A stretch of DNA of 38,756 nucleotides, taken from an uncultured Flavobacteriaceae bacterium. GTDB taxonomy: Bacteria > Bacteroidota > Bacteroidia > Flavobacteriales > Flavobacteriaceae. The stretch covers positions 1-38,756 of the forward strand of contig CALJFB010000041.1 of the NCBI GenBank assembly GCA_938073895.1, given 5' to 3'. Of the stretch, positions 1 to 38,756 are shown in pieces (position 1 is the first letter of the stretch; each line of letters begins with the position of its first letter). Made by a program: the position numbers and the translations under genes. The notes beneath the pieces are model-generated. The model made no database searches, was not told the origin of the DNA, and saw nothing but the letters and a program-made list of their open reading frames with translations.

Positions 1-129
1 TATGCTAATAGCCATACAACGCATCATTATGCAAGTATTGCTTATTTATTACAGCAAGTTAATCCTAATAATGACTTTTTAGATGCAACCTTTGGTATTA
101 ATACAAATGCTTTACATACTCTAAAATGA
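1..129 (+). CDS. C-terminal end of an unidentified protein (5' end outside window)
   Basis: Reading frame 1 is open from the first base of the window and stops with TGA at 127-129, giving the last 42 residues of a protein that begins outside the window. The tail is polar and Asn/His/Thr-rich (it contains TTHHYASIAYLLQQ). I do not recognise the family and assign no function. The stop overlaps the ATG of the helicase gene as ATGA (126-129), so the two are probably translationally coupled and in one transcript. The A/T-rich third positions fit coding sequence. Confidence 0.6.
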   Translation, partial: YANSHTTHHYASIAYLLQQVNPNNDFLDATFGINTNALHTLK

Positions 130-2564
130 TTAATAATGAAATTGATGTTGCTTGGAACTTTATTAATAATACAGACAGAACTATATTTTTAACCGGTAAA
201 GCTGGAACAGGTAAAACAACTTTTCTTCATAAGTTAAAAGATACTTCTTCAAAGAGAATGGTTGTTGTTGCTCCAACTGGTGTTGCAGCAATTAACGCTA
301 AAGGTGTTACAATTCATTCTTTTTTTCAGTTACCATTTGGACCAATTATTCCTAATCAGGATTTAAATAAGTCTAATACTTTTAATAGAAAATTTACTAA
401 AACTAAAATAAACATTATTAAGTCTCTTGACTTATTAGTTATTGATGAAATTAGTATGGTTCGTGCCGATTTATTAGATGGAATAGATAAAACTCTACGA
501 AGTTTTAGAAATAAAAACTTAGTCTTTGGTGGCGTACAACTATTAATGATTGGCGATTTACAGCAATTATCTCCAGTTGTAAGAGATAATGATTGGAGTC
601 TATTAAAACCATTTTATAAGAATGCATTCTTTTTTAGTAGTATAGCTTTTCAACAATCTAACCCAATTATTGTTGAATTAAAACACATATATAGACAGGA
701 TAATCCAACATTTATACAGATTTTAAACGAAATTCGTACAAATAGTTTTAGCAATGAATCAGCAGACGAATTAAATAAACGTTTTGATCCTGATTTTGAA
801 GCAAAAGACGAAGAAGGTTATATTTCACTTACAACTCATAATCATAAAGCAGAGTTAACTAATCAGTCTAAATTAAACAATTTAGAAGGAAAAGCGACTA
901 AATATAAAGCTATAATAGAAGGTAAATTTCCAGAATCTTCTTATCCAAATAAAGAGGATTTATTATTTAAAGTAGGTGCTCAAGTTATGTTTGTTAAAAA
1001 CGATAGCTCTCAGGATAAACGTTATTTTAATGGAAAGATTGGAAAAATTGTTTCCTTAGAAACCGACAAGGTTGTTGTTAAATGTTTAGATAATGTAGAA
1101 ACTATTACCACAAGTTTGGAAACTTGGGAAAATATTACTTATTCTGTAAATGCTTTAACAAAAGAGATTACCGAAGAAAAAATTGGATCATTTACTCAAA
1201 TTCCTCTAAGATTAGCATGGTCTATTACTATTCATAAAAGCCAAGGTTTAACTTTTGAAAAAGCTATAATAGATGCAGAAAGTGCTTTTGCTCACGGACA
1301 AACTTATGTTGCACTTAGTAGATGTAAAAGTTTAGAAGGTTTAGTATTAAAATCAAAAATTACTTCAAACCAAATTATAACAGATTCTAATGTTATTTCG
1401 TTTAACAAGCAAGCTGAAGAAAATCAGCCTACAAAGCAAGATTTAGAAAATTCAAAATCCACTTTTCAATTAAATTTAATTACCGAAATATTCGAATTTT
1501 ATTCCTTTTTGTATCCTATTAATCGTCTATTAGATATTTATTATAAAAATAGAACTATCATAATTGGAGATTTAGAAAGCGTTTTAGTTAATGCTAAAAA
1601 TGGAATTACCAACTTATTAAAAGTTGCAAATGGCTTTAAGTATCAATTAAAAGAGTTGGCTTTAAATGCTAATGCTCCAGAAACTAATACCATTATTCAG
1701 GAACGTTTTACAAAAGCACTTGGTTATTATAAAACTCAGCTTAATTATTCTATTATAGAACCATTTAAAAATTTAGAATTTACAACAGACAATAAAGCAA
1801 TAGAACACGATTTAGAAATCCAGTTTGATACTATTGAAGAATTAGTAACTATAAAGCAACTCTATTTTAATGCGTTCGACTCTGGTTTTGACTCGAAACA
1901 TTTTATAAAACTTAGAGCAAGAGCTGTTTTTTTAGCAAAAGAAAAACCTAAAAAAGCACGTAAAAAAGTTTTAGAAGGCACATCAAACGTAGAGTTAGCC
2001 GAAACGCTTAGAGAATTAAGAAACCAAATAGCTAAAGATAATGGCTTAGTTCACTTTCAAGTATTTACTCAAAATTCTTTATACGAAATGAGTGAACTCT
2101 TACCAACTAACAAAATTGAGTTAGCTAAGATTATTGATATGGGAAAAACACGTATTGAAAAATATGGCGACCAAATCTTGAAAGCAATAAATAATTTCTG
2201 TTTTGAAAATAATATTGAAACCTTTAAAGACGAAGAACTTTCTGAAGAACCAAAACATAATCGTAAAAAAGGAGATTCCAATTTTTTAAGTTTAGAGCTT
2301 TATAAATCTGGGAAATCTATAGATCAAATTGCTTTGGAGCGTGATTTAAATAAGAATACTATTTTTGGGCATTTAGCCAAGTACATTCCAACAGGTGAAA
2401 TTAAAATTACAGATTTAATATCCAAAGAACATTACAAAGAGCTCTTAAAATTAATACCAAAAGCAACATTTGAAAACACGTCTGATTTAAAACATCAATT
2501 AGATGATAAATATAGTTATGGTGAAATTAGATTAGTTCTAGACGAAATTTCTAATAAGCATTAG
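126..2564 (+). CDS. Pif1/RecD-like SF1 helicase with C-terminal HRDC-like and HTH_40-like domains
   Basis: An 812-residue ATP-dependent DNA helicase. The N-terminal AAA/Pif1-like motor has Walker A GKAGTGKTT at residues 24-32, Walker B VIDEISMV with D107-E108, the sensor-like GDLQQLSPV, and the late SF1 motif IHKSQGLTFEKA near residue 370. This last part resembles the UvrD_C_2 segment of RecD/Pif1 enzymes. After about residue 430 comes a helical linker. An HRDC-like domain (around residues 620-690, LAETLRELRNQIA then IDMGKTRIEKYG) and a helix-turn-helix segment of the type that ends RecQ proteins (SLELYKSGKSIDQIALER) follow. The family is known in Bacteroidota as a helix-turn-helix-containing helicase. 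The in vivo substrate is not evident; a role in replication or repair is inferred. It overlaps the preceding gene by 4 bp and ends at a bidirectional terminator. Confidence 0.9.
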   Translation: MINNEIDVAWNFINNTDRTIFLTGKAGTGKTTFLHKLKDTSSKRMVVVAPTGVAAINAKGVTIHSFFQLPFGPIIPNQDLNKSNTFNRKFTKTKINIIKSLDLLVIDEISMVRADLLDGIDKTLRSFRNKNLVFGGVQLLMIGDLQQLSPVVRDNDWSLLKPFYKNAFFFSSIAFQQSNPIIVELKHIYRQDNPTFIQILNEIRTNSFSNESADELNKRFDPDFEAKDEEGYISLTTHNHKAELTNQSKLNNLEGKATKYKAIIEGKFPESSYPNKEDLLFKVGAQVMFVKNDSSQDKRYFNGKIGKIVSLETDKVVVKCLDNVETITTSLETWENITYSVNALTKEITEEKIGSFTQIPLRLAWSITIHKSQGLTFEKAIIDAESAFAHGQTYVALSRCKSLEGLVLKSKITSNQIITDSNVISFNKQAEENQPTKQDLENSKSTFQLNLITEIFEFYSFLYPINRLLDIYYKNRTIIIGDLESVLVNAKNGITNLLKVANGFKYQLKELALNANAPETNTIIQERFTKALGYYKTQLNYSIIEPFKNLEFTTDNKAIEHDLEIQFDTIEELVTIKQLYFNAFDSGFDSKHFIKLRARAVFLAKEKPKKARKKVLEGTSNVELAETLRELRNQIAKDNGLVHFQVFTQNSLYEMSELLPTNKIELAKIIDMGKTRIEKYGDQILKAINNFCFENNIETFKDEELSEEPKHNRKKGDSNFLSLELYKSGKSIDQIALERDLNKNTIFGHLAKYIPTGEIKITDLISKEHYKELLKLIPKATFENTSDLKHQLDDKYSYGEIRLVLDEISNKH

Positions 2565-2590
2565 TTCTTTATTTACTAAAGTTCAAACAT

Positions 2591-2626
2591 AAAAAAGGCT
2601 TCAAAATTTAATTTTGAAGCCTTTTT
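2591..2626. terminator. Bidirectional rho-independent terminator
   Basis: A perfect 16-bp stem (aaaaaggcttcaaaat / attttgaagccttttt) with a 3-nt loop, flanked by A- and T-runs so that it works on both strands. It lies between the convergent helicase gene and acyl-CoA dehydrogenase gene, 27 nt after the helicase stop and 19 nt after the dehydrogenase stop. Confidence 0.9.
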
Positions 2627-2644
2627 CTATAGTTTAAAAGAAAT

Positions 2645-3787
2645 TTATCCTTTAATAATTCCTCTTGAAATTACAATTTTTTGAATTTCAGAAGTTCCTT
2701 CATAAATTTGAGTAATCTTAGCATCACGCATTAAACGCTCAACGTGATATTCTTTAACAAAACCATTACCACCATGAATCTGAACAGCTTCAACAGTTTG
2801 TTCCATTGCAACTTTAGATGCATATAATTTAGCCATTGCACTACTCATGTCGCAATTATTTCCTTGGTCTTTATCCCATGCAGATTTCATAACTAACATA
2901 CGTGCTGCTTCAATTTCTGTATGCATATCTGCAAGTTTAAATGCAATAGCTTGATGGTTACAAATTTCAGTACCAAAAGCTTTACGTTCTTTAGAATATT
3001 TTAAAGCTAATTCGTAAGCTCCAGCTGCAATACCTAAAGCTTGAGAAGCAATACCTATACGTCCACCAGATAAAGTTTTCATAGCAAATTTGAAACCAAA
3101 TCCATCTTCACCAATTCTATTTTCTTTAGGTACTTTTACATCGTTAAATTGTAAAGTATGCGTATCACTACCACGAATTCCTAATTTATCTTCTTTAGGG
3201 CCAACAGCAAAACCTTCAGTACCAGCTTCAACAATAAAAGCATTAATACCTTTATGTCCTTTTTCTCTATCTGTCTGTGCTATTACTAAATATACGCCAG
3301 CTCTTCCACCACTTGTAATCCAGTTTTTTGTACCATTTATTACATAATGATCACCTTTATCTATAGCAGTAGTAGCTTGAGATGTTGCATCACTACCAGC
3401 TTCTGGTTCGCTTAAACAAAAAGCTCCAACAGTTTCTCCACTTGCTAATTTTGGCAAGTATTTTTGTTTTTGCTCTTCTGTTCCATAAGCTTCAATACCA
3501 TAACAAACTAAAGAGTTGTTTACAGAAACTATAACCGAAGCCGAAGCATCAATTTTAGATAATTCTTCCATTATTAAAACATAAGAAATGGCATCCATAC
3601 CACTTCCGCCGTATTTTGGATCTACCATAATTCCCATAAAACCTAAATCTCCCATTTTTTTGACTAATTCGTCAGGAAATTCTTGTTTATTGTCTCTTTC
3701 AATAACTCCAGGAAGTAATTCTGTTTTTGCAAATTCGCGGGCCGCATCGCGAACCATAATGTGTTCTTCTGTTAGATTAAAGTCCAT
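2645..3787 (-). CDS. Acyl-CoA dehydrogenase (short/branched-chain type)
   Basis: A 380-residue FAD flavoenzyme that makes the alpha-beta double bond of acyl-CoA in fatty-acid or branched-chain amino-acid oxidation and passes electrons to ETF. The start is set at MDFNLTEEH, the usual family start; an in-frame ATG eight codons upstream adds residues not typical of the family and lies closer to the promoter. Signatures are the FAD/substrate segment GAFCLSEPEAGSDA, the second signature around QIHGGNGFVKEY, and the catalytic base E363 in QIYEGTSEIQ near the C-terminus, the position used in short-chain and butyryl-CoA dehydrogenases. The length is normal. Chain-length specificity cannot be read from sequence. 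It is a single-gene unit, divergent from anmK. Confidence 0.93.
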   Translation of the reverse strand: MDFNLTEEHIMVRDAAREFAKTELLPGVIERDNKQEFPDELVKKMGDLGFMGIMVDPKYGGSGMDAISYVLIMEELSKIDASASVIVSVNNSLVCYGIEAYGTEEQKQKYLPKLASGETVGAFCLSEPEAGSDATSQATTAIDKGDHYVINGTKNWITSGGRAGVYLVIAQTDREKGHKGINAFIVEAGTEGFAVGPKEDKLGIRGSDTHTLQFNDVKVPKENRIGEDGFGFKFAMKTLSGGRIGIASQALGIAAGAYELALKYSKERKAFGTEICNHQAIAFKLADMHTEIEAARMLVMKSAWDKDQGNNCDMSSAMAKLYASKVAMEQTVEAVQIHGGNGFVKEYHVERLMRDAKITQIYEGTSEIQKIVISRGIIKG

Positions 3788-3824
3788 AATACTTATATGT
3801 TGATAATTCAATAATTTTATACCC

Positions 3825-3855
3825 CAAATATAATCTTAAATTGTCATTTATTCAA
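3825..3855 (-). promoter_or_regulatory. Predicted Bacteroidota promoter of the acyl-CoA dehydrogenase gene
   Basis: On the minus strand, TTG (3855-3853) is followed after 20 bp by TATATTTG (3832-3825), a full match to the Bacteroidota sigma-A form TTG/TAnnTTTG. The start codon lies about 38 nt downstream of the -7 element, or about 14 nt if the upstream ATG is used. Confidence 0.7.
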
Positions 3856-3879
3856 TAAGGTTTGCTATTTTTACTCGGT

Positions 3880-4935
3880 ATGATGAAAAAAAATTATAAC
3901 ATTATTGGTGTAATGTCAGGAACATCATTAGATGGTCTCGATTTGGCATATTTAAATTTTTCTTTAAATGGAGAATGGACCTATAAAATTATTAAAGCAG
4001 AAACTGTTTCGTATTCAGTAGATTGGTTAGAAAACCTAACTAATTTAATTAATTTTTCTCCTGAAAAACTAGCAGTTTTAGATAAAGAATATACGGTTTA
4101 TTTGTCGGAAATTATATTAAAATTTATTTTAAAACATCAGTTAAAAAATATTGATGCAGTTTGCAGCCATGGTCACACAGCTTTGCATAAACCACAAAAT
4201 GGAGTGACTTATCAAATTGGAAATTTACCAGAATTAGCTACATTATTAAAAAAAACTGTTGTTTGTAACTTTAGAGTTCAAGACGTTAAATTTGGTGGTC
4301 AAGGTGCGCCATTAGTGCCAATTGGAGATTTGTTGCTTTTTAATAATTTTAATGCTTGTATTAATTTAGGTGGGTTTTCTAATATTTCTAAAACAGTAAA
4401 CAATCAAAGAATTGCATTCGATATTTGTCCTGTAAATATTATTTTAAACCATTATGTTTCAAGAATTGGATTAAAATACGACAACAAAGGTGCTATTGCT
4501 TTAAAAGGAAGTATTAACCAATCTTTATTATTAGAATTAAATCAATTAGAATTTTATTTAAAGCCTCATCCTAAATCTCTAGGATTTGAATGGGTAAAAG
4601 AAATTATTTTCCCAATTATAGACTCATATTGTTTAAAATTAGAAGATATTTTATGTACAGTAGTAGAACATATTGCATATCAAATTTCACTTCAAATTAA
4701 ATCATTAACAACTGTATTGTTTACTGGTGGCGGAGTTTATAATTCATTTTTAATGGCAAGAATTAAACATTTTACTACAGCAGAAATAATTATTCCCGAC
4801 AATAAATTAATTGAATTTAAAGAAGCCTTAATTTTTGGTTTTTTAGGCGTATTAAAACTTAGAAACGAAAATAATTGCTTAGCATCTGTTACAGGTGCAG
4901 TAAAAAACCATTCATCTGGCAATATTTTTTACTAA
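3880..4935 (+). CDS. anmK: Anhydro-N-acetylmuramic acid kinase
   Basis: A cytosolic sugar kinase of 351 residues that phosphorylates and hydrates 1,6-anhydro-MurNAc to MurNAc-6-phosphate during recycling of cell-wall peptidoglycan. The family signature GVMSGTSLDGLD lies at residues 11-22. HGHTALHKP, a GGQGAPLVPIGD segment, NLGGFSN and the late FTGGGVYN motif follow in the expected order. I start at the first of two adjacent ATGs (3880, 3883); an upstream TTG would add only six residues. The length is close to other AnmK proteins. It is monocistronic and divergent from the acyl-CoA dehydrogenase, with no other recycling gene next to it. Confidence 0.95.
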   Translation: MMKKNYNIIGVMSGTSLDGLDLAYLNFSLNGEWTYKIIKAETVSYSVDWLENLTNLINFSPEKLAVLDKEYTVYLSEIILKFILKHQLKNIDAVCSHGHTALHKPQNGVTYQIGNLPELATLLKKTVVCNFRVQDVKFGGQGAPLVPIGDLLLFNNFNACINLGGFSNISKTVNNQRIAFDICPVNIILNHYVSRIGLKYDNKGAIALKGSINQSLLLELNQLEFYLKPHPKSLGFEWVKEIIFPIIDSYCLKLEDILCTVVEHIAYQISLQIKSLTTVLFTGGGVYNSFLMARIKHFTTAEIIIPDNKLIEFKEALIFGFLGVLKLRNENNCLASVTGAVKNHSSGNIFY

Positions 4936-5003
4936 ACACATTATAGCTATTAAAAATAATGAATAAAAAAATGCTTTCTAAGCGTTTTAAAATGTTTGTT
5001 TTT

Positions 5004-5011
5004 TATATTTG
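5004..5011 (+). promoter_or_regulatory. Possible -7 element upstream of the amino-acid dehydrogenase
   Basis: TATATTTG matches the Bacteroidota -7 consensus and lies 99 bp before the dehydrogenase ATG, in the 175-bp gap after anmK. I see no clear TTG at the expected -33 position, so this is a weak call and implies a leader of about 90 nt. Confidence 0.35.
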
Positions 5012-5110
5012 TTAGTATATTTTTAAACACAATAAGAATGACACAATTATAACTTTGCTATTAATTATTTAGAACCATTACTTTTTTATAAATAACTTAA
5101 TAGAATTAAA

Positions 5111-6343
5111 ATGAAAGATTTACTTAAAATATACGAAAATAAAGAACCAGAAATTGTATTCCATTGGAGAGATAAAGAAACGGATGCAGAAGGTTGGACA
5201 GTTATAAACTCTTTACGTGGCGGTGCTGCAGGTGGAGGAACTAGAATGCGTAAAGGTTTAAATAAAAACGAAGTTTTATCTTTAGCTAAAACAATGGAAG
5301 TTAAATTTACGGTTTCTGGACCAGCAATTGGTGGTGCAAAATCAGGAATTAACTTTGATCCAAATGACCCAAGAAAACGTGGCGTTTTAGAACGTTGGTA
5401 TAAAGCGGTTACGCCTTTGTTAAAACATTATTATGGAACAGGTGGCGATTTAAATGTAGATGCAGATAAGGATGTAATTCCAATAACAGAAAGCTGTGGA
5501 GTTTGGCATCCGCAAGAAGGGATTTTTAATGGGCACTTTAAACCTACAGAAGCAGATAAAATTAATAGAATTGGACAGTTACGCCAAGGTGTAATTAAAG
5601 TTATAGAAGATAAAAAATTCTCTCCAGATTTATCAAGAAAATATACGGTTGCAGATATGCTAACTGGTTATGGTGTAGCAGAAGCTGTTAAACATTATTA
5701 CAATATTTATGGAGGTAATTTAAAAGGTAAACGTGCAATTGTTCAAGGTTTTGGTAACGTTGGATCTGCAGCAGCTTTTTACTTAACTCAATTAGGTGCT
5801 AAAGTTGTTGGTATAATTGATAGAGAAGGCGGATTAATTAACGAAAAAGGCTTTTCTATGGAAGAAATGACTAATTTATTCCTTAATAAGGATGGAAACA
5901 AATTAGTTTCTAATGCTATGATTCCTTTTGAAGAGATTAATGCTAAAATATGGAGTTTACCTGCGGAGATATTTGTTCCTGCAGCTGCTTCTAGATTAGT
6001 ATCTCAAGACCAAGTAAAACAAATGATTGATTCAGGTTTAGAAGTTATTTCTCCTGGTGCCAATGTACCATTTGCAGATAAAGAAATATTCTTTGGACCA
6101 ATTATGGAATACACAGATAATCATTTAAGTTTATTACCAGACTTTATTTCTAACTGCGGTATAGCAAGAGTTTTTGCATATTTTATGGAATCTAAAATAG
6201 ACCTTCCAATGCAAGATCAAGCTATTTTTGACGATACTTCTAATATTATCAAAAAAGCATTGCAAAATACATTTAAAAAGAGCGCTTCTAAAACAAAAAT
6301 TTGTTCAACAGCATTCGAAATTGCGTTAAAGCAATTAGTATAA
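5111..6343 (+). CDS. Glu/Leu/Phe/Val dehydrogenase family protein
   Basis: A 410-residue NAD(P)-dependent amino-acid dehydrogenase, catalysing reversible oxidative deamination to a 2-oxo acid and ammonium. The N-terminal substrate domain has GGGTRMRKGL and the GPAIGGAKSGI motif with K77, equivalent to the GGGKxxI lysine region of the family. It is followed by YGTGGDLNVDADKD, in the place of the usual catalytic P-D/D-V segment. The Rossmann nucleotide site is IVQGFGNVGSAAA near residue 214. The divergent catalytic segment means I cannot say whether glutamate, leucine or another amino acid is used. It is followed after 32 bp by nhaB, probably in the same transcript. Confidence 0.88.
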   Translation: MKDLLKIYENKEPEIVFHWRDKETDAEGWTVINSLRGGAAGGGTRMRKGLNKNEVLSLAKTMEVKFTVSGPAIGGAKSGINFDPNDPRKRGVLERWYKAVTPLLKHYYGTGGDLNVDADKDVIPITESCGVWHPQEGIFNGHFKPTEADKINRIGQLRQGVIKVIEDKKFSPDLSRKYTVADMLTGYGVAEAVKHYYNIYGGNLKGKRAIVQGFGNVGSAAAFYLTQLGAKVVGIIDREGGLINEKGFSMEEMTNLFLNKDGNKLVSNAMIPFEEINAKIWSLPAEIFVPAAASRLVSQDQVKQMIDSGLEVISPGANVPFADKEIFFGPIMEYTDNHLSLLPDFISNCGIARVFAYFMESKIDLPMQDQAIFDDTSNIIKKALQNTFKKSASKTKICSTAFEIALKQLV

Positions 6344-6375
6344 TTACCAAATAAATTAATTAATACCCCAAAACA

Positions 6376-7845
6376 ATGTTAAATCAGTTTTTAGGAAATA
6401 GTCCTAAGTGGTTCAAGTTTACGATGATTGCTTTTTTAATCATCAATATTCCATTATATTTTATTAATCCAACAGTTTGTGCTTGGACATTTATTGCAGA
6501 GTTTATTTTCTGTTTAGCAATGGCATTAAAATGTTATCCGCTACAATCTGGAGGTTTACTAGCTATAGAAGCTGTTGCATTAGGATTAACAACACCAAAA
6601 AATGCTTATCATGAAGTAGATGCTAATTTAGAAGTTGTTCTTCTTTTGGTATTTATGGTAGCAGGTATTTATTTTATGAAACCGCTATTAATGTTTATTT
6701 TTAGTAAGGTTTTTACCAAAATAAAATCTAAAACCATCTTATCATTATTATTTGTGTTTTTAGCGGCAGTGTTATCTGCATTTTTAGACGCATTAACTGT
6801 TACAGCCGTTTTAATTAGTGTAGCAGTTGGTTTTTATGGTGTTTATCATAAAATTCATTCTAGCACAGATGCAGATTACGATGAAGATAATATATTAGAT
6901 CGTAAAGAGTTAAGTGGTGAGACCTTCGAAAAATTTAAAAGTTTTTTACGCAGTTTAATTATGCATGGGGTTGTTGGTACAGCTTTAGGTGGCGTTTGTA
7001 CTTTAGTTGGAGAACCTCAAAACTTATTAATTGGAGAGCGTTTAGGATGGAATTTTGTTGATTTCTTTTTAGTAATGGCACCAATTACATTACCAGTTTT
7101 TGCTGTAGGATTAGTAACTACTGTTATCTTAGAGAAAACAAAAACTTTTGGTTTTGGAGAAAAATTACCAGAAGTTGCAAGAGAAATAATAGAAAAATAT
7201 ACTGAAGAAGAAGATGCTAAAAGAACAGAAGCACAAAAATATGGACTTTGGGTTCAAGGTATTTCTGCAATTTTATTAATTGCTGGTTTAGCTTTACATA
7301 TTGCTCCAGTAGGATTTATTGGTTTAGCTTTAATAATTGTGCAAACTGCTTTTATGGGTATTACAGACGAGCATTCTTTAGGAAAAGCTTTTGAAGAAGC
7401 CTTACCATTTACAGGTTTACTTGTTGTGTTTTTTGTAATTGTAGCAATGATTCATGATCAGCATTTATTTAAGCCAATTATAGAATGGGCTTTATCTAAA
7501 GATCCATCTCAACAACCAGCAATATTTTACTGTGCAAATGGGATTTTATCTATGATTAGTGATAACGTTTTTGTTGCGACTGTATATATTGGAGAAGTTC
7601 AAAATGCATTTTTAGCAGGAGATATAACAAGGCAGCAGTACGAACATTTAGCAGTAGCAATTAATACAGGTACAAATTTACCAAGTGTTGCAACACCAAA
7701 TGGCCAAGCAGCATTCTTATTCTTATTAACTTCTTCTATAGCGCCACTAATTAATTTATCTTATGGTAAAATGGCCAAAATGGCATTTCCATATACTATT
7801 GTTATGGGTGGAATGGGATTAATAGGTATACTATATTTCTTATAA
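6376..7845 (+). CDS. nhaB: Na+/H+ antiporter NhaB
   Basis: A 489-residue inner-membrane protein with about 11-12 hydrophobic segments and few polar loops. It resembles NhaB throughout, including [18 protein letters not shown] with D138 in the membrane, [18 protein letters not shown], and the C-terminal [13 protein letters not shown] and [20 protein letters not shown] motifs. NhaB exports Na+ in exchange for protons for sodium and pH homeostasis, which fits a marine lifestyle. It is a little shorter than proteobacterial NhaB (a bit over 500 residues). It lies 32 bp after the amino-acid dehydrogenase and 51 bp before exbB. Confidence 0.92.
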
Positions 7846-7896
7846 AATACGATTTTTAGAAAGTAAACGTTATACTTAAAATACAATACAAATTTT

Positions 7897-8601
7897 ATGA
7901 AAAGCACTATTCTTCAAGACCAATTAACAAATGCTTCAAGCACAGTTACAGATGGAGAACCTGTAGAAAAAACCTTGTCTGTAATAGAACTAATTTTTTC
8001 AAGCGGTTTAGCAGGACAAATAATTATTGCTATATTATTTGTGTTGTTAATAGCAGCAGTTTATATTTATTTCGAAAGAATTTTTGCTATAAAAGAAGCC
8101 TCTAAAATCGATTCAAATTTTATGAATCAGATTAAAGATTACGTTACTAATGGGAAAATAGAATCAGCTCAAAACTTATGCTCTACAGCAAATACACCTG
8201 TATCTCGTTTGGTAGGTAAAGGAATTTCAAGAATTGGAAAACCCTTAGCAGATATTAATACAGCAATAGAGAATGCAGGTAGATTAGAAGTTTACAACTT
8301 AGAAAAAAATGTTAGTGTTTTAGCCACAATTTCTGGAGCAGCACCAATGATTGGTTTCTTAGGAACTGTTGTTGGTATGATTTTATCAATTTTTGAAATT
8401 GCAAATTCTGGAGGTTCTATAGATATTAAAACCCTAGCAGATGGATTATATACAGCAATGACAACAACTGTTGCCGGATTAATTGTTGGTATTGTAGCTT
8501 ATATTACTTACAATCATTTAGTAGTTAAGACAGATAAAATGGTGTATCAAATGGAAGCTAATTCTTTAGAGTTTTTAGATTTATTAAACGAGCCAAGTTA
8601 A
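7897..8601 (+). CDS. exbB: MotA/TolQ/ExbB proton channel family protein
   Basis: A 234-residue inner-membrane protein with three predicted spans: about residues 39-59, then two in the conserved C-terminal channel region (ATISGAAPMIGFLGTVVGMI and TTVAGLIVGIVAYI). It is the stator/channel subunit that, with ExbD, uses the proton gradient to energise a TonB-type protein. The MotA_ExbB core GxLGTVxGMI and the TTxxGLIVGI helix are clear. It is the first gene of exbB-exbD-(tonB-like)-tonB-folC; the exbD start is 1 bp after its stop. Confidence 0.93.
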   Translation: MKSTILQDQLTNASSTVTDGEPVEKTLSVIELIFSSGLAGQIIIAILFVLLIAAVYIYFERIFAIKEASKIDSNFMNQIKDYVTNGKIESAQNLCSTANTPVSRLVGKGISRIGKPLADINTAIENAGRLEVYNLEKNVSVLATISGAAPMIGFLGTVVGMILSIFEIANSGGSIDIKTLADGLYTAMTTTVAGLIVGIVAYITYNHLVVKTDKMVYQMEANSLEFLDLLNEPS

Positions 8602-8602
8602 T

Positions 8603-8995
8603 ATGCGATTAAAAGGAAGAAATAAAGTCACACCAGAATTCAATATGTCGTCTATGACAGATATTGTATTCCTTTTGTTGATATTTTTTATGATAGCATC
8701 AACATTAGTTTCTGCCGAAGCTATAGACTTGTTATTACCAAAATCGTCAAGTAAAACAACACAGACCAAAAGCATTTCTGTAAGTGTAGATAAAAATGTT
8801 AATTATTATATTGATATGAAAAAGGTTTCTAAAGATAATCTAGAAACTCAATTACTAGCAAAATTAGGACCAACAAAAGAACCTATAATTACCATAAGAT
8901 CTGATGAAGATGTACCAATGAAACATGTGGTTTTTATTATGGATATTGCTAATAAGAATAAAATAAAATCTGCTTTAGCTGTAAAAGCAAAGTAA
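8603..8995 (+). CDS. exbD: Biopolymer transporter ExbD/TolR
   Basis: A 130-residue protein with a short cytoplasmic N-terminus, one membrane span (about residues 18-37) and a periplasmic domain, the standard ExbD plan. The motif FNMSSMTDIVFLLLIFFMI carries the conserved aspartate of the proton path. It pairs with the ExbB encoded 1 bp upstream. The 126 bp after its stop separate it from the tonB-like genes and hold only a weak hairpin. Confidence 0.93.
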   Translation: MRLKGRNKVTPEFNMSSMTDIVFLLLIFFMIASTLVSAEAIDLLLPKSSSKTTQTKSISVSVDKNVNYYIDMKKVSKDNLETQLLAKLGPTKEPIITIRSDEDVPMKHVVFIMDIANKNKIKSALAVKAK

Positions 8996-9121
8996 ATTAG
9001 CTTAAAGAAATGGCACTTAGTAAATAACTTATTTATATAAAATGAGTACTATTAAACTCATTAAGATATAGGAATTGTTAGCAATTACATCTGACCTATT
9101 TTGGGTGATAAGAGAAAACAG

Positions 9122-9610
9122 ATGAAATATTTAGAAACAAAACATGAAAAAAAAGCGGTAAAAGTAACAGCGTTATTAACGTTAATACTTGTGCTGCTTT
9201 TGTTTTTTATAACATCGCCACCATATATAGATCCACCACAAGAGTATGGTTTTGCCATTAATTTAGATTATCCAAGTAAAGTTGACCATTCTGTTTCAAA
9301 ATTCTTGACTTTAAGTCCAAAAAATACTACCAGAACCGATGTAGTAAAAAAAATAGAACTAGAAGAAGTTATCGAACAAGGAATAGCACAAAAAGTGACT
9401 TCTAAAGATGAAATATTAAAAGAAAACATCGAGCATGATGCTAAAGATAATGTTGGCAAAAAATTAGACGAAGATTTTTTAAAACAAGAAGCAAAACGAA
9501 TTATAGCATTATTGCCTAAATTAAGACCTGATTTACAAAATAATTCACCTTTTTTTTCCTTATATTATAGCAATAGCAATACAAACATGAAAATAATAAT
9601 TTTAGGTTAA
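9122..9610 (+). CDS. TonB-like paralogue lacking the C-terminal TonB domain
   Basis: A 162-residue protein whose first 46 residues closely match the TonB encoded just downstream: both start MKYL, have an HEK tract, one membrane span, and then SPPYxDPPxEYG. After that it has only a short charged region and ends at MKIIILG, with no TonB_C domain. Near its end NSPFFSLYY resembles GSPYSSVYF of the full TonB just before that protein's Gly-rich linker and TonB_C domain, suggesting a tandem duplicate cut short there. The start is at 9122 because the shared MKYL begins there; an in-frame TTG at 9101 is less likely. It may be a decaying copy or an accessory anchor competing for ExbBD. Confidence 0.7.
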   Translation: MKYLETKHEKKAVKVTALLTLILVLLLFFITSPPYIDPPQEYGFAINLDYPSKVDHSVSKFLTLSPKNTTRTDVVKKIELEEVIEQGIAQKVTSKDEILKENIEHDAKDNVGKKLDEDFLKQEAKRIIALLPKLRPDLQNNSPFFSLYYSNSNTNMKIIILG

Positions 9611-9653
9611 GATTAGGTTACAGTTCTAAAAATTGAGTTTTAAATTAATTGAG

Positions 9654-10571
9654 ATGAAATATTTAAAAAATAAACACGAAAAGAATTCGGCACGAATTAC
9701 AGCCTTAATTATGTTATTAATTGTGTTGTTATTGTTTTTTGTGACCTCGCCACCATATATGGATCCACCAGTAGAATATGGTGTAGTTATTAATTTTGGA
9801 AACTCAAGTGTTGGTAGTGGAGATATCCAACCAGACAAACAGGTTAAATCTGAAAATAATAATAGTCCGCAACCAATTAAAGAGCCTACAAAAGCAGAGC
9901 CTATTGAAGCGGAAAAACCAGAAAATATTGTTAAAGACGCAGCTGTTGCTCAAAAAGCAGAAAATGTTTTAACACAAGAAAGCGATGCAGCTCTTGCTAT
10001 TAAAAAACAAAAAGAAATTGCAGACGCTAAGGCAAAGGCAGTTTTGGAAGCTAAAGCAAAATCTGATGCACAAGCAGAGATAATAGCCAAAGCTAAAGCA
10101 GAAGCTTTAGAGAAGAAAAGAAAAGAAGAAGCCGCTAAAAAAGCAAAATTAGATGCTATAATGGGAGGATTAAACCAGTCTGAAGGAATAACAAGTGGAG
10201 GAGAAGGCGACGATGATAAATCGGGAGATAAAGGTCAATTAAACGGAAGTCCTTATAGTTCAGTTTATTTTGGTAGTGAAGGCGTTGGAAGTGGTGGCGT
10301 TGGTTATGGCTTAAACGGAAGAGGTAAACCAAGCAAACAAGTTTATAAGCAAGATTGTAATGAAACGGGTTTAGTTGTTGTTCAAATTGAAGTTGATAGA
10401 AGTGGGAAAGTTGTAAATGCTAAACCAGGAGTTAAGGGAACAGAAAATCTTGCGACTTGTTTATTAAACCCTGCAAAAAAAATAGCCTTATCTCATAAAT
10501 GGAAAGCAGATGCTAATGCGCCAATTAGACAAATAGGTTTTGTTAGTGTTAACTTTAAAATAGGACAATAA
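9654..10571 (+). CDS. tonB: Energy transducer TonB
   Basis: A 305-residue inner-membrane-anchored protein that carries ExbBD energy to outer-membrane TonB-dependent receptors. It has one membrane span near residues 14-32, the SPPYMDPPVEYG motif, and a long Ala/Lys/Glu-rich periplasmic linker (about residues 60-170). A Gly/Ser-rich stretch follows, then a C-terminal TonB-like domain (ETGLVVVQIEVDRSGKVV to the end, GFVSVNFKIGQ). The start is at MKYL, matching the upstream paralogue. Two conserved Cys flank the C-terminal domain (KQDCNETG, LATCLLN). Its stop abuts the folC ATG, so the two genes are coupled. Confidence 0.9.
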   Translation: MKYLKNKHEKNSARITALIMLLIVLLLFFVTSPPYMDPPVEYGVVINFGNSSVGSGDIQPDKQVKSENNNSPQPIKEPTKAEPIEAEKPENIVKDAAVAQKAENVLTQESDAALAIKKQKEIADAKAKAVLEAKAKSDAQAEIIAKAKAEALEKKRKEEAAKKAKLDAIMGGLNQSEGITSGGEGDDDKSGDKGQLNGSPYSSVYFGSEGVGSGGVGYGLNGRGKPSKQVYKQDCNETGLVVVQIEVDRSGKVVNAKPGVKGTENLATCLLNPAKKIALSHKWKADANAPIRQIGFVSVNFKIGQ

Positions 10572-11786
10572 ATGACGTATCAAGATACAGTTAATTGGAT
10601 GTTTAATCAGCTTCCAATGTATCAAAGGCAAGGCGACTCAGCTTATAAAAAGGATTTATCTAATACCATTAATTTAGTTAATCATTTAAAAAACCCAGAA
10701 CATAAGTTTAAGTCTATTCATGTTGCAGGAACAAATGGAAAAGGTTCTACAAGTCATATGTTAGCTTCAATCTTACAAGAAGCAGGTTATAAGGTTGGAT
10801 TATACACATCGCCTCACTTAAAAGATTATAGAGAACGTATTAAAGTTAATGGAAAAGAGATTTCTAAACAATTTGTAATTGGTTTTGTTAAAAAGCACAA
10901 GCAGTTCCTAGAAACCAATCAACTTTCTTTTTTTGAAATGACAGTTGGATTGGCATTCGATTATTTTGCTAAAAAGAAAGTTGATATTACAATTATTGAA
11001 GTTGGTTTAGGCGGCCGTTTGGATTCCACAAATGTTATTACACCAGAGGTTTCTGTAATTACAAACATAGGTCTAGATCATACCAAGTTTTTAGGAAACA
11101 CTTTAGAATTAATTTCTAAAGAGAAAGCAGGTATTATTAAACCTAATATTCCAGTTGTTATAAGTGAAACTCAGCCAGAAACACAATCTGTTTTTAATAC
11201 CATAGCTAAACAGAATAATGCTAAAATTTTATTTGCAGATAAAGAGCCTCTTATTAGTTATTCAACGGATTTGCTAGGTCATTATCAAAATAAAAATAAA
11301 CAAGTGGCTTATCATGTTATAAAGCTGTTAAATAATTCTTTTTCAGTTTCAGAAGAACAAATTAAAGCAGGTTTAAATAATAGTATTAAGAATACAAATC
11401 TTTTAGGTCGTTGGCAAATATTACAAGATCAACCTAAAATAATTTGTGATACCGCACATAATGCAGATGGTTTAAAAATTACAATGCATCAGCTCATTAA
11501 AGAAACGTACAAAACGCTTCACATAGTGTTTGGAGTGGTAAATGATAAAGATCTATCTACTATTATTCCGTACTTACCTAAATCAGCTGTTTACTATTTT
11601 TGTGCACCAGATATTCAAAGAGCAATGCCTGTTTTAGAACTTAAAACTCAAATGGCAGACTTTGGATTTAAAGGAGAAGCTTATCTTTCTGTTGAAAAAG
11701 CTTTAAAAGCATCAAAATTATCAGCAAATTTAAATGATGTTATTTATGTTGGAGGTAGTACATTTGTAGTTGCAGAAGTTGTTTAG
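10572..11786 (+). CDS. folC: Bifunctional folylpolyglutamate/dihydrofolate synthase
   Basis: A 404-residue Mur-ligase-type cytosolic enzyme that adds glutamate to folates. The P-loop VAGTNGKGSTSHM sits near residue 53. LYTSPHLKDYRERI (substrate loop), IEVGLGGRLDSTNVI (metal/ATP) and IGLDHTKFLG follow in order, and the C-terminal domain contains CDTAHNADG. The length is usual. The ATG directly follows the tonB stop codon. The link to the exbBD-tonB genes is one of transcription, not of pathway. Confidence 0.94.
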   Translation: MTYQDTVNWMFNQLPMYQRQGDSAYKKDLSNTINLVNHLKNPEHKFKSIHVAGTNGKGSTSHMLASILQEAGYKVGLYTSPHLKDYRERIKVNGKEISKQFVIGFVKKHKQFLETNQLSFFEMTVGLAFDYFAKKKVDITIIEVGLGGRLDSTNVITPEVSVITNIGLDHTKFLGNTLELISKEKAGIIKPNIPVVISETQPETQSVFNTIAKQNNAKILFADKEPLISYSTDLLGHYQNKNKQVAYHVIKLLNNSFSVSEEQIKAGLNNSIKNTNLLGRWQILQDQPKIICDTAHNADGLKITMHQLIKETYKTLHIVFGVVNDKDLSTIIPYLPKSAVYYFCAPDIQRAMPVLELKTQMADFGFKGEAYLSVEKALKASKLSANLNDVIYVGGSTFVVAEVV

Positions 11787-11860
11787 TGCTATATTTATTT
11801 GATTTGTAGTTGATTAAGCTTATTTGATTTTTTTTATTAAAAAAAAAGCGCAAAAATGCT

Positions 11861-11889
11861 TTGTGTATCGAAATAAGGTCTTATATTTG
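11861..11889 (+). promoter_or_regulatory. Predicted promoter of the first tRNA-Val gene
   Basis: TTG (11861-11863), 18 bp, then TATATTTG (11882-11889): a canonical Bacteroidota promoter. The mature tRNA begins 17 nt after the -7 element. Confidence 0.75.
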
Positions 11890-11905
11890 CACTCGAAATA
11901 CATTA

Positions 11906-11980
11906 GGGCGATTAGCTCAGTTGGTTCAGAGCACTTGGTTTACACCCAAGGGGTCAGGGGTTCGAATCCCTTATCGCCCA
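11906..11980 (+). tRNA. tRNA-Val (anticodon TAC)
   Basis: A 75-nt cloverleaf: acceptor GGGCGAT pairs with ATCGCCC, discriminator A. The D arm holds TAGCTCAGTTGGTTCAGAGC. The anticodon stem CTTGG/CCAAG has loop TTTACAC (anticodon TAC, reads GUA), and the T loop has TTCGAAT. CCA is not encoded. It is identical to the copy at 12068-12142. Confidence 0.97.
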
Positions 11981-11981
11981 C

Positions 11982-12016
11982 AAAAATTCTTCATCGAAAT
12001 ATGAAGATTTTTTTTT
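11982..12016 (+). terminator. Terminator after the first tRNA-Val
   Basis: A hairpin with a cttcat/atgaag core and flanking A/T pairs, followed by a run of T at 12007-12016. It begins immediately after the tRNA 3' end. Confidence 0.75.
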
Positions 12017-12067
12017 GAATAAAAATCCATATGTATTTTAAAAAGTTAGTATATTTAACTTTTATTA

Positions 12068-12142
12068 GGGCGATTAGCTCAGTTGGTTCAGAGCACTTGG
12101 TTTACACCCAAGGGGTCAGGGGTTCGAATCCCTTATCGCCCA
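12068..12142 (+). tRNA. tRNA-Val (anticodon TAC), second identical copy
   Basis: Base-for-base identical to the first copy over all 75 nt, with 87 bp between them. The upstream TATATTTA at 12050-12057 could be a -7 element giving a very short leader, but no TTG is seen at -33. Confidence 0.97.
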
Positions 12143-12143
12143 C

Positions 12144-12176
12144 AAAAGTCTTCATTATTTAATGAAGACTTTTTTT
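12144..12176. terminator. Terminator after the second tRNA-Val, shared with murF
   Basis: A perfect 13-bp stem (aaaagtcttcatt / aatgaagactttt) with a 4-nt loop and a T-run. The A-run on the other side lets it also end murF, which stops at 12195 on the opposite strand. Confidence 0.88.
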
Positions 12177-12194
12177 ATGGAATATTTTTTGATT

Positions 12195-13490
12195 TTAGGT
12201 ATTAATTAGCTCTAAAATTCTTTCTAAAGCCATTCCTCTTGAGCCTTTAATTAAAACTGTAGCATTTGAAATGTCTATATTTTGAAAGTCTTTTTTTAAA
12301 TCTTCAAATGTTTTAAACAAGCTTATTTGTTTAGATGTCGTATTTATTTGATTAAAATTTTCTCCAATAAGATAAACCTCATTTAGGTTTTGTTTTAATG
12401 TGAAATCTGCAATGTATTGATGCTCTTTTTTTGCTTCATTTCCTAGTTCGAACATATCTCCAAGAAAAGCAATTTTTTGCTCACCAGGCAGCTTGTTAAG
12501 ATTTTCTATTGCAACTTGCATACTTGATGGATTTGCATTGTAAGCATCAAGTATAATTTTAGTAGTACCTGTTTTTATAATTTGTGATCTGTTGTTTGCA
12601 GGAATATAGTTTTCTAGTCCTTTTTTTATTTCTACAACAGGCACTTTAAAATATTGCCCGATACAAATTGCTGCACTAATATTATTAAAATTATAAACAC
12701 CTGTTAAATGTGTTGAAATATTAATTTCTTCATACTTTACAGTTAATAGTTCGTTATTATTGTCAATTAAATTTATTTGAGAATCACAAGTTGTTGAGGT
12801 ACCAAACTTATACTTATTTATGTTATTAGATAATTCTACTTGTTTGTGGTCATTAGAATTTACAAAAACTGTTTTAGTATTTGCTCTTAAAAAACGATAT
12901 AGTTCAGACTTTCCTTTAATAACTCCTTCAACTCCTCCAAAACCTTCTAGATGCGCTTTTCCAAAATTAGTAATATATCCAAAATCTGGCTGAGCTATTT
13001 CACAAAGGAAATCTATTTCTTTTTGATGATTAGCTCCCATTTCTACAATACCAATTTCTGTTGTGGAATTCATAGAAAGAAGTGTTAATGGAACACCTAT
13101 ATGGTTATTTAGATTCCCTATAGTTGCTTTGGTTTTATAGGTTTGAGATAAAACAGCGTTAATTAATTCTTTAGTAGTTGTTTTTCCATTACTACCAGTT
13201 AAAGCTATAATTGGAATTTTTAAATAATTTCTATGGTATTTAGCTAATGCTTGAAGTGTTTTCAATACGTTTTCTACTCTAATGTACTTCTTGTTACTGT
13301 AATCTTGTTTTATGTCTTGATCTATAACAACATATTTTGCTCCCAATTCAATAGCATTGTTTGCAAAGTCATTACCATTATAATTGGAGCCTTTTAATGC
13401 AAAGTACATATCATTTAGAGTTACTTTTCTTGTGTCTGTACAAACAGAATTTGATTTTAGATATAATTGATGTAATGATTTAGTTGTCAT
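12195..13490 (-). CDS. murF: UDP-N-acetylmuramoyl-tripeptide--D-alanyl-D-alanine ligase
   Basis: A 431-residue Mur ligase that adds D-Ala-D-Ala to the UDP-MurNAc-tripeptide, the last cytoplasmic step of peptidoglycan precursor synthesis. The N-terminal domain has DTRKV and FALKGSNYNGNDFA, typical of MurF substrate binding. The P-loop is ALTGSNGKTTTKE, with GNLNNHIGVPLTLL, EMGANHQKEI and the C-terminal DAYNANPSSM and FLGDMFELG after it. The length is typical. It follows gldJ on the same strand by 67 bp, with a strong hairpin in the gap, so it probably has its own promoter. Confidence 0.96.
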   Translation of the reverse strand: MTTKSLHQLYLKSNSVCTDTRKVTLNDMYFALKGSNYNGNDFANNAIELGAKYVVIDQDIKQDYSNKKYIRVENVLKTLQALAKYHRNYLKIPIIALTGSNGKTTTKELINAVLSQTYKTKATIGNLNNHIGVPLTLLSMNSTTEIGIVEMGANHQKEIDFLCEIAQPDFGYITNFGKAHLEGFGGVEGVIKGKSELYRFLRANTKTVFVNSNDHKQVELSNNINKYKFGTSTTCDSQINLIDNNNELLTVKYEEINISTHLTGVYNFNNISAAICIGQYFKVPVVEIKKGLENYIPANNRSQIIKTGTTKIILDAYNANPSSMQVAIENLNKLPGEQKIAFLGDMFELGNEAKKEHQYIADFTLKQNLNEVYLIGENFNQINTTSKQISLFKTFEDLKKDFQNIDISNATVLIKGSRGMALERILELINT

Positions 13491-13504
13491 AAAAATTAAA
13501 GTAT

Positions 13505-13536
13505 AAAAAAAGTCCTAACGGTAAAGTTAGGACTTT
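13505..13536 (-). terminator. Terminator between gldJ and murF
   Basis: A 12-bp stem (aaaagtcctaac / gttaggactttt) with a 6-nt loop and a T-run on the minus strand, 22 nt after the gldJ stop. It would end gldJ transcription before murF. Confidence 0.85.
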
Positions 13537-13557
13537 TATAACATAATAAATTATTTA

Positions 13558-15237
13558 TTAGTTTTTCTTTTTTGGTCCTTTAGATTTAGAACCAACTCTA
13601 GACATTGCACATCTAAAGCCAATATAATCTGTAGCTTTATTTTGCGGGTAATATCTACGTTGTGCTGGATCTAGCCAGTATTCTCTATCTTTCCAAGAGC
13701 CACCTTTGTAGACTCTTACTTCATCATTAATTAGAGAAGTTCTTTTGTTGTTTTTATCCCATTCTCTTACAACACCACCAATAGAATCGAATTCTATATT
13801 ATGTTTTGGAGAGTTATACATTTTTCCAGTATCAGATTTTTTAGTACTTGGATCTGCTTCTTCATCATCAAATCCTTTATCGTAATGTCTTGAAGATTGT
13901 GTATCTCCATCTCTAAAATTTCTGTTATCTGCTCTGTCAAAGTTTGTTCTTAAGTAAGTTTCATCTTCATCAACAGGTATTTGAGAAATTTCACCAGGTA
14001 AATCCCTAGCTATTAATTTACCATTAGGCATTGTGTCATATACAATTTCATCTGGTGTTACAATTTTCACAGATCCATCTTCGTTTAGTTTATTTTTTGT
14101 GTATACGTTTCCTCTGTAATAGTTAAAATCATTAAACTCATCGTCTACAATTGGTCTGTATACATCTGCAACCCATTCAGCAACGTTTCCTGCCATGTCG
14201 TATAATCCAAAATCATTAGGATCATATGTTCTTGAAGGAGCTGTAATATCTGCTCCATCATCTGACCAACCAGCAATTCCACCGTAATCTCCTTTTCCTT
14301 GTTTAAAATTAGCCATTTGATCACCACGAACTTTTCTGTTCCCAGTTCTTGTATAAGCGCCTTCCCATGGGTACTTTTTACGACCTCTGTGAGCGTTGTA
14401 ACTTCTAATTTCAGATAATCCTAAAGCAGCGTATTCCCATTCTGTTTCAGATGGTAATCTATATTTAGGAGAAATTAGTCCTGTTTCTCGTGACGCAAAT
14501 ACATTAATTTCGTTACCATCAGCATCTAGTTGTGGTTTAAGTTTGCCACCTTTAATAATATCATCATTACCACCAAACGAGCTTGTTGGAGAGTTTATGT
14601 ACGTATCTGTACTAAAGTTTTGGTCTGCAGTAGCTTCTAAATGACTATCTTGTTTTAAGTATCCTGCTTTTTGTAATGCTTGCTCATTAACACGATCCGT
14701 TCTCCATTCAGCATATTCAACAGCTTGTATCCAACTTACACCAACTACTGGATAAGATGCATACGCTGGATGACGTAGATAATTATTTGTCATAACATCA
14801 TTATACCCCAAACGGTTTCTCCAAACTAAAGTATCTGGAACAACGCCATTGTATATGTTTTTAAAATTGTCTTCTTCTGGTGGATAAACTTCTTCAATCC
14901 AATCTAAAAAATGAAGATACATTTTGTTTGTAACTTCTGTTTCATCCATGTAGAAAGATTGTACATGTTGTTGGTTTGGAGAATTATTCCAATCATGCAT
15001 AACATCGTCTTGTACACGTCCCATTGTAAACGTTCCACCTTCAACAAAAACAGTTCCAGGAGGTGTTTCTTGTTCACTAAAATTAGTGTTGTATTGAAAA
15101 CCACCTTCTTTAGCATTAATTCTCCAGCCTGTACCTTGATCAATGTTAGGATCTTGTCCTCTCTGACAACCCAGAATTGAAGTTAATGCAAATGCAAAAA
15201 CAAGGGTTTTAGATGTTAAAACGTTTTTCATATTCAT
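13558..15237 (-). CDS. gldJ: Gliding motility lipoprotein GldJ
   Basis: A 559-residue outer-membrane lipoprotein needed in Flavobacterium johnsoniae for gliding and stability of the type IX secretion/gliding machinery. The signal peptide ends in lipobox SILGC with C24 as the lipidated residue. The body is a formylglycine-generating-enzyme-like fold: VEGGTFTMGRVQ, MDETEVTNKMYL, PVVGVSWIQAVEYAEWRT, LPSETEWEYAALG, DMAGNVAEWVADVYR, and a final VYKGGSWKDREYW and GFRCAMSRVG. The C-terminus is basic. The ATG at 15231 (third codon) is an alternative start. It is divergent from porU across 243 bp, the arrangement known in Flavobacteria. Confidence 0.95.
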   Translation of the reverse strand: MNMKNVLTSKTLVFAFALTSILGCQRGQDPNIDQGTGWRINAKEGGFQYNTNFSEQETPPGTVFVEGGTFTMGRVQDDVMHDWNNSPNQQHVQSFYMDETEVTNKMYLHFLDWIEEVYPPEEDNFKNIYNGVVPDTLVWRNRLGYNDVMTNNYLRHPAYASYPVVGVSWIQAVEYAEWRTDRVNEQALQKAGYLKQDSHLEATADQNFSTDTYINSPTSSFGGNDDIIKGGKLKPQLDADGNEINVFASRETGLISPKYRLPSETEWEYAALGLSEIRSYNAHRGRKKYPWEGAYTRTGNRKVRGDQMANFKQGKGDYGGIAGWSDDGADITAPSRTYDPNDFGLYDMAGNVAEWVADVYRPIVDDEFNDFNYYRGNVYTKNKLNEDGSVKIVTPDEIVYDTMPNGKLIARDLPGEISQIPVDEDETYLRTNFDRADNRNFRDGDTQSSRHYDKGFDDEEADPSTKKSDTGKMYNSPKHNIEFDSIGGVVREWDKNNKRTSLINDEVRVYKGGSWKDREYWLDPAQRRYYPQNKATDYIGFRCAMSRVGSKSKGPKKKN

Positions 15238-15480
15238 ATTTTATGTAGATAAAAGTCTTTGTTTTGGTCATGCAATATAATAATTAATGATTATATCACA
15301 AGACATTTTAAGTTTTAAGTTAAAAAAAATAATAATGTTAATGTTTAAGCACTTTTCCGATAAAGTGTATCAACAAATAGATTAACGTCAGTTTTTTGCT
15401 ATTATTATTGTAAATTTGAAATTATTTAAAAATTAAAACTACAGCGAATAATATTGTAGTTTATTAAGCGTTTTGTATTG

Positions 15481-18400
15481 ATGAAGAATATTTTTTTTTT
15501 AATTACCTTTTTTTGTGCTTTGTTGAGTTTTTCTCAAAATAAAAAATTTAATTTAGACTGGAATGGTGTGAAGTCTTTTAATACAGACAGTTATACTTTA
15601 AGTGTGCCTTATTTTAGCAACACAAACGCTTTTGTTTATAGCTTAGATGAGGGTTTAGTTTTTGTTAAAGAATGGGATTCTAATGGTTCTGTGAATACTA
15701 ATTCTTTAGATGTTACCTCTATTGTTTATCAAGATATTTCTTCAGAAGAACTTAAAGATATAGATATATCACTAATTGATTCCTTTATTAATGCTAAGTT
15801 GTTAAACGCTAATGATAGAGGCAAGATAAGTACTGTTTTTAAATTTAATCCTATTATTAAAACTGTCTCAGGTGGGTTTAAAAAAGTAACTTCTATTTCA
15901 ATATCTTATAGTAATGGTAGTTCTTCTTCTTTTAGTTTAAATAATACATCTTCTATTACTAATTCAGTATTAACAAATGGAAATTGGTACAGGTTTTATG
16001 TTGAAGAATCTGGTGTTTTTAAATTAAGTAAGTCTTTTTTAAATTCTTTAGGTATTAATACTAATGGTTTAGATCCTAGAAACATAAAAATTTACGGAAA
16101 TGGTGGTGCAATGATACCATATGTTAACGATTCTAATTTTCCGATTGATCCAAAAGAAAACGCTATTAAGGTTATTGGAGAAGAAGATGGTGTTTTTAAT
16201 AATGAAGATTACATTTTGTTTTATGCCGTTGGTCCAAAAGGACTTGAATTAACTAATACACCTTCAGATAATTCTCATATTAATTCCTACTCTGATAAAA
16301 CATATTATTACATAAATGTTGGTAGTAGTTTAGGTAAGCGAATTCAGTCTTTTATTCAACCTATCTCTACCGCAATAGAGACTTTAAATACCTTTAAGGA
16401 CTATAAGTTTCATGAAATAGATGACTACAGTTTGGCTTTTGTTGGAAGACGTTGGTTTGGCGATAAGTTTGATTTTGAAAACGTAAAAGAATTTGACTTT
16501 TCTTTTCCAAATACAACTTTAACTTCTCCAACAGTTCCTGGAGAAACGCCATTAAGTAAATCTGTTAAACTAACTGTTATTGGAGCTTCAGCTTCATCTA
16601 CAACTAGTAATTTAGTTATGCAAGTAAATGGAGTAACAGAAAGTATTCTCTCATTAGCTGGCGTGCCATTATTTAGTCCAACATCTGTATCCGAGAGTGT
16701 TTTTTCTGCAGAAATACAAGTGGCTACAGATGCTATAAATATAAGAATAGAACATGATAAGTTAGGAAATCCTGGAGCAGAAGCATATCTTGATTATATA
16801 GCTTTAGAAGTAGAACGCGATTTGATTTTTGTAGATAATCAGTTGGTTTTTAAGCCATATTCAGAAGTAAATTCTTCAGGTGTTGTTAATTTAAGCTTAT
16901 CTAATGCAGAATCTGTAAATCAAGTTTGGGAAGTATCAGATCATTATAATGTAAGTTCCATTTCTACTTCCAATCAAGAAACAGTTGTATTTAAATCTGT
17001 TTTAGAAGCTAACCATCAATTTGTAGCATTTAGCCCTACAACATATAAGTTTCCTAATGCCAACGGTAATTCTTTAGTTCAAAATCAGAATTTAAAAGGC
17101 TCTATATTTTTAGATTCAAATCAGAATTTTCAAGATATAGATTATTTAATGTTAACGACACAATCTCATCTATCGCAAGCAAATAGATTAGCTAATATTA
17201 ATAGAAGTGTTAAAGGCTTAAAAGTAAAAGTAGTAACAATAGAATCTATTTATAATGAATTTAATAATGGTAATCCAGACATTTCCGCTATTAGAAATTT
17301 TGTAAAATATGTTTATGATAACGCAAGTGCGCCAAATAAAAAAGTGAAATATTTATGCCTTTTTGGAGATTCTTCTTTTGATTATAAAGGAAGAATATCT
17401 TCTAATCTCTATAATTTTCCAACATGGAATGCCTTAAGTAGTTTTAATCTAACAAGTTCTTTTATTTCGGATGACTTTTTTGGCCTAATGGACGCTAACG
17501 AAGGCGATTTTGCTATTTCAGACAGATTAGATATTGCCGTAGGTAGGGTTTTAGCAGATTCACCACAAAGAGCAGCTCAAATGGTAGACAAAGTTGATGC
17601 GTATTATAAAGAAGAAGCATTAGGTAGCTGGAGAAACAATATTATAATGGTTGCAGATGATGTTGATGAAGATTGGGAAGAAGTTCTACAAGGAACTACA
17701 AATGAAATTGCAGACGATATAACGGCATCAAATCCAGGATTAAACGTTGTTAAGATATACGCCGATGCATTTAAGCAGGTGTCATCTTCAGGTGGAAATC
17801 GTTATTTAGAAGTTAATACAGCCATAGCAAACGAGCTAGAAAAAGGGGCTTTAATGATTAATTATTTTGGTCACGGAGGAGAAGATGGCCTAGCTTCTGA
17901 ACGTATTTTTGAAAAAAATGATGTTAATAATTTAAGAAACGTTTGTAAATACCATTGTTTTGTTACTGTAACCTGCGAGTATACAAAATTTGATAACCCG
18001 TTAAGGTTAACTGCCGGAGAATTGGTGTTTTGGAATCCACAAGGTGGCGCAATTCAATTAGTAACTACCACAAGACAAATTTTTGTTCCCGTTGGAGTAG
18101 CAGTTAATAAAACTCTAGAAGAATATATGTTTGATACAGATTTAAATGGAAATCATATCTCTGTAGCAGAAGCTGTTAGGCAAACTAAAAATAATCCCAA
18201 TGTATCAAATACTCAACAGAAATTATTAATGTTTTCTATAGGAGATCCAGCATTAAGTTTAAGTTTTCCAAAACCAAACATTACACTTACTAAGGTAAAT
18301 AATGTGCCAATAGAACAACAAACAGAACCATTAAAATCTTTAGGTTATGCTAAATTAGAAGGTTATGTTGCAGATGCTCAAAATAATATATTAACCAATT

Positions 18401-19395
18401 ACAATGGAACATTAACAACAACATTATTCGATAAAAATATAATTAGCTCTACTTTTGGAAACGATAATACGCAAGCCAATGGATCGTTAATTATATTAGA
18501 TTTCGAAAAGTTGGGCCCAACAATATATAGAGGACAAGCTACAATTACTAACGGACAATTTAGTTTTGATTTTATAGTACCAAGAGATATTTCTATTCCA
18601 GTAGGTACAGGTAAAGTTAGTTTTTATGCACAGCAAGAAGGAAGTTTAGAAGATAAATCTGGAGGCGTCATTAATAAATTACTTATTGGAGGTATAAATG
18701 AAGATGCACCAGCAGATAATGTAGGGCCAATTATTAATTTATTTATTAACGATAAAGCTTTTGCTTCAGGTGGAGTTACAAATACAGAGCCATTACTTGT
18801 AGCTAATTTTGAAGACGAAAACGGTATTAATACCGCCAGTGGAATTGGTCACGATATTACAGTAATTTTAGATGGAGACGAAGTTAATCCTATAGTTTTA
18901 AACGATTATTATTTAACCGAAATAGACGACTATACAAAAGGAAATTTAGAATTTAAGTTTAGAGATTTAGAGCCAGGTCTACATACTTTAAAATTAAAAG
19001 CTTGGGATGTTTACAATAATTCTTCAATAGCAGAGATACAGTTTAATGTCATAGACGAAAATAAATCTTTAGTAATAGAAAATGTATTAAATTATCCAAA
19101 TCCTTTCGTAAATTACACAGAGTTTTGGTTTAGTCATAACAGTTCCGAAGCTTTAGATATTTCAGTTCAAATATTTACTATATCAGGGAAATTAGTAAGA
19201 ACATTAATTGGACAATCCAATGCCGCAGGTTGTTGTGGTGCAGAATCTAATTCAACATCTAGAGATGTAATTTGGGATGGAAGAGACGATTTTGGTGAAA
19301 AAATAGGTAAAGGAACTTATATATATAAACTAAAAGTTCGCTCAAATGCTTTAAATAAAACAGTCGAAAAAATAGAGAAACTTGTAATCCTCTAA
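15481..19395 (+). CDS. porU: Type IX secretion system sortase PorU
   Basis: A 1304-residue surface peptidase that removes the C-terminal signal of T9SS cargo. It has an N-terminal signal peptide (about residues 1-19, ending SFSQ), a beta-rich region, then a gingipain-type C25 domain from about residue 550. The likely catalytic dyad is H798 in NYFGHGGEDG and C832 in FVTVTCEYTKFDNP. The end (from about residue 1200, VLNYPNPFVNYTEF, GTYIYKLKV, KLVIL) is a FlgD-Ig/type-A-CTD-like module that PorU keeps. The start is the ATG at 15481; the TTG one codon earlier is not needed. The next gene, 33 bp downstream, is its partner porV. Confidence 0.95.
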   Translation: MKNIFFLITFFCALLSFSQNKKFNLDWNGVKSFNTDSYTLSVPYFSNTNAFVYSLDEGLVFVKEWDSNGSVNTNSLDVTSIVYQDISSEELKDIDISLIDSFINAKLLNANDRGKISTVFKFNPIIKTVSGGFKKVTSISISYSNGSSSSFSLNNTSSITNSVLTNGNWYRFYVEESGVFKLSKSFLNSLGINTNGLDPRNIKIYGNGGAMIPYVNDSNFPIDPKENAIKVIGEEDGVFNNEDYILFYAVGPKGLELTNTPSDNSHINSYSDKTYYYINVGSSLGKRIQSFIQPISTAIETLNTFKDYKFHEIDDYSLAFVGRRWFGDKFDFENVKEFDFSFPNTTLTSPTVPGETPLSKSVKLTVIGASASSTTSNLVMQVNGVTESILSLAGVPLFSPTSVSESVFSAEIQVATDAINIRIEHDKLGNPGAEAYLDYIALEVERDLIFVDNQLVFKPYSEVNSSGVVNLSLSNAESVNQVWEVSDHYNVSSISTSNQETVVFKSVLEANHQFVAFSPTTYKFPNANGNSLVQNQNLKGSIFLDSNQNFQDIDYLMLTTQSHLSQANRLANINRSVKGLKVKVVTIESIYNEFNNGNPDISAIRNFVKYVYDNASAPNKKVKYLCLFGDSSFDYKGRISSNLYNFPTWNALSSFNLTSSFISDDFFGLMDANEGDFAISDRLDIAVGRVLADSPQRAAQMVDKVDAYYKEEALGSWRNNIIMVADDVDEDWEEVLQGTTNEIADDITASNPGLNVVKIYADAFKQVSSSGGNRYLEVNTAIANELEKGALMINYFGHGGEDGLASERIFEKNDVNNLRNVCKYHCFVTVTCEYTKFDNPLRLTAGELVFWNPQGGAIQLVTTTRQIFVPVGVAVNKTLEEYMFDTDLNGNHISVAEAVRQTKNNPNVSNTQQKLLMFSIGDPALSLSFPKPNITLTKVNNVPIEQQTEPLKSLGYAKLEGYVADAQNNILTNYNGTLTTTLFDKNIISSTFGNDNTQANGSLIILDFEKLGPTIYRGQATITNGQFSFDFIVPRDISIPVGTGKVSFYAQQEGSLEDKSGGVINKLLIGGINEDAPADNVGPIINLFINDKAFASGGVTNTEPLLVANFEDENGINTASGIGHDITVILDGDEVNPIVLNDYYLTEIDDYTKGNLEFKFRDLEPGLHTLKLKAWDVYNNSSIAEIQFNVIDENKSLVIENVLNYPNPFVNYTEFWFSHNSSEALDISVQIFTISGKLVRTLIGQSNAAGCCGAESNSTSRDVIWDGRDDFGEKIGKGTYIYKLKVRSNALNKTVEKIEKLVIL

Positions 19396-19428
19396 TAATA
19401 AATTATATTTGCTAAATAAATAAGAAAA

Positions 19429-20673
19429 ATGAAGATTAAATATCTAATATTAGTATTATCCGTTTTTGTAGGAAAAGTAACAGCACAAAATATTGTTACT
19501 GAAATAACACCTTTTCAAGACTCCAGAGTTATAACCACAGGAGTGCCGTTTTTGTTAATAGCACCAGATGCAAGAGCTGCAGGTATGGGAGATATGGGCG
19601 TAGCTACATCATCAGATGCGTTTTCTCAACAATGGAATGCTTCAAAATATGCATTCTCTACTGCGAAATCTGGTTTTGCCATGAGTTATACGCCATATTT
19701 AAGCAAATTAGTTAACGATATTTTTCTAGGAAATATAACCTACTTTAATCGTCTAAACGAAGGAAGTGCTTTTGGAGTAAGTTTTAAATATTTCTCGTTA
19801 GGTGAAATAGAATTTGTAGAAGATGAGTTTTCCGAAGCTTTAGTTCAGAAACCAAACGAGTTAACTTTCGATGTTTCTTATTCACTACGTTTATCAGAGC
19901 AATTTGCCATGGGAGTATCTATGCGTTATTTACGTTCTGACTTAAAATTAAATACAGGAAATAACGATAAAACTGCCGCAAGTACACTTGGTGTAGATAT
20001 TAGTGGTTATTATCAAGGCGAAGAACAAGCAATGGCAGATTTTAACGGTCGATGGAGAGGTGGATTTGCATTACAAAACTTAGGACCCAAGTTTAAATAT
20101 GACGAAGGTGGACAAGAAAATTTTCAACCAACAACATTACGTTTAGGAGGAGGATTTGATTTTATTTTCGATCAATATAATAAGTTAGCTGTAACAACTG
20201 AATTTGCAAAGCTTTTAGTACCAACGCCACCAGTAAGAGGTAATAAATTTGTTTACGAGGATGTAAATAATGATGGAATGTATAGTGCAACAGATGGTGA
20301 TATTGAAATTGAAAATGATGATAACTATATAATATCAGGTCAAGAAAACAATGTGGACTTTATGTCTGGTATATTTCAGTCTTTTGGTGATGCACCAGGA
20401 GGATTTAGCGAAGAATTAAGAGAGTTTACTTATGCAGTTGGAGCAGAATACTCTTACCAAGATTCGTTTATGTTTAGGTTAGGTTATTTTAATGAGCACG
20501 AAACTAAAGGAGCTCGTAAGTTTTTTGGATTAGGTGCAGGATTTAAATATAATGTAATGAATATTGATTTATCATATTTGTTTTCATCCTCTAAAGTTCA
20601 AAGTCCATTAGAAAACACCTTGCGTTTTTCATTAACATTTAATATTGGTGCTGGAGAGTATAGAGAGTACTAA
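19429..20673 (+). CDS. porV: Type IX secretion outer-membrane protein PorV (LptO)
   Basis: A 414-residue outer-membrane beta-barrel that shuttles T9SS cargo from the translocon to PorU for cleavage and attachment. The signal peptide ends at VTAQ (about residue 20). The PorV/PorQ signature FLLIAPDARAAGMGDMGVATSSD follows, then a FadL-like series of alternating beta strands and a terminal strand LRFSLTFNIGAG. An acidic loop (DVNNDGMYSATDGDIEIEND) sits mid-protein. It is in one operon with porU and ends before a strong terminator. Confidence 0.95.
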   Translation: MKIKYLILVLSVFVGKVTAQNIVTEITPFQDSRVITTGVPFLLIAPDARAAGMGDMGVATSSDAFSQQWNASKYAFSTAKSGFAMSYTPYLSKLVNDIFLGNITYFNRLNEGSAFGVSFKYFSLGEIEFVEDEFSEALVQKPNELTFDVSYSLRLSEQFAMGVSMRYLRSDLKLNTGNNDKTAASTLGVDISGYYQGEEQAMADFNGRWRGGFALQNLGPKFKYDEGGQENFQPTTLRLGGGFDFIFDQYNKLAVTTEFAKLLVPTPPVRGNKFVYEDVNNDGMYSATDGDIEIENDDNYIISGQENNVDFMSGIFQSFGDAPGGFSEELREFTYAVGAEYSYQDSFMFRLGYFNEHETKGARKFFGLGAGFKYNVMNIDLSYLFSSSKVQSPLENTLRFSLTFNIGAGEYREY

Positions 20674-20693
20674 AATATATAGATTACATTTAT

Positions 20694-20724
20694 AAAAGCT
20701 ATTGCATTGTCAATAGCTTTTTTT
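20694..20724 (+). terminator. Terminator after porV
   Basis: An 11-bp stem (aaaagctattg / caatagctttt) with a 6-nt loop and a T-run ending at 20724, 19 nt before the cdd ATG. Read-through or a promoter within the hairpin would be needed for cdd. Confidence 0.85.
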
Positions 20725-20742
20725 TGCATTAATAATTATATT

Positions 20743-21225
20743 ATGAAATCATTTAAAGTAGAAGCACATTTTAATCAGTTTGAAAATTTAAAAGAGTTAC
20801 CTCAAGATATTCAAGATTTGTTTAAAAAGGCTGCTTCAGTAAGAGAAAACGCTTATGCACCATATTCCCAATTTCTTGTAGGTTGTGCATTATTATTGGA
20901 TAATGGACAAGTCGTATCAGGTAGTAATCAAGAAAATGCAAGTTACCCATCGGGTTTATGCGCAGAGCGTACAGCAATTTATTTTGCAGGAGCAACTTAC
21001 CCAAAAGCTAGAATATTAAAAATGGCAATAATAGCCGGGTCTACAAAAAAAATAACTAACACACCTATTCCACCTTGTGGCGCATGTAGACAAACTATTT
21101 CTGAGTACGAATTTAAGCAAGATATACCAATAGAAATGTATTTTAAAGGTCAAGAAGGCGCAATCGTTTATTCCAAATCTTTATCAAATTTGCTACCTCT
21201 TAGCTTCAATAAAAACGCGCTGTAA
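20743..21225 (+). CDS. cdd: Cytidine deaminase
   Basis: A 160-residue cytosolic zinc enzyme converting cytidine or deoxycytidine to uridine or deoxyuridine in pyrimidine salvage. The zinc/catalytic motif CAERTAI has C73 and the catalytic E75. The second motif PCGACRQ has C112 and C115, the three-cysteine pattern of the small tetrameric class. The start is the ATG at 20743; an upstream TTG would run back into the porV terminator hairpin. cdd next to porV is a usual Flavobacteria order. Confidence 0.94.
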   Translation: MKSFKVEAHFNQFENLKELPQDIQDLFKKAASVRENAYAPYSQFLVGCALLLDNGQVVSGSNQENASYPSGLCAERTAIYFAGATYPKARILKMAIIAGSTKKITNTPIPPCGACRQTISEYEFKQDIPIEMYFKGQEGAIVYSKSLSNLLPLSFNKNAL

Positions 21226-21389
21226 CGTCTTTGTAGCTTTTTTAATAAAAAAAGTAAAAAAAAATAATATTTTAATAAGATGTGTTAAATCGCTATAAAG
21301 TCTTATAAATAAAGAGATTTTAATCAAAATAATGTAGTATTTTTAATAAAGCACTAGATATATAGTTTTTTCATTACTAACTAAAGTAT

Positions 21390-21397
21390 TACTTTTG
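21390..21397 (+). promoter_or_regulatory. Possible -7 element of pdhA
   Basis: TACTTTTG fits TAnnTTTG and lies 29 bp before the pdhA ATG. The -33 region is T-rich without a clear TTG. The rest of the 201-bp gap after cdd is A/T-rich with no clear signal. Confidence 0.45.
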
Positions 21398-21426
21398 TAA
21401 TCTGTACTAAATAAATACAAATACTA

Positions 21427-22425
21427 ATGCAAAAAGTAACTAAAGAAACATACATTAAATGGTATGAAGACATGCTGTTCTGGAGAAAATTTGAAGACAA
21501 ATTAGCTGCAGTCTATATTCAACAAAAAGTTAGAGGTTTTTTACACCTGTATAATGGTCAAGAAGCAGTTTTAGCAGGAGCTTTACATGCAATGGATTTG
21601 ACAAAAGATAAAATGATAACCGCATACAGAAATCACGTTCAGCCAATTGGTATGGGCGTAGATCCTAGACGTGTTATGGCAGAGTTGTATGGTAAAGCTA
21701 CAGGAACCTCAAAAGGTTTAGGTGGTTCTATGCATATTTTCTCTAAAGAACATCGTTTTTATGGAGGTCATGGAATTGTAGGAGGACAAATCCCTTTAGG
21801 TGCAGGAATAGCATTTGGTGATAAATACCATAATGTTGATGGTGTTACCATTTGTTGCTTTGGAGATGGAGCAGCAAGACAAGGTTCACTTCACGAAACA
21901 TTTAACTTAGCTATGCTTTGGAAATTACCAGTAGTATTTGTTTGTGAAAACAACGGATATGCAATGGGAACCTCTGTAGAACGTACAGCTAACCATACAG
22001 AAATTTGGAAATTAGGTTTAGGATACGATATGCCTTGCGGACCCGTAGACGGAATGAATCCTATTAAAGTTGCTGAAGCTTTTGATGAAGCACTTGCCAG
22101 AGCTAGAAAAGGCGATGGACCAACATTCTTAGAAATTAAAACATACAGATTTAGAGGTCACTCTATGTCCGATGCTCAACATTACAGAACCAAGGACGAA
22201 GTTGCAGAATACAAGAAATTAGACCCTATCAAACAAGTTAAGGATGTAATTTTAGATAAAAAGTATTTAACTGAAGATGAAATTAAAGTTATAGATAAAC
22301 GCGTTAAAGCTTTAGTTGAAGAATGTGAGAAATTTGCAGAAGATTCTCCATATCCAGATAAGAACGTAATGTATGATGCAGTTTACGAACAAGAAGATTA
22401 TCCATTTATAGATCACAAAATATAA
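21427..22425 (+). CDS. pdhA: Pyruvate dehydrogenase E1 component, alpha subunit
   Basis: A 332-residue thiamine-diphosphate protein of the heterotetrameric (alpha2beta2) E1 class that decarboxylates pyruvate. Motifs in order are FLHLYNGQEAVLAG, TAYRNHVQPIG, GLGGSMHIFS, GGHGIVGGQIPLGAG and the TPP/Mg motif starting GDGAARQG and ending CENNGYAMGT. The regulatory-loop segment is YRFRGHSMSDAQHYRT. The beta-subunit gene is not adjacent; the next gene, 3 bp after the stop, encodes E2. Confidence 0.95.
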   Translation: MQKVTKETYIKWYEDMLFWRKFEDKLAAVYIQQKVRGFLHLYNGQEAVLAGALHAMDLTKDKMITAYRNHVQPIGMGVDPRRVMAELYGKATGTSKGLGGSMHIFSKEHRFYGGHGIVGGQIPLGAGIAFGDKYHNVDGVTICCFGDGAARQGSLHETFNLAMLWKLPVVFVCENNGYAMGTSVERTANHTEIWKLGLGYDMPCGPVDGMNPIKVAEAFDEALARARKGDGPTFLEIKTYRFRGHSMSDAQHYRTKDEVAEYKKLDPIKQVKDVILDKKYLTEDEIKVIDKRVKALVEECEKFAEDSPYPDKNVMYDAVYEQEDYPFIDHKI

Positions 22426-22428
22426 GTT

Positions 22429-24066
22429 ATGGCTATAGTTATAAACATGCCAAGGTTAAGCGACACAATGGAAGAAGGTACTGTTGCTGCTTGGTTAAAA
22501 AATGTTGGAGATAAAGTAGAAGAAGGCGATATTTTAGCTGAAATTGAAACTGATAAAGCTACAATGGAGTTTGAATCTTTTAACGAAGGTGTGTTACTAC
22601 ACATTGGTGTTCAAGAAGGTGAAACAACTAAAGTAGATCAGCTTTTAGCTATTATTGGAGATGAAGGTGAAAATATTTCAGGTTTATTAAACGGAACTTC
22701 ATCTAAAACTCAATCTAAAGATAATTCTACAAATGAAACTAAATCTGCACCTTTAAGTACAGAACAAAATTCAACAGGCGCAGTAGATATTCCAGAAGGT
22801 GTTACAGTTGTAACTATGCCGCGTTTAAGCGATACAATGGAAGAAGGAACTGTTGCTGCTTGGTTAAAACAAGTTGGTGATGAAGTTGAAGAAGGTGAGA
22901 TTTTAGCTGAAATTGAAACAGATAAAGCTACAATGGAATTTGAATCTTTCCAATCTGGTGCTTTATTGTACATAGGATTAAAAGAAGGAGAATCTGCCAA
23001 AGTAGATGCGTTATTAGCTATAATTGGACCTGCAGGAACAGATGTTGCTGGAATAGCAGCAAGTTTTTCTCCAAGTACGCCAAAAGTAGAGGAAAATAAA
23101 GTTCCTCAAAAAGAAGACGCTAAGGCAGAGATAAAAGTAGAAGCTTCAATTGAAGCGCCAAAAGTGAACAAAGCCGTTTCTAATGATACTAATACAGGAA
23201 GAGTATTTATATCGCCACTAGCTAAAAAGATGGCAGAAGATAAAGGAATTAACTTATCTCAAGTTAAAGGTTCTGGAGAAAACGGTAGAATTGTAAAACG
23301 TGATATCGAAAACTTTACACCAATTCAACAAATAGCAACTAATTCTAATTCAGTTGCAACTTCTAATATTGGAGTTGGGCTAGAAGAAAAAACAGAATCT
23401 GTTAAGAATTCGCAAATGCGTAAAACTATTGCAAAAGCCTTAACAAGTTCTAAATTTAGCGCACCTCATTTCTACTTAAATATTGAAGTAGATATGGATA
23501 ACGCAATAGCGTCAAGAAAATTAATAAATGGGTTACCAGATACCAAAGTATCTTTTAACGATATGATAGTTAAGGCTTGTGCTATGGCATTACATAAGCA
23601 TCCACAAGTAAATACTTCTTGGGAAGCAGATGTAACTAAATTCCATAGTCATGTTCACGTTGGAGTTGCAGTTGCAGTAGACGAAGGTTTAGTAGTTCCT
23701 GTAATTAAACATACAGATGCTTTATCTTTAACACAAATAGGTGCTTCTGTTAGAGATTTAGCAGGAAAAGCAAGAAACAAGAAAATTACACCAGCAGATA
23801 TGCAAGGTAGTACGTTTACAGTTTCTAACTTAGGAATGTTTGGAATAGAGAGCTTTACGTCTATCATAAATCAGCCAAATTCAGCAATTTTATCTGTAGG
23901 AGCAATTATAGAAAAACCAGTTGTTAAAAATGGACAAATAGTAGTTGGTAACACAATGAAATTAAGTTTAGCATGCGATCACAGAACTGTAGATGGTGCT
24001 GTTGGTGCTCAATTTTTACAAACGTTAAGAAGTTTTATAGAAAACCCAGTAACAATGTTATCTTAA
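22429..24066 (+). CDS. pdhC: Dihydrolipoyl acetyltransferase (E2 of pyruvate dehydrogenase), two lipoyl domains
   Basis: A 545-residue core enzyme of the pyruvate dehydrogenase complex. There are two N-terminal lipoyl domains (about residues 1-80 and 125-205), each with ETDKATMEFES; the lipoylated lysines are K43 and K166. The domains are near-copies at the DNA level as well. A Lys/Glu/Ala-rich linker, an E3/E1-binding domain (VFISPLAKKMAEDKGIN ... GRIVKRDIE) and the acetyltransferase domain follow, with catalytic H518 in DHRTVDGAVGAQFL. It is in one operon with pdhA and ends at a strong terminator. Confidence 0.96.
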   Translation: MAIVINMPRLSDTMEEGTVAAWLKNVGDKVEEGDILAEIETDKATMEFESFNEGVLLHIGVQEGETTKVDQLLAIIGDEGENISGLLNGTSSKTQSKDNSTNETKSAPLSTEQNSTGAVDIPEGVTVVTMPRLSDTMEEGTVAAWLKQVGDEVEEGEILAEIETDKATMEFESFQSGALLYIGLKEGESAKVDALLAIIGPAGTDVAGIAASFSPSTPKVEENKVPQKEDAKAEIKVEASIEAPKVNKAVSNDTNTGRVFISPLAKKMAEDKGINLSQVKGSGENGRIVKRDIENFTPIQQIATNSNSVATSNIGVGLEEKTESVKNSQMRKTIAKALTSSKFSAPHFYLNIEVDMDNAIASRKLINGLPDTKVSFNDMIVKACAMALHKHPQVNTSWEADVTKFHSHVHVGVAVAVDEGLVVPVIKHTDALSLTQIGASVRDLAGKARNKKITPADMQGSTFTVSNLGMFGIESFTSIINQPNSAILSVGAIIEKPVVKNGQIVVGNTMKLSLACDHRTVDGAVGAQFLQTLRSFIENPVTMLS

Positions 24067-24086
24067 TCTCTTAATTAAATTTATAG

Positions 24087-24120
24087 AAAAAGGCTGATAG
24101 TTTTACTATCAGCCTTTTTT
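24087..24120. terminator. Terminator after pdhC
   Basis: A 14-bp stem (aaaaaggctgatag / ctatcagccttttt) with a 5-nt loop and T-run. The A-run upstream lets it also serve the convergent gene ending at 24156. Confidence 0.9.
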
Positions 24121-24155
24121 ATGGTTTAGCTTTAAAATATTTTATAGCTATTAGT

Positions 24156-24380
24156 TTATTTATACATATCGCTAGAGCCTTCTACAAAAGCATAGCCCAA
24201 ATCCTTAAGTAAAATACGTAAACCTTCGTAAGCATTATGTGTTGCGTAATCAAACGAAAGCTTATTGCTTTTAGTGTCTAGGTTAAGATTTGTAATGCCT
24301 GTTAAGGATTGTGCTTTTTTTAAAATAGTACTACTAAAACTATCTGTTTTTAGGTCTTGTAATAAAATAGTTTCTCTCAT
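24156..24380 (-). CDS. Small HMA-like (ferredoxin-fold) protein without CxxC
   Basis: A 74-residue soluble protein starting MRETILLQ. Its predicted beta-alpha-beta-beta-alpha-beta pattern (ILLQDL, helix to LTGITNLNLDT, KLSFDY, helix EGLRILLKDLGYAFVE) resembles heavy-metal-associated domains. The metal-binding CxxC is absent, so copper binding is doubtful. ATG at 24380 is chosen over an in-frame TTG two codons upstream. It follows the Crp/Fnr gene by 69 bp, and that gap holds an Fnr-like site at the activating distance. With ccoI divergently placed beyond fnr, it may belong to the oxidase or copper set; this is inference. Confidence 0.75.
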   Translation of the reverse strand: MRETILLQDLKTDSFSSTILKKAQSLTGITNLNLDTKSNKLSFDYATHNAYEGLRILLKDLGYAFVEGSSDMYK

Positions 24381-24397
24381 AGCCAATTTACTTTTGG

Positions 24398-24441
24398 CTA
24401 AACTATAAAGATCTTAAATTAATAAAGATGATTTTTGTCAG
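24398..24441 (-). promoter_or_regulatory. Candidate Fnr-like site and -7 element of the HMA-like gene
   Basis: Read on the minus strand, CTGACAAAAATCAT (24441-24428) keeps the TGA-N6-TCA core, with one perfect half (ATCAT) and one degenerate half. TAGTTTAG (24405-24398) is a near match to TAnnTTTG. Centre to last base of the -7 element is 36.5 bp, the same as in the three perfect sites of this window. Confidence 0.5.
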
Positions 24442-24449
24442 TGTATAAA

Positions 24450-25145
24450 TTATTCTGTTAATCCATCTACAATAGCTTGTAGTTTTTGTTTATTAACTAA
24501 TTTTATACGTTTGCCTTCTGTAGAAATAAAGCCATCTTTTTTTAGTTTCGATAGTGCTCTAATACATGCCTCTTTTGCGGTACCAACAATTCCAGCAATA
24601 TCTTCACGTGTAAAAATCATTCCAATATAGCCATCTGCATCTATATTAAAAGTAATCTCTAAGTATAGTAGAAGCTCTGCAATTCTCTGACGCACATTTT
24701 TTTGTGCCATATTAACAATAATATTATCTGCAATTTTTAACTCGTTTGCCATTTCTAGCAACAGTTCCTTAGTGAAATCAGGATTTGTGCTAATGGATTC
24801 AGATAGTTGGTTTTTAGGAATAAAACAAACTTCCATATCGTTTAATGCTACAGCACTTAGGTTTGTGCATTCTTCCGTAATTACAGAACGTTGCCCTAAA
24901 ACTTCGCCTTTAGTCGCTATTTTAACAATCTGATCTTTACCATTGTCACTCATTTTAGAGAGTTTAGATACACCATCTTTTACACAGAAAACACCATTTA
25001 ATTTTTCGCCTTCTTCAAAAATAAAATCACCTTTTCTTATTGTTTTAGAAACTTTAGTATCCGAGATACGCTTTAATTCCTCTTTTTTTAAGGCTTTTAA
25101 AGCATTTAACTCTCTAATAATACAATTTTCGCAGCGAGATTCCAT
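24450..25145 (-). CDS. Crp/Fnr family transcriptional regulator
   Basis: A 231-residue regulator with an N-terminal cyclic-nucleotide-type beta-roll (about residues 25-115, IRKGDFIFEEGEKLNGVFCVKDG), a dimer helix, and a C-terminal winged helix-turn-helix (FTREDIAGIVGTAKEACIRALSKLKKDGFI). It starts MESRCENC, so C5 and C8 could be part of an oxygen-sensing Fe-S site as in FNR, but the full four-Cys FNR pattern is not evident; other Cys lie at about 54, 93 and 106. It lies between the HMA-like gene and the divergent ccoI, and Fnr-like palindromes flank the neighbouring low-oxygen genes. It is the obvious candidate activator of the cbb3/hemN set. Confidence 0.9.
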   Translation of the reverse strand: MESRCENCIIRELNALKALKKEELKRISDTKVSKTIRKGDFIFEEGEKLNGVFCVKDGVSKLSKMSDNGKDQIVKIATKGEVLGQRSVITEECTNLSAVALNDMEVCFIPKNQLSESISTNPDFTKELLLEMANELKIADNIIVNMAQKNVRQRIAELLLYLEITFNIDADGYIGMIFTREDIAGIVGTAKEACIRALSKLKKDGFISTEGKRIKLVNKQKLQAIVDGLTE

Positions 25146-25167
25146 AAAACAATAACAACTTAGACTA

Positions 25168-25175
25168 CAAATATA
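25168..25175 (-). promoter_or_regulatory. Possible -7 element of the Crp/Fnr gene
   Basis: On the minus strand TATATTTG lies 22 bp before the ATG. The -33 region is TTA/TTC rather than TTG. The perfect palindrome at 25227-25240 lies 65.5 bp upstream of its last base, so it could also influence this gene. Confidence 0.5.
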
Positions 25176-25226
25176 ATGTAGAAAATTAATTAACAGAAGT
25201 AACTTTCAACTCTTTTAATCTTTTTA

Positions 25227-25270
25227 ATGATATTTATCATAATTTATAATCAATTTTTAAAAGAACTTTG
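25227..25270 (+). promoter_or_regulatory. Fnr-like palindrome and -7 element of ccoI
   Basis: ATGATATTTATCAT (25227-25240) is a perfect inverted repeat in the 5-4-5 layout of Fnr sites (TTGAT-N4-ATCAA in proteobacteria). GAACTTTG (25263-25270) is a near -7 element. Centre to its last base is 36.5 bp, putting the site near -42 from the expected start, where an activator replaces the -33 contact. Confidence 0.7.
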
Positions 25271-25300
25271 CTGTAAGTATAATTAGTTAATTTTAGTTTT

Positions 25301-27706
25301 ATGGAGAATTGCTTCCATTGTGGAGATACTTGTAGTAATGGTGTTATAAGACACAGCGATAAGTCGTTTTGTTGTAATGGCTGTAAAACTGTTTTTGATA
25401 TTTTACACGATAATAATTTAGATTATTATTACGAGTTGGAGCAAACACCAGGAATAACACCTAAAGCCATAAATGGTAAGTTTGATTACTTAGAAAACGA
25501 AACAATAATTAAGGAACTTTTAGATTTTAACGAGGCTAATACTCAGATAGTTTCTTTTTTAATTCCTGCAATTCATTGTAGTTCTTGTATTTGGGTTTTA
25601 GAAAATTTAAATAAGCTTAACTCAAATATTTCAACTTCTCAAGTTAATTTTCCCAAAAAAACGGTTCGAATTAGTTATAATACGGCGCAAACTAATTTAA
25701 AGTCTGTTGTAATATTATTAAGTAAGTTGGGGTACGAGCCCTATATATCTTTAAACGACATAAAAAAAGATTCTAATGCTAAGGACCGAAGTTTAACTTA
25801 TAAGTTAGGAGTTGCAGGTTTTGCTTTTGGTAATATTATGTTCTTATCTTTTCCAGAATATTTTGAGGTTAACGAGTTTTGGTTGGAGAAGTTTAAGTAC
25901 ATTTTTAGATGGCTTATGCTATTCTTTTCTTTGCCGGTGGTTTTTTATTCTGCCCAAGATTATTTTGTGTCCGCCTATAAAAGTGTTAAGTCTAAGTTTT
26001 TAAATATAGACGTACCAATAGCTATAGGAATAACTGTACTTTTTGTTAGGTCTTTAGTAGAGGTTGCTTTGGATTTAGGCACAGGCTTTTTTGATAGTTT
26101 GGCTGGTTTAGTATTCTTTTTATTGTTAGGGAAGTTTTTTCAGCAAAAAACCTATAATTACTTGTCTTTTGAGCGCGATTATAAATCTTACTTTCCAATT
26201 GCGGTTACAAAATTAGATCCTGATAATCTTACAAACGAGTTCCAAACTAAAGTTTATGATTTAGTTCAAGATGATTTTATTTTAATTAGAAACGAAGAGC
26301 TAATTCCTGTAGATGGAATTCTAAAAAGTAATAACGCTTTTATAGATTATAGCTTTGTTACTGGCGAAGCTAAATTAGTAGAGAAAACCTTAGAAGATAA
26401 AATTTTTGCAGGAGGAAAGCACTCTGGAACACCAATTATAATTAAAGTTACAAAATCTGTTAAGCAGAGTTATTTAACGCAACTTTGGAATAATGAGGTT
26501 TTTAGTAGTGCTAATCAAAATATATTTCAAACTTTAACAGATAAAATCAGTCAGCGTTTTACCAAAACCTTGTTGGTTATTGCTCTAATATCTGCTGTTT
26601 TCTGGCTGTTTTTAGATAGTGCTAAAGTTCTAAACGTTTTTACAGCAGTCTTAATTGTGGCCTGTCCTTGTGCATTAGCATTGGCAGCACCTTTTACCTT
26701 AGGTAATTTACTCCGTATTTTTGGTGTAAATAAATTATACCTTAAAAAAGCTGAGGTAATAGAACAATTAGCAGAAATAGATACTATTGTGTTCGATAAA
26801 ACAGGAACATTAACTACAAATGCTCTACATACTATTTCTTTTAAAGGCGATTCGCTTTCCGAAGAAGAAAATAATCAGCTTAAGAATGTATTAAGAGCTT
26901 CAAATCACCCATTAAGTCGTGCGTTGTTTAATCACATAAAAAGTAATAAGAATTATAATATTACCAATTATTCTGAAGAAGTTGGTCAAGGAATTAGTGG
27001 GACAATACATAATATACCTTTAAAAATTGGGCGTTTCGATTTTGTAACTTTAGATTTAGATACTGTTATTAAAGCTGAATCGAGTGCGTTTCAAACTACA
27101 GTTCATATTACAATAGGAAATAAGTATAAAGGATATTATGCTTTTAAAAACGAATATAGGAATGGATTTGATCATCTATTAAACCAACTATCTAAAAGCT
27201 ATAATTTAGTTATTCTATCTGGAGATAATTCAGGCGAAACAGATTATTTAGCTAAGACATTGTCAAGTAAAGTAGATTTAGTTTTTAATCAGAATCCAAA
27301 CGATAAATTAGAATTTATAAAATCGCTTCAACAAAAAAACAAAAAAATATTAATGATTGGAGATGGATTAAACGATGCTGGAGCTTTGGCACAAAGTAAT
27401 GTTGGGTTATCTATTTCAGAAAACATTAATGTGTTTTCACCAGCTTGCGATGGAATTTTAGATGCATCTATGTTTATAAACATCTTTAATTTTTTAAAGG
27501 TTTCCAAAAAAGGAGTTCAAATAATTAAATACGCCTTCTTTTTCTCATTGTTCTACAATATAATCGGGTTAGGTTTTGCGGTAACAGGTCATTTAAAACC
27601 TGTAGTAGCAGCAATTTTAATGCCTTTAAGTTCTATTTCAATTGTTTTTTTTACAACTATTTCGTCTTATTTAATTGGACGGAAAATAATTAAAAAGAGT
27701 TTTTGA
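25301..27706 (+). CDS. ccoI: Heavy-metal (copper) translocating P-type ATPase, CcoI/FixI type
   Basis: An 801-residue P1B-type ATPase, in this context supplying copper for the CuB centre of cbb3 oxidase. An N-terminal Cys-rich module (MENCFHCGDTC, then FCCNGC) is followed by an HMA domain with CSSC (C93, C96). The eight-span core has the CPC metal motif at C455-P456-C457, the actuator TGEA (VTGEAKLVEK), the phosphorylated D499 in FDKTGTLTT, and the hinge GDGLNDAGAL. It is first in the cco locus. An Fnr-like site lies upstream and another starts 2 bp after its stop. Confidence 0.93.
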   Translation: MENCFHCGDTCSNGVIRHSDKSFCCNGCKTVFDILHDNNLDYYYELEQTPGITPKAINGKFDYLENETIIKELLDFNEANTQIVSFLIPAIHCSSCIWVLENLNKLNSNISTSQVNFPKKTVRISYNTAQTNLKSVVILLSKLGYEPYISLNDIKKDSNAKDRSLTYKLGVAGFAFGNIMFLSFPEYFEVNEFWLEKFKYIFRWLMLFFSLPVVFYSAQDYFVSAYKSVKSKFLNIDVPIAIGITVLFVRSLVEVALDLGTGFFDSLAGLVFFLLLGKFFQQKTYNYLSFERDYKSYFPIAVTKLDPDNLTNEFQTKVYDLVQDDFILIRNEELIPVDGILKSNNAFIDYSFVTGEAKLVEKTLEDKIFAGGKHSGTPIIIKVTKSVKQSYLTQLWNNEVFSSANQNIFQTLTDKISQRFTKTLLVIALISAVFWLFLDSAKVLNVFTAVLIVACPCALALAAPFTLGNLLRIFGVNKLYLKKAEVIEQLAEIDTIVFDKTGTLTTNALHTISFKGDSLSEEENNQLKNVLRASNHPLSRALFNHIKSNKNYNITNYSEEVGQGISGTIHNIPLKIGRFDFVTLDLDTVIKAESSAFQTTVHITIGNKYKGYYAFKNEYRNGFDHLLNQLSKSYNLVILSGDNSGETDYLAKTLSSKVDLVFNQNPNDKLEFIKSLQQKNKKILMIGDGLNDAGALAQSNVGLSISENINVFSPACDGILDASMFINIFNFLKVSKKGVQIIKYAFFFSLFYNIIGLGFAVTGHLKPVVAAILMPLSSISIVFFTTISSYLIGRKIIKKSF

Positions 27707-27708
27707 AA

Positions 27709-27752
27709 ATGATAATTATCATCTTTTAAAGTAATATTTAAGGGTAATTTTA
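27709..27752 (+). promoter_or_regulatory. Fnr-like palindrome and -7 element of ccoS-ccoNOQP
   Basis: ATGATAATTATCAT (27709-27722) is a perfect 14-bp palindrome starting 2 bp after the ccoI stop. TAATTTTA (27745-27752) is a near -7 element, again 36.5 bp from centre to last base. It marks a second, internal start for the structural oxidase genes. Confidence 0.72.
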
Positions 27753-27772
27753 CACTATAAAATAATTAGGTT

Positions 27773-27982
27773 ATGACAATTATTTATTTACTTCTGGCAA
27801 TTAGTGTATTAGTGGCTTTGGCCTTTTTTGCAGCATTTATTTTTTCTGTTAAAAGTGGACAGTATGACGATGTATATACGCCATCTGTACGAATGCTTTT
27901 TGATGATGAATTGGTTAAGCCAGCAACCAAAAAAAATAAAATCACACCAAATAAAATAGTAAAAACTAACAAACACAATTAA
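27773..27982 (+). CDS. ccoS: cbb3-type cytochrome oxidase assembly protein CcoS
   Basis: A 69-residue membrane protein with one N-terminal span (about residues 3-25, IIYLLLAISVLVALAFFAAF) followed by the CcoS-typical SGQYDD motif and a basic tail. CcoS is needed for cofactor insertion in cbb3 oxidase in other bacteria. It is first after the internal Fnr-like site, 8 bp before ccoNO. Confidence 0.93.
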   Translation: MTIIYLLLAISVLVALAFFAAFIFSVKSGQYDDVYTPSVRMLFDDELVKPATKKNKITPNKIVKTNKHN

Positions 27983-27990
27983 ATATTATT

Positions 27991-30192
27991 ATGGAAGTAC
28001 AACAGTTTTATTACGATAATAAAATCGTTCGAAAATTCATTGTTGCAACAATGTTTTGGGGAGTCATTGGAATGAGTGTAGGGTTGCTTTTAGCATTTAT
28101 GTTTTTATTTCCAAATCTAACGGACGGAATTTCTTGGCTAAGTTTTGGAAGGTTAAGACCATTACACACCAATGCTGTAATTTTTGCATTTGTTGGTAAC
28201 GCCATTTTTGCTGGAGTTTATTACTCTTCGCAGCGTTTACTTAAAGCAAGAATGTGGAAAGATTGGTTAAGTAATTTAAATTTTTGGGGTTGGCAGGCTA
28301 TAATAGTTGGTGCTGCAATTACATTACCTTTAGGTTACACCTCATCTAAGGAATACGCGGAATTAGAATGGCCTTTTGATATTGCTATAGCTCTTATTTG
28401 GGTTGCTTTTGGTGCCAATTTAATTGGGACTATTTTAAAAAGAAGACAACGCCATTTATACGTTGCAATTTGGTTTTATTTAGGAACATTTGTTACAGTA
28501 GCTGTTTTACATATTGTAAATAGTATGGAAATTCCTGTTAGTCCATTAAAAAGTTACTCGGTTTATGCAGGCGTGCAAGATGCTTTAGTACAATGGTGGT
28601 ACGGACATAATGCAGTAGCATTTTTCCTAACAACGCCTTTCCTTGGGCTTATGTACTATTTTGTGCCTAAAGCCGCTAATAGACCAGTTTATTCTTATAG
28701 ATTATCTATTGTACACTTTTGGTCGCTTATTTTTATTTATATCTGGGCAGGACCACATCACTTATTATATTCCGCATTACCAGAATGGGCTCAGAATTTA
28801 GGGGTTGCCTTTTCTGTAATGCTATTAGCACCATCTTGGGGTGGAATGATAAACGGATTATTAACACTTCGTGGTGCTTGGGATAAAGTACGTGTAGATC
28901 CAGTTTTAAAATTTATGGTAGTTGCAATTACAGGTTATGGTATGGCAACGTTTGAAGGACCCGTATTATCTCTTAAAAATGTAAATGCAATTGCTCACTT
29001 TAGCGATTGGATTATTGCACACGTTCACGTTGGTGCTTTAGCTTGGAACGGTTTCTTAACTTTTGGTATGATTTATTGGATGGTACCAAAACTATTTAAA
29101 ACAACACTTTGGTCTACTAAATTAGCCAATGCGCATTTTTGGATTGGAACTTTAGGTATTATTTTATATGCTTTACCAATGTATGTTGCAGGTTTTCAAC
29201 AAGCTTTAATGTGGAAAGAATTTAATCCAGATGGTACTTTAAAATATGGTAATTTCTTAGAAACATTATCAGAAATTATTCCAATGTATTGGATGAGAGC
29301 TATTGGTGGAACCTTATTTATAATAGGTATGTTTTTGATTGTTTATAATATGATCATGACTGCAAGACAAGGTAGTAAAGTAACAGATGAGTTAGCTGAA
29401 GCTCCTGCGCTAGAAAAAGTAACTGCTAAAAGAACAACTAAAGAAGGTTATCATACTTGGTTAGAAAGAAGACCTGTTAAATTAACGATTTATGCTACTA
29501 TAGCAATTTTAATTGGTGGAATTGTACAAATTTTACCATCTTTAATGGTAGATGATTATATTCCTGTAATTAGTAGTGTTAAGCCTTATACACCTTTAGA
29601 ATTAGAAGGTAGAGATATTTATATAGCAGAAGGTTGTGTAGGTTGCCACTCTCAAATGGTTAGACCTTTTAGAAGTGAAGTAGAGCGCTATGGAGAATAC
29701 TCTAAAGCTGGAGAATATGTTTACGATCATCCATTTTTATGGGGATCTAAACGAACAGGTCCAGATTTAATGCGTGTTGGAGGTAAATATTCAGATAATT
29801 GGCATTTAAATCATATGTACGATCCACAAAGTACATCTTCAGGTTCTATTATGCCGAGTTATAAATGGTTAATTAAAAATAAATTAGACAAGACCTTAAC
29901 AGAATCTAAGCTAGAAGTAATGGTTACTTTAGGTGTGCCATATACCACAGAAGATATTGCAACAGCTCAAGAATCTATGTTGGAACAAGGAACAGAAATA
30001 GAGAAAAACCTTTATAACGATCCCGATTTTGCAAAAACCTACGAAGCAGATAAAAAATATGCCAAAGCCAATGGTTTAGAGTTTATTGAAATGAGAAATA
30101 GAGAAATAGTAGCTGTTATTGCCTATTTACAACGTTTGGGGACAGATATTAAAGTAAAGAATCCAGACGGAACAGAAACTGAATTAAAATAA
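27991..30192 (+). CDS. ccoN: cbb3-type cytochrome c oxidase, fused subunits I and II (CcoN-CcoO)
   Basis: A 733-residue fusion. Residues 1 to about 465 form the CcoN catalytic subunit, with about 12 spans and haem/copper histidines in HTNAVIFAFVGN, WWYGHNAVAFF, GPHHLLYSALPEW and the pair in HFSDWIIAHVHVGAL. After a basic linker, one span (about 495-515) begins the CcoO part, a monohaem cytochrome c with the CVGCH site (C549, C552, H553) and Met-rich SQMVRPF. Separate ccoN and ccoO genes are usual in proteobacteria; the fusion is known in Bacteroidota. It is the high-affinity proton-pumping terminal oxidase for low oxygen. Confidence 0.95.
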   Translation: MEVQQFYYDNKIVRKFIVATMFWGVIGMSVGLLLAFMFLFPNLTDGISWLSFGRLRPLHTNAVIFAFVGNAIFAGVYYSSQRLLKARMWKDWLSNLNFWGWQAIIVGAAITLPLGYTSSKEYAELEWPFDIAIALIWVAFGANLIGTILKRRQRHLYVAIWFYLGTFVTVAVLHIVNSMEIPVSPLKSYSVYAGVQDALVQWWYGHNAVAFFLTTPFLGLMYYFVPKAANRPVYSYRLSIVHFWSLIFIYIWAGPHHLLYSALPEWAQNLGVAFSVMLLAPSWGGMINGLLTLRGAWDKVRVDPVLKFMVVAITGYGMATFEGPVLSLKNVNAIAHFSDWIIAHVHVGALAWNGFLTFGMIYWMVPKLFKTTLWSTKLANAHFWIGTLGIILYALPMYVAGFQQALMWKEFNPDGTLKYGNFLETLSEIIPMYWMRAIGGTLFIIGMFLIVYNMIMTARQGSKVTDELAEAPALEKVTAKRTTKEGYHTWLERRPVKLTIYATIAILIGGIVQILPSLMVDDYIPVISSVKPYTPLELEGRDIYIAEGCVGCHSQMVRPFRSEVERYGEYSKAGEYVYDHPFLWGSKRTGPDLMRVGGKYSDNWHLNHMYDPQSTSSGSIMPSYKWLIKNKLDKTLTESKLEVMVTLGVPYTTEDIATAQESMLEQGTEIEKNLYNDPDFAKTYEADKKYAKANGLEFIEMRNREIVAVIAYLQRLGTDIKVKNPDGTETELK

Positions 30193-30199
30193 AAATATT

Positions 30200-30391
30200 A
30201 TGTTAAAATTTATAAAAGGAAACTTAGAACAGATAGACAATGTAGCTGTTTATCCAATGATTTCGCTACTTATTTTTTTCATCTTTTTTGTAGTACTATT
30301 TTGGTGGGTTTTTACTGCTAAAAAAGCTCATATTGAGGAAGTAAGTGCTATTCCTTTAAACGACAACACCATAAATTTAAAAGAACAATAA
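30200..30391 (+). CDS. ccoQ: cbb3-type cytochrome oxidase subunit CcoQ
   Basis: A 63-residue single-span protein (span about residues 19-42, MISLLIFFIFFVVLFWWVF) between ccoNO and ccoP, the standard place of CcoQ, which helps stabilise the complex. The start lies 7 bp after the ccoNO stop, and ccoP begins 2 bp after its own stop. Confidence 0.88.
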   Translation: MLKFIKGNLEQIDNVAVYPMISLLIFFIFFVVLFWWVFTAKKAHIEEVSAIPLNDNTINLKEQ

Positions 30392-30393
30392 TA

Positions 30394-31284
30394 ATGAAAA
30401 CAACCGCATCATATTTTAGAGTTATTCTATTTACAATTGCTTCAATTGGTGTTATAGAATATTTATACGAAACAGGCACAGAATGGGCTATGTTTACTCA
30501 ATACTTGTTTTGGTTAATAGTTGGCTGTATTGTCTTGTTTGCTATAGCTTTTGAGATTTGTATAGAAGCTTTAGAAACCGTTTTAGCACATTCTTTAGAG
30601 GAAGAAGCTAAAGTTAAGTATATCGCTAAACGTAAAGAAGATCAGCAAAGACCATTTAATAAAATCAATGCTTTTTATCAAAGGTTATTAGGTAGTAAAT
30701 CTATAAAGGAAGAGCACGAAATTATTCTAGATCACAATTACGACGGAATTAAAGAATTAGATAATAATTTACCGCCTTGGTGGGTTTATAGTTTTTATGC
30801 TAGTATTTTATTTGCAGTAGTGTATTTAGTACGTTTTGAAGTTTTTCACGATTATAACCAAGTTGAAGAATATGAAGCAGCTGTAGAATTTGCTCAAAAA
30901 GAAATTTCTGAGTGGAAAAAAACAGCTAAGAATTTAGTAGATATTACAACGGTTGAGGTATTAACCGAGGCTTCAGATTTATCTGCCGGTAAAAAAATAT
31001 TTAATGCTAACTGTGTAGCTTGCCATAAAGCTGATGGTGGCGGTGGTATTGGTCCCAACTTAACAGATACAAATTGGATTTTAGGAGGCGGAATTAAAAA
31101 TGTGTTTAAAACAATTTCCGAAGGTGGAAGAGATGGAAAAGGAATGGTTTCCTGGAAATCAGATTTAAAACCTCTTGAAATGGCCCAAGTTGCAAGTTAT
31201 GTACTAACATTTCAAGGAACAACACCAGCTGAACCTAAAGATCCAGAAGGCAATGTTTGGACTCCAGAGGCAACAGATAAATAA
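30394..31284 (+). CDS. ccoP: cbb3-type cytochrome oxidase subunit III, single-haem (CcoP)
   Basis: A 296-residue membrane-bound cytochrome c that feeds electrons to CcoNO. It has two extra N-terminal spans (about residues 7-55), a charged cytoplasmic stretch, the CcoP-typical ELDNNLPPWWVYSFY span (about 120-150), then one cytochrome c domain with CVACH (C207, C210, H211) and GPNLTDTNWI. Proteobacterial CcoP carries two CxxCH sites; only one is present here. It is in one operon with ccoS, ccoNO and ccoQ. Confidence 0.93.
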   Translation: MKTTASYFRVILFTIASIGVIEYLYETGTEWAMFTQYLFWLIVGCIVLFAIAFEICIEALETVLAHSLEEEAKVKYIAKRKEDQQRPFNKINAFYQRLLGSKSIKEEHEIILDHNYDGIKELDNNLPPWWVYSFYASILFAVVYLVRFEVFHDYNQVEEYEAAVEFAQKEISEWKKTAKNLVDITTVEVLTEASDLSAGKKIFNANCVACHKADGGGGIGPNLTDTNWILGGGIKNVFKTISEGGRDGKGMVSWKSDLKPLEMAQVASYVLTFQGTTPAEPKDPEGNVWTPEATDK

Positions 31285-31326
31285 ATAATAATAATAATAA
31301 GTGTTTTAATGTTTTAATATTTAGTA

Positions 31327-32748
31327 ATGGCAGAACAAGATCAAGACAACTTTAGAGATACTATTGGAACTTTAGCAGAAGATGGGAAACGCGCTTGGGT
31401 TTTTCCAAAAAAGCCTTCTGGTAAGTGGTATAACTACAGAAAGTATGTAAGTTATGTATTGCTTTTATTTTTGTTTTCTGCGCCATTTATAAAAATTAAT
31501 GGCAATCAGTTTTTACTTTTTAATGTATTAGAGCGTCGTTTTAATATTTTTGGATTTCCGTTTTGGCCACAAGATTTTCACCTTTTTGTTATTATAATGA
31601 TTATAGGTGTTGTTTTTGTTTTACTTTTTACAGTTGCTTTTGGGCGTTTGTTTTGTGGTTGGGTTTGCCCACAAACTATTTTTATGGAAATGGTTTTTAG
31701 ACGAATAGAGTATTGGATAGATGGCGATAGAGGTAAGCAAATACGATTATCTAAAATGCCTTGGAATGCAGAAAAAATTAGAAAACGATTATTAAAGTGG
31801 TTTGTTTTTTTTATTATTTCATTTTTAATAGCTAATATTTTTTTAGCCTATTTAATTAGTAGCGATACTTTATTAAGATACATTACAGAAGGTCCGCTTA
31901 ATCATTCTAGCACACTAATTTCTTTATTAATTTTTACAAGTGTATTCTATTTTATATTTGCTTGGTTTAGAGAGCAAGTCTGTATAATAGTTTGTCCTTA
32001 TGGACGTTTGCAAGGTGCTTTATTAGATAATAAATCTATTGTTGTTGCTTACGATCATAAAAGAGGTGAAAAAGAAGAAGGACGAGCAAAATTCAAGAAA
32101 AATGAAGAAAGAGCAACTACAGGAAAAGGCGATTGTATAGATTGTAACCAATGTGTAAATGTTTGTCCTACAGGAATAGATATTAGAAATGGTACACAGC
32201 TAGAATGTATTAACTGCACCGCTTGTATAGATGCTTGTGATCACATTATGGAATCTGTAAACCTTAAAAAAGGATTAATTAGATACGCCAGCGAAGAGAA
32301 TATTGAGAAAAAAGCACCTTTTACATTTTCACCAAGATTAAAAGGCTACACTGTAGTTTTAGGAATCTTAATTTCTGTTTTAATAGGAATGCTATTTTTA
32401 CGTAACGATGTTGAAGCACGTATTCTAAGATTGCCAGGTCAGTTGTATGAGCACAAAGCGGAAAATATTATAAGTAATGTTTATACTTTTAAATTGGTTA
32501 ATAAAACAACACAAGATTTAAATAATTTAGAATTTAAACTGGTATCTCATAAAGGCGAAATCAAAATAGTATCTCATAAAACTATCGATATTGAAAAGCA
32601 AGGATTAGCAGAAGGTACTCTTTTTGTAGAAATTAATGCTGCTGCTTTAAAAGATGATAAAATAAAATTAGAGATTGCTATTTTTAGTAATGGAAAAGAA
32701 ATAGAAAGTACTACAACTAATTTTTTAGGGCCAAGAAGCTATAAGTAA
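31327..32748 (+). CDS. ccoG: Cytochrome c oxidase accessory protein CcoG
   Basis: A 473-residue membrane Fe-S protein (CcoG/RdxA/FixG), reported elsewhere to reduce copper during cbb3 assembly. There are about five spans, with a CGWVCPQTIFMEM motif near residue 112 and CIIVCPYGRLQG near residue 223. Two [4Fe-4S] ferredoxin clusters follow (C270, C273, C276, C280 and C294, C297, C300, C304). The periplasmic C-terminal domain is the immunoglobulin-like part found in the family. It lies 42 bp after ccoP. Confidence 0.94.
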   Translation: MAEQDQDNFRDTIGTLAEDGKRAWVFPKKPSGKWYNYRKYVSYVLLLFLFSAPFIKINGNQFLLFNVLERRFNIFGFPFWPQDFHLFVIIMIIGVVFVLLFTVAFGRLFCGWVCPQTIFMEMVFRRIEYWIDGDRGKQIRLSKMPWNAEKIRKRLLKWFVFFIISFLIANIFLAYLISSDTLLRYITEGPLNHSSTLISLLIFTSVFYFIFAWFREQVCIIVCPYGRLQGALLDNKSIVVAYDHKRGEKEEGRAKFKKNEERATTGKGDCIDCNQCVNVCPTGIDIRNGTQLECINCTACIDACDHIMESVNLKKGLIRYASEENIEKKAPFTFSPRLKGYTVVLGILISVLIGMLFLRNDVEARILRLPGQLYEHKAENIISNVYTFKLVNKTTQDLNNLEFKLVSHKGEIKIVSHKTIDIEKQGLAEGTLFVEINAAALKDDKIKLEIAIFSNGKEIESTTTNFLGPRSYK

Positions 32749-32763
32749 CAAAACAAATTTATT

Positions 32764-33210
32764 ATGAAAATTAATTGGGGAACAGGAATAGTTTTAGGAA
32801 TGTTAGCTTTTATTAGCTTTATATTATACTTGGTTATTACAATGGTAACCAATCAAAATTTTTCTCACGATTTAGTTACCGAAGAGTATTATGCCAAAGA
32901 AATGGTGTATCAAGATGAAATTGATGCGGAAACAAACACCAATAATTTAAGTACAAAGTTAACAGGTAAAAAAACGTTAGATGGTTGGTTAATTACTTTT
33001 CCTGAAGAGTTAGAAAGTAAAGCTGTAATGGGAAAAGTATTCTTATATAGACCTTCTAATATGATATTAGATTTTGAGTTACCTCTTAAAATATCTAATA
33101 ATAGCTTTCTTATACCTAAATCTAAATTGTTAGATGGTCGTTGGAACATTACTATAGAATGGACTTACAACGATAAATCTTACATGTACAAAAAGGAAAT
33201 TTTATATTAA
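32764..33210 (+). CDS. ccoH: FixH/CcoH family protein
   Basis: A 148-residue protein with one N-terminal span (about residues 7-29) and a periplasmic FixH-like domain (NFSHDLVTEEYYAKEMVYQDEID near the membrane, then GRWNITIEWTYNDKSY). FixH/CcoH stays with the cbb3 complex during assembly. It sits between ccoG and the SafE-like gene, with gaps of 15 and 3 bp. Confidence 0.9.
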   Translation: MKINWGTGIVLGMLAFISFILYLVITMVTNQNFSHDLVTEEYYAKEMVYQDEIDAETNTNNLSTKLTGKKTLDGWLITFPEELESKAVMGKVFLYRPSNMILDFELPLKISNNSFLIPKSKLLDGRWNITIEWTYNDKSYMYKKEILY

Positions 33211-33213
33211 ACT

Positions 33214-33918
33214 ATGTTATTATCTGCTTTAATATTAGGATTACTTGGCAGTTTACATTGTATAGGAATGTGTGGACCAATAGCTTTTTTATTGCCATTA
33301 GATAGAAGTAATAAGTTAAAAAAAGTATTTCAATTATTTAGTTATCACTTTGGTAGGCTAACAACCTATGCTTTTTTAGGCCTTGTTTTTGGTCTTTTAG
33401 GAAGAAGTTTATACTTGTTTGGTTTGCAGCAACGCGTAAGTATTGTAGTTGGTGTAATAATGATAGTATCAGTCTTATTACCAAAACAATTTAGTACATC
33501 AAAGTGGTTTGGTCCAATGTATCATGTGGTAGCAAAAGTAAAATCGCTTATTGGATTTAACTTAAAAAATAAAACGGCTGGTTCTTTTTTTATTATTGGA
33601 TTATTAAATGGATTATTGCCTTGTGGCTTAGTTTATATGGCTGTTTTTGGAGCTATAGGTACAGGTCAAATTTTTCAAGGAAGTTTGTATATGTTTGCTT
33701 TTGGTTTAGGTACAGTTCCTTTAATGACTTCTGTTATTTATTTAGGTAATTATTTATCTCAGCCAATAAAACAAAAAATTTTAAAGCTTATTCCTGTATT
33801 TGTAATTATTGTAGGAATTCTATTTATACTAAGAGGCTTAGGTTTGGGAATACCTTATATATCGCCTTCAGAAAATGTAACCGTAAAAACGGCTAAAGCA
33901 TTGCAAAGCTGTCATTAA
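33214..33918 (+). CDS. DsbD_2-type / sulfite exporter TauE/SafE family membrane protein
   Basis: A 234-residue polytopic protein of about six spans. HCIGMCGPIAFLLP near residue 16 and the later GLLNGLLPCGLVYMAVFGA give two conserved Cys-Pro/Cys-Gly hairpins, typical of the DsbD_2 family that sits at the end of cco loci. Copper handling or thiol transfer for oxidase assembly has been proposed for relatives; I infer the same here from position. It lies 3 bp after ccoH. Confidence 0.85.
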   Translation: MLLSALILGLLGSLHCIGMCGPIAFLLPLDRSNKLKKVFQLFSYHFGRLTTYAFLGLVFGLLGRSLYLFGLQQRVSIVVGVIMIVSVLLPKQFSTSKWFGPMYHVVAKVKSLIGFNLKNKTAGSFFIIGLLNGLLPCGLVYMAVFGAIGTGQIFQGSLYMFAFGLGTVPLMTSVIYLGNYLSQPIKQKILKLIPVFVIIVGILFILRGLGLGIPYISPSENVTVKTAKALQSCH

Positions 33919-33935
33919 TTTTTAAATTTATTATT

Positions 33936-34094
33936 ATGAAAAACTTATTAAATCTTCCTCTAGTAAATTGGGGAATGGGTTCTGCAATTATTGGAGTCTT
34001 TGCCCTAGTTTGTGTTATCCTAGTCGTTGTAGTGTATAATATGGTAACTTCTGACTCTGAAAAAAAGGAGAACGATGAAAATACAGCTATTTAA
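33936..34094 (+). CDS. Small single-span membrane protein at the end of the cco operon
   Basis: A 52-residue reading frame beginning MKNLLNLPLVNWGMG and ending KENDENTAI. It has one strong span (about residues 15-39, SAIIGVFALVCVILVVVVYNM) and an acidic/basic tail. The ATG is 17 bp after the SafE-like stop, spaced like the neighbouring operon genes, and a terminator follows. The span resembles that of CcoS or CcoQ in kind, but I recognise no family. A role in oxidase assembly is inference from position. Confidence 0.7.
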   Translation: MKNLLNLPLVNWGMGSAIIGVFALVCVILVVVVYNMVTSDSEKKENDENTAI

Positions 34095-34171
34095 AAACAA
34101 CATATAAACAGCTTTTATTTTAATGTATGTAATTATGTATATTAAGCTCTTATCTCGATTTTAGTAAAACA

Positions 34172-34206
34172 AGAAGGCTTAAAATATATTTTAAAGCCTT
34201 TTTTAG
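34172..34206 (+). terminator. Terminator of the cco operon
   Basis: aaggctt pairs with aagcctt around an A/T-rich inner palindrome, followed by a T-run to 34205. It lies 78 nt after the 52-residue gene. Confidence 0.8.
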
Positions 34207-34230
34207 TTTTCATAAAAAAAATGAAAATAA

Positions 34231-34269
34231 AAAAAGAGGTTTGCCTTTAAAAATGGCAAACCTCTTTTA
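34231..34269. terminator. Terminator facing hemN, bidirectional
   Basis: A stem of aaaagaggtttgcc / ggcaaacctctttt with a 9-nt loop, A-run upstream and T-run downstream. It lies 20 nt after the hemN stop on the minus strand and backs up the cco terminator. Confidence 0.88.
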
Positions 34270-34288
34270 ATTAAGAACTATTATAATT

Positions 34289-35650
34289 CTATACAGTCAT
34301 AGAAAATAGTTTAGTTTCTGGTTTTTTACGTTGTAATCTTAAATCAAAAGGCAAGCAAATATTTCTTACAAAAGCCTTTCCTTTTTCAGTAATTTTAATA
34401 GATGTGTTATTAATTTTTATTAATTTATCTGTTTCTAATTCTTTTAATTGCGAGACCACTTCAGGTAATTCTTTAAAGTATAAATTTTTATCATTCCAAG
34501 ACGTTTCAAAATGGCACATTAAATTTAAAATATGCTGTCTTATTATTAAATCTTCTTTGTTTAATATATGGCCTCTATATACTGGGATTTTATCTTCTTT
34601 TAATAAAGTATAATATGCTTCAATAGTTTTTACATTTTGAGCAAAACTAAGCCAGCTATCGCTAATGGAAGATACTCCTAAACCAATCATTACTTTAGTT
34701 TTAGAGGCGTTGTAGCCCATAAAATTTCTGTGTATGGTGTTATTTTCTAAAGCTTTATATAGCGCATCTGTTTTTAAAGCAAAATGATCCATTCCAATCT
34801 CTATATAACCTGCTTTTTCTAATTGAATTTTACCCAAAGCATATTGTTGTTTTTTTATTTCTGGTGTTGGTAAGTCTTGGTCTTTAAAACCACGTTGTCC
34901 GTTACCTTTAATCCATGGAACGTGTGCATAGCTATAAAAAGCAATTCGGTCTGGTTTTAATTCAATAGTTCTCTTAATAGTATATTCTACATCTTCTATA
35001 GTTTGAAATGGTAATCCGTAAATAATATCGTGTCCAATAGATGTGTATTCTGTTAATCTCGCATTGTCAGTTGCATTCTTAACATTTTTAAAAGGTTGTA
35101 TACGGTTAATTGCTTTTTGTACTTTTAAATTATAATCTTGTACACCATAGCAAACACGTTTAAAACTATGTTTTGCAAATGTTTTTAAATGCTCTAGCGT
35201 TGTGTTATTTGGATGACCTTCAAAGCTAAACTCTACACTTTTAGCTTTTGTAGTTAATTTAAAGACCTCGGTTAATAGTAAATCTAAATGCTTAGGACTA
35301 AAAAATGTAGGTGTTCCGCCACCTAAATGTAATTGTTTTACAATAGGTTTTTTTCCTAATAAATTTATGTAAAGGCTTAACTCTTTTAAAACAGCTTTTA
35401 TATATGTTATTTCTACTAAATGATTTTTGGTAATACGCTTATTGCAACCACAAAAAGTGCAAAGGCTTTCGCAAAAAGGTAAATGAATGTATAAACTAAT
35501 TCCTTCAGTTTCATTAGTTAGGTTAAAACTTCTAATTAAGGTTTCTTCCCATTGGTTTCTAGTAAATAAAGTGTTGTCCCAATATGGAACTGTTGGATAA
35601 CTAGTATATCTTGGTCCTGCAACATTGTATTTTTGAGTTAATGTACACAT
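34289..35650 (-). CDS. hemN: Oxygen-independent coproporphyrinogen III oxidase
   Basis: A 453-residue radical-SAM enzyme that decarboxylates coproporphyrinogen III to protoporphyrinogen IX without oxygen. The N-terminus has KYNVAGPRYTSYPTVPYW, typical of true HemN. The SAM cluster is C60-x3-C64-x2-C67 followed by GC, with LHLGGGTPTFF and GHDIIYGLPFQ after it. The C-terminal HemN domain includes GMDHFAL and RNFMGYNASKTKVMIGLGVSSIS. It is a haem supplier for the neighbouring cbb3 oxidase at low oxygen. An Fnr-like site lies about 345 bp upstream; see the leader entry. Confidence 0.95.
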   Translation of the reverse strand: MCTLTQKYNVAGPRYTSYPTVPYWDNTLFTRNQWEETLIRSFNLTNETEGISLYIHLPFCESLCTFCGCNKRITKNHLVEITYIKAVLKELSLYINLLGKKPIVKQLHLGGGTPTFFSPKHLDLLLTEVFKLTTKAKSVEFSFEGHPNNTTLEHLKTFAKHSFKRVCYGVQDYNLKVQKAINRIQPFKNVKNATDNARLTEYTSIGHDIIYGLPFQTIEDVEYTIKRTIELKPDRIAFYSYAHVPWIKGNGQRGFKDQDLPTPEIKKQQYALGKIQLEKAGYIEIGMDHFALKTDALYKALENNTIHRNFMGYNASKTKVMIGLGVSSISDSWLSFAQNVKTIEAYYTLLKEDKIPVYRGHILNKEDLIIRQHILNLMCHFETSWNDKNLYFKELPEVVSQLKELETDKLIKINNTSIKITEKGKAFVRNICLPFDLRLQRKKPETKLFSMTV

Positions 35651-35655
35651 AAGTT

Positions 35656-35940
35656 TTAAAGCGTAAAATTACAAAACGTTATTAAAGTATATATAGCAAG
35701 ACTTACTCTAGTATAGAGTGTTTTTTTTGGTTTTAAAACAGATATTATTGTTACTTGTATTTTATTATATAGAACTGCTATTGTAATTAATTTAAGTTGT
35801 TTAAAAACACTTGTACTATTTTGTAATGTTGACATTATTGTAGTGCAACCAAAACACCTAAAAACTATAATAGCTTTAGACACATATAACATAAAATAGT
35901 CTTTAAAATTTTTCCCTACTTTTTGCATTGCAAAACTCAT
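35656..35940 (-). CDS. Possible 94-codon leader gene upstream of hemN
   Basis: An ATG 26 bp after the -7 element of the Fnr-like promoter opens a frame that stays open for 94 codons and stops 5 bp before the hemN ATG. The product would start MSFAMQKVGKNFKDYF, have two or three weakly hydrophobic stretches and CFGC in the middle. About one codon in eight ends in G/C, as in nearby genes. I recognise no family, and the amino-acid make-up is not convincing, so it may be an untranslated leader. Confidence 0.3.
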   Translation of the reverse strand: MSFAMQKVGKNFKDYFMLYVSKAIIVFRCFGCTTIMSTLQNSTSVFKQLKLITIAVLYNKIQVTIISVLKPKKTLYTRVSLAIYTLITFCNFTL

Positions 35941-35965
35941 ACTTTTTAACTTTAAGTTTATGCTG

Positions 35966-36009
35966 CAAATCTATAAACGATACACGATTTAAAAGATGAT
36001 AAAAATCAT
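35966..36009 (-). promoter_or_regulatory. Fnr-like palindrome and -7 element upstream of hemN
   Basis: ATGATAAAAATCAT (35996-36009; on the minus strand ATGATTTTTATCAT) has perfect 5-bp arms in the 5-4-5 layout. On the minus strand TAGATTTG (35973-35966) is a full TAnnTTTG match, 36.5 bp from the centre to its last base. Transcription would run toward hemN with a leader of about 310 nt. Confidence 0.7.
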
Positions 36010-36173
36010 ATCGATAGGTTTTAAATTGTATAATAATATAAAACAAGAGTCTTAATTGTTAGTTTAAACACTTTATTTTACGACTAATATAAGCTGTTTT
36101 TATAATTAGTAGCTTGTTTTTAATGGCTTAGCCTTTTACTTAATTTAAGTAGATTGTTTCTGTAAGTTAAGGT
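36010..36173. other. Gene-free stretch between hemN leader and the YdjM-type gene
   Basis: A/T-rich, with no open frame of note and no strong hairpin. Together with the leader it makes a 523-bp stretch (35651-36173) without a secure gene. The only signals I see in it are the Fnr-like promoter and the 94-codon frame. Confidence 0.6.
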
Positions 36174-37172
36174 TTAATTACCTTTTAAACGTGTCCATAA
36201 TTCTAACAGTAGTTTTTTGCCATCACGATTATCTTTTGGCTGTTCTGTAAAAAGTACTTTTCCATAATTATCCAGCTCTATTTTATATTTAAAGACAAAA
36301 TTTTGTGCGTTTGACTTTAAGCTTAATAACCCAAAGCGTAAGTCGTTAAAATATAGATGGTTTTCTTTTTTACTTATTGTATACCAACCTTCAGAAATCT
36401 CAATCATACGTTTTACACTTTCATCTTTAGTAAGATGACTAATTAAGTTATGATTTTTAGGATAAGATTCAAATTTGATTGGTTTTGTGTCAAAAAAAGA
36501 ATAATTTCCTAATAAATAAGCTTCTTTAGTGTCCACATTTGCACTCCAAAGTATTGTGTTTAGTGGTGATGGTCTAGTATCTAATTGCGTATATTTTATA
36601 TGTTGCTTTTTTAAAGCAGATTCAAATTCATTAAAGGCTATCCATTTTAAGAAAATAGTTGCTATTAAGTAGGTTGTACTTAGTATTAACCCTAACTTAT
36701 TATAAAACTTACGCTTCTTAGAAGTTCTCTTTTGTCTCATTGCTAAGATTAGAAAAACCAGGAAAGGTACTGTATATAATGGATCTATAACAAAAATGTT
36801 TTTAAAAGCTAGCCTTAAATTAAAAGGCCAAAATAGCTGTGTTCCCCAAGTAGTGTGTGCGTCTAAAATTGGATGCGTTATAAATCCCCAGAAAAATAAC
36901 CAACTCCAGTTTTTAAAATTTTTATAGCTTTCATATTTAGAAACAATCCAGCCAAAAAGTGGTGCTAAAAGGAGAGAAAATAGAATAGAATGCGTAAAAC
37001 CTCTATGTATATAAAGTGCACTTACAGTATCCGTAAAATATGAAGCAAACACATCTAAATCTGGAATAGTTCCTGCAATGGCTCCATATAACATGGCTTT
37101 GTTTCCAACCTTTTTTCCTAAAACAGCTTCGCCAACAGCTGCGCCTAATATTATTTGAGTAAGAGAATCCAT
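36174..37172 (-). CDS. YdjM/DUF457 family membrane-bound metal-dependent hydrolase
   Basis: A 332-residue membrane protein. The N-terminal half has the family pattern MDSLTQIILGAAVGEAVLG, GAIAGTIPDLDVF, IHRGFTHSILF and HPILDAHTTWGTQLFWPF, with conserved Asp/His residues that may bind metal. About four to five spans follow, then a soluble C-terminal domain of about 140 residues (from QLDTRPSPLNTILW). The family is annotated as a putative hydrolase (YdjM in E. coli is LexA-controlled), but its reaction is unknown. Gene order gives no further hint. Confidence 0.85.
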   Translation of the reverse strand: MDSLTQIILGAAVGEAVLGKKVGNKAMLYGAIAGTIPDLDVFASYFTDTVSALYIHRGFTHSILFSLLLAPLFGWIVSKYESYKNFKNWSWLFFWGFITHPILDAHTTWGTQLFWPFNLRLAFKNIFVIDPLYTVPFLVFLILAMRQKRTSKKRKFYNKLGLILSTTYLIATIFLKWIAFNEFESALKKQHIKYTQLDTRPSPLNTILWSANVDTKEAYLLGNYSFFDTKPIKFESYPKNHNLISHLTKDESVKRMIEISEGWYTISKKENHLYFNDLRFGLLSLKSNAQNFVFKYKIELDNYGKVLFTEQPKDNRDGKKLLLELWTRLKGN

Positions 37173-37200
37173 TTTTTTGAAAAGTAAATATAAGGCATTA

Positions 37201-37246
37201 AAAAACCCTTAACTACTTTTTTATAAAGTGATTAAGGGATTTTTTC
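37201..37246 (-). terminator. Terminator after the CFI-box gene
   Basis: On the minus strand the stem atcccttaa ... ttaagggttttt, with an inner ACTTT/AAAGT pairing and one bulge, is followed by T's. It lies about 65 nt after the CFI-box gene stop and before the YdjM-type start. Confidence 0.65.
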
Positions 37247-37310
37247 TGTGACCCAAACTTACAAAAGTTCGAACATTATTAGCAGTCTAAAAACATTTTT
37301 TTTGATATAC

Positions 37311-38126
37311 TTAACAGATGCGACAGAGCTTTATAAATTTAATAAATGAATTTAAAATCTTTTTTATTATTAAATTCACAACATTCCAATTTTTCATGGT
37401 ATCTACACAGCTTGGTGAATATTTGTAATAAAATTTGATAAATTTATTCCCTAGAGTATAGTGAGCTAAAAAATCATCTCTAAAATCCCTTAAAATTAAA
37501 ACCTGATGGTGGTCATAATCTCCGTAAACCATTGTAGCTATAAAACATCCACTACCTTTATTTGTGCTAAAATAATTTTCTCCTTCACCAAATATAGATT
37601 GACCATAGTAATTTTCACCTTTTTCACCTTCGTGAGAATTGTATAATTTTCTAACCTGTTTTTCTCTATCCTTTTCGAGCTGAGGATGCACCTTACTATT
37701 AATTATTTTATTAAAAATAATATTGTAGTTTTTCAAATGCCTTTCTTCTGTTTCTTTAGACATTGGAAGACCAATAGAATTATGGAACAAATAATAACAA
37801 TCAATATCCCCTTTAATTGATTTATGATTATTAATATGCTTAATAGCCAAAGCAATTATTAATTTAACTATTTTATCATACAATTTTAAAACCTCGTCTT
37901 TTGTAAGTTCTTTTCTTAAAGTCGGCAAATAATTGTGAGATGTTTTTAAAAGTTTTTCAGCAGGTTTAATTAAAGAGGTTTTGTGAGAGTTTTCATTCAT
38001 ATAATAATGTGAAGGACCATATGAAAATAATATCTTTTCTTCTTTGGTAGAGTTATCCCACTTTAATAAAATCTGTTTAGATTCTTCATAACAATCAATT
38101 ATTTTATTAACGTAAATATTTTTCAT
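37311..38126 (-). CDS. CFI-box C-terminal domain protein of unknown function
   Basis: A 271-residue protein. The first 180 residues are mostly charged helices with no family I recognise (LTKDEVLKLYDKIVKLIIALAIKHI, a GEKGENYYG / GEGENYFS near-repeat). Then GSGCFIATMVYGDY with C194, ILRDFRDDFLAH, LGNKFIKFYYKYSPSCV form the CFI-box module (usual form CFIATAAYG, LRxFRD, GxxFVxxYYxxSP) found at the ends of many unrelated bacterial proteins. A weakly hydrophobic helix follows (LIIKKILNSFIKFI). The module's role is unknown; its conserved Cys suggests processing or anchoring. There is no signal peptide. It has its own terminator. Confidence 0.72.
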   Translation of the reverse strand: MKNIYVNKIIDCYEESKQILLKWDNSTKEEKILFSYGPSHYYMNENSHKTSLIKPAEKLLKTSHNYLPTLRKELTKDEVLKLYDKIVKLIIALAIKHINNHKSIKGDIDCYYLFHNSIGLPMSKETEERHLKNYNIIFNKIINSKVHPQLEKDREKQVRKLYNSHEGEKGENYYGQSIFGEGENYFSTNKGSGCFIATMVYGDYDHHQVLILRDFRDDFLAHYTLGNKFIKFYYKYSPSCVDTMKNWNVVNLIIKKILNSFIKFIKLCRIC

Positions 38127-38333
38127 TGATTAGTTTTTGAAATTTAAATATAAAAATGATTTATTGATGGAGATAAAATGTGACCTGCACTATCAAAAGT
38201 ACTAACTTTTTGGAGAATATCAAACATATTTTAATGCCCAATTTACTTTTCAAATAAAAAAACATTCCCAAGGATAAAATATGGTGTTTTAGTAAGAGGG
38301 GTTATACGCACTTTTATTTTCGCACATAAAGTT

Positions 38334-38756
38334 TTATTCCTTACCCAAGAAATCTTTCCATCCTTCCCACTCTTTTTTATACTCCGCACTGTAATCTGGA
38401 TTTTTAGGAAAACAATCTGGTCTTAATTGACTTTCTTTCCACTCCTTTTTTGTTTTAATATTATTTTTTAAAGCCCATTCTTGTGCTTTATGAAAAGAAT
38501 CAAATTTTTTATTGTTTGTTGTACCAAGAAAATCTTTCCAACCATTCCACCCTTTGAGACTGTAGGTTTGATCTGGCTTTCTTGGAATGTTTTTGATGTT
38601 TTTTTCTTTGACATGCTCCACCCACTGACTTGAATTCTTCAGGTTGAGACTTTGAACGTATTTCCTTGCTTCCTCAAATGATAAGTATTGATGTTTTTTT
38701 AATTGGTCTGCTATTCTTCCTGTTCCAAGCCAATCACCGAGCCCAACCCAACCACT
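38334..38756 (-). CDS. WxGWxDFLG repeat protein, 5' end outside window
   Basis: The frame is open from the window edge to TAA at 38334, giving the last 140 residues. Three copies of a W-x-G-W/L-x-D-W/F-LG core are seen: GWVGLGDWLGTG, GWNGWKDFLGTT and EWEGWKDFLGKE. They are separated by about 60 and 52 residues that hold an aromatic-rich helix and a P-x-x-P-x-x-Y lead-in (RKPDQTY, KNPDYSAEY). Such repeats are seen in integrase-associated and algal or oomycete helicase-like proteins, but the function is not established. A GTG at 38621 is a possible internal start, yet the upstream repeat shows the gene continues. Confidence 0.75.
   Translation of the reverse strand, partial: SGWVGLGDWLGTGRIADQLKKHQYLSFEEARKYVQSLNLKNSSQWVEHVKEKNIKNIPRKPDQTYSLKGWNGWKDFLGTTNNKKFDSFHKAQEWALKNNIKTKKEWKESQLRPDCFPKNPDYSAEYKKEWEGWKDFLGKE

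Follow-up and report, generated by a model that had tools for sequence, protein, structure and literature searches.

Oxygen reductases have small subunits that easily escape notice, and the cbb3 oxidase locus of an uncultured Flavobacteriaceae bacterium raises the question of whether one of them lies at its end. Within the window, that is, the whole 38,756-nucleotide stretch of DNA that was analysed, a 52-residue frame with a single membrane span (33936..34094, + strand) stands behind the last recognizable gene of the locus, and an earlier note on this DNA had proposed it as an overlooked oxidase subunit or assembly factor. Proteins of this kind are known elsewhere. According to the available portions of the source, CcoX (Cj1486, DUF4006) is essential for oxidase activity in C. 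jejuni and the 33-residue CcoY is important, both being small single-span proteins needed for full cbb3 activity (PMC8267372). CcoM of the Pseudomonas stutzeri cbb3 oxidase is described, in the portions available of each source, as a 36-residue subunit (PMC10433244) with a single transmembrane segment (PMC8267372), found as a new subunit by mass spectrometry (PMC9264385).

The locus itself is ordered ccoS-ccoNO-ccoQ-ccoP-ccoG-ccoH, followed by a SafE-like gene and the small gene, all on the + strand. It comprises ccoS (27773..27982; FixS, E 5e-19, and TIGR00847), a fused ccoN-ccoO (27991..30192; NF011053, 1330 bits, with PDB matches including 3mk7 and 5djq), a ccoQ-like gene below the Pfam cut-off (30200..30391; FixQ, 27.2 of 29 bits), ccoP (30394..31284; FixP_N, E 6.5e-20), ccoG/fixG (31327..32748; TIGR02745, 442 bits, above cut-off), ccoH/fixH (32764..33210; Pfam FixH, E 2.5e-25) and a gene for a SafE-like, DsbD_2 membrane protein (33214..33918; Pfam DsbD_2, E 2.2e-52). 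Because all genes from ccoS to the small gene point the same way and lie 2 to 42 bases apart, they likely form one operon, and transcription would run from ccoS through the small gene. Upstream lie a ccoI-like metal P-type ATPase gene (25301..27706, +; Pfam E1-E2_ATPase, ATPase-cat_bd and HMA) and, divergent from it, a gene for a Crp/Fnr-family regulator (24450..25145, -; cNMP_binding, E 3.4e-18; HTH_Crp_2, E 5.4e-15). The SafE-like proteins of cbb3 loci, including that of the window and others across the loci L164 to L243, have for the most part Cys-His or a similar ending (ECH, DCH, SCH), which suggests a metal or thiol role for the tail. At the end of the window, a frame on the - strand (38334-38756) has repeated W-x-GWKDFLG-like units and looks like a repeat domain.

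The small frame opens with an ATG at 33936, 17 bases beyond the stop codon of the SafE-like gene, and its stop codon ends at 34094. The encoded protein has one hydrophobic span (19-residue mean hydropathy of 3.04) and then a charged tail, so that the earlier description of the frame is borne out by ORF reading and hydropathy. The region is AT-rich and the window holds many chance ORFs, such that the length of this short frame is in itself weak evidence for a gene. Still, it is a real gene, because the protein is conserved, occurring in 82 of the 249 family genomes, and is under purifying selection: the closest pairs give pN/pS values of 0.08/0.42, 0.09/0.81 and 0.11/0.77, a ratio of about 0.1-0.2. 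On this evidence a chance ORF or non-coding stretch is ruled out, its probability being negligible. Downstream, stable hairpins with T-runs (34171-34203, 34206-34228 and 34232-34268) separate the small gene from a convergent radical-SAM, hemN-like gene. The stretch as a whole (34171..34268, +) folds with a z of -4.8, none of 200 shuffles being equally stable. Although a simple terminator scan did not flag these hairpins, they are the part of the evidence that favours the terminator which had been supposed after the small gene, and they would act as a bidirectional one.

Members of the family are 38-64 residues long (median 46) and follow a consensus of roughly M-x4-[IL]PLV[ND]W-x-[NM]G, then the span, then a GKKK-like tail. 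Among the 78 members that have a full ORF, 72 retain the W and 77 the G that comes after it, and an F, a V and an L persist in 74, 73 and 72, respectively. The C-terminal side is richer in Lys and Arg in 76 of the 78, which suggests an N-out/C-in topology as far as charges can predict it; with acidic residues included, the C-terminal side is the more positive in 50 members and the N-terminal side in 14. The tail of the window protein is itself acid-rich, and its topology is less clear than that of the family. Conservation along the span is periodic near 100 degrees (16 of 5000 shuffles were as strong), and the conserved face comprises G15, I19, F22, V25, L29 and V33 in the numbering of the window protein. 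A single conserved helix face is as expected for packing on a partner.

The distribution of the gene was traced from a first protein search of 60 genomes, the window's own included, which gave ten further matches with E < 2e-4. A profile from the first matches, and then one from the 78 members, was run on 249 genomes of the same family. The 82 carriers, again including the window's own genome, match at E <= 2.4e-5 with one copy per genome, and the next-best match among the 249 lies at E 0.004. Searches at the level of the class (198 genomes) and of the order (196 genomes) gave no confident match outside the family, all confident ones being from the same family; the best outside it reached E 2.6e-4 in the order and 1.5e-3 in the class. 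Co-occurrence with FixH is pronounced, as FixH is present in 81 of the 82 carriers and the small gene in only one of 59 genomes that lack FixH (Fisher p 7e-11, a statistic that ignores kinship). Conversely, 109 of 190 FixH-positive genomes have no detectable small gene, an absence from over half of the FixH-bearing genomes that the earlier note had not foreseen and by which the protein is not a core cbb3 subunit. Both genes are missing together in two genus-level pairs (G001 beside the window's genome, and G011 beside G265); here a single operon deletion would also explain the paired loss, and loss of FixH along with the small gene may reflect shared ancestry or genome reduction. The one FixH-negative carrier (G140, locus L114) belongs to a divergent subgroup (L113, L114, L116, L117) in which, from ORFs read by eye, the small gene adjoins translation-factor-like or 3-dehydroquinate-synthase-like genes.

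The position of the gene is of two kinds. In 27 of the 82 genomes it immediately follows the SafE-like gene in the cbb3 operon, 26 of these being loci with a full ORF and one (G060) being placed by coordinates. In the 26, ccoH precedes the SafE-like gene, and the gap between the latter and the small gene is -14 to 42 bp, with one of 154 and a median of 18. The remaining 52 of the 78 full-ORF loci hold relocated copies away from cbb3, a majority of carriers that the earlier note did not anticipate, and in G007 and G061 the small gene lies on a contig other than that of the SafE-like gene. Among the 81 context loci, three (L097, L111 and L142, of G061, G007 and G060, respectively) have no ATG-started full ORF and stand outside the 78-member profile and the box counts given below, and one carrier (G210) falls outside the context loci. 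A second collection placed the gene directly behind the SafE-like gene in 43 of 48 loci, including those of Dokdonia, Bizionia, Mesonia, Winogradskyella, Nonlabens, Gillisia, Salegentibacter and Altibacter. It overlaps the first, as at least 12 of the 48 loci are from the same genomes, which leaves 31 of 36 new ones operon-linked, and this share is biased upward by a query made from operon-linked members. In two cbb3 loci the small gene is followed by a second small single-span protein (L135:1802-2005 in G078 and L147:3548-3733 in G028, both on the - strand); in G028 the profile of the 78 members gives a weak signal there (E 0.03).

Conservation of the frame wherever the preceding gene is kept had been named as decisive, and on this point the outcome is mixed. 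Of 190 genomes with a SafE-like match, the small gene follows it in 27 and lies elsewhere in 54, G210 is not placed, and no copy was detected in 108. The idea that the other SafE-like genes are followed by a hidden small gene was considered and rejected: in the slot of 80 such loci the family profile matches nothing, and only two of the 80 have a hydrophobic small ORF that starts within 60 bp of the stop codon. A tree of 106 SafE-like proteins (the 26 from operon-linked loci and 80 chosen from 163 other SafE-positive genomes) requires eight changes of operon state against a shuffled mean of 23.5, with most branches weak. All 40 relocated rows fall into one group, and 24 of the 26 operon rows lie outside it and two within. 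This is consistent with the operon position being old and with relocation and loss having come later, a sequence of events for which the tree gives no direction.

What is new here is that most relocated copies carry a promoter box and downstream element of the type found before ccoS. The inverted repeat TGAY-N4-RTCA occurs upstream of 43 of the 52 relocated copies (200 rounds of shuffling gave a mean of 0.5 and a maximum of 3) and of none of the 26 operon copies. It starts 59-77 bases before the ATG in 38 of the 43, and a TANNTTT element follows 22-24 nt past it in 34. Nine copies lack the box: four of them show a single mismatch in the expected position, two a single mismatch at a distant site, and three have two mismatches. 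Genes neighbouring the relocated copies have a box within 180 bp in 35 of 363 cases, in ten of which it is only the box of the small gene, read in the opposite orientation, and in 25 of which it is a box belonging to the neighbour. The strict FNR consensus TTGAY-N4-RTCAA was found at none of the 52 relocated copies and is rejected, the actual box being without the outer T and A. Because the motif had been spotted by reading the same 52 upstream sequences on which it was then counted, ccoS promoters were fetched as an independent set. The 40 promoters, from 20 genomes with the small gene in the operon, 12 with it relocated and eight without it, of 190, all carry the box at -59 to -64, and 39 have the downstream TAnnTTT element. 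Since most relocated copies carry the ccoS-type box, the small gene seems, as judged from promoter sequence, to remain part of a Crp/Fnr-type regulon, presumably a low-oxygen one, whatever its position.

In the window, the box of ccoS (TGATAATTATCA, 27710..27721) lies 63 bp before the gene as a putative Crp/Fnr-type activator site, and a -7-like element, TAATTTT (27745..27751, +), follows it by 23 nt. A further box (TGATATTTATCA, 25228..25239) lies 73 bp before ccoI; the element after it differs by one base (GA for TA) and falls outside the strict pattern search. The other three begin at 35997, in front of the gene that precedes the hemN-like gene, at 24429, and at 37504, the last probably a chance occurrence. 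Five boxes are mildly above expectation for the window (mean 1.8; 4 of 100 shuffles reach five). Two small genes without a Pfam match accompany these boxes. One (24156-24386, -) lies behind the Crp/Fnr-type regulator and has its own box at 24429-24440. The other (35656-35940, -; 94 residues) precedes the hemN-like gene, with the box at 35997-36008 upstream; a cluster of 94-95-residue genes (c22) is found at this position in four further loci, and by size and place we take it to be the same family.

The available portions of one source place the flavobacterial promoter element TAnnTTTG at -12 to -5 and state that the cbb3 oxidase of F. psychrophilum is strongly up on oxygen limitation (PMC9723704). 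With the element so placed, the predicted centre of the box is at -41.5. Promoters with the box would be candidates for an oxygen response, and the Crp/Fnr-family gene at 24450-25145 is the likeliest candidate reader. A centre at -41.5 is what we take to be the geometry of a class II activator. The box-plus-element pattern occurs four times in the window's own genome against one in the reversed control: at ccoS, at the hemN operon, at a universal-stress-like gene and at one apparently chance place. The universal-stress-like ORF, read by eye, follows the pattern at C55:16059-16100 of the own genome (locus L335, around position 1501). Across 60 genomes of the family, it occurs 0 to 57 times per genome (controls, 0 to 7). 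The regulon is therefore broader than cbb3 in many species, and the shared box thus points to the regulon and not to the oxidase itself. Among the literature matches listed, none describes this box in Flavobacteriaceae.

The protein has no convincing place in a known family. No Pfam or NCBIfam match of the window protein reaches its cut-off. The strongest weak matches among the 78 members are to NCBIfam MHJ_0274 (five members, best E 3.3e-6) and Pfam DUF5455 (five members, best E 5.7e-5), and the commonest is to the FliL model (24 members, best E 1.8e-4; 15.7 of 187 bits for the window protein). As these matches are weak and differ between members, they are read as generic matches to a hydrophobic span, and membership was rejected. 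The PDB has no match to the family profile better than E 0.14, and cbb3 chains are absent from the 27 matches up to E 10, with CcoN of 5djq in the set searched, at a sensitivity that is low for such short proteins. Among the literature matches listed, from a search with subscription journals mostly outside it, none describes the small protein.

Likeness to the known small cbb3 proteins is thus one of role and place. As with CcoX and CcoY, a small single-span protein is encoded in a cbb3 locus; unlike theirs, which in the available portions of the source lie between ccoP and ccoH (PMC8267372), the gene follows the SafE-like gene. CcoX differs by its DUF4006 domain, the profile of which (PF13179) has a single weak match in the own genome (E 0.24), away from the small frame, and CcoY is likened by description. 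CcoM is likened by role, and no cbb3 chain of the PDB set matches the profile up to E 10. CcoQ/FixQ is also a small single-span protein of the cbb3 operon, but the window has a separate CcoQ-like gene at 30200-30391, and the FixQ profile (PF05545) matches the own genome at 30257-30367 and three other places, not at 33936-34094. With the N-terminal span of CcoH/FixH there is a common NWGxG-span pattern, and this span is the best of 73 operon-protein windows in profile comparison, weakly so (16.5% for that segment of CcoH and 50% for full CcoH; 23-84% with other row sets). Unlike CcoH, the small protein lacks a periplasmic domain, and it has no match to the full FixH domain (PF05751) at E up to 10. 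The charges of the small protein suggest a topology opposite to that of CcoH. With these low probabilities and the seemingly opposite topology, a truncated CcoH paralogue is a weak candidate.

Read together, conserved synteny, co-occurrence with FixH and shared promoter architecture support a link to cbb3, and explanations that place the protein elsewhere have to be weighed against them. The neighbours of the relocated copies, often sulfide-handling genes that the earlier note did not foresee, invite the reading that the protein serves sulfide or copper handling and not the oxidase, as a partner of the SafE-like/DsbD_2 protein in the operon and of persulfide, SQR, TauE/SafE or copper-uptake genes elsewhere. 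Indeed, in 29 of the 52 relocated loci a gene no more than four genes away belongs to one of ten clusters that we class as mainly sulfide-handling (PDO-rhodanese, SulP, thioredoxin, SQR, TPMT and rhodanese, with YgaP-like, Tll0287-type cytochrome and HMA-like as weaker members), the counts being 14 for MBL-rhodanese, 11 each for thioredoxin and SulP, eight for the Tll0287-type cytochrome, and seven for YgaP-like, with others besides. Seven lie near a TonB receptor (cluster c10; L101, L105, L106, L110 and others) whose L101 member has a copper receptor model as its best NCBIfam match, below cut-off at 239 of 472 bits, and in cbb3 loci the small gene follows the SafE-like gene and not another cco gene. 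Against this, 21 of the 52 have neither type of neighbour and 18 of these 21 keep the box, and the SafE-like protein does not need the small one, because 80 SafE-like loci have no homologue behind them. The lack of sulfide genes within four genes in all 26 operon loci says little, because those stretches are for the most part 5 kb long and taken up by cco genes. On balance this reading is unlikely.

Scarcely different in standing, and likewise doubtful, is a small membrane protein with a general stress role in the low-oxygen regulon, without a dedicated complex, for which the cbb3 operon would be a convenient promoter. Its own promoter in scattered places, its absence from many genomes and the occurrence of the promoter pattern at many other places in many species are what such a protein would show; its near-exclusivity to FixH-positive genomes, the clustering of the operon position on the SafE tree (in more than one group, and with the weak branches noted) and the conservation of a single helix face, which a specific partner would lead one to expect, speak against it. 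Far less probable is a CydX-like small subunit of cytochrome bd or another oxidase. Genes named by eye as cydA-like and cydB-like lie within four genes in three and four relocated loci, respectively, but the other loci have no cyd neighbours and cbb3 linkage is far commoner. CydX does not appear among the Pfam matches listed for the window protein or among the 25 of 59 families listed for members.

The best reading is thus a dispensable accessory factor of cbb3. We regard it as reasonably probable, if well short of certain, that this small membrane protein has an accessory part in low-oxygen respiration, most likely as a peripheral subunit of the cbb3 oxidase or as a factor in its assembly or stability, a kind of role comparable to that of CcoM in Pseudomonas and of CcoX and CcoY in Campylobacter. 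Co-expression with the oxidase is predicted by position for the 27 operon-linked genomes and by the ccoS-type box for the 43 relocated copies. Of the earlier proposal, the small cbb3-linked membrane protein is supported, and by sequence it could be either a subunit or an assembly factor. The Crp/Fnr-type regulator would activate either the operon from ccoS to the small gene or, for relocated copies, the small gene's own promoter. The protein would then insert as one helix, with its N-terminus outside and its basic side inside, and its conserved face would pack against a partner in the membrane that belongs to the oxidase or to its assembly machinery; partner, regulator identity and function are those that we infer.

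A bolder idea, and an improbable one, is that of a mobile cbb3 subunit, a single helix moved between the oxidase operon and sulfide or copper clusters under the same Crp/Fnr-type promoter, which would tune or shield cbb3 under low oxygen combined with sulfide or a shortage of copper. If true, respiration would be coupled to sulfide detoxification. The small gene is specific to its family and without a convincing Pfam or NCBIfam match, and its promoter signature persists where synteny is lost. With it, the Flavobacteriaceae gain a defined candidate for a cbb3 accessory protein and a predicted box of a low-oxygen regulon.
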